Origin: Variovorax paradoxus EPS
GTDB taxonomy: Bacteria > Pseudomonadota > Gammaproteobacteria > Burkholderiales > Burkholderiaceae_C
Direction: 5' to 3'
Length of the DNA stretch: 64,000 nucleotides
Assembly (NCBI RefSeq): GCF_000184745.1
Contig: NC_014931.1
Coordinates: 992,001 to 1,056,000, forward strand
Each line of letters opens with the position of its first letter. Position 1 is the first letter of the stretch. Below, one piece after another: positions 1-64,000 of the stretch. Below the pieces are notes generated by a model. That model searched no databases, had not been told where the DNA came from, and saw nothing but the letters and a program-made list of their open reading frames with translations. The translations under genes and the position numbers were made by a program.

Positions 1-402
1 GGGCAGTCCCAGCTTGGCCGTGGGCGAGGCGATGCGGTAGTGCGCCGAGAGCGCCACTTCGAGACCGCCGCCGAGCGCGGCGCCGTGGATGGCGGCGACG
101 ACCGGCTTCGTGCAGTTCTCGATCGCAAGGCACGCCTCGGGCAGCGACGGTGCCTGCGGCGGCTTGCCGAATTCGCGGATGTCCGCGCCCGCGATGAAGT
201 TGCGGCCGGCGCCGACGATCAGCACCGCCCTGGCAGCGCTGTCCGCCTCGGCCGCGGCGATGGCGGCCACGAGGCCGCGGCGCACATCCACGCCCAGGGC
301 GTTGACGGGCGGGTTGTCGATGGTCACCACGAACACGTCGCCAAGACGTTCGAAGGTGACGGGACCGGAGGACGTGGAGGGGCTCGGAGTGGTGGTGGCC
401 AT
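1..402 (-). CDS. Enoyl-CoA hydratase/isomerase-domain protein, 5' part only
   Basis: Only the N-terminal 134 codons are inside the window; the gene runs off the left edge. The translation has a crotonase-fold start: a strand ending in NPPVNALG, the CoA-binding stretch [12 protein letters not shown] (about residues 64-75), and the oxyanion-hole glycine turn [10 protein letters not shown] (about 109-118). This order is typical of the hydratase half of multifunctional fatty-acid oxidation proteins (hydratase plus 3-hydroxyacyl-CoA dehydrogenase), which hydrate trans-2-enoyl-CoA in beta-oxidation. Whether the dehydrogenase half follows cannot be seen. It starts at ATG and is divergent from the LysR gene at 560, which is therefore a candidate regulator. 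A single-domain hydratase remains possible. Confidence 0.85.
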
Positions 403-521
403 GTGCTTGTCTCTTGCGTTGGCGGGCCCTCGACGCGGATGCATTCGCGAGGGGCCCGAGGCTCTGGGGGTGAACCCCGCATTCTTGGCCCGCATTGCGG
501 CTTTGACAATTGCATAGACGG

Positions 522-536
522 TTGACAGACTGTCAA
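522..536. promoter_or_regulatory. Perfect dyad in the divergent promoter, probable LysR-type operator
   Basis: TTGACAG-A-CTGTCAA has 7-bp arms around one base. It lies 24 bp upstream of the LysR start codon in the 157-bp region shared with the divergent crotonase gene. Related TTTGACA/TTTTGACA half-sites lie at 502-508 and about 542-548. LysR-type regulators bind T-N11-A dyads in such divergent promoters, so an autoregulatory operator is the likeliest reading; one arm could also serve as a -35 element. Confidence 0.55.
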
Positions 537-559
537 AGGATTTTTGACACAATCGTTAA

Positions 560-1480
560 ATGGACCTTCAATCGCTCACCCTGCTGGTGGAAATCCTTGA
601 CGCCGGCAACCTGAGCGCCGCGGCGCGCCGGCTCAAGATGAGCCGCGCCAACGTCAGCTACCACCTGAACCAACTGGAGCGCTCGGTCGGCGCGCAGCTC
701 GTGCGGCGCACCACCCGGCGCGCCGAGCCGACCGAAATCGGCCTCAGGCTCTACCAGCATGGGGTGGCCATCCAGACCGAGCTGCTGGCCGCGCGCGAAT
801 CGGTCACCACGCTGGGCGAAGGCCTGCAGGGCCGCGTGCGGCTGAGCGTGCCCAGCGGCTATGGGCAACTGGTCATGGCCGACTGGCTGATCGACTTCAA
901 GCGCCAGTACCCCGGCATCGTGCTGGACGTGGTGTTCGAGAACCGCATCGAGGACTTGCTGCGCGACGAGGTCGACATCGCGGTGCGCGTGATTCCCGAA
1001 CCGCCGCAGAACCTGGTGGCGCGCGACCTCGGGCCGGTGCGCTACGTGGCGTGCGCCTCACGCGACTACGCGGAAAAACATCCGCTGCCCGTGCAACTGG
1101 ACGAATTGCAGGGCGCGCCGGTGGTCACCGCCGCGGTCATCGGCCGGCAGCTTCGCGTATCGGCTTATCAGGGAGAAACGCGGCGCGAGGTGATCCTGGA
1201 GCCGACGCTGATTTCAGAGAATTTTCTGTTCCTGCGCCAGGCGATCCTGGCCGGCCTGGGTATCGGCCTCGTGCCCGACTACGTGGTGCAGGAAGACGTG
1301 CGCAAGGGCGAGGTGCTGACCACGCTGGACGACTGGCGCCTCAGCATCTTCGGCACGCAGATGTTCATGCTCTACATGCCGAACCGGCAGCACACGCGCG
1401 CGATCCGCACTTTCATCGACTTCATCCTGGAGCGGGCACGGGCGGCCGGCGCGCCGCCGGGCGATCAGTCGCAGCGGTAG
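560..1480 (+). CDS. LysR family transcriptional regulator
   Basis: This 306-residue protein has the usual LysR length and layout. A winged helix-turn-helix fills residues 1-60 (NLSAAARRLKMSRANVSYHL is the helix-turn-helix), and a periplasmic-binding-like effector domain spans about 90-295. The ATG is the first residue of the conserved MDLQSLTLL start and sits just downstream of a dyad at 522-536. The gene is divergent from the beta-oxidation gene at 1-402, a classical arrangement of a LysR activator with its target, but no effector can be named from sequence. Its 3' end overlaps the convergent small lipoprotein gene by 16 bp. Confidence 0.93.
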   Translation: MDLQSLTLLVEILDAGNLSAAARRLKMSRANVSYHLNQLERSVGAQLVRRTTRRAEPTEIGLRLYQHGVAIQTELLAARESVTTLGEGLQGRVRLSVPSGYGQLVMADWLIDFKRQYPGIVLDVVFENRIEDLLRDEVDIAVRVIPEPPQNLVARDLGPVRYVACASRDYAEKHPLPVQLDELQGAPVVTAAVIGRQLRVSAYQGETRREVILEPTLISENFLFLRQAILAGLGIGLVPDYVVQEDVRKGEVLTTLDDWRLSIFGTQMFMLYMPNRQHTRAIRTFIDFILERARAAGAPPGDQSQR

Positions 1481-1704
1481 ATCACTTCCCCGGCGGGGAC
1501 CTGCGCGGCCGGGATTTCCGAGCCTGCAGCGCTCAGGAAGCGCATCGGCGCACCGAAATTGCGGCAGTAGTTTTCCGCGTCCTGCGCGCTGGGCGACTTG
1601 AGCACGCCGTCGTTGAGAAAGGTGACGCGGGGCGCGGGACGCGACACGCATCCTGCGGCCAGGGCGGTGGCGACGAGAGCAAAAAGGGCGGTGAAGCGGC
1701 GCAT
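1465..1704 (-). CDS. Small putative lipoprotein, 79 residues
   Basis: I do not recognise a family. The protein begins MRRFTALFALVATALAAGC, a charged n-region, a hydrophobic core and a lipobox (LAAGC, Cys19), so it is probably lipidated and exported. The remaining 60 residues contain only one short motif-like stretch (AENYCRNFGAPMRFL) and two cysteines that could form a disulfide. The internal start was chosen because the signal peptide begins there; an in-frame ATG further upstream would place 41 unrelated residues before it. It converges on and overlaps the LysR gene end. Confidence 0.65.
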   Translation of the reverse strand: MRRFTALFALVATALAAGCVSRPAPRVTFLNDGVLKSPSAQDAENYCRNFGAPMRFLSAAGSEIPAAQVPAGEVIYRCD

Positions 1705-1756
1705 CGTGAACGCGCATCGCTGCGCGCAGTGGTGGAAAGAAAAGAAGTGCGCGACT

Positions 1757-2311
1757 TTAGCGGCTGTAGAGCCCCACCACGCTCTGCCCGCCCAGCGCGT
1801 GCCCCTTGAGCGCCGCGAGCAGCGCATCGCGCGTGAGCCCGGCCGGCAACGCGCCTGGCGCGAGGTCGGATGCGACCACCGTCAGCACGTAGTGGTGCGG
1901 ATGGTCCCCGACCGGCGGGCACATGCCGCGGTAGGCCGTCGCGCCCGCCACGTTCGTGCCCACGGTGAAGCCGCCCGTCTCGTTCGCCTTGAGCTGGCCG
2001 CGCTCGGCCGGGATGTTGTAGGCCACCCAGTGCGAGACGCCCAGGCCCATCGCGCCGTCCGGATCGGACAGCAGCACCGCGACCGACTTCGCCTTGGCGG
2101 GCAACTGCGTCCAGGCCACGGGCATCGAGACGTTCTTGCCGCCGCAGTCGCCGACACCGGCGTGCTCGGCGGGAATGGTGCCGTTGTCGGCGAAGGCGGT
2201 GGAGGTGACCTTCATGCCGGTGGGCGCCTTGCCGCCGGTGGCGGGTGCCACGGCGCTGCAACCCGAGAGAAGCGCCGCAAGTGAAATGGCGGAGATGGAG
2301 AGGGTGTGCAT
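1757..2311 (-). CDS. YbhB/YbcL family Raf kinase inhibitor-like protein, exported
   Basis: 184 residues of the phosphatidylethanolamine-binding-protein fold. Motifs of the bacterial YbhB/YbcL group are present: LSDPDGAMGLGVSHWVAYNIP (the DPD anion-site loop and HW), then YRGMCPPVGDHPHHY with the ligand-pocket GDHPHHY, and a terminal GLYSR. An N-terminal signal ends in a lipobox (SGC, Cys18), so this copy is probably a periplasmic lipoprotein. Biochemical role in bacteria is undefined. The start is set at the signal peptide ATG; a longer upstream frame only extends into the next gene. It lies 26 bp downstream of the Rieske gene on the same strand. Confidence 0.88.
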   Translation of the reverse strand: MHTLSISAISLAALLSGCSAVAPATGGKAPTGMKVTSTAFADNGTIPAEHAGVGDCGGKNVSMPVAWTQLPAKAKSVAVLLSDPDGAMGLGVSHWVAYNIPAERGQLKANETGGFTVGTNVAGATAYRGMCPPVGDHPHHYVLTVVASDLAPGALPAGLTRDALLAALKGHALGGQSVVGLYSR

Positions 2312-2337
2312 GTGTTTTCCAGGGTAGTTGTTGTCGA

Positions 2338-2688
2338 TCAATCGGTGAGCCACACGTGGCCCTCTTCGTCTTCGCGCAGCGCCACGGGCGTGAGCCGCGC
2401 GCCGCGGCAGGGGCCGCCGACGCACTTGCCGGTGTCCGGCTCGAAGATCGCGCCGTGCCGCGCGCACATCAAAAAGCGGCCCGAGCTTTCGAGGATCTGG
2501 CCCTCGAAGTCGAGCGGGCCGCCCGCGTGCGGACATTGGTTGAGGTAGCCGTGCACGCCGCCGTGCCACCGGACCGCGAAGGCGGGTGTGCCGTCGGGCG
2601 CAGTGAACGTGGCAGCCAGGCCGCCGTCGGCGAGCTTCGAGGAAATCAGGCGCGGGGCCGCGGCGTCGCGTGGGGGAGAAAGCGTCAT
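2338..2688 (-). CDS. Rieske [2Fe-2S] domain protein
   Basis: A 116-residue, single-domain Rieske protein. The two cluster-binding motifs are C-P-H (in NQCPHAGG) and C-x2-H (in LMCARHGAIF), separated by 20 residues, slightly longer than in many ferredoxin-type Rieske proteins; the second is followed by the usual FEPDTGKCVGGPC turn. No membrane segment or signal is visible, so a cytoplasmic electron carrier or accessory ferredoxin is likely. No oxygenase is adjacent, so the partner is unknown. The start MTLSPP was chosen because the upstream in-frame extension overlaps the SOS promoter of the divergent repair operon. Confidence 0.85.
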   Translation of the reverse strand: MTLSPPRDAAAPRLISSKLADGGLAATFTAPDGTPAFAVRWHGGVHGYLNQCPHAGGPLDFEGQILESSGRFLMCARHGAIFEPDTGKCVGGPCRGARLTPVALREDEEGHVWLTD

Positions 2689-2772
2689 CGGCGCCGAGCG
2701 TAGCCGAGGCCCTCGCGCCGGGCAATGCAACGCGGCCAGCTTGCGCCTTCTTCCGACATGGGTTCTCGAAAA

Positions 2773-2788
2773 CTGTATATTCATACAG
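2773..2788. promoter_or_regulatory. LexA (SOS) box
   Basis: CTGTATATTCATACAG matches the CTGT-N8-ACAG LexA consensus known from gamma- and betaproteobacteria, with an AT-rich centre in otherwise very GC-rich DNA. It ends 22 bp upstream of the GTG start of the radical-SAM gene and would cover its promoter. The divergent Rieske gene starts 85 bp to the left. Confidence 0.85.
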
Positions 2789-2810
2789 TATTTTCCAGCT
2801 CAGCAAAACC

Positions 2811-4070
2811 GTGGATATCCAGCGCAAACTCGCCATCCTTGCGGACGCCGCCAAGTACGACGCCTCGTGCGCGTCCAGCGGCTCGCAGCCGCGCGACTCG
2901 CTCGGCGGCCGCGGCATCGGTTCGACCGAGGGCGCCGGCATCTGCCACAGCTACGCGCCCGACGGCCGCTGCATCTCGCTCCTGAAGGTGCTGCTTACCA
3001 ACCACTGCCAGTACGACTGCCTCTATTGCGTCAACCGCGCGTCGAGCAATGTGCCGCGCGCGCGTTTCCGCGTCGAGGAAGTGGTGCAGCTCACGCTCGA
3101 CTTCTACCGCCGCAACTGCATCGAAGGCCTGTTTCTCTCCAGCGGGATCATCAAGTCGCCCGACCACACGATGGAGCAGGTGGTCGAGGTGGCGCGCCAG
3201 CTGCGCGAAGACCACGACTTTCGCGGCTACATCCACCTGAAGACCATTCCCGACGCCAGCGACGAACTCATCGCCCGCGCCGGTCGTTATGCCGACCGGC
3301 TCAGCATCAATGTCGAGATGCCCACCACCGAAGGCCTGCAGGCGCTCGCGCCCGAGAAGGACGAGAGCGCGATCCGCCGTTCGATGGCGCGGCTGCGGCT
3401 GCGCATCGACGACACGCGCGAGGAGGCGCGCCGCGTGGTGCCGATCCGCGCGCTTCCCGGTGCGGCGCCCACCGCCGCGAAGCCGCCGCCCTTCGCGCCC
3501 GCGGGCCAGAGCACGCAGATGATCGTGGGCGCCGACGCCACCGACGACCGCCACATCCTCGCCGCGAGCGCCACGCTCTACGGCGCCTACAAGTTGAAGC
3601 GCGTCTATTACTCGGCCTTCAGCCCCATCCCCGATGCGGCGCGCGCGCTGCCGCTGGTCGCGCCGCCGCTCATGCGCGAGCACCGGCTCTACCAGGCCGA
3701 CTGGCTCATGCGCTTCTACGGCTTCGAGCACCAGGAAATCGTGGCCGCGCCCGATGGCCTGCTGCGGCTCGACGTCGATCCCAAGATGGCCTGGGCGCTC
3801 GCGCATGCCGAGCGTTTTCCGGTCGACCTGAACCACGCGCCGCGCGAGATGCTGCTGCGCGTGCCGGGCCTGGGCGTGAAGGCGGTCGAGCGGCTGCTGC
3901 AGGCGCGGCGCGTGCGCCGGGTGCGCGCGGACGACCTGCGGCGGCTGCATGTGCCGGCGCGCAAGGTGCTGCCGTTCGTGGTGGCGGATGGGCACCGGCC
4001 CGCGGCGGGTGCGATGGCGGCGGCGGTACCGGCGCCTGCCGCGCAACCGACGCAAGCCGCATTGTTCTGA
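2811..4070 (+). CDS. Putative DNA modification/repair radical SAM protein (UDG-linked family)
   Basis: 419 residues. The [4Fe-4S]/SAM cysteines are the canonical CX3CX2C: C66, C70 and C73 in NHCQYDCLYCVNR. Opening residues DIQRKLAILADAAKYDASC and the C-terminal helix-hairpin-helix (about 338-378, LLRVPGLGVKAVERLL), a DNA-binding element, match the radical-SAM family that co-occurs with a UDG-like partner. The chemistry is unknown in the family. The GTG at 2811 was chosen because conserved sequence begins there and any earlier start would lie across the LexA box. The UdgX gene follows 11 bp downstream, so the two form an SOS-controlled repair operon by inference. Confidence 0.9.
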   Translation: MDIQRKLAILADAAKYDASCASSGSQPRDSLGGRGIGSTEGAGICHSYAPDGRCISLLKVLLTNHCQYDCLYCVNRASSNVPRARFRVEEVVQLTLDFYRRNCIEGLFLSSGIIKSPDHTMEQVVEVARQLREDHDFRGYIHLKTIPDASDELIARAGRYADRLSINVEMPTTEGLQALAPEKDESAIRRSMARLRLRIDDTREEARRVVPIRALPGAAPTAAKPPPFAPAGQSTQMIVGADATDDRHILAASATLYGAYKLKRVYYSAFSPIPDAARALPLVAPPLMREHRLYQADWLMRFYGFEHQEIVAAPDGLLRLDVDPKMAWALAHAERFPVDLNHAPREMLLRVPGLGVKAVERLLQARRVRRVRADDLRRLHVPARKVLPFVVADGHRPAAGAMAAAVPAPAAQPTQAALF

Positions 4071-4081
4071 GCGGGCCTCCG

Positions 4082-5527
4082 ATGCACGTGCGGCTCGACA
4101 ACCCGATCGATCTCGACGCCTTCCGCCATCACGCGCGGCAACTGCTGGCCGGGGGCGTTCCGCCGGAGCAGGTCGAATGGAATGGGGAGCGGGTTGCCGG
4201 TCTGTTCGACGAGACGAACGACGCAGCGCCAACACCGCTCATCGCGGGCGCGCCGCATGCCGTGCCCGCCGCCTTCGTCGCGCTGTGCGGCGACGTCATC
4301 CTGCATCGCGACCCGCAGCGCTTCGCCCTGATGTACCGCCTGCTGTGGCGCCTCGCGCACGAGCCCTCGCTGCGGCACGACCCGCTCGATGCCGACATGA
4401 TGCAGGCGCAGCTGATGGCCAAGGCCGTGCACCGCGACATCCACAAGATGCGCGCCTTCGTGCGCTTCACCCGTGTCATGGGCGACGACGGGCTCGAGCG
4501 CCACGTCGCCTGGTTCGAGCCCGACCACCACATCGTCGAGGCCAACGCGCCGTTCTTCGCGCGCCGCTTCGCGCAGATGCGCTGGGCCATCCTCACGCCC
4601 GAGCGTTGTGTCGAATGGAACGGCGAGGCGCTGGCTTTCCGCGACGGCGCCGACCGCCGCGAGAAGCCGCCGCCCGACGCGGGCGAGCAGCTCTGGCTCA
4701 CTTACTACGAGCACATCTTCAACCCCGCGCGCCTGAAGGTCGCGATGATGCGGCGCGAGATGCCGCGCCGTTACTGGCACAACCTGCCCGAGGCCGCGCT
4801 GATCCAGCCGCTCACGGACGCGGCCGAGGCGCGCAGCCAATCGATGATCGATGCGCCACCGACGGCGGCGCGGCGCATCCGCGCGCCCATTGCGCTGCAT
4901 GTGCGGCCGGCCGAGGGCGTGGCGCCTGCCGACCTGGGCGAGTTGCGCGCGGCAGCGCACGCCTGCCGCGCTTGCCCCATCGGCGCGCTCGCCACGCAGG
5001 CCGTGTGCGGCGAGGGGCCGCTGGCGCCGCAACACATGCTCGTCGGCGAACAACCCGGCGACCAGGAAGACCTCATGGGCCGCCCTTTCGTCGGCCCGGC
5101 CGGCCAGTTGCTCGACCGCGCGATGGCGCAACTGGGCTGGGCGCGCGACAGCGTGTACCTCGCCAACGCCGTCAAGCATTTCAAGTACGAGCTGCGCGGC
5201 AAGCGCCGCATCCACAAGACCGCGGCGCAGCGCGAAGCCGACGCCTGCGCGCACTGGCTCGACAGCGAGATATCGCTCGTGAGGCCTGAAGGACTGGTGG
5301 CGCTAGGCGCCACGGCGGCGCGTGCCTTGCTGGGCCGGCCGGTGGCGGTGCAGGCCGAGCGCGGGGCGTGGCTGCACGAGCGCAGCGACGGCAGACCGGT
5401 GTTCGTCACCCTGCATCCTTCCGCGCTGCTGAGGCTCGCGGACGGGGAGCGCGTCGCGGCTTATGCCCGCTGGCTGGACGACCTCGAACGCGCGCGCGGC
5501 ACGGTTTCTGCTGCAATCGCGGCATGA
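4082..5527 (+). CDS. UdgX family uracil-DNA glycosylase with N-terminal SAM-partner domain
   Basis: 481 residues in two parts. Residues 1 to about 270 resemble the domain always found beside the radical-SAM partner. The C-terminal part (about 285-481) is a family-4-like uracil-DNA glycosylase: cysteines in CRACPIGALATQAVC for the iron-sulfur cluster, active-site motif GEQPGDQEDLMGRPFVGPAG (from about 322), and the loop GKRRIHKT (about 373-380). That RRIH loop is the UdgX hallmark; in Mycobacterium UdgX its histidine becomes covalently bound to DNA at the uracil site. It follows the radical-SAM gene closely and overlaps allA by an ATGA. Confidence 0.9.
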   Translation: MHVRLDNPIDLDAFRHHARQLLAGGVPPEQVEWNGERVAGLFDETNDAAPTPLIAGAPHAVPAAFVALCGDVILHRDPQRFALMYRLLWRLAHEPSLRHDPLDADMMQAQLMAKAVHRDIHKMRAFVRFTRVMGDDGLERHVAWFEPDHHIVEANAPFFARRFAQMRWAILTPERCVEWNGEALAFRDGADRREKPPPDAGEQLWLTYYEHIFNPARLKVAMMRREMPRRYWHNLPEAALIQPLTDAAEARSQSMIDAPPTAARRIRAPIALHVRPAEGVAPADLGELRAAAHACRACPIGALATQAVCGEGPLAPQHMLVGEQPGDQEDLMGRPFVGPAGQLLDRAMAQLGWARDSVYLANAVKHFKYELRGKRRIHKTAAQREADACAHWLDSEISLVRPEGLVALGATAARALLGRPVAVQAERGAWLHERSDGRPVFVTLHPSALLRLADGERVAAYARWLDDLERARGTVSAAIAA

Positions 5528-6048
5528 ATGCCGAATCGCCCCTTGCAGCGCCGCTCGTTGCGCAACCGCTCACATCCACGGCCTTTGCGCCCTTCGGCAC
5601 GGTGATCGAGGCTCCGACCGGCGAAGGCCGCCCGATCAACGGCGGCAACGCACGGCGCTTCGACCTGCTCGGCGATCTGCAACTCGATGCCGACGGCGGC
5701 CGGCCGATGCTCGCGCTGTTCCGCGCGCAGGCGCGAAGCTTTCCGCACGAGGTCACGGAGATGGAGCGGCATGCGCTCGGCAGCCAGGCTTTCGTTCCGC
5801 TGGGCGAGCGGCGCTTCGTGATCGTGGTGGCGCGCGCGGGCGATGCGCCGGTGTCGCACCGCGATCTCGCGGCCTTCGTGACCGATGGGCATCAAGGCGT
5901 GGTGCTCGCGCCCGGCACCTGGCACCACGCACTGCTCGCGGTCGATGTGGGGGACTTCGTGGTGATCGAGCGGGCGGCGGCTGCGGTCGACTGCGATGTC
6001 TGCTGGCTGCAGGAGCCGCTGCGCGTCGTGGCTGCCGCGTCGCGCTGA
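5524..6048 (+). CDS. allA: Ureidoglycolate lyase
   Basis: 174 residues, close to the usual AllA length. Family features are the opening APFGTVIE, the stretch NGGNARRFD, and the late motif LAPGTWHHALLAV carrying conserved metal/substrate histidines. The enzyme splits ureidoglycolate into glyoxylate and urea at the end of purine (allantoin) catabolism. The start overlaps the UdgX stop (ATGA), so it may be co-transcribed with the SOS pair although its function is unrelated; no other allantoin genes are in the window. Confidence 0.88.
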   Translation: MNAESPLAAPLVAQPLTSTAFAPFGTVIEAPTGEGRPINGGNARRFDLLGDLQLDADGGRPMLALFRAQARSFPHEVTEMERHALGSQAFVPLGERRFVIVVARAGDAPVSHRDLAAFVTDGHQGVVLAPGTWHHALLAVDVGDFVVIERAAAAVDCDVCWLQEPLRVVAAASR

Positions 6049-6429
6049 TCAGACAGGGCGCAGCTGGTCCGCGAGCGAGCGCGTCTTCTCGGTGACCGTG
6101 CTGCCGGTGTGCAGCGTGGTCTTGCGCTCGATGAGCATCAGGTGGCATTCCTCCTCGGCGACCGGGTTGTGCCGCACGCCCTTGGGCACGACGAACATCT
6201 CGCCCTCACCGAGCTCGACGGGGCCGGCTTCCATCTCGATGCGCAAACGGCCCTTGAGCACCATGAACAACTCGTCTTCGTTGTCATGGCTGTGCCAGGC
6301 GAGCGAGCCGTGGACCTTGGCGACCTTGATGTAGGCGTCGTCGACTTCTGCGACGACGCGCGGCGACCAGAACTCGGTGAGCGAGGCGGCGATTTCCTTG
6401 GGGGTGCTGACCTGGTGGGTGTTCGACAT
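6049..6429 (-). CDS. Cupin domain protein
   Basis: 126 residues, a single small cupin. The first metal motif is WHSHDNEDELFMVLKG (H, H, E and G in the usual spacing) and the second is centred on VPKGVRHNPVAEEE with a histidine. Such single cupins are often metal-dependent isomerases, dioxygenases or sensors; substrate is not predictable. It is the last gene of the minus-strand ABC transporter/amidase operon (77 bp after the amidase), and its stop abuts the convergent allA stop without any gap. Confidence 0.82.
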   Translation of the reverse strand: MSNTHQVSTPKEIAASLTEFWSPRVVAEVDDAYIKVAKVHGSLAWHSHDNEDELFMVLKGRLRIEMEAGPVELGEGEMFVVPKGVRHNPVAEEECHLMLIERKTTLHTGSTVTEKTRSLADQLRPV

Positions 6430-6506
6430 GAGGCTTCTGTGCAGGACGTGGGAGTGGCAGCCTACCCCAGGCCGCACGATCTCGCACGCCCTCGCACGCC
6501 CTCGCA

Positions 6507-7685
6507 CTAACCCGCGATGCGCTCGGCCAGCGCGATCAGCGACCGGTCCGACCCCGCCGGCCCCAGCAGCGAAATGCCCAGCGGCGCGCCATCGCGCGTG
6601 GCGAGCGGCATCGAGAGCTGCGGAAACCCCGCCAGCCCCGCGATGCACAAGAGGCGGATCGCGCGGTTGCGGTAATCCTCCATCGACGCCTCGCTGTCGC
6701 TGCGCAGCGGCGCGATGTCGGGCATGGTCGGCATCAGCAGCACGCCGTCGGTGCCCAGCAGGTTGGCCAGGTGCGCGCGGAACGCGGTGCGGAAAACCCG
6801 CGCGGTCGCCACCTGCGCATCGGTCACATCGCGCGACCACGCAAAGCGCTCGGCCACGCCGGGGCCGAGCGGCGGCGCGTAGCGCTCGATCAGCGGGCCG
6901 TCGGTGAGCCAGGCTTCGCGCGACTGCAGGTAGCGGAAGTGCCAGTACATCGCGTCGAAGGATTCCATCGCGACGGTCGTGCCCTTTGCCGGGCCGAGCA
7001 GGCTTTGCACGCGATCGGCCGCGTCTTGCAGCGCTTCGGCCGCGGCAGGCACGGCGAGCGCCCAGACATCGTCGGGCCGCAGCAGTCGCACACGTTCGGG
7101 CAAGGCCTGCGCATCCGCGCCGAGCAGCACATCGGCCACACGCGCGAAGGTGCCGATGTCGCGCGCGAACCAGCCGCAGGTGTCGAAGCTGGGCGCGAGG
7201 TCGAGCGCGCCTTCCAGGCTCACGCGGCCGTGCGTCGGGCGCAGGCCGTAGAGGCCGCAGTGGTTGGCCGGCGCGCGCACCGAGCCGCCGGTGTCGGTGC
7301 CGAGCGCAAAGTCGCACAGATTCGAGGACACGGCCGAGGCCGACCCCGACGACGAGCCGCCCGTGATGCGCAGCGGCGCGCCGCCGTTGGCCGGTGCGCC
7401 GAAGTGCGCGTTGTTGCCGTTCATCGAGAACGCGAGTTCGTCGGTCACGGTCTTGCCCGCGAAGCGCGCACCGGCATCGAGCAGCTTCTGCACCGTGGGC
7501 GCGGTGCGGGTCTTGATGCCCGACATCGCCAGCACGATCGGGTTGCCGCCGCCGGTCGGATAGCCGGCCACGTCGAACAGGTCCTTGGCGGCAAAGCTCA
7601 GGTCCGACAGCGGGCCGGTGCCGGCGCGCGCCACCGGCGCATCGGGGTACGGAACGAAGGCGTGGGCAGGGTCGTGCAATGGCAT
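6507..7685 (-). CDS. Amidase signature family hydrolase
   Basis: 392 residues. The Ser-cisSer-Lys triad is visible: Lys34 in FAAKDLFD, the cis-serine in TGGSSSGSAS (about 111-112) and the nucleophile Ser135 in DTGGSVRAPA. The protein is shorter than typical GatA (about 480), and no GatB/GatC is nearby, so a catabolic amidase is more likely than a tRNA amidotransferase. The ATG was chosen at MPLHDPAHAF; a longer frame upstream adds 36 residues with no family similarity. It lies 28 bp behind the ABC ATPase genes, suggesting that it hydrolyses an amide brought in by that transporter. Confidence 0.88.
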   Translation of the reverse strand: MPLHDPAHAFVPYPDAPVARAGTGPLSDLSFAAKDLFDVAGYPTGGGNPIVLAMSGIKTRTAPTVQKLLDAGARFAGKTVTDELAFSMNGNNAHFGAPANGGAPLRITGGSSSGSASAVSSNLCDFALGTDTGGSVRAPANHCGLYGLRPTHGRVSLEGALDLAPSFDTCGWFARDIGTFARVADVLLGADAQALPERVRLLRPDDVWALAVPAAAEALQDAADRVQSLLGPAKGTTVAMESFDAMYWHFRYLQSREAWLTDGPLIERYAPPLGPGVAERFAWSRDVTDAQVATARVFRTAFRAHLANLLGTDGVLLMPTMPDIAPLRSDSEASMEDYRNRAIRLLCIAGLAGFPQLSMPLATRDGAPLGISLLGPAGSDRSLIALAERIAG

Positions 7686-7713
7686 GGCAATGAGAGGCGT
7701 GAAGGAGGAAGAC

Positions 7714-8778
7714 TCAGGCGACCAGCACGGGTGCAATGGCTGCGGCCGCCTCCGTGTGGATGCAGCGTACACGGTGATTCGGTGCCAGTTCAATCACCGG
7801 CGGTTGTGCGGCGCGGCACGCATCGCTCGCGAGCGCGCAGCGCTCGGCAAAGGAGCAGCCGGGCGGCAGCGCCGAAAGATCGGGCGGCGCACCGCCGATG
7901 GTCTCCAGCCGCGTGCCACGCGCGAGCGCCCCGTGCGCGCGGCTCTTGAGTAGCGCGATGGTGTACGGATGGCGCGGCGAGCGGATCAGCTCGCGCGCCG
8001 TGCCTTCCTCGACGATGCGCCCCGCATACATCACCGCGATGCGGTCGGCCACCTCGACGGCCGCGCCGATGTCGTGCGTGACGAAGATCACCGAGAGGCC
8101 GAGGTCGCGCTGCAGCTCGCGCAGCAGCAACAGGATCTGGATCTGCACCGTGGCGTCGAGCGCCGTGGTCGGCTCGTCGGCCAGCAGCAGTTGCGGCTTG
8201 CAGGCGAGGGCGAGCGCGATCATGGCGCGCTGGCGCATGCCACCCGACATCTCGTGCGGATAGGCCTGCAGGCGCCGTTCGGGGCTCGGAATGCGCACGC
8301 GCTCGAACAGCGCCAGCGCGCGCTGCTGCGCCTCGGCCTGGCTCACGGACTCGTGGCGGCGGATCGACTCGACGATCTGCGCGCCCACCGAGTACACCGG
8401 GTCGAGCGCGAGCAGCGGCTCCTGGAAGATCATCGAGGCGACCTTGCCGCGGAAGTCCGCGAGCTCGCGCTGCGGCATCGCAAGCACGTCGCGGCCCGCC
8501 ACTTCCACCTGCCCGCCCATGCGGGTGCGGCGCTCGGGGTGCAGGCGCAGCAGCGTGCGCAGGGTCACGCTCTTGCCCGAGCCCGACTCCCCGATCAGCG
8601 CGACCACCTCGCCGCGCTGCACTTCGAGGCTCACGCCGCTGACCGCGTGCACGGGCTTGCGGCCGCCGCTGAAAGTGACGCTGAGGTCGCGCAGCCGGAC
8701 CATGGGGCCGGTGGCGGCGGTTTCTGCTGCTGTTGTCGCTGTTGTCGCTGTTGTCGCTGTTGTCGCTGTTGCGCTCAT
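7714..8778 (-). CDS. Peptide-type ABC transporter ATPase (DppD/OppD-like)
   Basis: 354 residues. Walker A is GESGSGKS, the signature is MSGGMRQR, and Walker B is [15 protein letters not shown]. The C-terminal oligopeptide-transporter extension with conserved cysteines ([13 protein letters not shown]) that binds an iron-sulfur cluster in some homologues is present. The start overlaps the previous gene's stop by ATGA, which favours it over the inner ATG at MVRLRDL. The resulting N-terminus is a Thr/Ala-rich tail of repeated ATT units that the family does not need. It pairs with the ATPase encoded just upstream. Confidence 0.92.
8729..8770. repeat. Short tandem repeat, 9-bp unit, four full copies
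   Basis: GCTGTTGTC is repeated four times at 8729-8764 with a partial fifth copy to 8770. It lies inside the first codons of the DppD-like ATPase gene and encodes repeated Ala-Thr-Thr on the minus strand. The unit is a multiple of three, so copy-number change keeps the frame. Confidence 0.9.
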
Positions 8779-9824
8779 GCGGCCTGCCTCTGCAAGAAGG
8801 GTTGCGGCTGCGCCATCGGATGCCCGCTGCCTGGCTCGTGCACCAGGCAGCTCACCGCATGCTGCGAATCCGTCGCGATGCGCTCGGGCACGATCTGGCT
8901 GCACACGGGCGCCGCGATGGAGCAGCGCGGATGGAAGCGGCAGCCCGTCGGCGGGTTGATCGGGTTCGGCGGATCGCCCGCGAGCGCCGCCACCTCGGTG
9001 CGGTGGTCCGGGTCCATCGATGGCATCGAGGACAGCAGCGCGCGCGTGTACGGGTGCGCGGGCGTCTCGTACAGCGCATCGGCCGGACCGATCTCGGCCA
9101 CTTGACCGAGGTACATCACCATCACGCGGTCGCTCACATAGCGCACCACGTTGAGGTCGTGGCTGATGAAGACGTAGGTCAGGCCGAACTCGGTCTTCAG
9201 GTCGAGCAGCAGGTTGATGACCTGCGCCTCCACCGACTTGTCGAGCGCCGACACGGCTTCGTCGAGGATCACCATGCGCGGCTGCAATGCGAGCGCCCGC
9301 GCGATGTTCACGCGCTGCCGCTGGCCCCCGGAGAGTTCATGCGGATAGCGCTCGGCAAAGCGCTGCGGCGCGAGGCCCACGCGCGCCAGCAGGTCGCGCG
9401 CCCGTGCCACCGATTCGCGCCGCGACACGCCATGCACCTGCGGCCCGAAGGCGACCGAATCCTCGATCGTGAGGCGCGGATTGAGCGAGGCGTAGCTGTC
9501 CTGGAACACCATCTGCACCTGACGGCGGAATTCCTTCAGCGGCAGGTCGCGGCCGCCGACTTCACGGCCGTCGAAGATCACCTCGCCGCGCGTCGGTTCG
9601 ATGAGCTGCATCAGGAGGCGCGCGGTGGTCGACTTGCCGCAGCCCGATTCGCCGACCACGCCGAGGGTCTCGCCCTTCATCACTTCGAAGTCCACGCCAT
9701 CCACGGCGCGCACCACGCCGCCGCCACGGCCCAGCGGGTCTTTCTTGAGCGGGAAGTGCTTGACCAGGCCCGAGATGGTGAGAAGCGGCTGCGCGGGGCC
9801 GCCGATGTCTTTCAGTGCTTCCAT
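8775..9824 (-). CDS. Peptide-type ABC transporter ATPase (DppF/OppF-like)
   Basis: 349 residues. Walker A GESGCGKS, signature [15 protein letters not shown], Walker [16 protein letters not shown] and the H-loop [10 protein letters not shown] are intact, as is the C-terminal oligopeptide domain with the cysteine-containing GCRFHPRC. It is probably the second nucleotide-binding subunit of the heterodimer with the ATPase downstream. It starts 4 bp after the inner-membrane permease gene, so translation is probably coupled. Order here is F-like before D-like, the reverse of the E. coli dpp operon. Confidence 0.93.
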
Positions 9825-9828
9825 GGCT

Positions 9829-10731
9829 TCAGCCCTTGTTGTCCATCGCCGAACGCAGGCCGTCGGACAGGAGGTTGAAGGAAATCGAGGTGATGAAGAT
9901 CATCGCCCCCGGCAGTGCGGCAACCCACGGCTGCACGTAGATCGCGGTGCGCAGCGTGTTGAGCATCAGGCCCCACTCGGGTTCGGGCGGCTTCACGCCC
10001 AGGCCGAGGAACGAGAGGCCCGAGGCCAGGATCATCGACACCGCGATGAGGCTGGTGGCGTAGACGAAGATCGGCCCGAGCACATTGCCCAGCACATGCA
10101 CTCGCACGATGGTGAAGGGGCTGGCGCCCGAGGCGCGCGCCGCTTCCACGTAGTCGCGGGTGCGCACCTGTGTGGTCACGCTCTCGGCCACGCGCGCAAT
10201 CTGCGGAATGAAGACGATGGTCAGCGAGATCAGCGAATTGACCACGCCCGCGCCCAGCGTGCCCGAGAGCGCGATGGCCAGCAGCACCGACGGGAACGCG
10301 TAGAACACGTCGATGGTGCGCATGATCAGCGTGTTGGCGATGCCGCCCGCGTAGCCCGCGACGATGCCGATCACCGTGCCCAGCACGAAGGCGCAAAGCA
10401 CTGGCGTGATGCCGATGAAGAGCGACAGCCGCGCGCCGACGATCAGCCGCGAGAGCATGTCGCGGCCCAGCTCGTCGCTGCCGAAGGGCAGGCCCTCGGT
10501 GCCGATGGGCTTGAGCCGCTTGAGCATGGATGACTGGTACGGATCGGACGGCGCGAGCCACGGGCCGAACACCGCGATCGCGATCAGCAGCAGCACGACG
10601 ATGGCGGCGCCCACGGCCACCGGATCACGACGAAAGCGCAGCCAGACGGAGGCCCAGTAGCCGCGCGAGCGTTGCGCCGGCAGCGGTTCGACGGCGGCGG
10701 CGGTGGGAGAAGAAGCGAGCACGGTGGACAT
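9829..10731 (-). CDS. ABC transporter permease (DppC-like)
   Basis: 300 residues with an N-terminal cytoplasmic segment, a first transmembrane helix at about 38-58 ([17 protein letters not shown]) and five further helices. The DppC landmarks are [19 protein letters not shown] after the first periplasmic loop and the EAA loop [17 protein letters not shown] that contacts the ATPases. It ends 4 bp before the next gene and follows the partner permease by 20 bp. Confidence 0.93.
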
Positions 10732-10751
10732 GGCTTGGCGGTTCTCTTCCT

Positions 10752-11705
10752 TCAGGCGCGCGCGATGCGCGGATCGAGCAAGGTCTGCAGCACGTCGACC
10801 AGCAGGTTGAGCACCACGAAGAACATCGCCAGCACCAGGATCGTTCCCTGCAGCAGCGGCAGGTCGCGCTGGAAGATCGCGGAGTTCAACAGGAAGCCGG
10901 TGCCGGGCCAGGAGAACACGGTCTCGATCAGGATCGAGCCGCCGAGCAGGTAGCCCAATTGCAGGCCCATCACGGCCAGTGCCGTGGGCGCGGCGTTCTT
11001 CACCATGTGGCGGAACACGCCGAAGTGCGTGAGGCCCTTGGCGCGCAGTCCGACGATGAACTCCTGGTCGAGGATGTCAGCCACCAGCGCACGCACCGTG
11101 CGCGCGATGATGCCCATCGGGATCACCGACATCGTAAGCGCCGGCAGCAGCAGGAACTGCAGGTGCTCCCAGTTCCAGGCCCAGTCGTCCGAGCCGCTCG
11201 GGCCGGCGCCCGTGGCGGGCAGCCACATGAGCTGCGACGAGAACACGATCACCATCACCATGCCCAGCCAGTAGTGCGGCACGCTCACGCCGAGCACCGA
11301 GAACATCGAGGCGAGCCTGTCGATCCACGAGTTGCGGAAATAGCCCGCCACGAAGCCGAAGAGGCACCCCAGCACGAAGCCGATGAAGGTGGCCATCACC
11401 GCCAGCCGCAGCGTGTTGCCCACGGCGGTGAACACCTCGCCGGCCACCGCGCGATTGCTCGCGATGGACACGCCCAGGTCGCCGTGCAGCGCGCGCCAGA
11501 CCCACATGCCGAACTGCTCGGGCAGCGAGCGGTTGAAGCCGTAGAGCTCGCGCAGCTGCGCCTGCAGGTCCGCGGAAGCGTCGGGCGGCAGGATCGACAC
11601 CAGCGGATCGCCGGGTGCGATGTGCACGAGCAGGAAGCACACGAGGGCCACGCCGATCATGATCGGCACGGCGTAGATCACGCGGCGCAGGAGGTAGGTG
11701 AGCAT
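10752..11705 (-). CDS. ABC transporter permease (DppB-like)
   Basis: 317 residues beginning LTYLLRRVIYAVPIMIGVALVCFLLVHIAPGDP, the typical DppB first helix followed by the conserved HIAPGDP turn. Six transmembrane segments are evident, and the EAA loop is QEFIVGLRAKGLTHFGVFRH. It forms the membrane pore with the DppC-like subunit downstream. It is separated from the solute-binding protein gene by 147 bp containing an inverted-repeat element at 11733-11820. Confidence 0.93.
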   Translation of the reverse strand: MLTYLLRRVIYAVPIMIGVALVCFLLVHIAPGDPLVSILPPDASADLQAQLRELYGFNRSLPEQFGMWVWRALHGDLGVSIASNRAVAGEVFTAVGNTLRLAVMATFIGFVLGCLFGFVAGYFRNSWIDRLASMFSVLGVSVPHYWLGMVMVIVFSSQLMWLPATGAGPSGSDDWAWNWEHLQFLLLPALTMSVIPMGIIARTVRALVADILDQEFIVGLRAKGLTHFGVFRHMVKNAAPTALAVMGLQLGYLLGGSILIETVFSWPGTGFLLNSAIFQRDLPLLQGTILVLAMFFVVLNLLVDVLQTLLDPRIARA

Positions 11706-11732
11706 CGTGGGTTCTGGCTTGCAATAGATAAG

Positions 11733-11820
11733 AACCGTTCGGGCTGAGCTTGTCGAAGCCTCGCGCGGCGCTTCGACCCTTCGACAGGCTCAGGACAGGC
11801 CAAGCTCAGCGTGAACGGTT
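11733..11820. repeat. REP-like imperfect inverted repeat between binding-protein and permease genes
   Basis: The outer arms AACCGTTCGGGCTGAGCTTG and (reverse complement of the right end) AACCGTTCACGCTGAGCTTG differ at two positions. Inside lies a smaller hairpin (CGAAGC...GCTTCG) and a second copy of the TTCGACAGGCTCA core. Sequences built on this GTTCGGGCTGAGCTTGTCGAAG theme are, as far as I recall, dispersed in many high-GC proteobacterial genomes. Placed here the RNA hairpin could stall transcription or stabilise the upstream message, giving more binding protein than permease. Confidence 0.75.
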
Positions 11821-11852
11821 TGGGTTTCATCTCCTTGAACGTATCTTGGGCA

Positions 11853-13514
11853 TCAGTCCATCGTCATGGTCGCGATGTCGATGAACCAGCTCTTGGGCTG
11901 CACCACGTTCTTCACCTTGGCCGACATGGCGCGCGGACCCACGTCGTGCGCGATCCACACGAAGGGTGCGTCGTCCACGATGTGGGTGTGCAGCTTCGCG
12001 AGCGCGGCGTCGCGCGCCTTGTCGTCGAAGCTGGTGCGCGCATCGGCCACCAGCTTGTCGACCTCGGCGTTGCCGTAGTAGCCCCAGTTGTTCGACACCG
12101 GCGGGAAGGCCTTGGTGCTCACGAAGCGCACCATCGCGAAGAACGGGTCCATCGCCGCGAAGCTGATATTGACCGCGTTGGCGCCGTTGGCCGACGGGTC
12201 CTTCGCACCCTTGCGCCAGTTGGTGAAGAGCGTGTTCCATTCGATCACGTCGAACTGCACGTCGAAGAAGCACTGCTTGAGCGACTGCTGCGCGAACTCG
12301 TTCATCGGCAGCGGCTGCATCTGGCCCGAGCCCGAGGCCGAGATCTGCACCTTCACCTTGATCGGCTTGGCGGCCGAGTAGCCGGCCTGCGTCATGAGCG
12401 CCTGCGCAGCCTTCACGTCGTACCTGATGTCGAAGCTGGGCTTGCCGAACCACGGATGGCCCGGCGGCACCGTGCCCTTGGGCTCGGCCATCATGCCGCC
12501 CAGCAGTTGCTTCATGCCGCCGCGGTCGATGCACAGGTTGGCCGCCTGGCGCACGCGCTTGTCGAGCCACGGCGAGCCTTCTGCGAACGACAGTTGCCAC
12601 GGCCACACGTGCGGCTGTGCATTCGAATAGATCTTGAAGCCGCGCTGCGTGATCTGCGCCATTGCGTCGGGCGAGGGCGCCTCGATCCAGTCGACCTGCC
12701 CGCCCAGCAGCGCGGCGGTGCGCGCGTTGGCTTCGGGCATGGGGATCATCACGACCTTGTCGATCTTCGGCACGCGCTTCGCGTCCCAGTACGTCTTGTT
12801 GGCGGCGAGCTCCAGCCGCTCGCGCGCCACGAAGCGCGTGACCTTGAACGGGCCCGAGCCGGACGGGTCGGCGGCGAAGGCGGTCCAGGCGGCCTTGGCC
12901 TTGTCGGCGGGCGTGGCGCCGGCAGCGGCGTCGAACTTCTTCTGCCAGTGCGCGGGCGAGGCCATGAACAGGTTCGACAGGTTGATCGGCAGGAACGCAT
13001 CGGGCTCGCTGGTGGTGAGCTCGACCGTCATGTCGTCGATCTTGCGGGCCGACCTGAGCGTGGGCATGCGCGAGGCGGTGACGCCGACCTGGCTGGGGTC
13101 GAACTGCGGCGCATCCTTGTCGAGCACCTTCTGTACGTTCCACACCACCGCGTCGGCATTGAAGGCCGAACCGTCGTGGAACTTGACGCCGGGGCGCAGC
13201 TTGAAGACCCACTTGGTCTTGTCCTTCGCATCGACCGCCCACGCGGTGGCAACGCCGGGAATCAGCACGCTGGGCGCGTCGGCCTTGGACAGGTCCCACT
13301 GCGTGAGCGCGTCGTAGATCGGGATGCCGGTGAAGCGGTTGCCTTCGAAGCCCTGGTCGGGCTGGCCGAGGGTGCGCGGAATGTCGGCGGCGGTCATGGC
13401 GATGCGCAACGTCTTTTCCTGGGCCAGCGCGGCGGGCGATGCAAGGACCAGGACGGCGAGCGCCGCGCAGGCGGCCAGGGGTTTCAGGAACAGGGCGGGG
13501 GCAGCACGCTTCAC
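11853..13514 (-). CDS. ABC transporter solute-binding protein, SBP family 5
   Basis: 553 residues from the GTG at 13514, chosen because a GGAG ribosome-binding site lies 6 bp upstream and the signal peptide begins there (VKRAAPALFLKPLAACAALAVL..., cleavage near ALAQ). An in-frame ATG 57 bp further up is the alternative. The mature part has the family-5 hallmarks KWVFKLRPGVKFHDGSAFNADAVVWN and a late TNWRKGAK/NNWGYYGNAEVDKLVADA region. It captures a peptide or similar amide-bearing ligand in the periplasm for the four downstream subunits. First gene of a seven-gene minus-strand operon. Confidence 0.92.
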   Translation of the reverse strand: MKRAAPALFLKPLAACAALAVLVLASPAALAQEKTLRIAMTAADIPRTLGQPDQGFEGNRFTGIPIYDALTQWDLSKADAPSVLIPGVATAWAVDAKDKTKWVFKLRPGVKFHDGSAFNADAVVWNVQKVLDKDAPQFDPSQVGVTASRMPTLRSARKIDDMTVELTTSEPDAFLPINLSNLFMASPAHWQKKFDAAAGATPADKAKAAWTAFAADPSGSGPFKVTRFVARERLELAANKTYWDAKRVPKIDKVVMIPMPEANARTAALLGGQVDWIEAPSPDAMAQITQRGFKIYSNAQPHVWPWQLSFAEGSPWLDKRVRQAANLCIDRGGMKQLLGGMMAEPKGTVPPGHPWFGKPSFDIRYDVKAAQALMTQAGYSAAKPIKVKVQISASGSGQMQPLPMNEFAQQSLKQCFFDVQFDVIEWNTLFTNWRKGAKDPSANGANAVNISFAAMDPFFAMVRFVSTKAFPPVSNNWGYYGNAEVDKLVADARTSFDDKARDAALAKLHTHIVDDAPFVWIAHDVGPRAMSAKVKNVVQPKSWFIDIATMTMD

Positions 13515-13750
13515 ATGGAACTCCGGTGTGGGGGATGACGGAAAGGCGAAGGAAGCCTTCAAGCACGACATGTGCCAACCGGCGCAGAGGCCCCAGACAT
13601 GCGCTGGCTATTTCTGGTTGTCGCTGCCTATTGCGGCGATGCCGCCATCCCGGCTAGGCCATCCGACCGATAGACGAAGCCGCGCCCCGCTTTCGACAAT
13701 GCAGCCGCCCGCTTCGAAAGCCGAAGTCGCGCGGGCGAGGGCAAGAACCG

Positions 13751-14467
13751 ATGACAACACTGAGACAAGGCTCGCGCGGGGCCGATGTCCGCAGGCTGCA
13801 GGAGGCCCTGAACAGGACGCTGCGGCCGGGGCCCGGGCTCGTGATCGATGGCGACTACGGTCCATTCACCCGGATGGCCGTGCGCCGGCTGCAGGCTGCG
13901 AACTGGCTGGTCGAGGATGGCGAGGCCGGTCTCTGCACGCAGAACCTCGTGTTCGGCCGGGAGGTCCGCGAGCCGATCCTGCATCCCGTCGCACTGATTC
14001 CGCAGCCCGTGCCCGCCCTGTGCTGGGCGGCTGCCACGGCCATGATCACGCGCTCCACGGTGCCGGCGGTGGTCGCGCGCACGCCGGGCGAACTGGTCGC
14101 CGAGGACGGCGGGCTGCGCAGCTTCGCGGACGCCGACGAGGCGATGACGGCCGATGCGCTTTTCGCATCCGCGCACGGTTTGGTGCTGCAGCGGCCGGCG
14201 ATGTCCTGGACGGTCTGTGCCATGCGCACCGCGCTGGAGAGCGGGCTGCTGATGTTCGACCTGCGCTGGGGCGCCAAGGGCCATGCGGCCGGCGGCCCGG
14301 GGCACATGGTCGTCGTGGCGGGCATCCGCGGGGACGGCGAGGAGGGCACCACGCTGCGCATCTTCGATCCCTGGCCGCCGAACAAGGGCGCGCGCTGCTC
14401 GGTCAACCATGCGAGCTGGAGCCGGCACACGGCCGCAACCATCTGCAGGGTGTTCCTGCACGCGTAG
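13751..14467 (+). CDS. Peptidoglycan-binding domain plus papain-like (C70/AvrRpt2-type) cysteine peptidase
   Basis: 238 residues in two domains. Residues 1 to about 60 form a PG_binding_1 repeat (GSRGADVRRLQEALN, then VIDGDYGPFTRMAVRRLQ). The rest looks like a papain-like peptidase: Cys91 in PALCWAAATAMITR at a helix start, His185 in GGPGHMVVVAG and Asp206 in IFDPWPP, the order and spacing of the AvrRpt2/C70 group. No signal peptide is present, so delivery would need a specialised route or lysis; a cell-wall-targeted effector or housekeeping hydrolase are both possible. It is flanked by the ABC operon and pyrC and has no obvious immunity gene. Confidence 0.72.
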   Translation: MTTLRQGSRGADVRRLQEALNRTLRPGPGLVIDGDYGPFTRMAVRRLQAANWLVEDGEAGLCTQNLVFGREVREPILHPVALIPQPVPALCWAAATAMITRSTVPAVVARTPGELVAEDGGLRSFADADEAMTADALFASAHGLVLQRPAMSWTVCAMRTALESGLLMFDLRWGAKGHAAGGPGHMVVVAGIRGDGEEGTTLRIFDPWPPNKGARCSVNHASWSRHTAATICRVFLHA

Positions 14468-14518
14468 CCCGCAGCGGCGAAGGGCACGCCGGGGAGGCGG
14501 TGCGACAATCCCCGCGCC

Positions 14519-15550
14519 ATGACAGACACCCTCACGATCACCCGCCCCGACGACTGGCATTTGCATGTGCGCGATGGCGCCGCGCTCGAAGCCGTCGTAC
14601 CGCACAGCGCGCGCCAGTTCGGCCGCGCGCTGATCATGCCGAACCTGCGTCCCCCCGTGACCACCGCCGCCCAGGCCGTGGCGTATCGCGACCGCATCCT
14701 TGCCGCCGTGCCCGAAGGCACCGCCTTCGAACCGGTGATGTCGCTCTACTTGACCGACAAGCTGCCGCCCGAGGAAATCGCCCTCGCCGCCGAAGCCGGC
14801 GTGCGCGCGCTCAAGCTCTACCCGGCCGGAGCCACAACCAACAGCGATGCCGGCGTGACCGACATCCGCAAGACCTACAAGACGCTCGAGGCCATGCAGA
14901 AGCACGGCCTGCTGCTGCTGGTGCACGGCGAGGTGACCGACCCGGCCATCGACCTGTTCGACCGCGAGGCCGTCTTCGTCGACCGCGTGATGATCCCGCT
15001 GCGCCGCGACTTCCCCGAGCTCAAGGTGGTGTTCGAGCACCTGACCACCAAAGAGGGCGCCCACTACGTGCGCGATGCCGACCGCTTCACGGCCGCCACC
15101 ATCACCGCGCACCACCTGCTCTACAACCGCAACGCCATCTTCACCGGCGGCATCCGCCCGCATTACTACTGCCTGCCGGTGCTCAAGCGCGAGACGCACC
15201 GCGTCGCGCTGGTCGAAGCGGCTGCCAGCGGCAGCGACCGCTTCTTCCTCGGCACCGACAGCGCGCCGCACCCCGCGCACCTGAAGGAGCACGCGCTCGG
15301 TTGCGCCGGCTGCTACACCGCGCTGACCGCGATCGAGCTGTATGCCGAAGCCTTCGACAGCGTGAACGCGCTCGACAAGCTGGAAGGCTTCGCGAGCTTC
15401 CACGGCCCCGATTTCTACGGCCTGCCGCGCCACACCGACACCGTCACGCTCAAGCGCGAGACATGGACCGTGCCGGAGACCGTGCCTTACGGCGAAGCGA
15501 CGCTCAAGCCGCTGCGCGGCGGCGAAACCATCAACTGGAAGCTCATGTAA
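14519..15550 (+). CDS. pyrC: Dihydroorotase
   Basis: 343 residues, the length of class II (E. coli PyrC-type) dihydroorotases. The first zinc motif is DWHLHVRDG (His14, His16), the carbamylated lysine is in RALKLYPAG, and later ligands lie in LLVHGEVTD and [10 protein letters not shown], with the catalytic aspartate in FLGTDSAPH. The enzyme cyclises carbamoyl-aspartate to dihydroorotate in pyrimidine synthesis. Its TAA stop overlaps the ATG of the NYN gene by one base, so the two are probably translationally coupled. Confidence 0.97.
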
Positions 15551-16371
15551 TGAGCGCTGTCGGCACGCCGACAAGCGCCACGGCCAAGAACTTGGCCGTT
15601 TTTATCGACGCCGACAATCTGAACGACGCCACTGCGCTCGACCATGTTCTGCTGGCATTGCGACCGATGGCCGATCGCGTGATTTACAGGCGTGCATATG
15701 GCAGGCCGGAAAGCCTCAAGGCCATTCATGCTGTCCTCTGGAGGCATGGCGTCCGGCCGGTAGCCAACTTGATCGTCGACAAGACGACAACCGACAGTGC
15801 CTTGGTGATCGATGCCGTGGAAGCGGTATGCACCAACGACATCGATATCGTCGCGATATGTTCCGGGGACGCGGATTTTGTTCCGCTGGCCCTTTGGCTG
15901 CGAGAGAAGGGCTGCAGGGTTCTTTGCTACAGCTTGGCGAACAAGATATTTGCCAACCCCGACAGTTTTTACGACGACGTGGTGTTGCTGGATGTGGTGG
16001 AGGATGCAAGCCCCGCAGAGGCGCCACAACCTCAGTGTGTGCAAGAAAGCGCGACAGCGGCTGAAAGTCCGCCGCCCGCCCGGCCCAAGCCAGTGCCGGC
16101 GAGCAAGCCGAAGCCGGAACCTGCGAAGACAGTGGCTGCGTCTTCGGCCAAGGCCGTTGTTGTCGCAGGACCATCGATCAAAAAGATTCTTTCGATCCTT
16201 CCCGAGCTCAAAGGCAAGCAACCCGTGCATCTGAGCCAGATTGCGACCAAGTTGCGCGATGCGGGAGTTCTGGAGGCGAAGGCAAAACCGGTCACCCTGT
16301 TCCGACGTCACCCCGCACAATTTGAGCTTATGCCCGAAGGCCAACCGAATAGCGTCAGGTATCGAGGCTGA
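15550..16371 (+). CDS. NYN domain (PIN-like) protein with C-terminal LOTUS/OST-HTH, copy 1
   Basis: 273 residues. An NYN/LabA-type PIN-like nuclease domain fills about 12-160, with acidic metal-site residues in AVFIDADNLN, TTTDSALVIDAVE and ICSGDADFVPL. A Pro/Lys/Ala-rich linker follows, then a C-terminal helix-turn-helix (about 200-270, IKKILSILPELKGKQPVHLSQIATKLRDAG) of the LOTUS/OST-HTH type, which binds RNA, G-quadruplexes or partner proteins. It probably processes or degrades RNA. The start overlaps the pyrC stop. A diverged paralogue follows immediately. Confidence 0.85.
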   Translation: MSAVGTPTSATAKNLAVFIDADNLNDATALDHVLLALRPMADRVIYRRAYGRPESLKAIHAVLWRHGVRPVANLIVDKTTTDSALVIDAVEAVCTNDIDIVAICSGDADFVPLALWLREKGCRVLCYSLANKIFANPDSFYDDVVLLDVVEDASPAEAPQPQCVQESATAAESPPPARPKPVPASKPKPEPAKTVAASSAKAVVVAGPSIKKILSILPELKGKQPVHLSQIATKLRDAGVLEAKAKPVTLFRRHPAQFELMPEGQPNSVRYRG

Positions 16372-16394
16372 GCCCGCAGAACGGCTGTCGAGCG

Positions 16395-17234
16395 ATGGCC
16401 GAGTATTCACTGAAAACCAATATGACTCCTACCCTTCGCGTGATGCTCCTGATCGATGCCGACAACGTCTCGGCCGACGTGATCGAGCAGGCCGTGCAGC
16501 GCACGATGGACGAATACGGCGCCGTCCACGTGCGCCGTGCGTACTGCAACGCCGAGATGGCGGTCAATCGGCAGGCGCTCTTCAAGCAGCTTTCGGTGCG
16601 GCCGATGGTGAACCTCTCGGCCGGCAAGAACAGCACCGACATCGCGCTCGCGGTCGATGCGATCGACCTCGTGATCGCCGAGCGGCCCGACGTGGTGGTG
16701 CTGGTGTCCTCGGACTCCGACTTCGCGCCGCTCGTGAGCCGGCTGCGCGAGAAGGGCTGCCGCGTCTGCGGCATCGGGCAGCAGGGCAAGACGGGCGACG
16801 AGACGGTCGGCATCTACGACACCTTCATCGATCTCGCGCACCACAGCGTGAAGCCGGCGGCGCGCACCGCTGCGGCGAAGAAGGTGACTGCGAAGGTGCC
16901 TGCCGCGAAGACCACGCGCGCGAAAAGCGCGGCGGCACCCGGGAAGAAAGCGGCGACCAAGACGGCCGCCAGGAAGACGGCGCGGGCCGCCGCACCTCCG
17001 CCCCAGCCCACGCCGCAGCCGGTCTCCGAAGCCGCCGAGTTCATCCTGGAAGCCGCGCCGGCCCTGCGAAGCGGCAAGGACGTGCCGCTCAACGACGTGG
17101 CGAAAGCCCTGCGCACCGCAGGCCTCCTCAGCAAGAGCGGCAGCTCGCTCAAGCTGTTCGACAAGCTGACGGCGGAGTTCGCGGTGATGCAGCACCCCGA
17201 CCGCATCCGCTGGACGGGCGCGTCCGCGTCCTGA
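16395..17234 (+). CDS. NYN domain (PIN-like) protein with basic linker and LOTUS/OST-HTH, copy 2
   Basis: 279 residues with the same architecture as the gene 23 bp upstream: NYN domain (about 15-150; acidic sites in LLIDADNVS, STDIALAVDAIDL and VSSDSDFAPLVSRL), a long Lys/Ala/Thr-rich linker resembling histone H1 tails (about 155-210, repeated AAKK/AKTTRAK), and a C-terminal LOTUS-like helix-turn-helix (about 215-275). The basic linker would bind nucleic acid nonspecifically. ATG at 16395 is used; the ATG at 16422 (MTPTLRV) starts nearer the domain. Confidence 0.86.
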   Translation: MAEYSLKTNMTPTLRVMLLIDADNVSADVIEQAVQRTMDEYGAVHVRRAYCNAEMAVNRQALFKQLSVRPMVNLSAGKNSTDIALAVDAIDLVIAERPDVVVLVSSDSDFAPLVSRLREKGCRVCGIGQQGKTGDETVGIYDTFIDLAHHSVKPAARTAAAKKVTAKVPAAKTTRAKSAAAPGKKAATKTAARKTARAAAPPPQPTPQPVSEAAEFILEAAPALRSGKDVPLNDVAKALRTAGLLSKSGSSLKLFDKLTAEFAVMQHPDRIRWTGASAS

Positions 17235-17238
17235 TTCG

Positions 17239-17964
17239 ATGCTGCCGGCGGTCGACTGGGCGCAGCCCTGGCTCGCGCCCTATCGCACCCACGGAGAGGT
17301 CGCGGCGCAGGCCGCGAGCAATGCATCGGTCGCCTCGGCGCTGCAGGCCGCCAAGCCGCCGTCGGCGCCCGACTTCGTGCATCAGGACAACCTGCCTGCC
17401 GGCCAAGCCTACGAAGCGCACATCTTCGAGACCCGCACCGTGCCGACCCGCGACAACCTGCACGACTTCTTCAACGGCTTGGTCTGGCTCGCCTTTCCGC
17501 AAACCAAGCGGCGCCTGAACGAACTGCAGGCCGCCGAGATCGCCCGCACCGGTGTCGGCGCCACGCGCGGCCCGCTGCGCGACGCGCTCACGCTGTTCGA
17601 TGAGAACGGCGCGGTGCTCGATGCACCGGCCGCCTTGTGGGACGCGCTGGTGGCGCGCGACTGGCAGGCGCTTTTCGTGACGCAGCGCGCCCTGTGGTCA
17701 GAGGCGCGCCTGCTCGTATTCGGCCACGCGCTGCTCGAAAAGCTGGTCTCGCCCCGCAAGGCCGCGACGGCGCACGTGCTGCTGCCGGATGCGGCGCGTT
17801 CGAACGCCCTCGACGACGCCACACTGGCCCAGCGCCTCGGCCCGGAATGGCTCGCGCAGAAGCCCTTCGTGCCGCTTCCCGTCCTGGGCGTACCGGGATG
17901 GTGCGCCGCCAATGCGTCGGCCGAGTACTACGACGATCCGAAGGTCTTCCGGCCCCGTCCGTAG
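17239..17964 (+). CDS. DUF3025 family protein
   Basis: 241 residues matching the uncharacterised DUF3025 family: the central [23 protein letters not shown], then [20 protein letters not shown] ([14 protein letters not shown]) and the C-terminal [19 protein letters not shown]. No signal or membrane segment is visible. The function is unknown. It follows the NYN gene by 4 bp, so it likely belongs to the same transcript as pyrC and the two NYN genes. Confidence 0.85.
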
Positions 17965-18115
17965 AACTTTTGCTCCTATCATTGCTCTACCCGCAGCCGC
18001 CATGCCGGGGCCGCGTCGGTATCCAAACAACAAAGAAGCGCCCGCATCACCGCATGGCTTGAAGAGGACCCGCCGGCCCTCATCTGAGCGGCAGTTCCCC
18101 CACGGAGAATTCAAC

Positions 18116-18988
18116 TTGAAACGTATCCTTCTGTTCGTTTTGACCAACGTGATGGTCGTCGCAGTGCTCGGCATCGTCGCGAGCCTGCTCGGCGTCAACC
18201 GCTTCCTCACGGCCAACGGGCTGAACCTGACTGCGCTGCTGGGCTTCGCGCTCATCATGGGCTTCGGCGGCGCGTTCATCTCGCTGCTCATCAGCAAGCC
18301 GATGGCCAAGTGGACCGCCGGCCTGCGCATGATCGACAACCCCCAGTCGCCCGACGAGGCCTGGATCGTCGCCACCGTGCGCAAGTTCGCCGACAAGGCC
18401 GGCGTCGGCATGCCTGAGGTCGCGATCTTCGAAGGCGAGCCCAATGCCTTCGCCACCGGCGCCTTCAAGAACTCGTCCCTCGTGGCCGTGTCCACCGGCC
18501 TCCTGCAGAACATGACGCGCGAAGAAGTCGAGGCCGTCATCGGCCACGAAGTCGCTCACATCGCCAACGGCGATATGGTCACGATGACGCTGATCCAGGG
18601 TGTGATGAACACCTTCGTCGTGTTCCTCTCGCGCGTGATCGGCTACGCGGTCGACAGCTTCCTGCGCCGCGGCGACGACCGCTCCTCGGGCCCCGGCATC
18701 GGCTACTACGTGAGCACCATCGTGCTGGACATCGTGCTCGGCTTCGCCGCCGCGATGGTGGTGGCCTGGTTCTCGCGCCAGCGCGAGTTCCGCGCCGACG
18801 CCGGCGCCGCCGCGCTCATGGGCCAGAAGCAGCCGATGATGAACGCGCTCGCGCGCCTGGGCGGCCTGCCCGCCGGCGAACTGCCCAAGGCGGTGGAAGC
18901 CATGGGCATCACCGGCAGCATCGGCAAGCTGTTCGCAACGCACCCGCCGATCGAAGAGCGCATCGCCGCGCTGCAGAACGCGCGCTGA
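18116..18988 (+). CDS. htpX: Zinc metalloprotease HtpX
   Basis: 290 residues, the normal HtpX length. Four transmembrane helices are expected; two N-terminal ones are at about 5-25 and 38-58. The zinc motif is GHEVAH (His144, Glu145, His148), and the distal ligand lies in [13 protein letters not shown]. HtpX degrades misfolded inner-membrane proteins. The start is the TTG at 18116: it has a GGAG site 8 bp upstream and gives the conserved [10 protein letters not shown] beginning, while the earlier in-frame region is not conserved. A strong terminator follows at 19016. Confidence 0.95.
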
Positions 18989-19015
18989 CACGAACCCGGC
19001 GCTGCCGCCGGACGT

Positions 19016-19049
19016 AAAAAAACCGCCAGCTTTGCGTGGCGGTTTTTTT
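19016..19049. terminator. Bidirectional intrinsic terminator between htpX and the ProQ/FinO gene
   Basis: An A-tract plus CCGCCA (arm to 19028) pairs with TGGCGG plus a T-tract (19037-19049) across an 8-base loop. With runs of seven A and seven T at its ends it can terminate both convergent transcripts. Confidence 0.93.
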
Positions 19050-19082
19050 ATGGGCTGTCGCGGCGCGGAGGCGCCCGATGCG

Positions 19083-20036
19083 TCAGTCGGCGGCGGGTTC
19101 GGCAGTGGGCTCGGCGACCGGTGCCGCCGGTTCTGCAACGGCCGCAACCGGCGCCTGCCGCTCGGCCCGCGCGCGCTCCAGCGTGCGCGCCACCTCGCCG
19201 GGCTTCATGCCGTACATGTCGGCGAACTCCTGCTCGCTGCGGCCGCTGGCCTCGAAGGCACGCAGCAGCGCTTCGCGCTTGGCGGCCTGCTGGGCGAGTT
19301 CGGCCAGCGCTTCATCGACCACCGCGTTGTTGTTCGCGTCGCGCGAGCGCACGAGCACGGCATAGGCTTCTCGATCGAGGCCAGAGGCTTCGATCGCCTT
19401 GGCGATTCGCGCCACGAGCTGCGGGCGCAGGTCTTCGCCGGGGTTGCGGTGCATGCGGCGGCGGTGCAGTTCGAGGATGGCGTGATGCACATGTTCGGGC
19501 GCGACCGGATCGAGCGCGTTGCCGTCGAGGTCATGGCGCGCGAGGCCCGCGGCCACGGCTTCCAGGTAGCGCGTGGAGCGTGCGTGCTGGCCCATCGCGA
19601 TCTTCAGGTCTTCGGCCTTGAAGTCTTCGGGATGGCGCGCGATCAGTTCCTCGTACACGCCGAGCTTGAGCGGCACGAAGCGTGCGCCGAAGAGCTGCGG
19701 GTAGAGCTCGAACAAACGCTCGAGCACCGGGTTGACCTTGCGCGGCGCGCGCTGCGGTTGTTGCTGTTGTGCCTGTGCTTGCGCTTGCGGCTTCCGGCCC
19801 TGCTGCTGCCGGGGCTGCTGTCCCTGGCCTTGCGGACGCGGCTTCCTGTCGCGCGGTGGCCGCTGTTCTTGCTGCTGGCGCGGCTGCTGTTCGGCTGGCA
19901 CTTGCGCGTCGGAGCTCGCAGGGGCGCCGTCGCTTGCGCCCGTCTTCAGCTGTTGCAGCTGCTCGGCCAGGTCCTGGCGCGGGCGCCGTGCGTTGCGCGC
20001 GTTCGTGTTCGGGGCGGCGGTGGATGCGTCGGTCAT
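19083..20036 (-). CDS. ProQ/FinO family RNA chaperone
   Basis: 317 residues. A disordered Gln/Pro/Arg-rich N-terminal tail (about 1-95, with QQQ and PRPQGQ runs) precedes the ProQ/FinO domain at about 98-215 (NPVLERLFELYPQLFG, VPLKLGVYEELIARHP, LKIAMGQHARSTRYLEAV, RHDLDG). The C-terminal part contains helices and an Ala/Pro/Glu tail. ProQ proteins bind structured small RNAs and mRNA 3' ends. Expression is monocistronic as far as visible: a terminator lies at its 3' end and the flavin reductase gene ends 65 bp upstream. Confidence 0.9.
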   Translation of the reverse strand: MTDASTAAPNTNARNARRPRQDLAEQLQQLKTGASDGAPASSDAQVPAEQQPRQQQEQRPPRDRKPRPQGQGQQPRQQQGRKPQAQAQAQQQQPQRAPRKVNPVLERLFELYPQLFGARFVPLKLGVYEELIARHPEDFKAEDLKIAMGQHARSTRYLEAVAAGLARHDLDGNALDPVAPEHVHHAILELHRRRMHRNPGEDLRPQLVARIAKAIEASGLDREAYAVLVRSRDANNNAVVDEALAELAQQAAKREALLRAFEASGRSEQEFADMYGMKPGEVARTLERARAERQAPVAAVAEPAAPVAEPTAEPAAD

Positions 20037-20101
20037 ACGTGGGATCGGCGGTGGGCGCGATGGGATGGAAAGAGGAACAACAGGAAGCCGGTTGCGCGCG
20101 G

Positions 20102-20731
20102 TCAGCGCGGCCGGAACATCCTGAACATATTGTCGGAGCTGATCTCGAAATAGTCGGCCGGACCGCCGCCGCGCAGGATGGGCTGCGCCGCCGCGGTGTC
20201 GTAGATGCCGTTCTTGAGCAGGTGGCGCGCGATGTGCACGCCCACCACTTCGCCGAGCACGAGCCAGGTCTGCACCGGCACGCCATCGACGCCTTCGAGC
20301 TGGATCAATTGCGTGAGACGGCACTCGAAGGACACGGGGCTCTCGGCCACGCGCGGCACGGCGATCTGCTTGGAAGCCACGGGCGTGAGGCCCGCGAGCT
20401 CGAACTCGTTCACTTCGGGCGGCACGGCCGCGCACGACTGATTCATCCGCTCGGCCAGCGGGCGCGTGGCGAGATTCCAGCCGAACTCGCGCGTCTGGCG
20501 GATGTTGTGCAGGCTGTCCTTCGCGCCGATGCTCGCGAAGCCAACGATCGGCGGCGTGTAGTTGAAGGCGTTGAAGAAGCTGTAGGGCGCGAGGTTGAGC
20601 ACGCCGTTCTCGTCCTGCGACGAGATCCAGCCGATCGGGCGCGGGCCGACCATCGCATTGAACGGATCGTGCGGCAGGCCGTGGCCCTTGGCGGGCTCGT
20701 AGTAGTGGAAGTCGTCGTTGCTGGACATCAT
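20102..20731 (-). CDS. Flavin reductase-like (FMN-binding split-barrel) protein
   Basis: 209 residues. The family is recognised from PFNAMVGPRPIGWISS, LAPYSFFNAFNYTPPIVGF and the later VPPEVNEFELAGLTPV, the standard flavin-reductase-like domain covering most of the protein, including the FMN-phosphate loop SFFNAF. It probably reduces FMN or binds it for a partner oxygenase; no such partner is adjacent. Two consecutive ATG codons (20731 and 20728) can serve as start. It lies 5 bp behind the VUT transporter gene. Confidence 0.88.
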   Translation of the reverse strand: MMSSNDDFHYYEPAKGHGLPHDPFNAMVGPRPIGWISSQDENGVLNLAPYSFFNAFNYTPPIVGFASIGAKDSLHNIRQTREFGWNLATRPLAERMNQSCAAVPPEVNEFELAGLTPVASKQIAVPRVAESPVSFECRLTQLIQLEGVDGVPVQTWLVLGEVVGVHIARHLLKNGIYDTAAAQPILRGGGPADYFEISSDNMFRMFRPR

Positions 20732-20736
20732 GGCTT

Positions 20737-21294
20737 TCAATGGCTCAGGGCCGAGGTGCGCGCGGCCGTGCGGCCGATCAGCAGCCGGAACGGCAGCAGC
20801 ATCAGCACGCCCACACCGAGCTTCACCGCAAGGTCGCCCGCCGCCCAGGTGAGCCAGGGACCGTCGGTGCCCGCGAAGGCGATGCCCCAGAAGACGATGC
20901 TGTCGAGCACCGCCGCGATCACGGTCGCCACCAGCGGCGCACGCCACCAGAGGCCGCGGCGCAGGCGGTCGAACACGCGGATGTCGAGCAGTTGCGAGGC
21001 GATGAAGGCCAGGCCCGAGGCGAGCGCGATGCGCATCGGCGCGAGCAGCAGCGAAGCGACGATGGCCACCGCGAAGCCGACCCACGCCACGCGGCGCGCC
21101 ATGCCCGGGCCGAAGCGCCGGTTGACGAGATCGCTCACGAGATAGGCCACCGGATAGGTGAAGGCGCCCCAGGTCAGCCAGTCGTTGATGGCGAACTGCA
21201 CCAGGATGTTGGAGGCCAGCACCACCGCGGCCATGGCCAGCGTGGCGACGGCGAACTGGCCGATGGTGGGGCGTGCGAACGGCATGGTCTGCAT
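20737..21294 (-). CDS. VUT family (queuosine precursor transporter-like) membrane protein
   Basis: 185 residues with about five to six hydrophobic helices. The VUT/YhhQ family features are TWGAFTYPVAYLVSDLVNRRFGP, the helix ASGLAFIASQLLDIRVFDRLRR and a later AVLDSIVFWGIAFAG. Members import queuosine precursors (preQ0/preQ1) for tRNA modification; no queuosine genes are nearby. The start overlaps the stop of the FAD-dependent oxidoreductase gene by one base. Confidence 0.87.
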   Translation of the reverse strand: MQTMPFARPTIGQFAVATLAMAAVVLASNILVQFAINDWLTWGAFTYPVAYLVSDLVNRRFGPGMARRVAWVGFAVAIVASLLLAPMRIALASGLAFIASQLLDIRVFDRLRRGLWWRAPLVATVIAAVLDSIVFWGIAFAGTDGPWLTWAAGDLAVKLGVGVLMLLPFRLLIGRTAARTSALSH

Positions 21295-22940
21295 CAGACG
21301 TTCGCCGTGCGTTCGCGTTCGGCCGCGGCGAGCACGTTGCGCGCCACCGCTTCGGCCACCTTGATGCCGTCGACACCGGCCGAGAGGATGCCGCCCGCGT
21401 AGCTCGCGCCTTCGCCCGCCGGGTAGAGGCCGCGCACGTTGAGGCTCTGGAAGTCGTCGCCGCGCGTGATGCGAATCGGCGACGAGGTGCGCGTCTCGAC
21501 GCCGGTGAGCACCGCGTCGTGCGTATCGAAGCCCTTGATCTTGCGGCCGAAGGCGGGGAAGGCCTCGCGCATCGCCTCGATAGCGTAGGCGGGCAGGGCT
21601 TCGCGCAGGTCGGTCGGTGTCACACCGGGCTTGTACGAGGGCGTCACGCTGCCGAGCGCAGTCGAGGGCTTGCCGGCCACGAAGTCGCCGACCAGTTGCC
21701 CCGGCGCGTGGTAGTTGCTGCCGCCGAGCAGGTAGGCGTTCGATTCGAGCTCACGCTGCAGCGCGATGCCCGCGAGCGCATCGCCTGGGAAGTCTTTCGG
21801 ATCGATGCCCACCACGATGCCCGCGTTGGCGTTGCGCTCGTTGCGCGAGTACTGGCTCATGCCGTTGGTGACCACGCGGCCCGGCTCGCTGGTGGCCGCG
21901 ACCACGGTGCCGCCCGGGCACATGCAGAAGCTGTAGACCGAGCGGCCGTTGCTCGCGTGGTGCACCAGCTTGTAGTCGGCCGCGCCCAGCAGCGGATGGC
22001 CCGCATGGCGGCCCCAGCGCGCACGGTCGATGAGGCCCTGCGGATGCTCGACGCGAAAGCCGATCGAGAAGGGCTTGGCCTCGATGTGAACGCCGCGTTC
22101 ATGCAGCATCGCGAAGGTGTCGCGCGAGCTGTGGCCGAGCGCCATCACGACATGGTCGGCGCGCAGTTCGCTCGACTGGCCGGTGGTCTGGTCGAGCACC
22201 GTGAGGGCGCGGAGGTGCCCGTCTTCGATGCGCACGTCGGTCACGCGCTGCTCGAAGCGGATCTCGCCGCCGAGCGCGACGATCTGCTCGCGGATGTTCT
22301 CCACCACCTTTACCAGCTTGAAGGTGCCGATGTGCGGATGCGCGACATACAGGATTTCGGGCGGCGCGCCGGCCTTCACGAACTCTTCCATCACCTTGCG
22401 GCCGAGGAAGCGCGGGTCCTTGATCTGGCTGTAGAGCTTGCCGTCGGAAAAAGTGCCCGCGCCGCCTTCGCCGAACTGCACGTTCGACTCGGGGTTGAGC
22501 ACGCTCTTGCGCCACAGGCCCCAGGTGTCGCGGGTGCGCTGGCGCACGGTCTTGCCGCGTTCGAGCACGATGGGTTTGAAGCCCATCTTCGCGAGCATCA
22601 GCGCCGCGAAGATGCCGCAAGGGCCGAAGCCGATCACCACGGGGCGGCTCGTGCCTTCGGGCGCGTTGGCCGGCGGCGTGTAGCGCATGTCGGGCGCGGG
22701 CTGGATGTGCGGATGGCCGGCGTGCTTCGCGAGCAATGCGGCTTCGAGCTTCGCGTCGGTCAGCTGCACGTCGCAGATGTAGACCGTGAGCAGCTCCACC
22801 TTGCGCGCATCGAAGCTGCGCTTGAAGACGGTATGGGAGGCGATCGCTTCGAGCGGGACGTCGAGGGTCCGGGCGATCAGGGTGACCAGCGCTTCAGGCG
22901 CGTGGTCGAGCGGGAGTTTGAGTTCGGAGATTCTCAGCAT
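21294..22940 (-). CDS. FAD-dependent oxidoreductase (NAD(P)/FAD family, uncharacterised dehydrogenase)
   Basis: 548 residues. A small N-terminal domain (about 1-85) precedes a Rossmann FAD-binding motif PVVIGFGPCGIFAALMLAKMG (about 100) ending in the acidic LERG. NVQFGEGGAGTFSDGKLYSQIKD is the family's conserved segment; later come FCMCPGGTVVAATSEPGRVVTNG and a C-terminal GLYPAGEGASYAGGI that closes the FAD site. The family is widespread and annotated only as FAD-dependent dehydrogenase. It heads a three-gene unit with the VUT and flavin reductase genes. Confidence 0.9.
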   Translation of the reverse strand: MLRISELKLPLDHAPEALVTLIARTLDVPLEAIASHTVFKRSFDARKVELLTVYICDVQLTDAKLEAALLAKHAGHPHIQPAPDMRYTPPANAPEGTSRPVVIGFGPCGIFAALMLAKMGFKPIVLERGKTVRQRTRDTWGLWRKSVLNPESNVQFGEGGAGTFSDGKLYSQIKDPRFLGRKVMEEFVKAGAPPEILYVAHPHIGTFKLVKVVENIREQIVALGGEIRFEQRVTDVRIEDGHLRALTVLDQTTGQSSELRADHVVMALGHSSRDTFAMLHERGVHIEAKPFSIGFRVEHPQGLIDRARWGRHAGHPLLGAADYKLVHHASNGRSVYSFCMCPGGTVVAATSEPGRVVTNGMSQYSRNERNANAGIVVGIDPKDFPGDALAGIALQRELESNAYLLGGSNYHAPGQLVGDFVAGKPSTALGSVTPSYKPGVTPTDLREALPAYAIEAMREAFPAFGRKIKGFDTHDAVLTGVETRTSSPIRITRGDDFQSLNVRGLYPAGEGASYAGGILSAGVDGIKVAEAVARNVLAAAERERTANV

Positions 22941-23036
22941 GGCGGTGGCTTGTGGTTATCAAGCAGACCGCAGATTTTACGCGCCGTGGCGCTATGAAAG
23001 AGATAGCTGGCGTGACACCGAAATCCAGGCCGGAAT

Positions 23037-23957
<921 letters not shown>

Positions 23958-24025
23958 GGAATGAATCTCCTTGGATGCGGTTGTTCAGCGGACAGCGCGC
24001 ATTGTGAGACCAGCCCGTGACCGCT

Positions 24026-24991
24026 TCAGCGCGAGGGTGTTGCAGCCGGCAACAGCCGGCCCTGCACCAAGAGCGCGATCGTCCGAAACGCCAGGAATCC
24101 GATGATCGCGTTGGCCGCCGCGAAGGTCGTCGGCGCGACCCATTCGACCGGCCCGGTGGCACCGGCCGCGACCAGTCGCATGGCCAGGGTCGGGAGCGCC
24201 GCCACGCCGAAGGTGAAGCCCCAGTACGACGGCGTGAAGGGCTGCCTGGCGATCCACGGCAAGAGGCGAAGAAGCAGCAGCGCCTGGAAGAGGCCGTAGC
24301 CGAGCAGCACCTGTGCGAACAGGTCGGGGGCGCCGTGGTTCAGGCTCATGTACGTGACGCCGCCCACCACCGGCGGCGCGAGCTGGATGCCCAGCACGGG
24401 GCGCAGCGCTTCGGGCAGCGGCGCGTGCGTTGCCGCGCGGCCGAGGATCAGCGATTCGATGGCCAGCCACGAGAAGAGCCCCGCCCCGAAGAACCACATG
24501 CCCAATTGCGGCCAGCCGAATGCGGCTGCAGCCGTGCCTGCCACGAAGTTCTGTCCGACCGCCGGCAGGTAGAAAGCCGGCGTGACGAGTTCGGGCGCGA
24601 GCCCGCCTTGCCACGTGCGCCCATAGAGCCAGAGGCCGAGCACGAGCGACGCGACGATCGACACCGCGAACACGGCCAGCGCCACGCCCCGCGCGTAAGG
24701 CAGCAGCGCCATCGCCGCGAGCATGCTGGCCAGCGGGACCAGCGACGCGAACGACGACTGCACCGGGTGGTTCATCTCGGCGCGTGCGGCGTCCCCGTGG
24801 CGCAGCCACTTGTGGGCATAAAGCGCGAGCAGCACGAGCCATACCGCGAGGCCGCTCCATGTCGCGACATGGGCGATGTCCTGCGGCAGATGCCAGAGCG
24901 GCACCGCGACACGCCAGGCGTTGCCCAGCGCCAGCGCACCGACGGCAATGCCGAAATAGGAAACGGGAACGGGGGCGCGCTCGGAAGTCAT
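24026..24991 (-). CDS. SLAC1/TehA family membrane channel
   Basis: 321 residues with about ten hydrophobic helices. Family landmarks are the opening PVSYFGIAVGALALGNAW, PAFYLPAVGQNFVAGTAA, and PSYWGFTFGVAALPTLA near the end. TehA-type channels conduct anions and can raise tellurite resistance when overexpressed; a C4-dicarboxylate or halide role is possible and not decidable here. The start MTSERAPV was chosen because the longer frame runs through the divergent promoter into the AraC gene. It is divergently transcribed from that regulator. Confidence 0.87.
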   Translation of the reverse strand: MTSERAPVPVSYFGIAVGALALGNAWRVAVPLWHLPQDIAHVATWSGLAVWLVLLALYAHKWLRHGDAARAEMNHPVQSSFASLVPLASMLAAMALLPYARGVALAVFAVSIVASLVLGLWLYGRTWQGGLAPELVTPAFYLPAVGQNFVAGTAAAAFGWPQLGMWFFGAGLFSWLAIESLILGRAATHAPLPEALRPVLGIQLAPPVVGGVTYMSLNHGAPDLFAQVLLGYGLFQALLLLRLLPWIARQPFTPSYWGFTFGVAALPTLAMRLVAAGATGPVEWVAPTTFAAANAIIGFLAFRTIALLVQGRLLPAATPSR

Positions 24992-25089
24992 TCGGTTCAC
25001 CTGAGGGAAGGATCGTTGGATGAATTCTGAGCGCCGAGGGTAAGATTTTGAATGCTCCTGAGCCTCTAAAAATTGCTCCATCGTCTCAA

Positions 25090-26049
25090 ATGAATCCGCA
25101 TGCCGACCCCCTGAGCGAACTCGTCGACTGGCTCGGCCTGCGCGGCCGCATGGACCTGCACTGCCTGTTCGGCGAGGACTGGGCGGCGCCGCACGAGGCC
25201 ATCGGACCGTGGCGCGCGCCCTTTCATATCGTGCTGCGCGGGCGCTGCGAGCTCTGGCTGCCCGAGAGCCGCACGCTGGTGCCGCTGGAGGAGGGCAGCC
25301 TCGTGATCCTGCCGCGCGGGCCGGCGCACGTGCTGCGCACCGCGGGCCTGCAGGGCGAGGGGCGCGCCATCAGGCTGCGGACCGGCGAACTGCTCGATCT
25401 CAAGACCAACCTCAAGCGCCCCGAAAAGGCGGACACCGACATCCTCTGCGGCGAATTCGAATTCCCCGGCCGGCGGCGCAGCGTGCTGCTGGAGGCGCTG
25501 CCCGAGCCGATGGTGATCGCCTTCGCCGACCGCCCCGGCTTCGCGTGGCTCGAAGGGCTGGTGCGGCTGATGGCAGAGGAGATCGCGCAGCAGCGCGCCG
25601 GCGCCGCGGCCATCGTGGCGCAACTGTCGGGCACGCTCTTCACGCTGGCGGTGCGCGCGCACCTGGAAACGAGGCCCGAGCTCACCGGCGTGCTCGGCCT
25701 CATGGCCAGCCCGCGTCTGGCGCCCGGGCTGCGGGCGATGCTGGCGCAGCCGGATGAACCCTGGACCGTGGCGTCGCTGGCCGAGCGCTGCCACCTCTCG
25801 CGCGCCACCTTCGCGCGCGAATTCACGCGGCGCGTGGGCACCGGGCCGCTCGAATTTCTCACCACGCTGCGCATGGAGCTCGCGTCGCGCCTGCTGGCAC
25901 AGGGCGGGCAGGGCGCGCAGGACACGGCGAGCATCGCCGAGGCGGTCGGCTACCGGTCCGAGGCTGCGTTCAACCGCGCCTTCGCGCGCCACGCGGGCAT
26001 CACGCCGGGGCGATTCCGGCGCGCGGGCGCCGGCAAAATGGAGCCATGA
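25090..26049 (+). CDS. AraC family regulator with cupin sensor domain
   Basis: 319 residues. A cupin_6-type sensor domain occupies about 1-190 (PFHIVLRGRCELWL, LVILPRGPAHVL) and two helix-turn-helix motifs about 225-315 (WTVASLAERCHLSRATFAREF and SIAEAVGYRSEAAFNRAFAR). The ATG at 25090 fits the usual MxPHADPLSEL beginning; a TTG at 25048 with a GAGGG site 7 bp upstream would add 14 residues and cannot be excluded. It is divergent from the SLAC1/TehA gene, its probable target, and overlaps the following kinase-like remnant by ATGA. Confidence 0.9.
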   Translation: MNPHADPLSELVDWLGLRGRMDLHCLFGEDWAAPHEAIGPWRAPFHIVLRGRCELWLPESRTLVPLEEGSLVILPRGPAHVLRTAGLQGEGRAIRLRTGELLDLKTNLKRPEKADTDILCGEFEFPGRRRSVLLEALPEPMVIAFADRPGFAWLEGLVRLMAEEIAQQRAGAAAIVAQLSGTLFTLAVRAHLETRPELTGVLGLMASPRLAPGLRAMLAQPDEPWTVASLAERCHLSRATFAREFTRRVGTGPLEFLTTLRMELASRLLAQGGQGAQDTASIAEAVGYRSEAAFNRAFARHAGITPGRFRRAGAGKMEP

Positions 26050-26249
26050 AACTGGTGTTCATCCATGGGCCTGTCGCCTCCGGCAAGCTCACCATCGCAA
26101 GGGAGCTGGGCCGCCTGAGCGGCCTCGCGGTCTTTCACAACCACCTGGTCGTCGATGCCGTTGCTCGCGCTGTAGCTGCCGGACGTGGAACCGGCTTCAG
26201 GCTGACCTGCTCGGGCGGCAATGGGCCTCGGTGTCTCCGGGCGCGATGA
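26046..26249 (+). pseudogene. Truncated P-loop (AAA/kinase-like) protein remnant
   Basis: The frame opens KLVFIHGPVASGKLTIAREL with a Walker A motif (GPVASGK) and continues to HNHLVVDAV, the start of small shikimate-kinase-like ATPases that I recall as roughly 170-190 residues. After about residue 40 the sequence turns into low-complexity residues and stops at 67, so the core is missing. A deletion has probably joined this 5' end to the sequence upstream of rnpB. It is coupled to the AraC gene by an ATGA overlap, which suggests that the intact ancestor was co-transcribed. A genuine short peptide is unlikely. Confidence 0.6.
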
Positions 26250-26313
26250 TCTCCTTGAACCGGGGCGCGCCATGCTGCCGGAACCGAGCTTCGTCCGCCG
26301 GGCGATAATCGCC

Positions 26314-26675
26314 GTGTGAAGCACGCCAGACCGCCGCTGGTGCAAGCCCGAAAGGGGCGACGCCTTAGGGCGCCGCGTCGAAAGACCGCACTGGAGGAAC
26401 GTCCGGACTGCACAGGACAGCGCAGGAGTTAACGACTCTCCACCGTGAGGTGAGGATCAGAGCAACAGAGACGAGCCGATTCAGTTCGGGTGAAACGGGC
26501 AATCTCTGCGCGCAGCAACACCAAGTAGGCCAGTATCGAGGTGGTTCCGCTGAGCTGGCGGGTAGGTGGCATCGAGCCGTTTGGCGACAAACGGCCCAGA
26601 GTAATGGCGGTCACGTCGGGAGTTTCGCAAGAGACCTCCGATGCACAGAATCCGGCTTATCGGCGGGCTTCACAC
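26314..26675 (+). ncRNA. rnpB: RNase P RNA, bacterial class A
   Basis: The sequence carries the universal 5' core GAGGAACGTCCGGACTGCAC and GAGCAACAGAGACGAGCC, and the 3' core ACAGAATCCGGCTTATCGG. GTGTGAAGC at 26314 pairs with GCTTCACAC at 26667-26675 to close helix P1, which sets both ends. A -10-like GATAAT is at 26304-26309. A pyrimidine-rich tract (TTTTCTTCTTT) follows P1 and may act in termination. The RNA is the catalytic subunit that matures tRNA 5' ends. Confidence 0.96.
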
Positions 26676-26765
26676 TTTTCTTCTTTCCCCTGTTTTTTCT
26701 TTCCCGGTTCGCCGGCGCCCCAGGCGGGCGCAAGCGTGGGCGCTGCATGGATCGGTAGTTACCCG

Positions 26766-26795
26766 TATAATAGATAGCAAGCTAACTAATATCTA
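26766..26795 (+). promoter_or_regulatory. MarR-type operator over a consensus -10 box
   Basis: TATAAT (26766-26771) is a perfect -10 element. It abuts a dyad TAGATA...TATCTA (26771-26776 and 26790-26795) that contains an inner palindrome TAGCAAGCTA (26775-26784). The block ends 6 bp before the GTG of the MarR gene. A repressor bound here would block the promoter of the efflux operon, as is typical for MarR autoregulation. Confidence 0.72.
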
Positions 26796-26801
26796 TCCGG
26801 C

Positions 26802-27290
26802 GTGACCACCTCCGAGAAAACCCAGACTCGCGAACACGCGCTCATGCACCTGGGCATGTCGCTGTCCACGCTGCAGCGTTCCTACCGTGCCGCGGCCGAC
26901 AAGGCGGTGGCCCACGTCGGCGTGTCGCAGACGCTGGCCTGGCCCATCGTGATGATCGGCCGCATGGGCGACGGCATGCGGCAGGGCATGCTCGCTTCGG
27001 TGCTGGGCATCGAGGGACCGTCGCTGGTGCGCTCGGTCGATCAACTGGTCGATGCGGGCCTCGTGCAACGCCTCGAAGACCCGGCCGATCGCCGTGCCAA
27101 GACCCTGCACCTCACACCCACCGGCGTGAAGGCCTGCGCCACCATCGAAGCCGCATTGAGCGAGATGCGCAACACGCTCTTCGAGGGCGTCGCCGACGAC
27201 GACATCGCCGCGTGCCTGCGCGTCTTCGCCACGCTCGAAGAGCGCCTGGGTCGCAACGCCCTGGCAACGCAGCAGGAAGGCCGCAAGTAA
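26802..27290 (+). CDS. MarR family transcriptional regulator of the efflux operon
   Basis: 162 residues starting at GTG. Winged helix-turn-helix: MLASVLGIEGPSLVRSVDQLVDAGLVQRLEDPADRRAKTLHLTPTG is the recognition helix plus wing with the DRR motif, spanning about 65-112; helices at both ends form the dimer. MarR repressors release DNA on binding phenolic or other lipophilic compounds. It stops directly before the ATG of the FUSC gene and sits behind an operator-like dyad, so it likely represses its own efflux operon. Confidence 0.93.
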   Translation: MTTSEKTQTREHALMHLGMSLSTLQRSYRAAADKAVAHVGVSQTLAWPIVMIGRMGDGMRQGMLASVLGIEGPSLVRSVDQLVDAGLVQRLEDPADRRAKTLHLTPTGVKACATIEAALSEMRNTLFEGVADDDIAACLRVFATLEERLGRNALATQQEGRK

Positions 27291-29420
27291 ATGACCACGC
27301 TCCGCCTGCCGCGCTTCAGCCGCGCGGAGCTCCTGTTTTCCGGCAAGAGCTTCGCCGCCGCGATGCTCGCGATGTACCTGGCCAGCCGCGCCGGCCTGCC
27401 GCGGCCGTTCTGGGCGCTCATGACCACCTACATCGTGGCCCATCCGCTGGCCGGCGCGGTGCGCTCCAAGGCGGTGTACCGCTTCCTCGGCACGCTGATC
27501 GGCTGCACGGCGACGGTGCTGCTGGTGCCGGCGCTTTCGAACGCGCCCGAGCTGCTGACGCTGGTGCTCGCACTGTGGGTCGGCCTGTGCCTGTGCATCT
27601 CGCTCTTCGACCGCACGCCGCGCTCCTACGTCTTCATGCTCGCGGGCTATACGGCTGCGCTGATCGGTTTTCCGTCGGTGCAGACGCCGCTGGTGCTGTT
27701 CGACACCGCCGTGGCGCGCGTCGAGGAGATCGGCCTCGGCATCTTCTGCGCCACGCTGATCCACAGCCTCGTGCTGCCGACGGGGCTCGCGCCCACCGTG
27801 CTCGGCCTGCTCGACCGCACGCTGCACGACGCGCGCAAGTGGCTCGGCGACCTGCTGCAGCCGACCGGCCGCAAGAGCAGCGGCGATGCCGATCCCAAGC
27901 GCCTCGATGCCGACCGCCGCCGCCTCGCGGGCGACATCACGCAGCTGCGCCTGCTCTCCACCCACGTGCCCTTCGATACCACGCACCTGCGCTGGACGGC
28001 CGGCGCGATCCGCACGATGCAGGACCGCGTCGCCGCGCTCACGCCAGCGCTCTCGGCTGTCGAAGACCGGCTGCTCGCGCTCGAGGAGGCCGAAGGCGCG
28101 CTCGCTCCCGACGTGGCCGCCGTGCTCGCGCAGGCCGCGCAATGGCTGCGCGCCGAAGCCGAACCCGCGAGCGACGACACCTCGCGCGCCGAGCGCCTGC
28201 AAGCCTTGCGCAACGCCATCGCCGCACTGAGCGCCACACCGCAAGCCGACACCGCCGCGCAACCCACCGCCTGGGGCCGCGCCCTGCGCATCGGCCTCGC
28301 CGGCCGCCTCGAAGAACTTGTCGACGGCTGGAAGGCGTGCGCCCAACTGCGCCTCGATATCGACGAAGGCCTCAAGGGCGCCGCCCCGCTGCGCCGAACC
28401 GCCGCCCTCGGCAACCGCGCGCTGCACCGCGACTACGGCATGGCGCTGCTCTCCGCACTCGCGGCCGTCATCGCCATCTGCCTGTGCGGCGCGTTCTGGA
28501 TCCTCACGGGCTGGACCATGGGCTCGGTCGCCACCATGATGGCCGCCGTTTTCTGCTGCTTCTTCGCGACCATGGACGACCCGGTGCCGGCGATCCACGG
28601 CTTCCTGAAATGGACGCTGTGGTCCATTCCGATCTCCGCCGTCTACGTGCTGGTGCTCATGCCCACGGTGCAGGATTTCGGCATGCTGGTCGCCATCTGC
28701 GCGCCGCTCTTCCTGCTGCTGGGCTTGTACCTGCCGAGGCCGACGCACTTCATGCCCGCGATGGCGATGATCTTCGGCGTGGCCGGCACGCTCGCGATGC
28801 ACGACACCGCCAGCGCCGACCTCGTGAGCTTCATCAACAGCATGATCGGCCAGATCGTCGGCGTGCTGGTCGCGGCCCGCGTCACGCGTCTTGTGCGCTC
28901 GGTGGGCGCCGACTGGAGCGCGCGCCGCATCCAGCGCGCGACCTGGCGCGAGCTCGGCGAGATGGCCGCTTCTTCGCAACCGCAGTACGCGCAGGGCGAC
29001 GCCTATGCGGTGCGCATGCTCGACCGCATCGGCCTGCTCGCGCCGCGCATCGCGCAGGCCGGCGGCACCATCGAAGGCGTGGCCGCCAACGACGCGCTGC
29101 GCGACCTGCGCATGGGCGCCGACATCGCGGTGCTGCAGCGCGTGCGCGCGCAGTTGCCGCTTGCCCACTCGGCCGCGCTGCTGGGCGGCATCTCGCGCTT
29201 CTTCCGCCAGCGCGGCGAAGGCCGCATGACGCCGCGGCCGCAAGGCCTGCTGCCGCAGATCGACGACGCACTCAACGCGGTGCTCGCCGCGCGCGACACC
29301 TCTTCGGCATCACGCGCCGCCGTCACCGCGCTGGTGGGCCTGCGCCGCAACCTGTTCCCCGACGCGCCGCCAAAGCTTGCGGCCGTCCCCACCGCAGTCC
29401 GCCAAGGAGCCTCCACATGA
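27291..29420 (+). CDS. FUSC family inner-membrane efflux protein (AaeB-like)
   Basis: 709 residues with two hydrophobic halves: helices at about 20-180 (FWALMTTYIVAHPLAGAVRSKAVYRFLGTLIG, the FUSC signature) and about 375-535 (ALLSALAAVIAICLCGAFWILTGW), separated and followed by cytoplasmic stretches. AaeB-type proteins export aromatic carboxylic acids with an HlyD partner. The stop overlaps the DUF1656 start by four bases. This is the inner-membrane pump of the MarR-controlled operon. Confidence 0.92.
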   Translation: MTTLRLPRFSRAELLFSGKSFAAAMLAMYLASRAGLPRPFWALMTTYIVAHPLAGAVRSKAVYRFLGTLIGCTATVLLVPALSNAPELLTLVLALWVGLCLCISLFDRTPRSYVFMLAGYTAALIGFPSVQTPLVLFDTAVARVEEIGLGIFCATLIHSLVLPTGLAPTVLGLLDRTLHDARKWLGDLLQPTGRKSSGDADPKRLDADRRRLAGDITQLRLLSTHVPFDTTHLRWTAGAIRTMQDRVAALTPALSAVEDRLLALEEAEGALAPDVAAVLAQAAQWLRAEAEPASDDTSRAERLQALRNAIAALSATPQADTAAQPTAWGRALRIGLAGRLEELVDGWKACAQLRLDIDEGLKGAAPLRRTAALGNRALHRDYGMALLSALAAVIAICLCGAFWILTGWTMGSVATMMAAVFCCFFATMDDPVPAIHGFLKWTLWSIPISAVYVLVLMPTVQDFGMLVAICAPLFLLLGLYLPRPTHFMPAMAMIFGVAGTLAMHDTASADLVSFINSMIGQIVGVLVAARVTRLVRSVGADWSARRIQRATWRELGEMAASSQPQYAQGDAYAVRMLDRIGLLAPRIAQAGGTIEGVAANDALRDLRMGADIAVLQRVRAQLPLAHSAALLGGISRFFRQRGEGRMTPRPQGLLPQIDDALNAVLAARDTSSASRAAVTALVGLRRNLFPDAPPKLAAVPTAVRQGAST

Positions 29421-29623
29421 TCGGCGAAGCCAGTTTCTACGGCCTCTACCTGCCCTGGCTCATGGTGCTCGCCGCCGGTGCGTTGCTCGCGCTCTGGGGC
29501 GTGCGGCGCCTGCTCGCGGCCACCGGCCTGTACCGCTGGGTGTGGCACCCGGCGCTGTTCGACATGGCGCTCTACCTGCTGCTGCTCTACGCCCTGAGCC
29601 GCCTCACCTCACACCTTCAATGA
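29417..29623 (+). CDS. DUF1656 small membrane protein
   Basis: 68 residues with two transmembrane helices (about 10-30 and 45-62) joined by GLYRWVWHPALFDMALY, the conserved DUF1656 segment. These tiny proteins (AaeX-like) lie between FUSC/AaeB and HlyD/AaeA genes in efflux operons; the role is unknown. It overlaps the FUSC gene by ATGA and is followed by the HlyD gene after 13 bp. Confidence 0.9.
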   Translation: MIGEASFYGLYLPWLMVLAAGALLALWGVRRLLAATGLYRWVWHPALFDMALYLLLLYALSRLTSHLQ

Positions 29624-29636
29624 CGAAGAGATTCCC

Positions 29637-30548
29637 ATGACCGCCAGTTCATCTTCAGACAACTCCCAGATACAGCGCCTGCTGCGCGTCCTCCTCACCG
29701 TGGCCGTGGTGGCCGCGGCCGTCTGGGCCGGCTTCCGGCTCTGGGACCACTACGAGCTCGCGCCATGGACGCGCGACGGCCGCGTGCGCGCCAACGTGGT
29801 CCAGATCGCGCCCGACGTGTCGGGCCTCGTCACGGCCGTGCCGATCCAGGACAACCAATCGGTCGCCGCCGGCACGCTGCTGTTCGAGGTCGATCGCGCC
29901 CGCTACGACCTCGCTGTGCGTCAGGCGCAGGCCGCTCTGTCGGCACAACGCGCCGCGAGCGCGCAGGTGCAGCGTGAAAACGCGCGCAACGCGGGCCTGG
30001 ACGAACTGGTCTCCAAGGAAGCGCGCGAGCAGACCCGTTCGCGCCTCGAGCAGATGCGGGCTGCCGTCGCGCAGGCCGAGGTGGCGCTCGATTCCGCACG
30101 CCTCAATCTGCAGCGCGCCCAGGTGCGCGCGCCGGCCGACGGCCTCGTGACCAACCTCGATCTGCGCCAAGGAAGCTACGCCGCGGCGGGCAGGCCGGTG
30201 CTCGCGCTGGTCGATGCGCAGTCGTTCTACGTCGAAGGCTATTTCGAGGAAACGAAGCTGCCGCGCATCCACCTGGGCGACCGCGTGCGCGTCACGCCGA
30301 TGGGCGGCGGCGCGGTGCTCGAAGGCGCGGTCGACAGCGTGGCCGCCGGCATCGCCGACCGCGACCGCTCCACCAGCGCGAACCTGCTGCCCAGCGTGAA
30401 CCCGACCTTCAACTGGGTGCGCCTCGCGCAGCGCATTCCGGTGCGCGTGAAGCTAGACCCGCTGCCCGAAGGCGCGCGGCTCGTCGCGGGCCAGACGGTG
30501 ACCGTGCAGGTGCTGGAGCACGGCGCGGCCGCCCCGAAGAAGGGATGA
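29637..30548 (+). CDS. HlyD/AaeA family periplasmic adaptor
   Basis: 303 residues. An N-terminal membrane anchor (about 15-35) is followed by a split biotinyl-lipoyl domain (ANVVQIAPDVSGLVTAVPIQDNQSV and VRAPADGLVTNLDLRQGSYAAAG) flanking an alpha-helical hairpin (about 85-160), then a beta-barrel (YVEGYFEETKLPRIHLGDRVRV). It bridges the FUSC pump and the outer-membrane factor encoded 4 bp downstream. Confidence 0.93.
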   Translation: MTASSSSDNSQIQRLLRVLLTVAVVAAAVWAGFRLWDHYELAPWTRDGRVRANVVQIAPDVSGLVTAVPIQDNQSVAAGTLLFEVDRARYDLAVRQAQAALSAQRAASAQVQRENARNAGLDELVSKEAREQTRSRLEQMRAAVAQAEVALDSARLNLQRAQVRAPADGLVTNLDLRQGSYAAAGRPVLALVDAQSFYVEGYFEETKLPRIHLGDRVRVTPMGGGAVLEGAVDSVAAGIADRDRSTSANLLPSVNPTFNWVRLAQRIPVRVKLDPLPEGARLVAGQTVTVQVLEHGAAAPKKG

Positions 30549-30552
30549 CGCC

Positions 30553-32025
30553 ATGACCCGCTTCGCTTTTCGCATGGCCTCATTGGCGGTCGCTGCCGGG
30601 CTTGCCGCGTGCGCAGCGGTCGGCCCCGACTACAAGCAGCCCGCCGATGCGCTCGCCAGCCAGCCCGCTGCGGCAAAGCCCTTTGCCGAATCTCCCGCGA
30701 ACTCGGCGCCGCTGCCTCCGCACTGGTGGCGCCTGTACCACGACCCGCTGCTCGACAAGCTCGTCACGCAGGCTCTCGCCCACAACACCGACCTGCGCCA
30801 GGCGGTGGCAAACCTCGAACGCGAACGCGCCATCGAGTCCGAAGTGGCCGGCGCGCAGCGCCCCACGTTGGGCGTGAACGGCGGCCCGTCGTTCGGCCAT
30901 GTCTCGGGCCTCTCGCTGCTGCAGAAGGGCTACGAGCCGCCGAGCCGCTTCAACTACAGCGCGGGTGCATCGCTGTCGTACCAGGTCGACCTGTTCGGCC
31001 AGATCCGCCGCAGCATCGAAGCAGCCGGCGCCAACACCGAAGCCGCCGCTGCCGCGCTCGATCTCGTGCGCGTGAACGTCGCCGCCGGCACCGCGCGTGC
31101 CTACGCCGAGGCCTGCTCGACAGGCCTGCGCCTGCAGATCGCCGAGAAGTCCGTCGCGCTGCAGCAGGACGCGGTGAATGTCACCGACCGCCTGCAGCGC
31201 GCCGGCCGCGCCGGCACCATCGACACCAGCCGCGCGCGTGCGCAGCTCGAGCAACTGAACGCCGCGCTGCCGCCGCTGAAGGCCGAGCGCCAGGGCGCGC
31301 TCTACCGCCTCGCCACGCTGACCGGCGCACTGCCGCAGGACTTTCCGCGCGAGGTGGCCGACTGCACCGTGCCCCCACGCGTGGCCGGCACGCTGCCCGT
31401 GGGCGATGGCGCGGCCCTGCTGCGTCGCCGCCCCGACATTCGCCAGGCCGAGCGCAGCCTCGCGGCATCGACCGCGCGCATCGGCGTGGCCACGGCCGAT
31501 CTCTATCCGAAGGTCACGCTCGGTCTCTCGGCTTCATCGGCCGGCCCGGCCGCCGACTTCGGCCGCAAGGACACGATGAGCTGGAGCATGGGTCCGCTGA
31601 TCTCCTGGACGATCCCCAACACCGGCATCGCGCAGGCCCGCATCGCCGAGGCCGAAGCCACCACGCGCGGCGTGCTTGCCAAGTTCGACGGCACCGTGCT
31701 CACCGCGCTGCGCGAAACCGAAACCGCGCTCGGCACCTACGCCCGCGAACTCGACCGCCATGCCGCGCTGCAGGCCTCGCGCGACGAAAGCGCGAAGGTC
31801 GCGGCGCAGGCTCGCCAGCTCTACAAGAACGGTCGCACCGCCTACCTAGACGCGCTCGATGCCGAGCGCTCCCTCGCGGCAAGCGACGCGGCCCTGGCCG
31901 CCAGCGAAGCGCAACTGGGCGACGACCAGGTGGTGCTCTTCATGGCGCTCGGCGGCGGCTGGGAGCCCGATGAATCCAGCGCCGTTGCACTCGACAGCAA
32001 CACGGCAGCAACCACGAAGCAATGA
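30553..32025 (+). CDS. RND/NodT-type outer-membrane efflux factor
   Basis: 490 residues. A lipoprotein signal (AAGLAACAAVGPDYKQP, Cys20) matches the NodT family, whose mature sequence begins VGPDYxxP. Two TolC-like repeats follow (NTDLRQAVANLERERA and RRRPDIRQAERSLAASTARIGVATADLYPKV), and the C-terminal hairpin contains YKNGRTAYLDALDAERSL. It forms the outer-membrane exit duct with the adaptor and FUSC pump. It overlaps the MFS gene by four bases. Confidence 0.94.
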   Translation: MTRFAFRMASLAVAAGLAACAAVGPDYKQPADALASQPAAAKPFAESPANSAPLPPHWWRLYHDPLLDKLVTQALAHNTDLRQAVANLERERAIESEVAGAQRPTLGVNGGPSFGHVSGLSLLQKGYEPPSRFNYSAGASLSYQVDLFGQIRRSIEAAGANTEAAAAALDLVRVNVAAGTARAYAEACSTGLRLQIAEKSVALQQDAVNVTDRLQRAGRAGTIDTSRARAQLEQLNAALPPLKAERQGALYRLATLTGALPQDFPREVADCTVPPRVAGTLPVGDGAALLRRRPDIRQAERSLAASTARIGVATADLYPKVTLGLSASSAGPAADFGRKDTMSWSMGPLISWTIPNTGIAQARIAEAEATTRGVLAKFDGTVLTALRETETALGTYARELDRHAALQASRDESAKVAAQARQLYKNGRTAYLDALDAERSLAASDAALAASEAQLGDDQVVLFMALGGGWEPDESSAVALDSNTAATTKQ

Positions 32026-33239
32026 TGTCGACAGCAAGGCCGTCGCAACGCCCGCACGCGCCGCTGTGGCTGCTCGCGCTGGTCACCTTCAGCGGCACGC
32101 TGGCGATGCACATCTTCGTACCCGCCCTGCCGATCGCCGCGAAGAACCTCGGCGCCGGCATCAGCGCGATGCAGATGACGGTGAGCCTCTACATCTTCGG
32201 CCTCGCCGTCGGGCAGTTGCTCTACGGCCCGATGGCCGACCGCTTCGGCCGGCGCCCCGTGCTGCTGTTCGGGCTCGGCCTCTACTCGGTGGCGGGGCTC
32301 GTCGCCGCGCTCTCGCCCGATGTGCATGCGCTCATCACGGCGCGGCTGTTCCAGGCGATCGGCGGCTGTGCGGGCCTCGTGCTGGGCCGCAGCATCGTGC
32401 GCGATACGGCCGGGCCGCAGGAGGCCACGCGACGCCTCGCGCTGATGAACCTGATGGTCACCGTCGGCCCGAGCATCGCGCCACTGGTCGGCGGCGCGCT
32501 CGCCACCGCGCTCGGATGGCGCTCGATCTTCTATGCGCTCTTCGCGCTGGGCATCGTCGGCCTGCTCTTCACCTGGCGCCTCTTGCCCGAGACCGGCACG
32601 CCGGGCGCGCGGCTCGATGCCTCGGCGCTCGCGCGCAACTACGGCCAGTTGCTGCGCTCGCCCGCGTTCCTCGGCTTCTCGATCGGCGGCGGCTGCGCGA
32701 CCACCTCGATGTATGCCTTCATCGCCTCCGCGCCCTTCATCTTCGTGGACCAGTTGCACCGCCCGGCGCACGAGGCGGGCATCTACCTCGCGATTTTGGT
32801 GTCGGGTGTGTGGCTCGGCAGCTTTCTCACGAGCCATCTGATCCAACGCGTGCGCGTGGACCGCCTCATGATCCGCTCCAACGCGCTCAGCGTGCTCGCG
32901 GCCTTCGTGCTGCTGGGCGGGGTGGTGACGGGACATCTTTCGGTGCCGCTGGCGGTGGGCACCATGTTCCTCTACACCGTCGGCGCTGGCATGGCCTCGC
33001 CGGCCGCATTGACGCAGGCGATCAGCGTCAACCCGCAAGTCATCGGCTCGGCCTCGGGCCTCTATGGTTCGACGCAGATGGCGGTGGGCGCGCTGTGCAC
33101 GGCGCTGGCCGGCATGGGCCACACGAATCCGGCACTGGCCGCGGCCCTCGTGCTGGCCGGGGCGGGCATCGTGGCGCAGTTGTCGTTCGCGATGGCACTG
33201 CGCCACCAGAAGAAGCTCGCGGGCGCAGCCGCGGACTGA
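32022..33239 (+). CDS. MFS multidrug transporter, Bcr/CflA type
   Basis: 405 residues with 12 predicted helices. The MFS loop 2-3 motif is YGPMADRFGRRPVLLFGL, and the drug-efflux motif C region is NLMVTVGPSIAPLVGGALA. Bcr/CflA members export bicyclomycin, chloramphenicol or sulfonamides; the substrate here is unknown. It is the last gene of the MarR operon and gives it a second, independent exporter. The next gene is convergent, 10 bp away. Confidence 0.92.
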   Translation: MMSTARPSQRPHAPLWLLALVTFSGTLAMHIFVPALPIAAKNLGAGISAMQMTVSLYIFGLAVGQLLYGPMADRFGRRPVLLFGLGLYSVAGLVAALSPDVHALITARLFQAIGGCAGLVLGRSIVRDTAGPQEATRRLALMNLMVTVGPSIAPLVGGALATALGWRSIFYALFALGIVGLLFTWRLLPETGTPGARLDASALARNYGQLLRSPAFLGFSIGGGCATTSMYAFIASAPFIFVDQLHRPAHEAGIYLAILVSGVWLGSFLTSHLIQRVRVDRLMIRSNALSVLAAFVLLGGVVTGHLSVPLAVGTMFLYTVGAGMASPAALTQAISVNPQVIGSASGLYGSTQMAVGALCTALAGMGHTNPALAAALVLAGAGIVAQLSFAMALRHQKKLAGAAAD

Positions 33240-33249
33240 AGAACGACGC

Positions 33250-33822
33250 TCAGCGCGTGAACAGCCAACCGCCCTTGGGCTGGCGCACGAGCTCGTGGCG
33301 GCGCACCGATTGCTCCTCGCCGTCGTCGCCCACGTACACCACGTCGAAGCGCAGCAGCTTGGGCGACACCATCTTCCAGTTCTGGATGCGCTTGACGGTC
33401 ACGCAGGCCGTCTTGTCGTGGTACTGCATCTGCGCCATCGGCCCGCCCTGGAAGCCGGTGCCGTCGAACAGCCGGCCCGGCGCCGCGAAGGGGTTGAGCA
33501 CCGCGCCGTTGCGGTCGGTGATGCAGCCTTCGGTGCGCACGAACGATTCGATGGTCGGCGCGGCGCCGCGAACCACCTTGGCCACAGCCGGGCTGGGCGT
33601 CTTGCCGCCGATGACTTCGCGGATGCGCTCGACCTGCTCGCCGGTGATCGGTGCGAGCCCGTCCTTCGACACCACCGCGGGCGGAGGGGCGGGCGGCGCA
33701 GTTGCCGCGGCGGGCCCGGGCGCCGGTTGCAGCGAGGCGAAAAAGCTGCAACCTGCCAGCAGTGCCACGGGCACTGTGGAAGCCAATGCGGCGGCCGTGG
33801 TTCTGGTTCTTCTGAATGTCAT
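33250..33822 (-). CDS. Hypothetical lipoprotein
   Basis: 190 residues with a lipobox (VALLAGC, Cys25) after a Thr/Ala-rich signal, then a Pro/Ala linker (about 35-55) and a globular part of about 130 residues that I cannot assign (GEQVERIREVIGGKTPSPAVAKV; EGCITDRNGAVLNPFAAPGRLF; VYVGDDGEEQSVRRHELVRQPKGGWLFTR). The C-terminal strands look like a small beta-sheet domain. Most likely periplasmic, anchored to a membrane. It converges with the efflux operon and lies downstream of the pseudouridine synthase-like gene, from which it may be independently transcribed. Confidence 0.75.
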   Translation of the reverse strand: MTFRRTRTTAAALASTVPVALLAGCSFFASLQPAPGPAAATAPPAPPPAVVSKDGLAPITGEQVERIREVIGGKTPSPAVAKVVRGAAPTIESFVRTEGCITDRNGAVLNPFAAPGRLFDGTGFQGGPMAQMQYHDKTACVTVKRIQNWKMVSPKLLRFDVVYVGDDGEEQSVRRHELVRQPKGGWLFTR

Positions 33823-33908
33823 GGCTCGGTCTCCCTGTCGGCGGCGCGAGCCGCTTGCTGAAAATTTCGGGCCGCAAGCGCGAGGCGGGCGGCGCGTCGT
33901 TCTTCTCT

Positions 33909-33929
33909 TTCTTCTTCTTCTTCTTCTTC
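33909..33929. repeat. Trinucleotide microsatellite (TTC)7
   Basis: Seven TTC units immediately beyond the stop codon of the RsuA-like gene (stop at 33934), outside coding sequence. On the transcribed minus strand it is (GAA)7. Confidence 0.9.
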
Positions 33930-33933
33930 GATC

Positions 33934-34659
33934 TCAAAAGCGTTCGTGCGGCGCCAGGTAGCGCCACTGGCCGGGCTGCAACCCCGCGAGCGGCACGCGC
34001 CCGATGCGGATGCGCCGCATCGCGACGATGGTCAGGCCCATCTGGTCGCACAGGTGTGCGATCTGCCCCGGCCGCGCGCCCTTGAGCGCGAAGCGCAGGC
34101 CCGTCTGCTTGCCGTCCTCGGCCTGACGGCCGATGCTCACGCGGGCTGGCGACCGCTCGAAGCGCATCAGCACTTCGGGGCTCACCGTGCCGGCCACGTC
34201 GACCATCACCTCGTGCTCGAGGATGCCGGCGTCTTCCTGCAGCTTGCGCTCGATGCGGAACTCCTGCGTATAGGCCACGAGACCGCTGGCGCCGGTTTCC
34301 AGCGGCGTCATGCAGTGCTGGCCCTTCAGGTGCGCGGGCAGGAATTTCTGGCCGGCGCGTTCGGGCTCGTGGTGGTTCGCGGCCACGAGCAGCCTGTGCG
34401 CGTTGTCGGTCGGCATGCCGGCCGGCTTGTAGAGCAGCATCGTCACGGGCACCACCGGCTCGGGCTTGGCGCCGGCCGCAATTTCGACCTGCTGGTGCGC
34501 CTGCACGCGCGACTGCGGCAGCACCGCGGGCACGCCATCGACGCGCACCGCGCCGTTCTCGATCAGCAGTTCGGCCTCGCGCCGCGACACGCCGGCGAGG
34601 GCGGCCACGCGCTTGGCGAGGCGAATGCCTTCGTCGTCGGGAGCGTTGTTGTTCTTCAT
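33934..34659 (-). CDS. RsuA/RluB-family S4-domain protein lacking the catalytic aspartate
   Basis: 241 residues with the layout of RsuA/RluF pseudouridine synthases: an S4 RNA-binding domain (about 10-65, RLAKRVAALAGVSRREAELLIENGAVRVDG) and a catalytic-type domain (about 70-240) beginning MLLYKPAGMPTD. The normally invariant G-R-L-D-x-x-T-x-G-L reads TPLETGASGL, so the nucleophilic aspartate is glutamate and the preceding arginine is proline. Activity as a synthase is therefore doubtful; an RNA-binding role is more likely. It overlaps the upstream Nudix-lactamase gene by ATGA. Confidence 0.83.
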   Translation of the reverse strand: MKNNNAPDDEGIRLAKRVAALAGVSRREAELLIENGAVRVDGVPAVLPQSRVQAHQQVEIAAGAKPEPVVPVTMLLYKPAGMPTDNAHRLLVAANHHEPERAGQKFLPAHLKGQHCMTPLETGASGLVAYTQEFRIERKLQEDAGILEHEVMVDVAGTVSPEVLMRFERSPARVSIGRQAEDGKQTGLRFALKGARPGQIAHLCDQMGLTIVAMRRIRIGRVPLAGLQPGQWRYLAPHERF

Positions 34660-36356
34660 CGGGCGCCCGTCTGTTGTTGTTGCTGCTGCTGTTGCAGATG
34701 CTGGATGCGCGCAACATGCGCGGCCAGCGAACGCGCGGCCACCGGCCACATGCGTTCGGGCACATCGTCGTAGGCGATCGGCAGCCATTGCTCGGGCGTG
34801 CCGCCCGGCTGCGCCTGCATGGCCGCCGCGATCTTTGCCTCGCGCTTGAGCCGGTGCGCCTTCAGGTGCGCGATGGCGTTGCGCGCAAAGCCGATCACGT
34901 AGCCGTGGGCAGGCAGGATGAATTCGACGAGGCCCTCGGCACAGGCCGCATCGAGCGTGTCGAGCGAGTCGAGGTAGGCCGTCATGTCGCCATCGGGCGG
35001 ATCGATCACGGTGGTGCTGCCGTTCAGGATGTGGTCGCCCGAGAACAGCAGGCCGTCTTCTTCGAGCACCAGGCACAGGTGGTTGGCCGCGTGGCCGGGC
35101 GTGTGGATCACGCGCAGCGTGTGGGTGATGGGCTCGCCCTCGGCGGTGGTGCCCGAGAGCGCGAGGCGCTCGCCGTTGATCAGCGAGCGCTCGGGCGTGA
35201 AGCGCGCCGTGGCGCGTGCGGTCGGCGCCGAGGGCAGGCCGAGGATCGGCGGCTTGGTCGTCTTGCACAACGCCTGCAGCGGCGCGGCGCCCGGCGAGTG
35301 GTCGGCATGCGAATGCGTGCACACGATCATGCGGATGTCGCCATGCGTCATGCGCCAGAGGCGGCCGATGTGGTCGAAGTCGTTCGGGCCCGGGTCGATC
35401 ACCAGGTAGCCCGTGGTCGCATCGCCCACGATGTAGGTGTTGGTGCCCGGGCCGGTCATGGCGCTCGGGTTGGGAGCGGTGAGGCGCTGCACGTTCTTCA
35501 AGAGCGCCACCGGCTGCTCGCTCTGCCAGTCGAGCGCATGCACCAGTTGGCCGTCGGGGCAGACCAGCGCGAGCTCGCCGTAGGGCGAATCGCTTTCCAT
35601 GTAGCGCACGTCCTCGCCCTTGAGAAAGCCCGCGCGCGGGCAGCTGGTCCAGAGCGGCGCCTCGCCATTGCCGTTGGGCGCACAGGCCGCGAGCACCGCA
35701 TCGACCGTCGCATAGGCGGCCATGCGCTGCAGCGTGCGCACGGTCGGGAAGATCATGAAGAAGTTGCCCGCCGCGTGGCGCGCGAGCGCATCGGCGGGGC
35801 GCACCCAGCAGGGCTCGAACTGCTCGCTCTCGTCGGCCGTGGGCACCTGGCCTTCGGGCATGCGCGCGACGAGAAAGGGCACGTCGAAGCGCTTGGGCAG
35901 GTCACGGTCGGTGATCCAGTGCGCGAAAGTGAACACCTGGTCCGATGCCAGCACCAGCCCGCGTGCCGCGCACTGGTCGGCGAAAGCGGTGCCCGCGGTG
36001 TCGCCGCGGTCCATGGCGGCGATGTCTTCGGCGCTCACGGGGCGGCCGTCGGCGTGGTGCGCGAGCAGCACGCCCAGTTCTTCAAAGGCCTCGCGGATGG
36101 CTGCGATGGCCTGGGTGCGCTGGATGCGGCTCTGGGTGGGGCGGCGGGTGGCGATGCGCTTGGCGGCTTCGTCGGCCGCGTCGATGTGGCCGCCGGGAAA
36201 AACATAGGCGCCCGGCGCAAAGCTCGCGGTGGCCGAGCGGCGGGTCATCAGCACCTCGATGCCGGCGGGCGTGTCGCGCAGCAGCAGCACGGTGGCGGCG
36301 GCGTGCACGGGCGCGGGCTCGCGTGCGGGGTGAATCAGTTGGGAGAAGCGGACCAT
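34656..36356 (-). CDS. Nudix hydrolase - metallo-beta-lactamase fusion protein
   Basis: 566 residues in two enzymatic domains. A Nudix domain (about 15-240) has FPGGHIDAADE and, after an insert of about 25 residues, REAFEELGV as the Nudix box halves. A metallo-beta-lactamase domain (about 290-500) carries THSHADHSPG (HxHxDH), TPGHAANHLC and GDHILNGS ligands, as in the LACTB2-like hydrolases, followed by a C-terminal helix (about 515-550). The tail ends in eight consecutive glutamines before TGAR. Substrate unknown; such fusions are annotated as MBL/Nudix hydrolases. The start was set at MVRFSQLIHP. Confidence 0.88.
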   Translation of the reverse strand: MVRFSQLIHPAREPAPVHAAATVLLLRDTPAGIEVLMTRRSATASFAPGAYVFPGGHIDAADEAAKRIATRRPTQSRIQRTQAIAAIREAFEELGVLLAHHADGRPVSAEDIAAMDRGDTAGTAFADQCAARGLVLASDQVFTFAHWITDRDLPKRFDVPFLVARMPEGQVPTADESEQFEPCWVRPADALARHAAGNFFMIFPTVRTLQRMAAYATVDAVLAACAPNGNGEAPLWTSCPRAGFLKGEDVRYMESDSPYGELALVCPDGQLVHALDWQSEQPVALLKNVQRLTAPNPSAMTGPGTNTYIVGDATTGYLVIDPGPNDFDHIGRLWRMTHGDIRMIVCTHSHADHSPGAAPLQALCKTTKPPILGLPSAPTARATARFTPERSLINGERLALSGTTAEGEPITHTLRVIHTPGHAANHLCLVLEEDGLLFSGDHILNGSTTVIDPPDGDMTAYLDSLDTLDAACAEGLVEFILPAHGYVIGFARNAIAHLKAHRLKREAKIAAAMQAQPGGTPEQWLPIAYDDVPERMWPVAARSLAAHVARIQHLQQQQQQQQTGAR

Positions 36357-36496
36357 GGGGTGATTATCGGGAGCGGTGCGATGCGCGTGTGGCACGGTGC
36401 ATAAGCTCATGAGCCGACGGGCATGAGCCGCGCGCCACAATCCGCTTTTTGCATCGTCTGTTCCGTCCACACCGTCGGTCTCGCAGAAAGACAGTC

Positions 36497-37522
36497 ATGG
36501 CCCATTCTCACTCCTCTCCGTTCCCTCTCTTCTCCCTGTTTTCGCGCCGCTCGGTGCTGCTGGCCACCGCCTTGTGCGCCGCCGCATCGCCGGCCGCTTT
36601 CGCCCAGCAAGATTGGCCGCAGCAGCCGGTCACGCTGATCATGGGCTTTCCCGCCGGCTCGGGCGTCGATGTGGTCGCCCGCACCATCCAGGAGCCGCTG
36701 TCCAAACAGCTGGGCCGCCCGGTCATCATCGATTACCGCTCGGGCGCAGCCGGCAACATCGCCAGCGAGTACGTGGCGCACTCGAAGCCCGATGGCTACA
36801 CGCTCTCGTTCGGCACCGCGGCCACGCATGGCAGCAACGCCGCGCTCTACAAGAAGCTGCCGTTCGACGTGGAGGCCGACTTCGTGCCGGTGGCGCCGGT
36901 GCTCGACGTATCGAACGTGCTCACCATCAATTCGAGCGTGATCGACGTGAAGACCTTGAAAGAGTTCGTCGACCTCGTCAAGGCCAACCCCGGCAAGTAC
37001 AACTACGCGTCCACGGGCAATGGCGCGGGCACGCACATGGCGTTTGCCGAATTCAATTCGCGCCTCGGACTGAACATGGTGCACGTGCCCTACAAGGGCG
37101 GCCCGGAGGCCATCACGTCGGTGGTGCGCGGCGAGACCTGCTGCATCATGAACCAGGTGCAGACGGTGCTGCCGCACTACAAGGCGGGCAAGGTGCGCTT
37201 GCTGGGCGTGACCACCGCGGCGCCGGTGGCCGCGGTGAAGGAAGTGCCGACCATCGCCTCCAGCGGTGTACCGGGCACCAAGGGTTTCGACAGCTCGATC
37301 TGGTTCGGCATCTTCGCGCCCAAGGGTACGGATGCGCGGATCGTGGACAAGCTCAATGCCGCAGTGAAGGCGGTGCTCGAGCAACCGGAGATCCGCGAGA
37401 AGTTCGAGGCGCAGGGGAACACCATCCGCATCGAGTCGCCTGCGCAGTTCAAGAAAACGGTGCATGAGAACCGCGTGAAGTGGGCTGAGGTGGCGAAGGC
37501 TGCGAATATCAGCATCGATTGA
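36497..37522 (+). CDS. Bug/TTT-family solute-binding protein
   Basis: 341 residues. A long signal peptide (arginine pair RRS, hydrophobic core, cleavage near FAQQ at about 34) precedes the Bug fold: PVTLIMGFPAGSGVDVVART, IDYRSGAAGNIASEYVAHSKPDGYTL, and VPYKGGPEAITSVVRGE are family landmarks. These proteins bind carboxylates or aromatic acids for tripartite tricarboxylate transporters; no TctA/TctB membrane genes are here, so it is an orphan receptor as is common in this group. ATG at 36497 begins the signal; upstream residues are not conserved. Confidence 0.92.
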   Translation: MAHSHSSPFPLFSLFSRRSVLLATALCAAASPAAFAQQDWPQQPVTLIMGFPAGSGVDVVARTIQEPLSKQLGRPVIIDYRSGAAGNIASEYVAHSKPDGYTLSFGTAATHGSNAALYKKLPFDVEADFVPVAPVLDVSNVLTINSSVIDVKTLKEFVDLVKANPGKYNYASTGNGAGTHMAFAEFNSRLGLNMVHVPYKGGPEAITSVVRGETCCIMNQVQTVLPHYKAGKVRLLGVTTAAPVAAVKEVPTIASSGVPGTKGFDSSIWFGIFAPKGTDARIVDKLNAAVKAVLEQPEIREKFEAQGNTIRIESPAQFKKTVHENRVKWAEVAKAANISID

Positions 37523-37534
37523 TGCTTCGTTGGG

Positions 37535-37690
37535 GGCTTTGTTCGGGGCGCGTGCGCAGGCCGCCGGGTACTCCCCTCCGCGAATGTCCCCCGCTTCGCT
37601 CCTCCTTTATTTCGCTGCGGGGAGCACCCGACGCCCTGCGCACATGGGCACGCTGTGGGTGTGCGGCGATCAATGGGTGCTCTGACTGCT
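37535..37690. repeat. Probable dispersed intergenic repeat (Comamonadaceae-type)
   Basis: The 174 bp between the Bug gene and the convergent porin gene hold a GC-rich block including TACTCCCCTCCGCGAATG, CGCTTCGCTCCTCCTTTATT and GGGCACGCTGTGGGTGTGCG. I recall near-identical blocks in intergenic regions of Variovorax-type genomes. It has no convincing open reading frame. The repeat status is from recollection; this window contains only one copy. Confidence 0.5.
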
Positions 37691-37696
37691 GCTGGA

Positions 37697-38527
37697 CTAC
37701 AGCGTCTTCGTCAGCGTGACGATGAAGCGGGCCTTGTTCGGGGAATAGGTCTCGCGGCCGAAGGTGCCGAAGCCGAAGTCCACGCCGGGGTTGCTGACCG
37801 AGGTGTACGCGCTCTTCTTGTTCGCGCCCTGCACCGAGCCTGCAAGCGAAAGGCCGTTGCCGAAGTCGTAAGAAGCGCCCACGTTGTAGTCGACGTAGTT
37901 CCTGTAGCCCAGGCTGCGGATGTCGCTGGACATGTTCGTGTAGCCGACGGCGGCCTTCAACGTGAGCTTGGGCGCGATCTCCTTGCTGTACGCCAGGTTC
38001 AGGTAGCCGGTGTTGGTGCCCTTCAGGCCCGAGCCGGCCTTGTTGCCCGCGTAGCCGAAGTAGTCCTTCGACACGGTGTGCGAGTACTTGAGCGTGAAGG
38101 AGCCGATCGCTTCGTCGGTGTAGCCCGCACTGCCATAAAGCTCCGTCGTGTTGCCCGACGAATTGCCGGGGTACACATAGGTGAGCGCGCCCACGTCCAG
38201 GTCGAGCGGGCCGGCCTTGAATTTGTAGCCGCCGTAGAAATCGCTCTCCAGGCTGTTGCCCTTGAGCCAGTTGACGCTCGAATTCCAGTTGCCCACATAG
38301 AAGCCGCTCTCGCCGAAGGCGTAGTCCAGGCCACCCTGGATGGCGGGCTTGAAGCCGCTGGTCTTGGCGTAGTCGTTGCGGCCCAGCATGTCCTGGTCCT
38401 GCCCGCGGAACTTGTAGTTGCTGGTGAGCGCGACGTTGCCACTGAGTTGCGCACTCGCGAGCATCGGCAGGGCGGCGAGGGTGGGGAGAAGGATCGCCGG
38501 CAGGGCGATGCGGATCAGGTGTTTCAT
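37697..38527 (-). CDS. TorF family putative porin
   Basis: 276 residues with a signal peptide (cleavage near ASAQ at 27) and alternating beta-strand sequence to the end. The gcw_chp family opening LSGNVALTSNYKFRGQDQD is clear, and further strands such as GGYKFKAGPLDLDVGALTY and the C-terminal ARFIVTLTKTL are typical of outer-membrane barrels. It probably forms a small channel. Monocistronic; no regulator adjoins. Confidence 0.88.
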   Translation of the reverse strand: MKHLIRIALPAILLPTLAALPMLASAQLSGNVALTSNYKFRGQDQDMLGRNDYAKTSGFKPAIQGGLDYAFGESGFYVGNWNSSVNWLKGNSLESDFYGGYKFKAGPLDLDVGALTYVYPGNSSGNTTELYGSAGYTDEAIGSFTLKYSHTVSKDYFGYAGNKAGSGLKGTNTGYLNLAYSKEIAPKLTLKAAVGYTNMSSDIRSLGYRNYVDYNVGASYDFGNGLSLAGSVQGANKKSAYTSVSNPGVDFGFGTFGRETYSPNKARFIVTLTKTL

Positions 38528-38630
38528 CGAAAGAAATCGCTAACGTATAGAGGAGCCGGCAGCGTAGGAGGGGGCGTCTAAAAGCCGCGTAAAAAATGAG
38601 GCCCCGGGCGCAAAAGTTTTGAACGCGGCC

Positions 38631-39560
38631 TCAGCCCGTTGGCGCGCCGCGGCGCACGGGCATCGTCATCGCAACCACGCCCGCCACGATGCAAGCGAGC
38701 CCGACCCACGCGGTGGGCGAGAGCGCTTCGCCGAGAAACACCACGCCGATCGTCACGCCGATGGGCACGCGCAGATACGCCTGCGCGGCGGTGGACATCG
38801 GCCCGAGCGTCTTGATGAGGCGGAAGTAAATGGTGAAGGCAAGGGCGGTCGAAAGCACCGCGAGCGCGAGCACCGCCATCACCGATGCGGCCGAGGGTGC
38901 GAGCGTCCACGGCCTGTCGATCGCGATGCTCGCGGGCAGCAGCATCGCCGCGCCGCTCAGCAGCGAGCCCGCGGCCGGCACCATCGGGTCCAGCCCCTTG
39001 AACACGCGGCCGAACATCGCGGCGCAGCCGTAGCAGACGGCGGCCGCCACCAGCCCGATCTGCGCGAGCAGCGAATGCCCGAGGCCGTGCAGCGCCTCGA
39101 AGCCGACGATCAGGCAGATGCCCGCCAGCCCCGCGCCCACGCCGAACAGCCGGCGCAGCGTGGGCTTCTCGGCGCCGCCCATGCCGAGGCCGAGCAGGAA
39201 GATGAAGATGGGCGAGGTCGAGTTGAGGATGGTCGCGAGCCCGGCATCGACGCTGCGCTCGGCCCATGCGATGAGCGTGAACGGCAGCACGCTGTTCAGG
39301 CAAGCCTGCAGCGCGAAGCGCCCCCACATCGCGGGCGCCGTCGGCAGCTTCACGCCGCGCATGCACAGCACCGCGAGCAGCAGCAGGCCGGCGACGAGCG
39401 TGCGCGCCGCGATCAGCGTGACGGGCGGCAGCGTCTGGACGCCGATCTTGATGAAGGTGTACGAGGCGCCCCAGCAGGTCGCGAGCACCGCGAGCAGCGC
39501 CCATTCGAAGGCAAGGTTGGGGTGGGGGCTGGCGGCTGTATCGAGTGCGGTCGTGTGCAT
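38631..39560 (-). CDS. EamA family (DMT) transporter
   Basis: 309 residues with ten hydrophobic helices in two EamA repeats of about 140 residues. Repeat starts are LLAVLATCWGASYTFIKIG and GLVAAAVCYGCAAMFGRVF, and the repeat end features FLGEALSPTAWVGLACIV. Members export metabolites such as amino acids; the substrate is unknown. The ATG at 39560 begins the predicted N-terminus; a longer frame upstream is non-conserved. It is divergent from the deaminase-like gene at 39703. Confidence 0.9.
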   Translation of the reverse strand: MHTTALDTAASPHPNLAFEWALLAVLATCWGASYTFIKIGVQTLPPVTLIAARTLVAGLLLLAVLCMRGVKLPTAPAMWGRFALQACLNSVLPFTLIAWAERSVDAGLATILNSTSPIFIFLLGLGMGGAEKPTLRRLFGVGAGLAGICLIVGFEALHGLGHSLLAQIGLVAAAVCYGCAAMFGRVFKGLDPMVPAAGSLLSGAAMLLPASIAIDRPWTLAPSAASVMAVLALAVLSTALAFTIYFRLIKTLGPMSTAAQAYLRVPIGVTIGVVFLGEALSPTAWVGLACIVAGVVAMTMPVRRGAPTG

Positions 39561-39702
39561 GGTGCGCCGATCATCGCGAGCGGGCGGTGCGAACACTTCG
39601 GCCTGGAGCGAATCGTGTGCGTGCATTGATGATGACCACGCGCCCGAATCTGGGTACGCTGTCTCAAGACGCCCCGCCCCGATGCCTTCTCAAAAAAGAA
39701 CC

Positions 39703-40905
39703 ATGCCCACGCTCCTGATCCGCAACGTTCGCCCCCTGGGCGCTTCTCCCGTCGACGTGCTGGTGCGCGGCGGCCGCATCGCAGGCATCGGCACCGCGCT
39801 GTCCGCGCCTGCCGATGCAACGATCGAAGAGGGCGGCGGTGCCCTGCTGCTGCCCGGCCTGGTCGAAGGCCACACCCACCTCGACAAGACGATGTGGGGC
39901 ATGGACTGGTATCGCAACGAAGTCGGCACCAATCTCATCGACAAGATCGAGAACGAGCGCGCGTTCCGCCACGCGAGCGGGCACGATGCCGCCGCACAGT
40001 CGCTCGCGCTCGCCAAGGCCTTTCTCGCGCTCGGCACCACGCGGCTTCGCACGCATGTCGATGTCGATACGCAGGCGGGTCTGCGGCATCTCGAAGGCAC
40101 GCTGCGCACGCGCGAGGCGCTGCGCGATCTGCAGCAGATCCAGATCGTCGCGTTCCCGCAGTCGGGCCTGCTGGGACGCCCCGGCACCGCCGAACTGCTC
40201 GACCAATCGCTCGCACTCGGCGCCGATGTGCTCGGCGGCCTCGACCCGTGCGCCATCGACGGCGACCCGGTGAAATCGCTCGACGTGCTTTTCGGCATTG
40301 CAGACAAACACCAGCGCCCCATCGACATTCACCTGCACGAGCCGGGCGCCATGGGTGCGTTCTCGCTCGACCTCATCCTGCAGCGCACCGAGGCGCTGGG
40401 CATGCAGGGCAAGGTCGCCGTGAGCCACGGCTTCTGCCTGGGCGATGTGGCCGAACGCGAGCGCGAGATGCTGCTCGCGCGCATGGCGAAGCTCGGCGTG
40501 GTGCTCATCACCAGCGCGCCGCCGTCCCGCAGCGTGCCGCCTCTCCTGGCCTGCCGGCAGGCGGGCGTGACGGTGGTGGGCGGCAACGACGGCATCCGCG
40601 ATGCGTGGACGCCTTATGGCAACCCCGACATGCTCGAGCGCGCGATGCTCATCGGCCTGCGCTACAACCTGCGCCGCGACGACGAGGTCGAAGTGGCGCT
40701 CGACACCGTCACTCATTCGGGCGCGCGCGGCTGCGGCTTCGAGGCCTACGGCCTCGTGCCGGGCAACCGCGCGGACCTGGTGCTGGTCGATGCGCAGACC
40801 CTGGCGCATGCGGTGGTGGCGCGGCCGGTGCGAAAGCTGGTGGTGGCGGGTGGGCGCGTGGCGGCGCGTGATGGCGAGCTGCAGCCGGACGTGGCGGCGT
40901 TGTGA
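39703..40905 (+). CDS. Amidohydrolase family protein, cytosine deaminase-like
   Basis: 400 residues. Metal ligands of the CodA-type amidohydrolases are in place: VEGHTHLDKT (HxH) near residue 56, IDIHLHEPG for the third histidine and glutamate, VSHGFCLG for the next histidine, and GGNDGIRDAWTPYGNPDM for the catalytic aspartate. The C-terminal strand NRADLVLVDAQTLAHAVV closes the beta-sandwich. It probably deaminates a pyrimidine or related cyclic amide; the exact substrate is open. ATG at 39703 is used; a start 21 bp upstream (MPSQKRT) is possible. Confidence 0.88.
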   Translation: MPTLLIRNVRPLGASPVDVLVRGGRIAGIGTALSAPADATIEEGGGALLLPGLVEGHTHLDKTMWGMDWYRNEVGTNLIDKIENERAFRHASGHDAAAQSLALAKAFLALGTTRLRTHVDVDTQAGLRHLEGTLRTREALRDLQQIQIVAFPQSGLLGRPGTAELLDQSLALGADVLGGLDPCAIDGDPVKSLDVLFGIADKHQRPIDIHLHEPGAMGAFSLDLILQRTEALGMQGKVAVSHGFCLGDVAEREREMLLARMAKLGVVLITSAPPSRSVPPLLACRQAGVTVVGGNDGIRDAWTPYGNPDMLERAMLIGLRYNLRRDDEVEVALDTVTHSGARGCGFEAYGLVPGNRADLVLVDAQTLAHAVVARPVRKLVVAGGRVAARDGELQPDVAAL

Positions 40906-41016
40906 ACGGCGACGGTGCGAGGCTTGGTCCTCAGGGGACGCGGGGCGGCGGCTGACACGGCGCCCGCGCGAGCGATGCAACCATCGACTCCAATTTCAAT
41001 GCTTGGAGGAATCCCG

Positions 41017-41274
41017 ATGAACAAGACCCTGATCGCACTCGCCACTTCGCTCACCCTGCTCGCGGCCGGCACGGCCAACGCGCAGATCGGCAAGGCCGCC
41101 TCCGAGGCGACCGATGCCGCGCAGCACAAGATCGACGAGAAGCAGGCCGACAGCAAGGCCAAGAAGAGTGGCCCGGTCGGCAAGGCGGTGAACAACGTCA
41201 AATCGGGCTATCACAAGAACCGCTCGAAGAGCTCGGCCGACAAGGCCAAGCAGTCGCTCAAGAACGCGGGTTAA
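41017..41274 (+). CDS. Small exported lysine-rich hypothetical protein
   Basis: 85 residues. A signal peptide (cleavage near ANAQ at about 24) precedes a very hydrophilic mature part of about 60 residues rich in Lys, Ala and Ser (KSGYHKNRSKSSADKAKQSL). No known family. A good GGAGG site lies 7 bp before the ATG, supporting it as a real gene. It might be a periplasmic nucleoid-like or stress-related peptide; nothing firmer can be said. Confidence 0.75.
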   Translation: MNKTLIALATSLTLLAAGTANAQIGKAASEATDAAQHKIDEKQADSKAKKSGPVGKAVNNVKSGYHKNRSKSSADKAKQSLKNAG

Positions 41275-41324
41275 AGCGCCCGCGGCGCGCTGCCGGTAGA
41301 GGCGCTCACTACACTGGCTCCCCC

Positions 41325-42038
41325 ATGAGCCATCGCCTCACTTGCTACTTCTGGAACAGCACCGCGCTGCGCAGCCGCAGCGTGAGCGACATCGTGCTGT
41401 CGGGCATGGTCGATGTGCCGCAGCCGCCCGCGCGGCTCATGGCCGATTGGGAACGCGACATCGCCGAGACCCTGTTCCTGGAACCCGGCGATGTCGAGCC
41501 CTTGCCGCTGGCACGCGCGCGCATGCGCTGGCCCGACCACAAGCGCTGCGTGCAGGCGATGAGCGAGTGGACGGAGGCGCTCGGCCTGAACGACGTGCTG
41601 GCGTCGAGCGACATCGCCCTCATGGCCTGCCGCGGCGCGCGCTACCACCACGACGGCGAACAGTACGGCAGCGCCGCTTTCTGCAATCTCTTCGTGAGCG
41701 AGGACAAGGGGCTCGACGTGCACTTTCCCGGCATCGGCCATCGCATTCCGCTGGCCAGGGGCACGGTGCTGATGTTCGACACCGCCCAGCCGCATGCGGT
41801 GATTCGCCGCGGCGCCAGCGGGTTCGATGCGGAAGACTTCGCAGCGGGGCGCGATTGCAGCCAGCTCTTTCTCACGTGGGAGCTTCCCATCGACAACGCC
41901 GATGTGGCGCGCGCACTGCGCATCAAATTCGACATCGACCCCTCGATCGCATCGCGATTGAATGACGAGCAGGTCTGGCTCGATGGCGCACGGGCCAGCG
42001 TGTGCCCCGAGTCCGGCCGCTGGCGCGCGACCGGCTGA
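41325..42038 (+). CDS. Uncharacterised protein with 2-oxoglutarate/Fe(II) dioxygenase-like core
   Basis: 237 residues. The central region shows the pattern of the 2OG-Fe(II) double-stranded beta-helix: H-x-D at 108-110 (ARYHHDGEQYG), then hydrophobic strands with GTVLMFDTAQPHAVIRRG supplying a distal histidine (His157) and arginine (Arg161/162) that would bind iron and 2-oxoglutarate. The N-terminal half is helical and unassigned. Assignment rests on motif pattern only and no partner is nearby. No signal peptide is visible. Confidence 0.6.
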   Translation: MSHRLTCYFWNSTALRSRSVSDIVLSGMVDVPQPPARLMADWERDIAETLFLEPGDVEPLPLARARMRWPDHKRCVQAMSEWTEALGLNDVLASSDIALMACRGARYHHDGEQYGSAAFCNLFVSEDKGLDVHFPGIGHRIPLARGTVLMFDTAQPHAVIRRGASGFDAEDFAAGRDCSQLFLTWELPIDNADVARALRIKFDIDPSIASRLNDEQVWLDGARASVCPESGRWRATG

Positions 42039-42073
42039 GGGAAGAAGCAGAAACCTCAACCTCAGCCTTGGTC

Positions 42074-42490
42074 TTAGCCTTGTGTGGCGCGCAGCAGCTC
42101 CGCCTTCTGCGCCAGTGCGACCGCCTCGACGATCTGTTCGACCGAGAGCGAGCCGCTCAACTCGACCTCGCCTGCAAGAACGCTGTCCAGCGCATCTTTC
42201 CCCGCACTGCTGGTGAGCCATGCGAACACCGATGTGATCGTTCCGCCGCCGAACTTGGCCTGCAGCGCCTTCGATGCCGCGCGGCTCACTTCGGCAAACG
42301 CCGCATGGTCCGCCGCCGACGAGGCCGCGCGCACGACGACGCAGAAGGCTTCGAGCTTGTCGGCTTCGGTGCGCAGGCGCCGGGCCTTGCCTGCGCTCTG
42401 CGTGGCGCGCGCCTGAGCCCCGGGTGTGGATGTCGACGCATCGGCCGGCTGATCCGTCGGTGAAGGAGGGGTACGAGGTTCGGTCGGCAT
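42074..42490 (-). CDS. Hypothetical protein, cytoplasmic, 138 residues
   Basis: I do not recognise the family. An acidic/Pro/Thr-rich N-terminus (about 1-35) precedes a mostly alpha-helical part (RRLRTEADKLEAFCVVVRAAS, FAEVSRAASKALQAKFGGGT, SLSVEQIVEAVALAQKAELL). Composition suits a small soluble helical bundle. It is convergent with the upstream 2OG-like gene. Coding potential is moderate, from sense GC bias and frame length. Confidence 0.6.
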   Translation of the reverse strand: MPTEPRTPPSPTDQPADASTSTPGAQARATQSAGKARRLRTEADKLEAFCVVVRAASSAADHAAFAEVSRAASKALQAKFGGGTITSVFAWLTSSAGKDALDSVLAGEVELSGSLSVEQIVEAVALAQKAELLRATQG

Positions 42491-42658
42491 GGATGCATTC
42501 GTTTTCAAGGAGCCCCCGATTGTCCCCGCACGGCGGCTTGCTTGCCCGCTGGCCGGCGGCCCGGTCCGATTCACGACGATGTTGTTACTCCCCGCGCCGC
42601 GCCCGCATGCATAGAGTTGATTCGCGGCGCCATTGCGGTGCGCCACGAGGAGCATGCA

Positions 42659-42937
42659 ATGACGCGCACGACACACCACACGAGCAACGACGAATACGAA
42701 CACCAACACGACAGCGACCCGATGCACACCGCGCTTGTCGAACACGCGCTCGGCATCCATCGCAACATTGCCGCATGCCACGCGCACATCGCGCGCGGCG
42801 ACGGCGCTCATGCACTCACCGCCGCACTGATGCTTCCTTGCTACCGGGCCGAGTTCCGCAAGCTCGTGCAATCGCTGTCGTTCGCACAAGAGAGTGAACT
42901 AAGGACTGCGCTCGAAGCACTGCATGAACCCGCATGA
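42659..42937 (+). CDS. Hypothetical protein, His-rich N-terminus, 92 residues
   Basis: The frame starts at an ATG with a GAGGAG site about 6 bp upstream. The first 30 residues are very rich in His, Asp, Glu and Thr (TTHHTSNDEYEHQHDSD), then a helical segment follows (HTALVEHALGIHRNIAACHAHIA; FRKLVQSLSFAQESELRTALEAL). The histidine content suggests metal binding, which is inference. No family is recognised. A 150-bp gap follows before the patatin gene. Confidence 0.6.
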   Translation: MTRTTHHTSNDEYEHQHDSDPMHTALVEHALGIHRNIAACHAHIARGDGAHALTAALMLPCYRAEFRKLVQSLSFAQESELRTALEALHEPA

Positions 42938-43087
42938 CGATGCCTGAGAGGGAACCGATATCTTGCGCGGCGTTCGGAATTACGCCGATGGATTGAACGG
43001 GATTCCACGTGTAGACGATGCACGGGCCAGAGGCAGAGACTCCGCTTCCCCAAGCCGGGGAATTCAATGATTTGAAAGGAGCTGGTC

Positions 43088-44119
43088 ATGGCAGAGCCTG
43101 GAAAAAAATTCACCATCCTCTCGTTCGTCGGAGGTGGCATACGCGGACTGATGTCGGTCACGATCCTGCAGAAACTGCAGGAGAAATTCCCCGGCGTTGT
43201 GGATGAGACCGATCTGATCGCAGGGTGCTCGACAGGGTCGATCATCACGAGCGAACTTCTTGCCGGAAAGACTGCGAAGGAGCTCGTCGAATTCTTCAAG
43301 ACCGGCGAGATCAAGTTCTACGACAAGATGAACACCGACCCGAACACGCCCGCGTACGACATCGACGAAGTGTTCGGTTCGCAGTTGGCGCTGCATCCGG
43401 TCATGAAAGTCTCCGAGCTCGAACGCAAGGTGCTTTTCGTGACCTTCAATGTTGGCGGCCTCGCGACCTCTGCCGACGGCGTCGTGACGCCCACGCCGTG
43501 GGCGCCGGTCATGTACACGAACATGGCGCCCGGCATGGGCGACGTGCTCATCGCCAAGGCCGCCACCTCCAGCGGTGCGATGCCGGGGCAACTGGGCTCT
43601 TATGAAGGCAATGTCGATGGCGCTTTCCTGAACCACGATCCGACAGTGGCAGCCATTGCGCTGGCCGTGCAGGCAGGGCACAAGCTGGAGGACATCACGG
43701 CCATCACCATCGGCACCGGCCTCATGTACGACTGGATTGCGAGCGACACCCACAAGTGGGGGGCCAGCCAGTGGATGTCGAGCGACGGCAACCCCTTCAA
43801 CAACACGCCGCCGTTCCTCATGAACCAGTCCACGCCCGGGCCCGTGCTGGACATGTGCCTGAACGGAACCTCCTGCAACCTCATGCCGACGCTGGCCAGC
43901 TTTCTGCTGGGGGATCGCTACGTCAACCTCAACCCGTCGCTGCCTTTCTTCATTCCGGAGAACACGACCTACCCCGAGGCCATCCAGCTGCTGCATGACA
44001 AGGGCTTGGCCGCGGACACCTCCAAGGCGGAGGCGTTGATCAAGGCCTACTGGAGGACCAGCATCGTCGTCGACGACCCCATCCTGGGCAGCACCCAGCC
44101 CAGCGCCGCGCGCGCCTGA
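43088..44119 (+). CDS. Patatin-like phospholipase
   Basis: 343 residues with the full patatin catalytic dyad: oxyanion-hole GGGIRG (residues 15-20), nucleophile serine in GCSTG (Ser48, GxSxG) and aspartate in VDGA (Asp177, D-G-A). The length and gap of about 130 residues between serine and aspartate fit cytoplasmic or secreted bacterial patatins that hydrolyse acyl ester bonds. No signal peptide is visible. A strong AAGGAG ribosome-binding site precedes the ATG. The ricin-like gene follows after 52 bp on the same strand, so both are probably co-transcribed. Confidence 0.93.
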   Translation: MAEPGKKFTILSFVGGGIRGLMSVTILQKLQEKFPGVVDETDLIAGCSTGSIITSELLAGKTAKELVEFFKTGEIKFYDKMNTDPNTPAYDIDEVFGSQLALHPVMKVSELERKVLFVTFNVGGLATSADGVVTPTPWAPVMYTNMAPGMGDVLIAKAATSSGAMPGQLGSYEGNVDGAFLNHDPTVAAIALAVQAGHKLEDITAITIGTGLMYDWIASDTHKWGASQWMSSDGNPFNNTPPFLMNQSTPGPVLDMCLNGTSCNLMPTLASFLLGDRYVNLNPSLPFFIPENTTYPEAIQLLHDKGLAADTSKAEALIKAYWRTSIVVDDPILGSTQPSAARA

Positions 44120-44171
44120 GCGCTGTTTCACTGCATTCCACGAACGTACGTATTCCTCTCAAGGAGCAACG

Positions 44172-44729
44172 ATGTCGACCCTTCAAAAAGATGTTTCGCC
44201 AGCGGCCCCGCGCATGGACCCGCTGGACCTTGGCCCCTACGTCATCCGGCACCTGGCCGGAAGCCACTACGTGCTCGACGTGTTCCAGAACAACGCCGCC
44301 GCGGGCACCAAGGTCATTGGCTATTCGCGCAATTCGCCGAACACCAGCAACCAGCAATGGATGTTCGTTGCCGCCGGCGCAGAGAACCCGGGCTGGTGGT
44401 ACCTGCAGACGAAGATGAGCAGCAACCTCGTCGTCACGCTCGAGCCGTACACGCCGATCGAGCCGAACCTGCCGCTCGAGCCCAGGCCCTTGTTCATGAT
44501 GCCGAAGGACCCCAAGCAGACCGAGTACCAGCTCTGGTGCCTGCAGTCCACCGAGAAACTCGGCTACTGGTACATCCAGAACAAGGCCCACTCGAGCAAT
44601 TCGCAGACGCCCATGGTCATCCAGCTCTCCGGCACCCAGTCCGCGGCGCCAGCGATGGCCGGCCCCATCAGCTTCATCGAGTTCGAGAAACAGGCGTGGG
44701 GATTCGTGCCGATGCTGCCGCTGGGTTGA
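44172..44729 (+). CDS. Ricin-type beta-trefoil lectin-like protein
   Basis: 185 residues. The GPYVIRHLAGSHYVLDVFQNNAAAGTKVIGYSRN...NQQWMF pattern and the repeated QLWCLQ / WWYLQ / YWYIQNK strands with Q-x-W features are those of ricin B-type trefoil repeats. The trefoil core is about 20-175. No signal peptide is present. An AAGGAG site precedes the start. Placed directly behind the patatin gene it may supply a binding or delivery module, by inference. Confidence 0.72.
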   Translation: MSTLQKDVSPAAPRMDPLDLGPYVIRHLAGSHYVLDVFQNNAAAGTKVIGYSRNSPNTSNQQWMFVAAGAENPGWWYLQTKMSSNLVVTLEPYTPIEPNLPLEPRPLFMMPKDPKQTEYQLWCLQSTEKLGYWYIQNKAHSSNSQTPMVIQLSGTQSAAPAMAGPISFIEFEKQAWGFVPMLPLG

Positions 44730-44863
44730 CACGCGAGGAGGGTGGAGCGGAGAGGGTGCCGGCGTGTTCACGCGCGAAGAAGAAAAGCAAGGCTCAGGGC
44801 GCGCGCGTGAACACCATTCGGTCCGCCAGCACTTCGCTGCCATGTCGGTTTTAAACTGCGCCC

Positions 44864-45241
44864 ATGCAACGCATCACGCAAGCCCAACACATCCTGCAGC
44901 CCGTCGTGGAGCTGCGGGGCGAGGGTGCGACGTTTGCCTATTCCGTGCGGGCGCCGCGCTCCAAGGGCGTGATCCCTCCGAGTTCCTATAAAGACGGCGG
45001 CTTCCCCACCCTCGCGGACTGCTTGAGCGATGTGGCACGGGCGCTCGGCGGCGACTTCAAGCGCATCTACGTGCGCCTCGACGGCCACTGCGTCGGCGAG
45101 CGCGACATCGTGGAGCTGCACGTGGACCCCGGGCAGGTCGCGGCCGAGTTGAAGTCGGAATGCAATGCGTTGAACGCGCTGCGTACCAGACCTGCCGCCA
45201 TCTCCGCGCAAAAGAAGGCGGGCCCGGTGGTCTCCGGATAA
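44864..45241 (+). CDS. Hypothetical protein, 125 residues
   Basis: I do not recognise the family. The protein is soluble, with a beta-rich start (ILQPVVELRGEGATFAYSVRAP), a central KDGGFPTLADCLSDVARALGGDFKRIYVRLDG and a helix near the end (QVAAELKSECNALNAL). No signal or membrane segment is visible. It stands between the ricin-like gene and the convergent LysR gene. Confidence 0.6.
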   Translation: MQRITQAQHILQPVVELRGEGATFAYSVRAPRSKGVIPPSSYKDGGFPTLADCLSDVARALGGDFKRIYVRLDGHCVGERDIVELHVDPGQVAAELKSECNALNALRTRPAAISAQKKAGPVVSG

Positions 45242-45386
45242 GCGGCGCTCTCCTTGCTCCCTTTGTGCACCCGTAGACGCATTGGTTTCGCAACGCGTTC
45301 AACGAGCGCATCGGCCAGCGCTTGCCGGGCGCCGCCCGCGTTGGAGAGCGCGCACAGATCGCAAGCGCCACGTATGGACGCCCGTC

Positions 45387-46355
45387 TCAGGTCCGGCTGC
45401 TTCGCCCGCTGATCGGTCCCGACCTCGGCTGTGACGGGCGCAGCTTCTCCGACGGTACGCAGAGGGAGCGCACGAATTCGATGAAAGCGCGCGCACCGGG
45501 TGACATGTAGTGGCGGTGTGGAACGATCGCGTGTACCCCGCCCGGATTGGCCCGATACGAACTCAGTACCTCCACCAACCTGCCCGCTTCCAGGTCTGCG
45601 GCCACGTGAAATGCATAAAACCCGCCAAGCCCCAGGCCCTCCAGGCAGCACGACCGCAAGGCATCTCCGTTGTCCGAGGCAAATGCCTTGCGTATCGGGT
45701 AGCGCTTGACCTGCCGTCCCACCAGGAATGGCCACTCCTCGGCGTAGGGCGAGCCATAGCCCAACAAGCCAGCATGCCGCTTCAGATCGCCGGGGGATTC
45801 GGGTATGCCATGACGTTCGAGATAAGCCGGTGAGGCGCACACAACGCAGTTGTTGCGTGCGAGCTTGATCGACGGCGCCTTGTTTCTTTGTGCGGGCTCC
45901 AACGTGATCCAGACATCGACCCCCTCGCGGATCAAGTCCACTTGCGCAGAGCCTACGCGCAGATCGATCATGAGTTCGGGATGCGAGGTCATGAACGCAG
46001 GCAAGCCAGGCAAAAGGACGCTCGCGGTGAACGAGGGCGATGCCACGACACGCAACTCCCCCTTGAGGACGGTCGCAGGTTCTGCGAGAAGGCTGGCCTG
46101 ATCGATCTCCCGCAGGATGCCCTTGCAGCGCTCGTAGAACCGCTGCCCCGAGGGCGTGATGTCGAATGTGCGTGTCGTGCGATGAATCAGCGCCACCCGC
46201 AATCCGGTCTCGAGCGCGCGGATGTGCTTGCTCATCGTGGAAGGCGCGAGCCCCAGTTGCTTGGCCGCGGGGGAGAAGCCCCCTCTCTCGACCACCGTCG
46301 CGAAGCTGCGCAGAACGGCGATGCTTGCGAAATCCAGTGAATGAGCGCTTTTCAT
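45387..46355 (-). CDS. LysR family transcriptional regulator
   Basis: 322 residues. The helix-turn-helix is FSPAAKQLGLAPSTMSKHIRALE (about 28-50), and the effector domain extends to about 300 with the usual SPSFTASVLLPGLPAF start. It resembles the CrgA-type subgroup in length. The start MKSAHSLDF was chosen because a longer frame only adds sequence from the divergent gene. It is divergent from the Bug-isomerase-hydrolase unit at 46489-48443, probably its regulon. The 133-bp intergenic region would hold the operator. Confidence 0.93.
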   Translation of the reverse strand: MKSAHSLDFASIAVLRSFATVVERGGFSPAAKQLGLAPSTMSKHIRALETGLRVALIHRTTRTFDITPSGQRFYERCKGILREIDQASLLAEPATVLKGELRVVASPSFTASVLLPGLPAFMTSHPELMIDLRVGSAQVDLIREGVDVWITLEPAQRNKAPSIKLARNNCVVCASPAYLERHGIPESPGDLKRHAGLLGYGSPYAEEWPFLVGRQVKRYPIRKAFASDNGDALRSCCLEGLGLGGFYAFHVAADLEAGRLVEVLSSYRANPGGVHAIVPHRHYMSPGARAFIEFVRSLCVPSEKLRPSQPRSGPISGRSSRT

Positions 46356-46488
46356 GAAGATGGCACCGAGTTTGAGTCCGAAGTGGAACAAGTGTCTTTC
46401 ATTCATGCCCCATTGTGAAATTTCGAACTCCGGCGAAGAATCTGTCCCACCAGACGCAGCCCGCTTCTGGGTCAAAGGAGTTGCTCTC

Positions 46489-47463
46489 ATGGCGAAAGTG
46501 TTTGGACGCAAGCCGGGGCGCGCCGCCGCTGGTCTGGTACTGGGTTTCGCAGCTGCATTCGCGCAGGCCCAAGTGTTTCCGGACAAGCCGGTGCGCATCA
46601 TCGTGCCGGCTGCGCCGGGTGGAAGCGCGGACAAGAACGCCCGGGCGATCGCCGACAAGCTCGGTGATCTGTGGAAGCAGCCGGTGATCATCGAACTCAA
46701 GCCCGGGGCCAACACGCTGATCGGCACCGACTACGTCGCCAAGAGCCCGCCCGACGGATACACCCTGCTCATGAATTCAGCGGCGATCGCCGTCAATCCC
46801 AGTGTGTACGCCAAACTGCCGTACGACACGCTGAACGACCTCGTGCCGGTGGCGCTGGTAAGCACCGCGCCTTTCGCCGTCGTGGTCCACCCCTCGGTCC
46901 CGGCCAGATCGATGAAGGAGTTCATCGCGTTGGCCCGGTCCAATCCGCAAGTGCTTTCCTTCGGAACGGCCGAGTCCAGGGCGATGCTCGCGGGGCATCA
47001 GTTCAACCTGCTGGCAAAAACGCAACTGCAGAGCGTTCCCTATAAAGGAGCGGGTGCCTTGATGAACGACCTGGTGGCGGGGCACGTGCCCGTTTCATTT
47101 TCGGCGCTCAGCTCGGTACAAGCGCAGGTGCAGGCCGGGCGCCTGCGCCTGCTGGGCGTGGCGGCGAGCAAGCCTTCGGACCTCTCGCCGCAGGCCGAAC
47201 CGATTGCCGCCGGTGCGTTGCCCGGTTTCGAGGCATCGTCGTGGTTCGGGCTCTTTGCACCGAAGGGGACCGCCCCGTCGCTGGCCAGCAGGATCCATCA
47301 GGACGTGGCCGCCGTGCTGAGGGACCCGGTGGTGACCAAGCGTTTCGCAGACATGGGAGCGCAGCCGAGCGGGGAAGGGCCGGGGCCGTTCGCACTGCGC
47401 TTGCGCGACGAAGTCGAAAGCTCGGCCCGGATCGCCAGGGCCGCCAGCATCCAACCCGAGTGA
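46489..47463 (+). CDS. Bug/TTT-family solute-binding protein
   Basis: 324 residues. A signal peptide with cleavage near AQAQ (about 28) precedes the Bug core: FPDKPVRIIVPAAPGGSADKNARAIADKLG, ELKPGANTLIGTDYVAKSPPDGYTLLMN, and the pocket strand VPYKGAGALMNDLVAG. The ligand is probably a carboxylate or aromatic acid, given the neighbouring catabolic genes. AAGGAG lies 9 bp upstream of the ATG. No membrane components are present. Divergent from LysR, with the isomerase gene 18 bp downstream. Confidence 0.93.
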   Translation: MAKVFGRKPGRAAAGLVLGFAAAFAQAQVFPDKPVRIIVPAAPGGSADKNARAIADKLGDLWKQPVIIELKPGANTLIGTDYVAKSPPDGYTLLMNSAAIAVNPSVYAKLPYDTLNDLVPVALVSTAPFAVVVHPSVPARSMKEFIALARSNPQVLSFGTAESRAMLAGHQFNLLAKTQLQSVPYKGAGALMNDLVAGHVPVSFSALSSVQAQVQAGRLRLLGVAASKPSDLSPQAEPIAAGALPGFEASSWFGLFAPKGTAPSLASRIHQDVAAVLRDPVVTKRFADMGAQPSGEGPGPFALRLRDEVESSARIARAASIQPE

Positions 47464-47481
47464 AGAAAGCAGCGGTACGCC

Positions 47482-47790
47482 ATGCAGTTCATGTTGAACA
47501 TCGATTTCACGATGCCTGCCCATTTCACACCGCAGGAGGCACTGGCTCTCAGAGGCCTGGAGAACGCGCACGCGCTTGCGCTCATGGAGCAGAAGGTCTT
47601 GCTGGGCATATGGCGCGTGGTGGGGCGAACGTCCAACTTCAGCCTGTGGCAGGCACCCACGCTGGAAGCCCTGCATGCCACCCTGTCGGCGCTGCCGATG
47701 TTTCCATTCATGAAGATTCAGGTGACGCCCTTGATCGAGCACCCTGTTGCCGCGGCTTTTGCGCAGCACCATGAGGGCGGCCTCGCATGA
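47482..47790 (+). CDS. Muconolactone isomerase-like protein
   Basis: 102 residues, close to the length of muconolactone Delta-isomerases (about 95). The hallmarks are the start FMLNIDFTMPAHF, a central GIWRVVGRTSNFSLWQAPTLEALHATLSALPMFPFM and the end VTPLIEHP. The fold is ferredoxin-like and usually decameric. In beta-ketoadipate metabolism the enzyme shifts the double bond of muconolactone; no other cat/pca genes are present, so a role on a different lactone or simply binding is possible. Overlaps the next gene by ATGA. Confidence 0.85.
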   Translation: MQFMLNIDFTMPAHFTPQEALALRGLENAHALALMEQKVLLGIWRVVGRTSNFSLWQAPTLEALHATLSALPMFPFMKIQVTPLIEHPVAAAFAQHHEGGLA

Positions 47791-48443
47791 CGCCCCGGGC
47801 GGATGCGCGCGTACTTCGGCAGCGCGGCTTTGGCAACAGCGTGGGCCTTGGCCAACTGCCCGCGCTGATCGTCGTGGATTTCGTCCAGGCGTTCACCGAT
47901 CCGGCATCGGCGCTGGGTGCCAGCGTGGATGACGAGATCGCCGCGGCCAACCAGCTGCTGGATGCGGCTCATCGTGCGAAGGTGCCGGTGTTCTTCTCCT
48001 GCATCGCCTACAGCGAGGACGATCTGGCCGACGCGGGCGTCTGGGCAAGCAAGATTTCCGGACTCGGTGCGCTGCGCGCGGACACCCCCCAGGTCCTGCA
48101 GGATGCGCGGCTCCACGTGGCCGCTGGCGACGAGTTGATCGTCAAGAAATACGCGAGTTGCTTCTTCGGAACCGACTTGCAGGACCGCCTCAGGCGGCGC
48201 CGGATCGATACGCTGGTAGTTGCTGGATGCTCCACCAGCGGCTGCGTGCGCGCGACGGTGGTCGATGCCTGCCAGATGGGGTTGCGCGCGATCGTGGCCC
48301 TCCAGGCCGTGGCCGACCGATCGGCTGCGGCGCACCAGCAGAGCCTCGTGGACATCCAGATGAAGTACGGGGACGTACTTTCTGTCGAGACGATCACGGC
48401 GTATTTTTCGAATCTGGCCCTGCATCCTGAGCAGCACGCCTGA
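47787..48443 (+). CDS. Isochorismatase-family hydrolase (N-carbamoylsarcosine amidase/maleamate amidohydrolase-like)
   Basis: 218 residues. The catalytic triad of the isochorismatase-like cysteine hydrolases is Asp31 (LIVVDFVQAF), a lysine in IVKKYAS (120 or 121) and Cys153 in VAGCSTSGCVRATVVDA. The SGCVRATVVDA motif fits the amide-cleaving subgroup, such as maleamate amidohydrolase in nicotinate degradation. The substrate is inferred only by family and neighbours: a Bug receptor and an isomerase. The last gene of the LysR-linked unit. Confidence 0.85.
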   Translation: MTPRADARVLRQRGFGNSVGLGQLPALIVVDFVQAFTDPASALGASVDDEIAAANQLLDAAHRAKVPVFFSCIAYSEDDLADAGVWASKISGLGALRADTPQVLQDARLHVAAGDELIVKKYASCFFGTDLQDRLRRRRIDTLVVAGCSTSGCVRATVVDACQMGLRAIVALQAVADRSAAAHQQSLVDIQMKYGDVLSVETITAYFSNLALHPEQHA

Positions 48444-48469
48444 TCGAGGCGTCGCTCGACAGGCTCCTC

Positions 48470-49594
48470 ATGGATCCACTCGTCTCATGGTTGTCCGTGG
48501 ACTCCGGCGATACCGTGCCGCATCGAGACGGGTCGCGTTTCGATTTCCATTGCGGCGTCCACAAGGCGGTGCGTGCAATGATGGCCGACGCGCTCCTGGC
48601 GGTTGGCAGGATGGACGCATCCGATCCCGCGGAGGTTGGGCAGGTCTGTCAGCGGATCTCGCTGCTGATGGACCTGTGCACCGCTCACACCTTGCGCAAG
48701 AGACGGCTCTTGCATGCCGCGATCGAGGCGCGCGCTCCGGGCACGAGCGATCTTGCCGCGCGCGGCTGCCGTCACCAGGCGCGCGAGTTCGCCGGGCTGA
48801 GGGCGATGGCCCAGACGCTGCGTGGATCGCCGCAGTCGCTGCGCACGGCAGCAGCGGCGCGCTTGTATCGAGGACTCGCGCTCTTGGTGGCCGAAAATTT
48901 TCAACGCATGCACCTGGAGGAGTCTGCGTACAACGTCGTGCTCTGGTCGAACTACAGCGATGAAGAATTGGCTGGTCTGCATGGCGAACTGATGGCCTCT
49001 GTCGCGCTGGATGAGGCCTACGCACTGCACTGGCTGCTGCCGTGCATGAATCCGGCTGAACGCCTCTTTCTGCTGTCGCGCATGGAAGCCGGCGCGCGGG
49101 GCGACGCTTTCGAGAACACGCTCAGCGTTGCGCGGGCGCGTCTGGCGCCCGGCGAATGGCGCAAGCTGGCATGCGGCCTCGGGCTGATCGACGAGACAGG
49201 CGGAGGGGTCCCGCGCAAGGGCGCGTGGGATGACGCCGGTGTGATGCCGATCCGTGACGCCCGCGTCCTCGAGGCGCTGCGAGCCATTCACCAGCACCCG
49301 GCCCGCGCCTGGACGGTCGCCTCGCTTGCTCGTCTGTGCCATCTGAGCAGAACCGCATTCACGATGCGATTCCGTCGGCAGACCTTGTTGCCTCCGATGA
49401 CCTATCTGGCCAACTGGCGCGTCGAGCTGGCTGCAAGAATGCTTCGCGAAGAGCGTTTGTCGCTCGACGAGGTGGCCGAGCGTGTCGGCTACTCAAGTGG
49501 AGCGATCCTTGCGAGAGCTTACAAGCGCATTCTGGGAGCGGCGCCCCGGATTCACCTCATTGGGTCCGGCGGCGGTCAGCCTGGCGGCTCGTAG
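48470..49594 (+). CDS. AraC-type regulator with N-terminal hemerythrin-like domain, metal site degraded
   Basis: 374 residues. The N-terminal 230 residues align with the stand-alone hemerythrin-like protein encoded at 50138: both share the start of HKAxRAxMADxL, the segment EARAPGTS/EVHAPGTS and MHLEESAYN/LHLEETVHN. The HxxHE motif of the neighbour is here HTLRK, so at least two iron ligands are lost. Residues about 265-365 form an AraC DNA-binding domain with two helix-turn-helix motifs (SLARLCHLSRTAFTMRF; SLDEVAERVGYSSGAI). It probably senses something other than diiron-bound oxygen, or heterodimerises with the neighbour. The architecture is unusual. Confidence 0.8.
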   Translation: MDPLVSWLSVDSGDTVPHRDGSRFDFHCGVHKAVRAMMADALLAVGRMDASDPAEVGQVCQRISLLMDLCTAHTLRKRRLLHAAIEARAPGTSDLAARGCRHQAREFAGLRAMAQTLRGSPQSLRTAAAARLYRGLALLVAENFQRMHLEESAYNVVLWSNYSDEELAGLHGELMASVALDEAYALHWLLPCMNPAERLFLLSRMEAGARGDAFENTLSVARARLAPGEWRKLACGLGLIDETGGGVPRKGAWDDAGVMPIRDARVLEALRAIHQHPARAWTVASLARLCHLSRTAFTMRFRRQTLLPPMTYLANWRVELAARMLREERLSLDEVAERVGYSSGAILARAYKRILGAAPRIHLIGSGGGQPGGS

Positions 49595-49670
49595 GATTTC
49601 CAAGGCATCGCAGCGCGCATGTGCTGCCCTGCTTCGGGAGGGCAGGGCAGGCCAAAGTCGAACGCGCTGG

Positions 49671-49943
49671 TCAGACCGGCGGTGGCGAGGTGTCGTCCTC
49701 ATTCTTGCAGGTGAAGCGCCCGTCGGTCCGCGCGCTCGCGGCGCCGGGCGCGGCGGCCTGCTCGCCGGGATAGAGCGCCGCGAGTTCGACGGCGATCTGC
49801 TCGAGAAAAAAATGCATGCGCGTGATCACCGCGATCGTGCGCGCCGCGGAATCGATGTCGGGTGTGCGAGCGGCTGGCGTGTGCTCGATACGATCGTCCG
49901 GCAAATCTGGCATGGCGCTTTCTCTAGGAGTCAATTGCTTCAT
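49671..49943 (-). CDS. Hypothetical protein, 90 residues
   Basis: A short frame of unknown function, divergent from the hemerythrin-like gene. The middle part (SAARTIAVITRMHFFLEQIAVELAALYPG) could form an amphipathic helix; the ends are low-complexity (AAAPGAASA, TSPPPV). An alternative start is the ATG at 49913. I see no domain, and coding status is uncertain; the only support is the open frame and its plausible start. Confidence 0.4.
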   Translation of the reverse strand: MKQLTPRESAMPDLPDDRIEHTPAARTPDIDSAARTIAVITRMHFFLEQIAVELAALYPGEQAAAPGAASARTDGRFTCKNEDDTSPPPV

Positions 49944-50137
49944 CTGACGTCAAATTGTTCGCGATTGCTCGTGTCCTTCACAGAGCCGGTGCGCTGGAAA
50001 ACGCAGCCCACCCGAGCGGATGCCGCCGACAAACCTGTGCCGTCGCCATCGAACCAGCGCGCAGCGAAATCTGCCCGAACGAGCGGCTGCATCTTCGATC
50101 CTCACGGCTGTGGTGTAAGTCGCGAGGTCCTCGAACA

Positions 50138-50869
50138 ATGGATGACCCCATCAATTTCCATGACTCGATGAATCACTTCGACCCACCGCGCGCGGACATC
50201 TACTCAGGCATTCACAAGGCCTTGCGTGCCCTCATGGCCGACACGCTTGTGAAGCTCGGGCGGATGGACGCCGAAGATCTTCAGGACGTGGCCCAGGTTG
50301 TCCAGCGCGTGCTGCAAATGCTCGACTTCTGCCGCACGCACGCAGACCACGAAAGCCGCTTCATCCATCCGACGCTTGAAGTGCACGCCCCGGGCACGAG
50401 CCGCGCAGTGGCATACGAGCACGTTGAACATGACGCACAAACACGGCATATCGGCATTCAAGCGCGTGCGCTTCTGGAATGCACCGCGGCGCAGCGGGCG
50501 CCGGCCGCCGCGGCGCTCTATCGCACCTTGGCGCTCTTCGTTGCAAGCAACTTCGAACACCTGCACCTGGAGGAAACTGTGCACAACGCGGTGCTGTGGT
50601 CCCATTGCACGGATGCCGAAATCATGAGTCTGCACGACGCGCTCGTCCGATCCGTTGCGCCCGAAGATCTGATGTTCATCCTGCGCTGGCTGGTGCCCTC
50701 GCTGGCGCCTGCGGAGCGCGCCGCCACGATGCGCAAGCTTCAGCTGGATGCGCCGCCTGGCGTCCTGCAGGCGGCCCTGGATGTCGTGCGGCCTCATCTT
50801 GCCGACGGCGAGTGGCTCAAGCTCATGGGCGCACTCGAGCAGGAGCATGCCCACATCGCGCAGGCATGA
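50138..50869 (+). CDS. Hemerythrin-like (HHE cation-binding) domain protein
   Basis: 243 residues. A four-helix hemerythrin-like fold is suggested by IHKALRALMADTL, the HxxHE pair in RTHADHESRFIHP (about 64-76), EHDAQTRHI and FEHLHLEETVHNAVLW (late HxxxE). All expected diiron ligands appear present. A C-terminal extension (from about 185) is helical. Such proteins bind oxygen, nitric oxide or sense redox state. It is a paralogue of the N-terminal half of the AraC-type regulator encoded about 540 bp upstream. ATG chosen at MDDPIN. Confidence 0.82.
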   Translation: MDDPINFHDSMNHFDPPRADIYSGIHKALRALMADTLVKLGRMDAEDLQDVAQVVQRVLQMLDFCRTHADHESRFIHPTLEVHAPGTSRAVAYEHVEHDAQTRHIGIQARALLECTAAQRAPAAAALYRTLALFVASNFEHLHLEETVHNAVLWSHCTDAEIMSLHDALVRSVAPEDLMFILRWLVPSLAPAERAATMRKLQLDAPPGVLQAALDVVRPHLADGEWLKLMGALEQEHAHIAQA

Positions 50870-51260
50870 CCGAACGGTTGCAGCCAAGGCGGCTTTGCCG
50901 GTGGGCCATGCGCCCGCGCCCGCCGGCTCCTTGGGGCGCATGAGGCGCGACCGCAAGCGGGGCAAGGAACTGGATACGCCGGGCGAGGCCTTTCTGCGGG
51001 CTCGCACCAACATTCATTTTCGTGCGTCGACGGTCATGGAGATGTTCGAGCTCCTGCTGACTGGCCGCAGTCGGTTGGGCATGCCTTTTGATATCAGGCT
51101 TGCACATGTGGACCCGCCGCTACTTGGGATGGTGTGGGTGCTGGAACTCACGAAGAAGACCCGTGACGAACGTTTTTCCCGGCCCCTCGATGGCGCATGC
51201 CGCGCGCGGCCGGCTGCTACGCTAGCGGCACTGCGACCGTTTTTTCACCTGTCCCGCTTT
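50870..51260. other. Intergenic stretch before the second AraC gene, no supported feature
   Basis: 391 bp between the hemerythrin-like gene and the ATG at 51261. The AraC frame is open across it but the translation lacks family resemblance, and a 94-residue antisense frame is low-complexity. Regulatory sequence of the AraC gene is likely here; I see no clear promoter or repeat. Confidence 0.5.
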
Positions 51261-52223
51261 ATGCCAATCTTCCCCGACCGACGGGCCGAAGCGAAGTACG
51301 ACGCGCTGGTCGATACCTTGAGCTTCGAGTCGATTCTCAACTTCCAGGTTCGCTTCGGCCATGATTTCGCCATCGAGATCGACAGCCGCAGCCGTGCGCC
51401 GCTCTACGTTTTCTCGGGAAAGTCTTGTCACTTCCAGATGGGCGGAGGCGGGCCTTCGATGCGTGTGGAACATGGCGACGTTCTCTTTCTTCCGCACGGT
51501 GGCAAGCACCGCGCTTACGACAAGGAAGGTTTGGCGCCGGTGCGCTTCGAAGATCTGCTGGCACGCGAGATCGAGCGAAACGGTTCGACGTACGCGGTTC
51601 ACATGGACGTGGATCGCAGTGCCGACACGGTGGTGAGCGGAAGCTTCTTCTGGACCAAGGAACTTGCGACCAACCCGCTCGTCGCGCAGCTGCCGACGGT
51701 GATGCATCTGCAAAGCGGCAACGTTGCATTGCCCTGGCTGCCGCCCATGACTGATCTGGTGCGCTGGATGTCTGACATCCGGCGTGGTGGCCGCGGCGTC
51801 GGCATGGCCGAGATCGTGAACACGCTGATTCGCCACATCGTCCTGAATCACCTGGAGCGCTGCGCGGGGCGTGCGCCTGGTGCAGCAGACGCCGCAGCGG
51901 CGCCCCATGACGAACGCTTGATGGCGGCGCTCCACGCAATCCACACACGGCCGCAACAGGCCTGGACGCTCGAATCGCTCGCGGGGCTCTGTCATATGGC
52001 TCGCACGACTTTCTCGACGCGGTTTCAGCAGCAAATGCGGCTCTCGCCAATGAACTACCTGGCCAACTGGCGCATTCACCTGGCCGCCAGACTGCTGCGG
52101 GAGCAACGGTTGTCGCTCGACGAAGTGGCCGAACGCGTCGGATATTCGACGGGTGCGATCCTGGCACGGGCATACAAGCGGGTGCTGGGCACGTCGCCGC
52201 GGGGAGCGGGCGCGACTGACTGA
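51261..52223 (+). CDS. AraC family regulator with cupin-type sensor domain
   Basis: 320 residues. A cupin_6-like N-terminal domain (about 10-200: APLYVFSGKSCHFQMGG, VEHGDVLFLPHGGKHRAYD) with histidines at the pocket is followed by the AraC DNA-binding domain (about 220-318: SLAGLCHMARTTFSTRF; SLDEVAERVGYSTGAILARA). The second helix-turn-helix is nearly identical to those of the regulators at 48470 and 59921. The start at 51261 was chosen at MPIFPDRRAEAKYD, which lines up with the start of the domain of the paralogue at 59921. Confidence 0.9.
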   Translation: MPIFPDRRAEAKYDALVDTLSFESILNFQVRFGHDFAIEIDSRSRAPLYVFSGKSCHFQMGGGGPSMRVEHGDVLFLPHGGKHRAYDKEGLAPVRFEDLLAREIERNGSTYAVHMDVDRSADTVVSGSFFWTKELATNPLVAQLPTVMHLQSGNVALPWLPPMTDLVRWMSDIRRGGRGVGMAEIVNTLIRHIVLNHLERCAGRAPGAADAAAAPHDERLMAALHAIHTRPQQAWTLESLAGLCHMARTTFSTRFQQQMRLSPMNYLANWRIHLAARLLREQRLSLDEVAERVGYSTGAILARAYKRVLGTSPRGAGATD

Positions 52224-52291
52224 ACGCCGGGCTGTGATGCCGCTTCGTTCAGCTGTGGGCAGCCGGCGAGAAGGCCGCAAGAATTCCGCCC

Positions 52292-55200
52292 ATGTCCCAC
52301 CTTCTCAATCCGATGGATCACCCGGTCTGTCTCGTCACGCCCTCTCACCTGCCCCCGGGGGGCACCTCCATCGAGCACCTGCCGTTCGTCATGTGGCTGG
52401 TCGATACGATGCGCCCGCGGACGATTGTCGAAATCGGCACTCGCAGCGCGGCCGCGTTCTTCGCAAGCTGCGAGGTCGTGGCAAGCCGGGGGCTTCAAAC
52501 GCATTGCCATGGTCTGGTTCTGCAGGACGACGCTGCCGCGCCCCATGCCGTCGAGCTGACCGAGGTCGCCGCGCTGCACGCCTACCACGACCCCCTCTAC
52601 GGCCATTTCTCTCGCTTGAAGCACACGCGTGTCGGGGAGGGCGCCGCCGGCTTCGCCGACGCAAGCATCGACCTTCTTCATATCGATGCGAGCCATCCGC
52701 TCATCGCCCCGGACGCGCAACTCGCCCAGTGGCTACCCAAGATGAGCCGCTCGGGCGTCTTGCTGGTTCATGGCGCCCAGGCGTGCGACATGACCGATGA
52801 GGTGCGCGCGGCCTGGTCGGCCGTGCCCCGCAGCCACGCAGGCTTTGACTTCGCGCACGACCGCGGGTTGAGCGTATGTTGCGTCGGCCGCGAGGTTGCG
52901 CCGCCGGTGCTGGCGATGAGCCGCCTGGACGAGGAAAAGGCGGCGGTGCTGCGGCTGGCCTATCTCACGCTGGGTGCCCGGCTGACAGCGCAGCTCAAAG
53001 CCAAGGAATTGCTGCGGGCGCTCGACCACTGCGCGGGCGAACGCCAGCAGCTGTCCGACCGTCTGCGAGATGCAACGTCCGCAGAGAAGCGGTTGATTCA
53101 CCAGGCACGGGCGCTGCGCGGCCAAGCCCGGGAGCGCGCTGCCGAGGCGCTCCATCGCGATGCCGCGTTGGAGCGGCTCCAGGAGCGGGTGCAAACGCTG
53201 TCTGCGCAGCTCGCGCAGAAGGACAGCCTGGTGGACGGTCTGAGTTCCACGCTGGTGACACAGGGCGCGGAACTCTCCAGCATCCATCGCAGCGTGGGAT
53301 GGTCGCTCGTTCGCCGCTACTGGAACCTGCGCGCGCGCTGGCTGCCTTCGGACACGCGTCGTGGCCAGGCGTACGAGCGCCAGCGCGACCGCTTTCTTCG
53401 CCTTGGCAGGAACCTGCTTGGCCCCGCCCCCGGGGAGCCCGGCACCGCGCTGGATTTTTCAGGCCACGGGCGCCCGGCCACACACCAGGGCGCGCGGCCT
53501 TGGGAGCAGCCCCTGACGAAAGGCAGCGGCCCGCACATGGGACGCCGGGTCCTGATCATCGGTGAGCTGTCGATGCCGGCATGCAAGCGATACCGCATCG
53601 ATCAAAAGGTCGCGATGCTGGAGCGACTCGGCCTGGACGCAACTGTGCTCGATTGGCACAACGACGAAGCCTGCCACAACGCTCTGCAGTTCCACGGGCT
53701 CGTCATCTTCTATCGGGTGCCGGCCTTCGCACAGACCAGGCGCCTGGCGGGTGAAGCTCGCCGCTTGGGAATTCCCAGCTTCTATGACGTGGACGACCTG
53801 GTCTTCGAGCCCGACGAATACCGTCGCAGCCTGGAGGTCATGGGCCTGCCGCGCAAGGAGCGCGAGATCGCGCTGGAGGGCGCCCGACTTTATCGAGAGA
53901 TGCTGAGCCTTTGCCAGCACGGCATCGGCAGCACGACACTGATCGCGCGTCAGATGAGAGCCTACGTCGCCGGCGACGTGCACACCCTGGAAAACGGATT
54001 GGACGCCACGATACTGAAGCTCGCCGATGAAGCATCGACGCTGGTGCACCCGCCGCGTGCCGCCGCAGATATGGTGACGATCGGCTACGGCAGCGGCTCG
54101 CGTACGCACGATGCAGACTTTGCCCTCGCTGCCGGCGCACTGGCCGCGGTCATGAAGCAACACAAGCATGTGCGGCTTGTGATCCACGGCTTGCTTGCGC
54201 TTCCTGCGGCGCTCGCCGGGCACAGCGACCAGATCTTCCGGATTCCGTTTCTCGATGCCGACGACTACCTGCGTGCCGTGGCCGGATGGGACATCAATAT
54301 CGCGCCTCTGGAGAACACGGCCTTCAACCAGGCCAAGAGCAACATCAAGTTCATCGAGGCCGCGGCCTTCCGGGTGCCGAGCATCTGCTCGGCGACCCAG
54401 CCATTCGCCGCGGTCATCGAGCACGGCCGCAATGGCATGCTGGCGCGCCATCCCCGCGAATGGGAAGAGGCGCTCAGGCAGCTGGTCGAAAGCGAGCCGT
54501 TGCGCCGGCGCATGGGCCAGGAAGCCCACCGCACGGCAATGGCGCGCTACCACCCGGCCGTGCTGGCGGCCGGATCGATGCTCCCCGTTGTCGCCCATCT
54601 TCCCGCTGCGGTGCAGAGCGCACGGCTGAAGGTGCTTGTGGCCAATGTGTTGTTCGCGCCTTTGAGCTTCGGCGGCGCCACCATCGTTGCCGAGCAGCTG
54701 GCGCGCGAACTCGCGGGCGATGGCTGCGACGTGACGGTGTTCACCGGCCTCATGCAGCCGGTGCTGCCCCCGTACCAGGTCGTGCGCTACGAATCGCTCG
54801 GGTTGCCGGTGATCGCCGTGCAGTTGCCTGTGGGCGGGGAGGCGTCCCTGGAGCATCGCAATCCCGCCATGAAGGAGATCTTCGTGCAGGCGCTTCGCAC
54901 GCTGCGCCCGGATGTCGTGCACCTGCATTCGGTCCAGTGGCTCAGTGCTTCGCTGGCCGAGGCTTGCTTGGAGGAGGGGGTTGCGTACGTGATCACCCTG
55001 CACGATGCCTGGTGGCTTTGCGAACGCCAATTCATGGTGCGAGAAGATCAGCGCTACTGCGGCCAGCGAACCGTCGACCTGCGTACTTGCTCCAAGTGCG
55101 TGGCCGACAGCGCGCAAACCTATCGGCGCAGTTTCTACCTGCGGCAGGCGCTTGAAGGCGCCGCGTTGCTGTTGACACCCAGCGAGTTCCAACGCCAGCT

Positions 55201-55945
55201 GTACGTTGCCAACGGAATGCATCCAGACCGTGTTGTCGTGAACAAGAACGGCGTGTTGTTGCCCACGCGTCCGCGCGCCCGACGTGATCCCCAGGCGCCT
55301 GTGCGATTCGCCTATCTGGGCGGGCGTGCGGTGCACAAGGGCTACTTCTGGCTCAAGGACATCTTCGAGTCGATGCCGCAGACCGATTACGTGCTGCGCA
55401 TCACCGACATCGCGCAGCGCATGGGTCCGCCGTCCATTCATGCCGACGAGTGGGAGGCCGGGGGCCGGATCGAGATCACGCCGCCGTACGACCAGGACAG
55501 CATGGACGAATTCTTCGACAGCGTCGATGTGCTGCTGATTCCGTCGCTGTGGAAGGAGAGTTTTGGTCTGGCGGCACGCGAGGCATTGGCGCGCGGGCTC
55601 TGGGTGATCACCACGGCGTCCGGCGGCGTGGTCGAGGACATCGTGGACGGCGTGAATGGAACGATCGTCCCGATCGGTGATGCCGAGGCATTCCGCGCCG
55701 CCCTTCGCCGCGCCATGACCGGGTCGGCACACTGCAAGGACGGGGGGCACGCCATGGCCGCAGGCATCCGCGATTACCCCACGCAGGCCCGGGAACTCAA
55801 GGGCTTGCTGCTGCGCGCCAGCCGCGAGCGGGCAGCACCTGCATCCAGCGAGACCGCATCGCGGCCGCCTCCCGCGGTGATACCGATTCTTGCGTCGAAT
55901 GCGGACAGGGCGTCGGCGCGGGCGCAACCTTTGTGCCCGGCATGA
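52292..55945 (+). CDS. Trimodular protein: class I methyltransferase-like domain, coiled coil, two glycosyltransferase domains
   Basis: 1217 residues. Residues about 10-215 look like a Rossmann SAM-type domain (TIVEIGTRSAAAFF; DASIDLLHIDASHP), of the kind paired with sugar-modifying enzymes. A helical coiled coil follows (about 235-345, ERQQLSDRLRDATSAEKRL). Residues about 415-775 form a glycosyltransferase-like domain (SFYDVDDLVFEPDEYRR, INIAPLENTAFNQAKSNIKFIE). About 785-1175 is a GT4-type domain (PLSFGGATIVAEQLARELAG ... VDVLLIPSLWKESFGLAAREALARG) with the E-x7-E motif. Likely assembles a surface polysaccharide or glycoprotein glycan. No other glycan genes adjoin. Confidence 0.85.
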   Translation: MSHLLNPMDHPVCLVTPSHLPPGGTSIEHLPFVMWLVDTMRPRTIVEIGTRSAAAFFASCEVVASRGLQTHCHGLVLQDDAAAPHAVELTEVAALHAYHDPLYGHFSRLKHTRVGEGAAGFADASIDLLHIDASHPLIAPDAQLAQWLPKMSRSGVLLVHGAQACDMTDEVRAAWSAVPRSHAGFDFAHDRGLSVCCVGREVAPPVLAMSRLDEEKAAVLRLAYLTLGARLTAQLKAKELLRALDHCAGERQQLSDRLRDATSAEKRLIHQARALRGQARERAAEALHRDAALERLQERVQTLSAQLAQKDSLVDGLSSTLVTQGAELSSIHRSVGWSLVRRYWNLRARWLPSDTRRGQAYERQRDRFLRLGRNLLGPAPGEPGTALDFSGHGRPATHQGARPWEQPLTKGSGPHMGRRVLIIGELSMPACKRYRIDQKVAMLERLGLDATVLDWHNDEACHNALQFHGLVIFYRVPAFAQTRRLAGEARRLGIPSFYDVDDLVFEPDEYRRSLEVMGLPRKEREIALEGARLYREMLSLCQHGIGSTTLIARQMRAYVAGDVHTLENGLDATILKLADEASTLVHPPRAAADMVTIGYGSGSRTHDADFALAAGALAAVMKQHKHVRLVIHGLLALPAALAGHSDQIFRIPFLDADDYLRAVAGWDINIAPLENTAFNQAKSNIKFIEAAAFRVPSICSATQPFAAVIEHGRNGMLARHPREWEEALRQLVESEPLRRRMGQEAHRTAMARYHPAVLAAGSMLPVVAHLPAAVQSARLKVLVANVLFAPLSFGGATIVAEQLARELAGDGCDVTVFTGLMQPVLPPYQVVRYESLGLPVIAVQLPVGGEASLEHRNPAMKEIFVQALRTLRPDVVHLHSVQWLSASLAEACLEEGVAYVITLHDAWWLCERQFMVREDQRYCGQRTVDLRTCSKCVADSAQTYRRSFYLRQALEGAALLLTPSEFQRQLYVANGMHPDRVVVNKNGVLLPTRPRARRDPQAPVRFAYLGGRAVHKGYFWLKDIFESMPQTDYVLRITDIAQRMGPPSIHADEWEAGGRIEITPPYDQDSMDEFFDSVDVLLIPSLWKESFGLAAREALARGLWVITTASGGVVEDIVDGVNGTIVPIGDAEAFRAALRRAMTGSAHCKDGGHAMAAGIRDYPTQARELKGLLLRASRERAAPASSETASRPPPAVIPILASNADRASARAQPLCPA

Positions 55946-55949
55946 AGTG

Positions 55950-55976
55950 AAAGGCGGCCGCCGGGCGGCCTTTCTC
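55950..55976 (+). terminator. Probable intrinsic terminator after the glycosyltransferase gene
   Basis: AAAGGC pairs with GCCTTT across a GC-rich loop (itself foldable), 4 bp beyond the stop codon, followed by TCTCTC. The uridine tract is short, so it may be weak. Confidence 0.6.
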
Positions 55977-56164
55977 TCGCGCCAGTGACGACCGCGCTCG
56001 GGCTTGCACCGCGGGGGCGTCGCCGCTCCAGAGGCCGCACCCGGGGCGGCTCGCGCGGTGCGGCGCAAGGGCATGGCGCCTGAGCCGCGCAACCGGACGC
56101 AGGGCTGTGTTTTCAGGTGTGCCGGATGTGGCCGCGAAACCTTCATTTGTCAAAAATCCATAGC

Positions 56165-56185
56165 GGCGGAATTGGTCGTTCCGCC
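56165..56185. promoter_or_regulatory. Inverted repeat upstream of the caspase-like lipoprotein gene
   Basis: GGCGGAA and TTCCGCC are perfect 7-bp arms around a 7-base spacer, 47 bp before the ATG. It could be an operator or a 5'-leader hairpin. No matching copy was noticed elsewhere in the window. Confidence 0.45.
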
Positions 56186-56232
56186 CGTCACAACATCTTG
56201 GGCGACGACCACGTCCGTTCGAAAAAGCAAAT

Positions 56233-58335
56233 ATGAGTTCAAAGGGCAGCACGAGACGCCAGGTGATGACGCGCGCGATGGCAATGGGCATGACTGCCGC
56301 CATCACCGCTTGCGGTGGCGGTGGCGGAGGCGGAGGCGGCGGCATTCCGTTCGGAGGGATTCCCAATGGCGGGGTCGACCCTGGCGACGGCGGCGAGTCC
56401 GGCTTCACGTCCGACCAGCGTTCGGCCGCGACTCGCCGCGCACACGACAAGTACATGGAGCTGCTTGCAGCGCAGACATCCGAGCCGATGCAAGCCCTGA
56501 GCCAGTGGATGCTGACGCAGCCCGAATACGACCAGGCCGGCGCGCGCGCCGATTCGGCCTGGGCGCGCTTCACCGACGGCCGGTATTTCCTCTACACCGA
56601 CAGTTGGGCACCCGTGGACCTGAGCAACGACGGCCCCCTCGAGCCCGAGCTGCGCGCCGGCGACGGCCTGGCCAAGGCCGGGCTCGTGGCGGGCAAGAAG
56701 GAGATTCCGAACAGCGAGCTGGCCGTGATCATGGCAGCCGACGCGAACGGGGACTTCGATCAGGTCAAGGGCATGCAACAGAAAGTGGCCAAGATGCTGC
56801 AGGACCAGGGCTGGCGCATCCACGGCGACCGGTCGTTCACCGTGGATTCCCTGCTGGCACTGGGCACTGTCGAGATGGGCATCTTCTATCTGGCGGCGCA
56901 CGGCGGCATGTTCGGGCCGAGCAATCAGCAGGAGTACTCGTTCATCACCGAGACCCGGGCGACCGCCGAGAACGAAGCCAAGTACCGGATCGACTTCAAG
57001 ACGGGCCGCCTGATCTATCACCGCGACCGCAATCGCGAAGAGGAGGCGGCAGGCAAGGCATTGCCGCCGTGCTACGCCATCACGGCGAGCTTCGTGCAGA
57101 AGCACTTGAAATTCTCCGACGGCGCGCTGATCGTGCTGCTGTGCTGCCACTCGGGCTCTCCGGAGGGCGAAGGATTTCGCAACGCCCTCGGAGGCGGCAA
57201 GGCGGTGACGATCGTGGCGTGGGACGGCAGCGGCAACGATTACGGTGCGCGGTCGATGGAGTACATGTTCGACCGGCTCGCGAGTGCCAACAGCCGGGAC
57301 CCCGCCAAGCCCAACAATCGCGCGTTCGACATGGACGATGTCTGGGAATACATGGGCCGCAAGTCGACCCGCCAGATCAAGCCCAACCTGCTGGTGACGC
57401 CGGCGGTGGAGTTCTTCAAGCCCGATGCGTATATCAAGCGCTTCGGCAACGGCTTCGACCTGAGCAACCCGGTGCTGGCCGAGCTGGAAACCGATCATGG
57501 CGACAAGCTCGTCTTGCACGGAAACTTCGGCTCCGAACAGGGCGTGGTATCGGTCGGGGGAACCGAGGTTGCCGTGCAAACATGGGAGAACGACAAGATC
57601 GAGCTGGTCTTGCCCACAGGCAAGTCCGACCCGAGCGGATCGCACGGCGACGTGGTGGTGACCGCGCGCAAACGCAAGAGCAACCGCCGCGTGCTGACCT
57701 CATGGCGCGGCACGGTCACCTACCTCTACGAAGACCTGGCACCCGAGGGCGACGAGGGAACGCTTTACAACAAGGTGGAAATCGACTTCCATTTGCGGGG
57801 CGACGCGCACGCAGGCCGCACGCAGGTCGATGGAGAACTGCGCTCGAACACCTGGAATCTCGCATTGGCCTCCGACAGCTCGGCCACCTATCGCGCCGCC
57901 GGCGAGCGCCGCTCGGGCGGCTTCGTGCTGCGAAGCTATTCGGGCAGCGGCGACTTGACGTACGGCGAGGTCGGGGAGGCGCTTTCGGGCACGGTCTTCT
58001 CGATGATCGGGCGCGTGAACGCAACGCTCAAGCGGATGGAACTGACCTTTTTCCAACCGCTGGATCGCCTGATGACGGATACCGATGCCAGCGGCAACGG
58101 CGTAAAGCGCAGCATGGTGTTTCCGGCAGGCGCCTTCGGCTACGTGGACCCCACCGGTGCTGGGGGCGATCACATGCCGCTGGCTTTCGGCACTCACCTG
58201 CCGATGGATGCCGCGGCGAATGTGCTGGCGTACAACAAGGCGATATTGGTCGAGGACGAACCGCGCAACCCGCTGACGGTCACCGTCTCGGCCATGACGG
58301 CTTCACCGGCATTCGACGACACCGTCGGCCGTTGA
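56233..58335 (+). CDS. Tat-type lipoprotein with caspase-like (clan CD) peptidase core and TIG-like domain
   Basis: 700 residues. The N-terminus has a twin arginine (TRRQVM) and a lipobox (ITAC, Cys27) followed by ten consecutive glycines, so it is probably exported and lipidated. Two motifs resemble the catalytic sites of caspase-like peptidases: a hydrophobic strand ending in His223 (FYLAAHGG) and one ending in Cys304/305 (IVLLCCHSGS), 81 residues apart. A TIG/IPT-like beta segment may follow (about 440-520). The C-terminal third is beta-rich and unassigned. Protease activity is inference; substrates and activators are unknown. Flanked by the glycosyltransferase and a LuxR-like gene. Confidence 0.6.
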   Translation: MSSKGSTRRQVMTRAMAMGMTAAITACGGGGGGGGGGIPFGGIPNGGVDPGDGGESGFTSDQRSAATRRAHDKYMELLAAQTSEPMQALSQWMLTQPEYDQAGARADSAWARFTDGRYFLYTDSWAPVDLSNDGPLEPELRAGDGLAKAGLVAGKKEIPNSELAVIMAADANGDFDQVKGMQQKVAKMLQDQGWRIHGDRSFTVDSLLALGTVEMGIFYLAAHGGMFGPSNQQEYSFITETRATAENEAKYRIDFKTGRLIYHRDRNREEEAAGKALPPCYAITASFVQKHLKFSDGALIVLLCCHSGSPEGEGFRNALGGGKAVTIVAWDGSGNDYGARSMEYMFDRLASANSRDPAKPNNRAFDMDDVWEYMGRKSTRQIKPNLLVTPAVEFFKPDAYIKRFGNGFDLSNPVLAELETDHGDKLVLHGNFGSEQGVVSVGGTEVAVQTWENDKIELVLPTGKSDPSGSHGDVVVTARKRKSNRRVLTSWRGTVTYLYEDLAPEGDEGTLYNKVEIDFHLRGDAHAGRTQVDGELRSNTWNLALASDSSATYRAAGERRSGGFVLRSYSGSGDLTYGEVGEALSGTVFSMIGRVNATLKRMELTFFQPLDRLMTDTDASGNGVKRSMVFPAGAFGYVDPTGAGGDHMPLAFGTHLPMDAAANVLAYNKAILVEDEPRNPLTVTVSAMTASPAFDDTVGR

Positions 58336-58348
58336 GACGCGCCTGCCG

Positions 58349-58412
58349 CCGAAGGTGGATGCGCCTTCGGTGAGATCCACGCCAGGACGAAGGCGGCCAA
58401 CCGGCCGCCTTT
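58349..58412 (+). terminator. Tandem hairpins after the caspase-like gene
   Basis: Two hairpins lie just beyond the stop: CCGAAGG/CCTTCGG (58349-58355 and 58364-58370) and a perfect 9-bp AAGGCGGCC/GGCCGCCTT (58390-58398 and 58403-58411). The second ends in three T residues only. They probably terminate the transcript or protect its 3' end. Confidence 0.6.
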
Positions 58413-58467
58413 GCCGGTCGCCCAAGACCGCGGGATCGACTAATCTCGCAGCCTTGGCTCCCCTGTC

Positions 58468-59601
58468 ATGGACAGGGCAGAACGAAGGCAAGCCATCGAC
58501 GAGGAGGCCATGGTTTCGCAACTTCCCGCGCGCGCACTCAACGCTGGCGCCCGGCAGCATCTCTGGCACGAGTTGGACATGCTGTGCCGGCTCGGCGTGG
58601 GCCTCGCTCCGATCGCCCCGGAAGTGTGCGCCGCGCTGCGCACGCTCGTCGGCGCCGATGCGGCAGCGCTGTTCTGGATGGACGAGCAAGGCCTTCCCGC
58701 TGGCTTCTTTCATGAGGATTCCCCCGCCTCGACGCAGGACTTGTTTCTCAACGAGTTCGAACGATTGTTCGTCGGCGCGCAAGAAACGAACGTGTTTGCT
58801 TTGGCCCGGCCCGATGGTCCGCGTGTGGGCCGCCTGCTTGCGCCCGATGCGGCCTACTTTCGCTCCAACAGCTATAACTTGCTGGTTCGCGCCAGTGGCC
58901 ATCACCACGCACTGGACATGCGGGTGGAGGTGCTGGGCCGCACGCGCGCGGTAGTCAGCCTGTTCCGGGCGCCCGGCGCGCGCGGCTTCGAGGCCCCCGA
59001 TGCCGCCGTACTCGACCGCACCGCGGCCCGCCTCGCCCGCGCCTTTGCGCGCGCACCCACACCCGCCTGGAGCGACAGTACCGATGGTTTGGTGGGGCAC
59101 ATGCTGCTCGATGCCGTAGACCGACGCCCCGTCCTGGCCGACATGTCCGCAAGGCTGCTGCTGCAAACCGCCAGTCTGCGGGGGGTGGGCCTCAAAGGCG
59201 GCCCCGATGCACCGCTGCCCTCCGATATTGCAAGCCGCCTGGGGCTGCCGTCCGACCCGACAGGCCAGCCCATCCGCATTCCCGTACCCTGCGGCGTATT
59301 GCGCGTCCAGGCGCACCTGCTGCATCCGCCGACGGGTACGGCGGGCAGTCCGGCACAGCTGCTGCTGACCCTCCAACTGCAGCGCATGCGGCAGATCGAC
59401 GTGGTGCGTCGCATACGGGAGCTGCCCCTGAGCCCCTTGCAGCGAGAAATTGCCGCCCTGGCCGGTATGGGGCACGCCCGCGCCGACTGCAGCGCACTCA
59501 CCGGAGTAGGGCAGGCGGCACTCAAGAAGCATCTGCGCGTCATTCTGGACGTCGCGGGCGCGACCGATTGGGACAGTCTGGCCCGGACTCTGCGCGCGTA
59601 A
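58468..59601 (+). CDS. LuxR-like transcriptional regulator
   Basis: 377 residues. The N-terminal part (about 25-210) looks like a GAF/PAS-type sensor (AALRTLVGADAAALFWMDEQG; VVSLFRAPGARGFEAPDAAVLDRTA). The C-terminal segment (about 318-377, LSPLQREIAALAGMGHARADCSALTGVGQAALKKHL) is a LuxR-type helix-turn-helix with loose similarity. The signal is unknown; no autoinducer synthase is nearby. ATG at 58468; MVSQLP at 58510 is an alternative. It lies beside the caspase-like gene, and its stop codon is inside a perfect palindrome. Confidence 0.78.
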   Translation: MDRAERRQAIDEEAMVSQLPARALNAGARQHLWHELDMLCRLGVGLAPIAPEVCAALRTLVGADAAALFWMDEQGLPAGFFHEDSPASTQDLFLNEFERLFVGAQETNVFALARPDGPRVGRLLAPDAAYFRSNSYNLLVRASGHHHALDMRVEVLGRTRAVVSLFRAPGARGFEAPDAAVLDRTAARLARAFARAPTPAWSDSTDGLVGHMLLDAVDRRPVLADMSARLLLQTASLRGVGLKGGPDAPLPSDIASRLGLPSDPTGQPIRIPVPCGVLRVQAHLLHPPTGTAGSPAQLLLTLQLQRMRQIDVVRRIRELPLSPLQREIAALAGMGHARADCSALTGVGQAALKKHLRVILDVAGATDWDSLARTLRA

Positions 59602-59624
59602 CGCGCGTAATCGCGTTACGCGCG
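59593..59624. repeat. Perfect 13-bp palindrome over the stop codon of the LuxR-like gene
   Basis: CGCGCGTAACGCG (59593-59605) and CGCGTTACGCGCG (59612-59624) are exact reverse complements around CGTAAT. The TAA in the left arm is the LuxR-like stop. There is no T-tract, so a protein-binding site or a transcript 3' hairpin are both possible. Confidence 0.85.
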
Positions 59625-59920
59625 TGCGGTCGCGACATCGTTCGCGCGGTACCCCTTGGGGGAATGGCGCGCGGCCGCGCCGCACTCAACAATCTCCCAA
59701 CACCGGGCGGCTCCTGCAGCCAGCGCGGCTGTGTCGATTGCCCCGTTTCCGCGGCGCCGCCCTTGCTGTACGACAGCGCTCGTCGCACGACGCAGCTCAA
59801 GGCAGTGCCGTCGATGAGCGGCCGTCTTCATTCCCTTTCATGTCGGAGAACTGTCAGTGCCATCCTCCCCGTTTTACGTCGCCCGGGTCCTGTCGACTTT
59901 GAACCAGGGGGGCCGTACGC
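59625..59920. other. Intergenic stretch before the third AraC gene, no supported gene
   Basis: 296 bp between the palindrome and the ATG at 59921. Only short, unrelated open frames are present on either strand. It probably carries the promoter of the AraC gene; I see no clear boxes. Confidence 0.5.
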
Positions 59921-61063
59921 ATGCATGAATGGCACGCCGACTTTCAACTGACCGAAAGGCCCAGAGGACGACAGGAGGCCTTCGTCGGGCGCTTCCCACG
60001 GGCGGCTGCGGCCGTCCCCGGCAAGCCCGCATTGCCCTCTGACCAGGGGTCGCTGGAAACCTTGGTCCAGAGCCTGCGCTTCGAGCCGTTTCTACACTTC
60101 CGCGTTCGTTTGGACCGCTCTTTCTGCGTGCACATCGACAGCCATCGGCGTGCGCCGATCTATGTGATCGACGGACATGACTGCTGGCTGCAATTGGGCA
60201 GCGAGCCCGCCATTGCATTGGCGCATGGCGACGTCGTCTTCCTGCCGCGCGGCGGTGCGCACCGCGTTTTCTCCGATCCGGCTGCGGCGCCTTCCAGCTT
60301 CGAGGATCTGCTGGCGTGCCAGCCCGCGCAGCGTGGCCCGACGCACGAGCCGCAGGCGGCCGGCAGCGACAGTGTCTGGAGCGGCAGCTTCTACTGGAGC
60401 GCTCATCTGGCCTCTCATCCACTGGTAGCGTCATTGCCGCCGGTATTGCATCTGCGTGCCGCGGACGCCGCTTCGTGGTTGCCCTTCCTGACCGACCTGT
60501 TGCGCTGGATGGCCGATGGGCACACGGGCGGCAAAGGCGTGGGGATGTCAGAGACCGTCGGCACCCTGATGCAGCATCTGGTGCTGGACTGGCTGCGACG
60601 CATGAACGCAAGCCCGCGCGTGAGCGAGCGGCTGGCCGCGGACATGCAGGACCCGCGGTTGCTCCTGGCGTTGGCAGCTATCCATGCACGGCCCGCGCAT
60701 CCGTGGACTGCGGAGTCGCTGGCCGGGCTCTGCCACATGAGCCGCACCACGTTTTCCACCCGGTTCCAGACGCAAATGCATCAATCGCCCATGCGCTACC
60801 TTGCATGCTGGCGCATCCACCTTGCAACGGGCCTGTTGCGCGAGCAGCGGCTTTCGCTTGACCAGGTGGCCGAGCGCGTGGGCTATTCGACGGGCGCGAT
60901 CCTTGCCCGAGCCTACAAGCGCGTGCTTGGCATCTCCCCACGAGGCGGCGAACGCAAAGAGATCGACGCATGTGCCATTCGCCCCGGCGACGAAGGCGCA
61001 TCTTCGACCGGTTGGCCGGAGAACCCGCAGCGCTCGGGGGGGCTGAGCGATCGAAGCGCATGA
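59921..61063 (+). CDS. AraC family regulator with cupin-type sensor domain, paralogue of the gene at 51261
   Basis: 380 residues. The cupin_6-like sensor domain is at about 45-240 (APIYVIDGHDCWLQLG; ALAHGDVVFLPRGGAHRVF) and the AraC domain about 255-345 (SLAGLCHMSRTTFSTRF; SLDQVAERVGYSTGAILARA). Sensor and DNA-binding parts both match the 51261 protein; the last 30 residues are an extra low-complexity tail, and the first 40 differ. Both copies may bind the same operator. ATG at 59921 is one of two nearby ATGs. Confidence 0.88.
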   Translation: MHEWHADFQLTERPRGRQEAFVGRFPRAAAAVPGKPALPSDQGSLETLVQSLRFEPFLHFRVRLDRSFCVHIDSHRRAPIYVIDGHDCWLQLGSEPAIALAHGDVVFLPRGGAHRVFSDPAAAPSSFEDLLACQPAQRGPTHEPQAAGSDSVWSGSFYWSAHLASHPLVASLPPVLHLRAADAASWLPFLTDLLRWMADGHTGGKGVGMSETVGTLMQHLVLDWLRRMNASPRVSERLAADMQDPRLLLALAAIHARPAHPWTAESLAGLCHMSRTTFSTRFQTQMHQSPMRYLACWRIHLATGLLREQRLSLDQVAERVGYSTGAILARAYKRVLGISPRGGERKEIDACAIRPGDEGASSTGWPENPQRSGGLSDRSA

Positions 61064-61279
61064 GCGTGCCTGCAGCGCGCAAGTGCGATTCACAGGGCCA
61101 TGCCGGTGCACGGAGGTGATTCGGAGGCGCCCGGTTGCCTCCGGATTTCATGAGCGGCCTCGGCACTTCGCATGATGAGGAAGGGGACGACGGGCCGCGG
61201 CACCTATCCGCCTTTGTCCTACCCGCGCTGCTGAATTCAAGCGGCAGCCTTCCGCCGCGCGCGGCGCAAAAACGGCGCC

Positions 61280-61552
61280 ATGGCCACCTACGAGTCCGTC
61301 CTGCATGTCACCGGCCGCTTCGAGGTCGTCGATGCGCACGACCGGCCGGACGTCGTCATCGAATACACCGAGTGCCTCTACCGCGTGAGCGTGTCAAAGC
61401 GCTACCCGGTGGAGCGCGGGCCGACGAGTTACCGGCTCAGCGACGGCACGCCGCTGCGCCGATCCGACAAGGGCTACTTTTTCGACACGCTCGACGGCGT
61501 GCGCCGGCTCTTCATGGTCGACGCCGTCGAGAAGTCCAAGGCGAATTGTTGA
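61280..61552 (+). CDS. Hypothetical protein, 90 residues
   Basis: I do not recognise the family. The frame has several aromatic/beta residues (VLHVTGRFEVVDAHDRPDVVIEYTE; TPLRRSDKGYFFDTLDGVRRLFMVDAVEK) and no signal peptide. It ends 10 bp before the convergent dkgB gene. Coding is likely from GC bias and clean ATG, but the role is unknown. Confidence 0.6.
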   Translation: MATYESVLHVTGRFEVVDAHDRPDVVIEYTECLYRVSVSKRYPVERGPTSYRLSDGTPLRRSDKGYFFDTLDGVRRLFMVDAVEKSKANC

Positions 61553-61562
61553 GCGTGATCGA

Positions 61563-62399
61563 TCAGTCCCAAGCCGGCGACAGCCCAGCCGGATCGGTCA
61601 ACCGCTCGCCACGGTCCAGCGCCGCCATCTGCGCCATCTCCGCATCCGTCAGCGTCAACTGCTGCGCCTTCAGATTGCCTTCGAGGTTCGCCCGCTTCGT
61701 GGACGACGGAATCACCGCATAGCCCAGCTGCATCGCCCACGCCAGCGTGACCTGCGCGGTCGTCGCGTCGTGCGCCTTGGCAATCGCCTCGATCACCGGA
61801 TCGGCAATCACCTTGCCGTACGCCAGCGTCATGTACGAGGTGATGTGGATGCCCTGGCTTCCCTGGCTTTTGGCGAATTCGGCCACCTTGCGGTTCTGCA
61901 GGTACGGGTGCAGCTCGATCTGGTTGGTGGCGATGTTCTCCGCGCCCACGGCCGCAATCGCTTCCTTCATCAGCGCGATGTTGAAGTTCGACACGCCGAT
62001 GCGCTTCGTGAGCCCCGCGGCCTTCGCCTCGGCCAGCGCGCCCATGAACTCGGCGACGGACACCGCGTTGCCGGGCGAGGGCCAGTGGATCAGCGTCAGG
62101 TCGACGTGATCGGTGCGCAGCTTGGCGAGGCTGTCTTTCAGGCTGGGCACCAGCTTGGCCTTGGCGTAGTTGTCGGTCCAGATCTTGGTGGTGATGAAGA
62201 GGTCGCTACGCGCCACGCCGCTTTCGGCAATCGCCTGGCCCACCTCGGCTTCGTTGCCGTAGATCTGCGCGGTGTCGATGGCGCGGTAGCCCACGTCCAG
62301 GCCGTTCTTCACCGAGTCGATGACCACCTGGCCCTTCAGGCGGAAGGTGCCGAGGCCGAAGGTGGGGATGGTGTTGGCGTTGTTGTTCGTCGTTGTCAT
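61563..62399 (-). CDS. dkgB: Aldo-keto reductase, 2,5-diketo-D-gluconate reductase B type
   Basis: 278 residues. The AKR catalytic tetrad is complete: Asp42 and Tyr47 ([11 protein letters not shown]), Lys72 (TTKIWTDNY) and His105 (LIHWPSPGN). NADPH-binding residues are in [12 protein letters not shown] near the C-terminus. The closest match by memory is DkgB, which reduces 2,5-diketo-gluconate and other carbonyls. Downstream of the MFS gene (57 bp), which may be co-transcribed. Confidence 0.93.
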
Positions 62400-62456
62400 G
62401 GTGTTGTCCTGTGCGTTGATAAAGAGAGGAGAAAGAAAGAAGAGAAACCAGATCGA

Positions 62457-63659
62457 TCAGTGCCCGACCGGCACCGGCCCCGAGGCGCGCACCGGAATCC
62501 CGGCGCGGCGGTCCAGCGCGCCGCTCCACTGCGTGAGGGCCAGCGACACCAGCACCACCAGCGCGCCGATCCAGGGCGTGTGCATCAGGCCCAGGTGCGT
62601 CACGATCAGGCCGCCGGCCCAGGCTGCGAGGGCAATGCCCAGGTTGAAGGCCGCGATGTTCAGGCCCGAGGCCACATCGACCGCCTGCGGCGTGAAGCGC
62701 TCGGCTTGCTTCACCACATACACCTGCAGCCCCGGCACGTTGCCGAACGCGACCGCGCCCCACATCAGCACCGCCACCAGCGCCAGCCACTTGTGCGGCG
62801 CCGCGAAGTTGAAGACCAGCAGCACGGCGGCCAGCAGCGCGAAGATGATCTTCAGCGCCGGAATCGGCCCCAGGCGGTCGGCCAGCTTGCCGCCCCAGAT
62901 GTTGCCCACAGCCACCGAGATGCCGTAGACCAGCATCACCCAGCCGACCGCGCCGGCGCTGAAGCCCGACACGTCGGTGAGGATCGGCGCGAGAAACGTG
63001 AACGGAATGAACGAGCCGCCGTAGCCAATCGCCGTCTTGGCATACACCAGCAGCAATCGCGGCTCGGCCAGCACTTTTGCCTGCTGCGCCAGCGAGGCCG
63101 GCGCCGTGTGGCGGATGTTGTTGGGCACGAAGATCCAGCTGCCGATGAAGGCGACCACGCCCAGCGCCGACACGGCCAGGAAGGTCTCGCGCCAGCCGAA
63201 GTGCTGCCCGATGAACGTGCCCAGCGGCACGCCCGTGACCAGCGCCACCGTGAGCCCGGTGAACACGATCGCGATGGCGCTCGCCGCCTTTTCCTTGGGC
63301 ACGAGGCCCGTGGCGATGGTCGAGCCGATCGAGAAGAACACCCCGTGCGCCAGGCCCGTGAGGATGCGCGCGGCCACCAGCGATTCGTAGCTCGGTGCCT
63401 TCCACGCCAGCAGATTGCCGAGCGTGAAGAGCGCCATCAGCCCGAGCAGCAGCGCCTTGCGCGGCAGCTTGCCCGTGAGGGCGGTGAGCACCGGCGCGCC
63501 GATGGCGACGCCCAGCGCGTAGAGGCTGACCAGCAAGCCGGCCGAGGGCAGGCTGATGGCGAGGTCAGCAGCGACCGTGGGGATGAGGCCAACGATGACG
63601 AACTCGGTCGTCCCGATGGCGAAGGCGCTGAGGGTCAGCGCGAGTAGGGCGATTGGCAT
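62457..63659 (-). CDS. MFS transporter (AraJ/DHA1-like)
   Basis: 400 residues with twelve helices. The opening LALTLSAFAIGTTEFVIVGLIP and the later ALVTGVPLGTFIGQHFGWR are typical of DHA1-type sugar/drug exporters (AraJ/YdhP group). The inner loop motif around TGKLPRKALLLG corresponds to the MFS 2-3 loop. Substrate not predictable; pairing with an aldo-keto reductase suggests a carbonyl or sugar derivative. It is first in a two-gene unit. Confidence 0.92.
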   Translation of the reverse strand: MPIALLALTLSAFAIGTTEFVIVGLIPTVAADLAISLPSAGLLVSLYALGVAIGAPVLTALTGKLPRKALLLGLMALFTLGNLLAWKAPSYESLVAARILTGLAHGVFFSIGSTIATGLVPKEKAASAIAIVFTGLTVALVTGVPLGTFIGQHFGWRETFLAVSALGVVAFIGSWIFVPNNIRHTAPASLAQQAKVLAEPRLLLVYAKTAIGYGGSFIPFTFLAPILTDVSGFSAGAVGWVMLVYGISVAVGNIWGGKLADRLGPIPALKIIFALLAAVLLVFNFAAPHKWLALVAVLMWGAVAFGNVPGLQVYVVKQAERFTPQAVDVASGLNIAAFNLGIALAAWAGGLIVTHLGLMHTPWIGALVVLVSLALTQWSGALDRRAGIPVRASGPVPVGH

Positions 63660-63859
63660 GAGGCACTCCTGTGGGGTTAGGAGGAGTGTCTTGGGGATGC
63701 CTTTGCGGATAAATGGGGGTTTGGGCAGAAGATAGTTGCTTCTGAATCAAAAATAGACCGACAGCGAAGCAGTCTGATTACTCGGTAGAGGTCGGTCTTG
63801 GCGGGCTGGGTATGAGTTGCCGGAGCTCTACGAAGCTAGATTGCCCGAAAGGTTAAGCC

Positions 63860-64000
63860 TCATCTGTCTGATTTCTCTGCGGGCGGAGGCGGACTTAAAG
63901 GGAGGTAACCCAAATCTGTCGCAAGTTTGTAGTTGTCTAATCGTGTAGGGTCAAAATAACTTGCCAAAGGCCGAGCCCAAGATGAGGAAAGTAAACGTTT
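63860..64000 (-). CDS. C-terminal end of a minus-strand gene, running off the window
   Basis: A 46-codon frame enters from the right edge and ends at a TGA at 63860. The peptide (KRLLSSSWARPLASYFDPT and DNYKLATDLGYLPLSPPPP) looks like ordinary coding sequence, but the GC content is lower than elsewhere in the window. No family can be recognised. It may mark the start of transferred DNA to the right, or be fortuitous. Confidence 0.4.
   Translation of the reverse strand, partial: KRLLSSSWARPLASYFDPTRLDNYKLATDLGYLPLSPPPPAEKSDR

What the first reader, a model, noticed from the sequence alone, without database searches (positions are those of the whole stretch)
48470..49594. Hemerythrin-like domain fused to an AraC DNA-binding domain
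The N-terminal half matches the stand-alone hemerythrin-like protein encoded next to it, while the C-terminal part is a two-helix-turn-helix AraC domain. I do not know of a described regulator with this architecture. The HxxHE metal motif is lost in the fusion but intact in the neighbour, suggesting that the fusion sensed metal/O2/NO once and now acts by another signal or by partner binding.
Basis: partly seen in the sequence, partly recalled or inferred. Interest (0 to 1): 0.8.

Follow-up and report, generated by a model that had tools for sequence, protein, structure and literature searches.

The report
Metal-blind hemerythrin fused to AraC regulator
A soil bacterium carries a rare gene regulator in which a DNA-binding half is joined to an iron-binding-type helix bundle whose metal-holding residues are largely gone, apparently made by fusing two kinds of genes that still lie next to each other beside it.

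Summary

It is no common AraC subfamily: about 5.8 billion proteins gave five clusters with this architecture, 13 member sequences, the one named being Variovorax. I found it in 1 of 101 Variovorax genomes, the window's own.

In both trees the fusions form one clade. Their HTH falls among Cupin_6-AraC regulators like neighbour A2 (51261-52223). Their HHE part groups, less firmly, with HHE genes lying beside such AraC genes. Likely origin: fusion of neighbouring genes, with loss of the cupin sensor.

All 119 standalone HHE proteins aligned keep eleven His/Glu positions; F has lost five of them, and the other fusions lost theirs too.

Best reading: an AraC regulator whose bundle no longer senses iron, O2 or NO and serves for oligomerisation or partner binding. 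New variant of a known kind; function is inferred, with no target, signal or operator found.

The parts
48470..49594 (+). F: HHE-AraC fusion gene, 374 aa
48533..49177 (+). F N-terminal hemerythrin-like part (residues 22-236): four-helix bundle plus C-terminal helices; ligand positions changed at 76, 77, 100, 103, 146, 154
49187..49255 (+). F interdomain linker (residues 240-262), low pLDDT in part
49256..49555 (+). F AraC-type DNA-binding domain with two helix-turn-helix motifs (residues 263-362)
50138..50869 (+). H: standalone hemerythrin-like protein, 243 aa, the eleven invariant ligand positions kept
50867..51158 (+). approximate extent of the remnant of a methyltransferase gene that is whole in G274 (70 residues of the C-terminal part 69% identical; the N-terminal piece matched by eye)
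51261..52223 (+). A2: Cupin_6-AraC regulator; HTH 66-68% identical to that of F (start placed by comparison with P0123 and the G274 protein)
59921..61063 (+). A3: second Cupin_6-AraC regulator; HTH 63-64% identical to that of F
47787..48443 (+). isochorismatase-family hydrolase ending 26 bases before F; probable same operon
47482..47790 (+). muconolactone-isomerase-like protein, overlapping the isochorismatase start
46465..47463 (+). TctC-type substrate-binding protein, first gene of the probable operon (start uncertain; the ORF begins at 46354)

Best explanation
F is an AraC-type one-component transcription factor in which the cupin sensor has been replaced by a hemerythrin-like bundle. Shown by computation here: the domain make-up, the predicted fold, one clade for all five known fusions, and loss of conserved ligand positions in all of them. 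Inferred: the fusion arose when a metal-binding HHE gene and a Cupin_6-AraC gene lying in the same direction were joined by a deletion that removed the HHE stop codon and the cupin. Inferred: the bundle now folds without metal, with basic residues (K77 and R146 in F) where ligands were, and serves for oligomerisation or for binding a partner, the neighbour H being the first candidate. Inferred: the DNA-binding half acts at sites like those of A2 and A3, because the second recognition helix is almost the same (F SSGAILARAYKRI; A2 and A3 STGAILARAYKRV; that this is the recognition helix is recalled from AraC structures). F is probably transcribed with a small catabolic operon.
Against: No experiment, no known target, no known signal. 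No shared operator was found. The HHE branches of the fusions are long (0.84 and 1.39), so one origin of the HHE halves is supported but not starred and the grouping with H is weaker. H31, H73, H82, E86, E150 and E151 remain in F, so a changed metal site is not excluded. Model coordinates could not be read, so the idea that basic residues replace the metal is unverified. HHE beside A2-type AraC is not general: 0 of 120 other HHE loci, and 3 of 12 A2-type loci looked at. The dN/dS values cover both branches of each pair and dS is near saturation, so they do not isolate F.
Confidence: 0.55

Rival explanations
1. F is a small-molecule sensor: the emptied core of the bundle now holds an organic ligand, perhaps a substrate or product of the upstream isochorismatase/muconolactone-isomerase-like operon, and F controls that operon as AraC regulators commonly do.
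For: F is the last gene of that probable operon, 26 bases behind the isochorismatase gene. AraC regulators usually carry a ligand-binding N-terminal domain (established knowledge). The core residues changed.
Against: The operon is not conserved: isochorismatase matches listed in 39 other Variovorax genomes are 33-46% identical. No pocket was examined. The surroundings of the other fusions are unknown.
Confidence: 0.2
2. F still binds a metal in a changed site (for example H31, H73, C100, E150) and senses metal, redox state or NO.
For: H31, H73, H82, E86, E150 and E151 are kept and position 100 is Cys in F and in P0121.
Against: Three of the five positions aligned with FBXL5 57, 61, 80, 126, 130 are changed, two of them to Lys and Arg. 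P0127-P0129 lost a different set, including H31 to R and H73 to C, while E77 and H154 stay, so no one changed site is common to the fusions.
Confidence: 0.12
3. F is a competitor or dominant-negative partner of A2/A3: it occupies their operators without responding to their signals, and its N-terminal part matters little.
For: Near-identical second recognition helix, HTH 63-68% identical to A2 and A3. The HHE part diverges faster than the HTH: pairwise dN/dS about 0.36 (F_N against H) and 0.19 (F HTH against A2), both branches counted.
Against: The N-terminal part has stayed open and in frame in P0127, P0128 and P0129 at 35-38% identity to that of F, which argues for a role. Recognition helix 1 differs.
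Confidence: 0.1
4. F is a chance in-frame join that is decaying and without function.
For: Found in 1 of 101 Variovorax genomes; ligand residues lost; long branches.
Against: Five database clusters with 13 member sequences have both parts in one reading frame (P0121 starts inside the HHE part, on a contig of 1184 bases), and the HTH shows constraint.
Confidence: 0.03

Closest known systems
AraC family, Cupin_6 regulators such as A2 and A3
   Same: C-terminal two-HTH domain, 63-68% identical to A2/A3; neighbouring branch of the HTH tree (81/64)
   Different: F has no cupin; the N-terminal part is a hemerythrin-like bundle
Standalone hemerythrin-like (HHE) proteins of Comamonadaceae and relatives, 235-270 aa
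   Same: Residues 20-236 of F align over nearly their whole length, including the helices behind the bundle
   Different: No DNA-binding domain; they keep the ligand positions that F has in part lost
FBXL5 hemerythrin domain (human iron and oxygen sensor; role recalled)
   Different: FBXL5 is a ubiquitin ligase subunit (recalled); its positions 61, 80, 126 align with K77, C100, R146 of F
Fusion proteins P0121, P0127, P0128, P0129 (P0129: Variovorax sp. KBS0712)
   Same: HHE-like N-terminus plus AraC HTH, one clade with F in both trees
   Different: Different ligand losses and deletions; no Pfam Hemerythrin match at E up to 1; P0121 is a fragment and lacks the C-terminal HHE helices

Membership tests
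AraC family of transcription regulators | C-terminal domain of about 100 aa with two HTH motifs, over curated cut-offs | tested here: met
AraC family of transcription regulators | binds DNA and regulates transcription | not testable with these tools
   no experiment; simple operator and promoter scans gave nothing
Cupin_6-AraC subfamily | N-terminal Cupin_6 domain | tested here: not met
   no Cupin_6 match in F at E up to 1; A2 and A3 match at 57.9 and 78.2 bits
RclR | curated NCBIfam score over 400 bits | tested here: not met
   F 56.3, A2 54.0, A3 84.3 bits
Hemerythrin-like superfamily (fold) | four-helix bundle of hemerythrin type | tested here: met
Pfam Hemerythrin PF01814 | score over the curated cut-off of 25.3 | tested here: not met
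   F 15.3 bits; neighbour H 23.0 bits, also under it
Metal-binding hemerythrin / HHE proteins | conserved His/Glu ligand set | tested here: not met
   R76, K77, C100, Q103, R146 in F against H, E, H, H, H in 119 of 119
Metal-binding hemerythrin / HHE proteins | binds iron | not testable with these tools
   needs purified protein

The most novel reading that the evidence does not exclude
The fusion records a two-protein switch: in some Variovorax a metal-binding HHE protein (H) docks on a neighbouring cupin-AraC regulator and gates it by iron, oxygen or NO. In F the two were welded together, the metal site was given up, and the bundle became a metal-blind subunit that pairs with H or with itself on the same operators.
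Probability: 0.2. Interest if true: 0.7.

Novelty: new variant of a known kind. Interest (0 to 1): 0.5.

Why it matters
I found no described regulator that joins a hemerythrin-like bundle to an AraC domain (searches named under Tried and rejected). The case is a natural experiment: a ligand-complete HHE protein and a ligand-poor one side by side, with related fusions that lost ligands by other substitutions. It also predicts an untested link between standalone HHE proteins and AraC regulators that can be checked directly with H and A2.

Tried and rejected
Frameshift or annotation artefact: rejected. The ORF is intact in a one-contig genome, and four other database clusters have the same join.

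Widespread architecture: rejected within what I searched. Variovorax: 1 of 101 genomes with a match across both halves, the window's own (its match list was cut after the best rows). Family: 86 of 399 genomes have an HHE match. Class: 1 of 274, the window's own.

Other long frames: L046 and L195 run on in a frame that no longer matches the HHE family; L016 is a chance match inside an acyl-CoA-ligase-like frame, judged by eye; L186 is HHE fused to SnoaL. L043 ends about 20 residues early.

General HHE-AraC neighbourhood: rejected. 0 of 120 loci (108 distinct HHE sequences; 107 of 120 with at least 4 kb on both sides) gave a tblastn match to the AraC or cupin parts of F or A2. More divergent AraC genes would be missed, as the one beside L186 shows.

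HHE near A2-type AraC genes: 3 of 12 loci looked at (window A2, G274, G508). Not at A3, G014 (3 loci), G517, G063, G195, G271, G403 (other contigs or over 100 kb away). The weak G473 hit (33%) was not looked at.

Operators: one arbitrary direct-repeat pattern (1 match, 0.51 expected), repeats in six intergenic stretches (one imperfect palindrome, 59662-59687), promoter scan (0 found) and terminator scan (7 found, 4.3 expected). Viral contigs: no relative. Plasmids: 994 records with a match, none covering 80% of F.

Papers: searches were seen as listings only. Passages by search term: PMC11841059 (a single-domain hemerythrin); PMC1592074 (AraC-type HTH and hemerythrin both named in lists, not shown in one protein); PMC4919030 (no AraC, HTH or DNA-binding in the main text, but its figures listing 56 architectures are not held, so such an architecture could be drawn there); PMC2556348 (none of the terms). 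PMC5866928 is not held. That no such regulator is in print rests on these alone. FBXL5 ligand roles are recalled.

Full report
What is there. The ORF 48470-49594 encodes 374 aa. Pfam finds HTH_18 at residues 286-360 and HTH_AraC, both over their cut-offs, and a weak Hemerythrin match at 31-153 (15.3 bits, cut-off 25.3). Neighbour H (50138-50869, 243 aa) scores 23.0 bits on Hemerythrin and matches F at 41% identity over 229 of its residues, E 1.8e-49. A search of the own genome with F's N-terminus at E up to 10 found F and H only.

Ligands. One search aligned 119 standalone homologues (the proteins listed other than the window's own cluster) with F, H, two relatives and four fusions. Positions 31, 73, 76, 77, 82, 86, 100, 103, 146, 150 and 151 (F numbering) are His or Glu in 119 of 119, and 154 is His in 117. 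H, G274H and G508H keep all eleven. F has R76, K77, C100, Q103, R146 and Y154, and keeps 31, 73, 82, 86, 150 and 151. P0121, which starts at residue 85, has C100, Q103, R146, D150 and Y154. P0127-P0129 have R31, C73, N76, Y100, R103, C146 and gaps at 82, 86, 150 and 151, but keep E77 and H154. Another MAFFT run places the gap near 73-86 of P0127-P0129 differently, so those cells are less sure. The homologues were picked by similarity to F. A profile of the family matches FBXL5 among solved structures (E 0.025, weak) and aligns FBXL5 57, 61, 80, 126, 130 with F 73, 77, 100, 146, 150; that these are FBXL5 iron ligands is recalled.

How rare. N-terminal search: 211 proteins at E up to 1e-3, of which 120 are listed; 1 of 120 (P0001, the window's own cluster) is fused, the other 119 are 235-270 aa. 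HTH search: 28 proteins, 23 with Cupin_6 and 5 without: P0001, P0121, P0127, P0128, P0129. The last four have HHE-like N-termini by alignment: P0121 64% over 95 residues, P0127-P0129 35-38% over 213-233 residues, E 1e-30 or better; Pfam gives them no Hemerythrin match at E up to 1. A search with the alignment of the five gave 65 proteins at E up to 1e-10: the same 5 and, by length and domain labels, no new fusion (only the 7995 candidates sharing most words were scored). The five clusters hold 13 member sequences. Genomes: 1 of 101 in the genus, 1 of 274 in the class sample, each time the window's own, and no AraC match in any of the 26 long-frame HHE loci of the family sample.

Origin. HTH tree of 37 rows: the five fusions are one clade, 97/95, starred, in 98% of 200 bootstrap trees; the branch that joins them to the clade of A2 and A3 has 81/64. 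HHE tree of 53 rows (8 named proteins and 45 of the fetched loci): one clade, 96/79, not starred, 96% of bootstrap trees; next to H, G274H and G508H at 86/85. In G274 the order HHE, methyltransferase, A2-type AraC, glycosyltransferase, 700-aa protein matches the window (H 67%, cupin 83%, HTH 90%, glycosyltransferase 74%, 700-aa protein 55%); F is absent and a LysR gene only 26% identical to the window's precedes. In G508 an HHE gene lies about 3 kb from an A2-type AraC gene, with other genes between. In the window the methyltransferase between H and A2 is reduced to a remnant, so deletion has happened at this place. F runs through nearly the whole HHE protein (to EWRKLACGLG) and then, behind a linker of about 23 residues, into the AraC domain where A2's interdomain stretch ends. 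A deletion between the two genes would give this; the event itself is inferred.

Function. The HTH shows constraint (F against A2: dN 0.25, dS 1.30; F against A3: dN 0.30, dS 4.24, saturated; both branches counted). F follows an isochorismatase gene by 26 bases, in a probable operon with a muconolactone-isomerase-like and a TctC-type gene. I take F to be a working regulator with a metal-blind bundle used for oligomer or partner contact (0.55), with the rivals listed.

Against this reading: no target, no signal, no operator found; a changed metal site is possible; HHE beside A2-type AraC was seen at 3 of 12 A2-type loci and 0 of 120 other HHE loci; the HHE halves of the fusions lie on long branches.

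Judgement. A new variant of a known kind: a new N-terminal part for the AraC family, small and so far known by name only from Variovorax.

Noticed in passing
50867-51158: Remnant of a methyltransferase gene (whole in G274, L165:10873-11922) between H and A2; the database protein P0125 (458 aa) starts A2 inside this remnant, probably a wrong start.
   Followed up: partly
L186:5060-6283: In Variovorax genome G478 an HHE protein of the same family is fused to a SnoaL domain (408 aa frame, both over Pfam cut-offs); an AraC-like gene, judged by eye, follows.
   Followed up: partly
L046:4247-5275 and L195:1-1110: HHE genes whose frame leaves the family's sequence near the C-terminus, as after a frameshift.
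   Followed up: partly
52292-58335: A 1217-aa methyltransferase-glycosyltransferase protein and a 700-aa protein without Pfam match recur beside HHE and A2-type AraC genes in G274 and G508; relatives of the 700-aa protein also lie near A2-type AraC genes in G014 and G517.
   Followed up: partly
49595-50137: 543 bases between F and H without coding-like composition (GC by position 0.65, 0.69, 0.58); a 90-aa minus-strand ORF at 49671-49943 was not assessed.
   Followed up: no
8734-8766: Short tandem repeat of TGTCGCTGT, about 3.7 copies, met in a pattern search.
   Followed up: no
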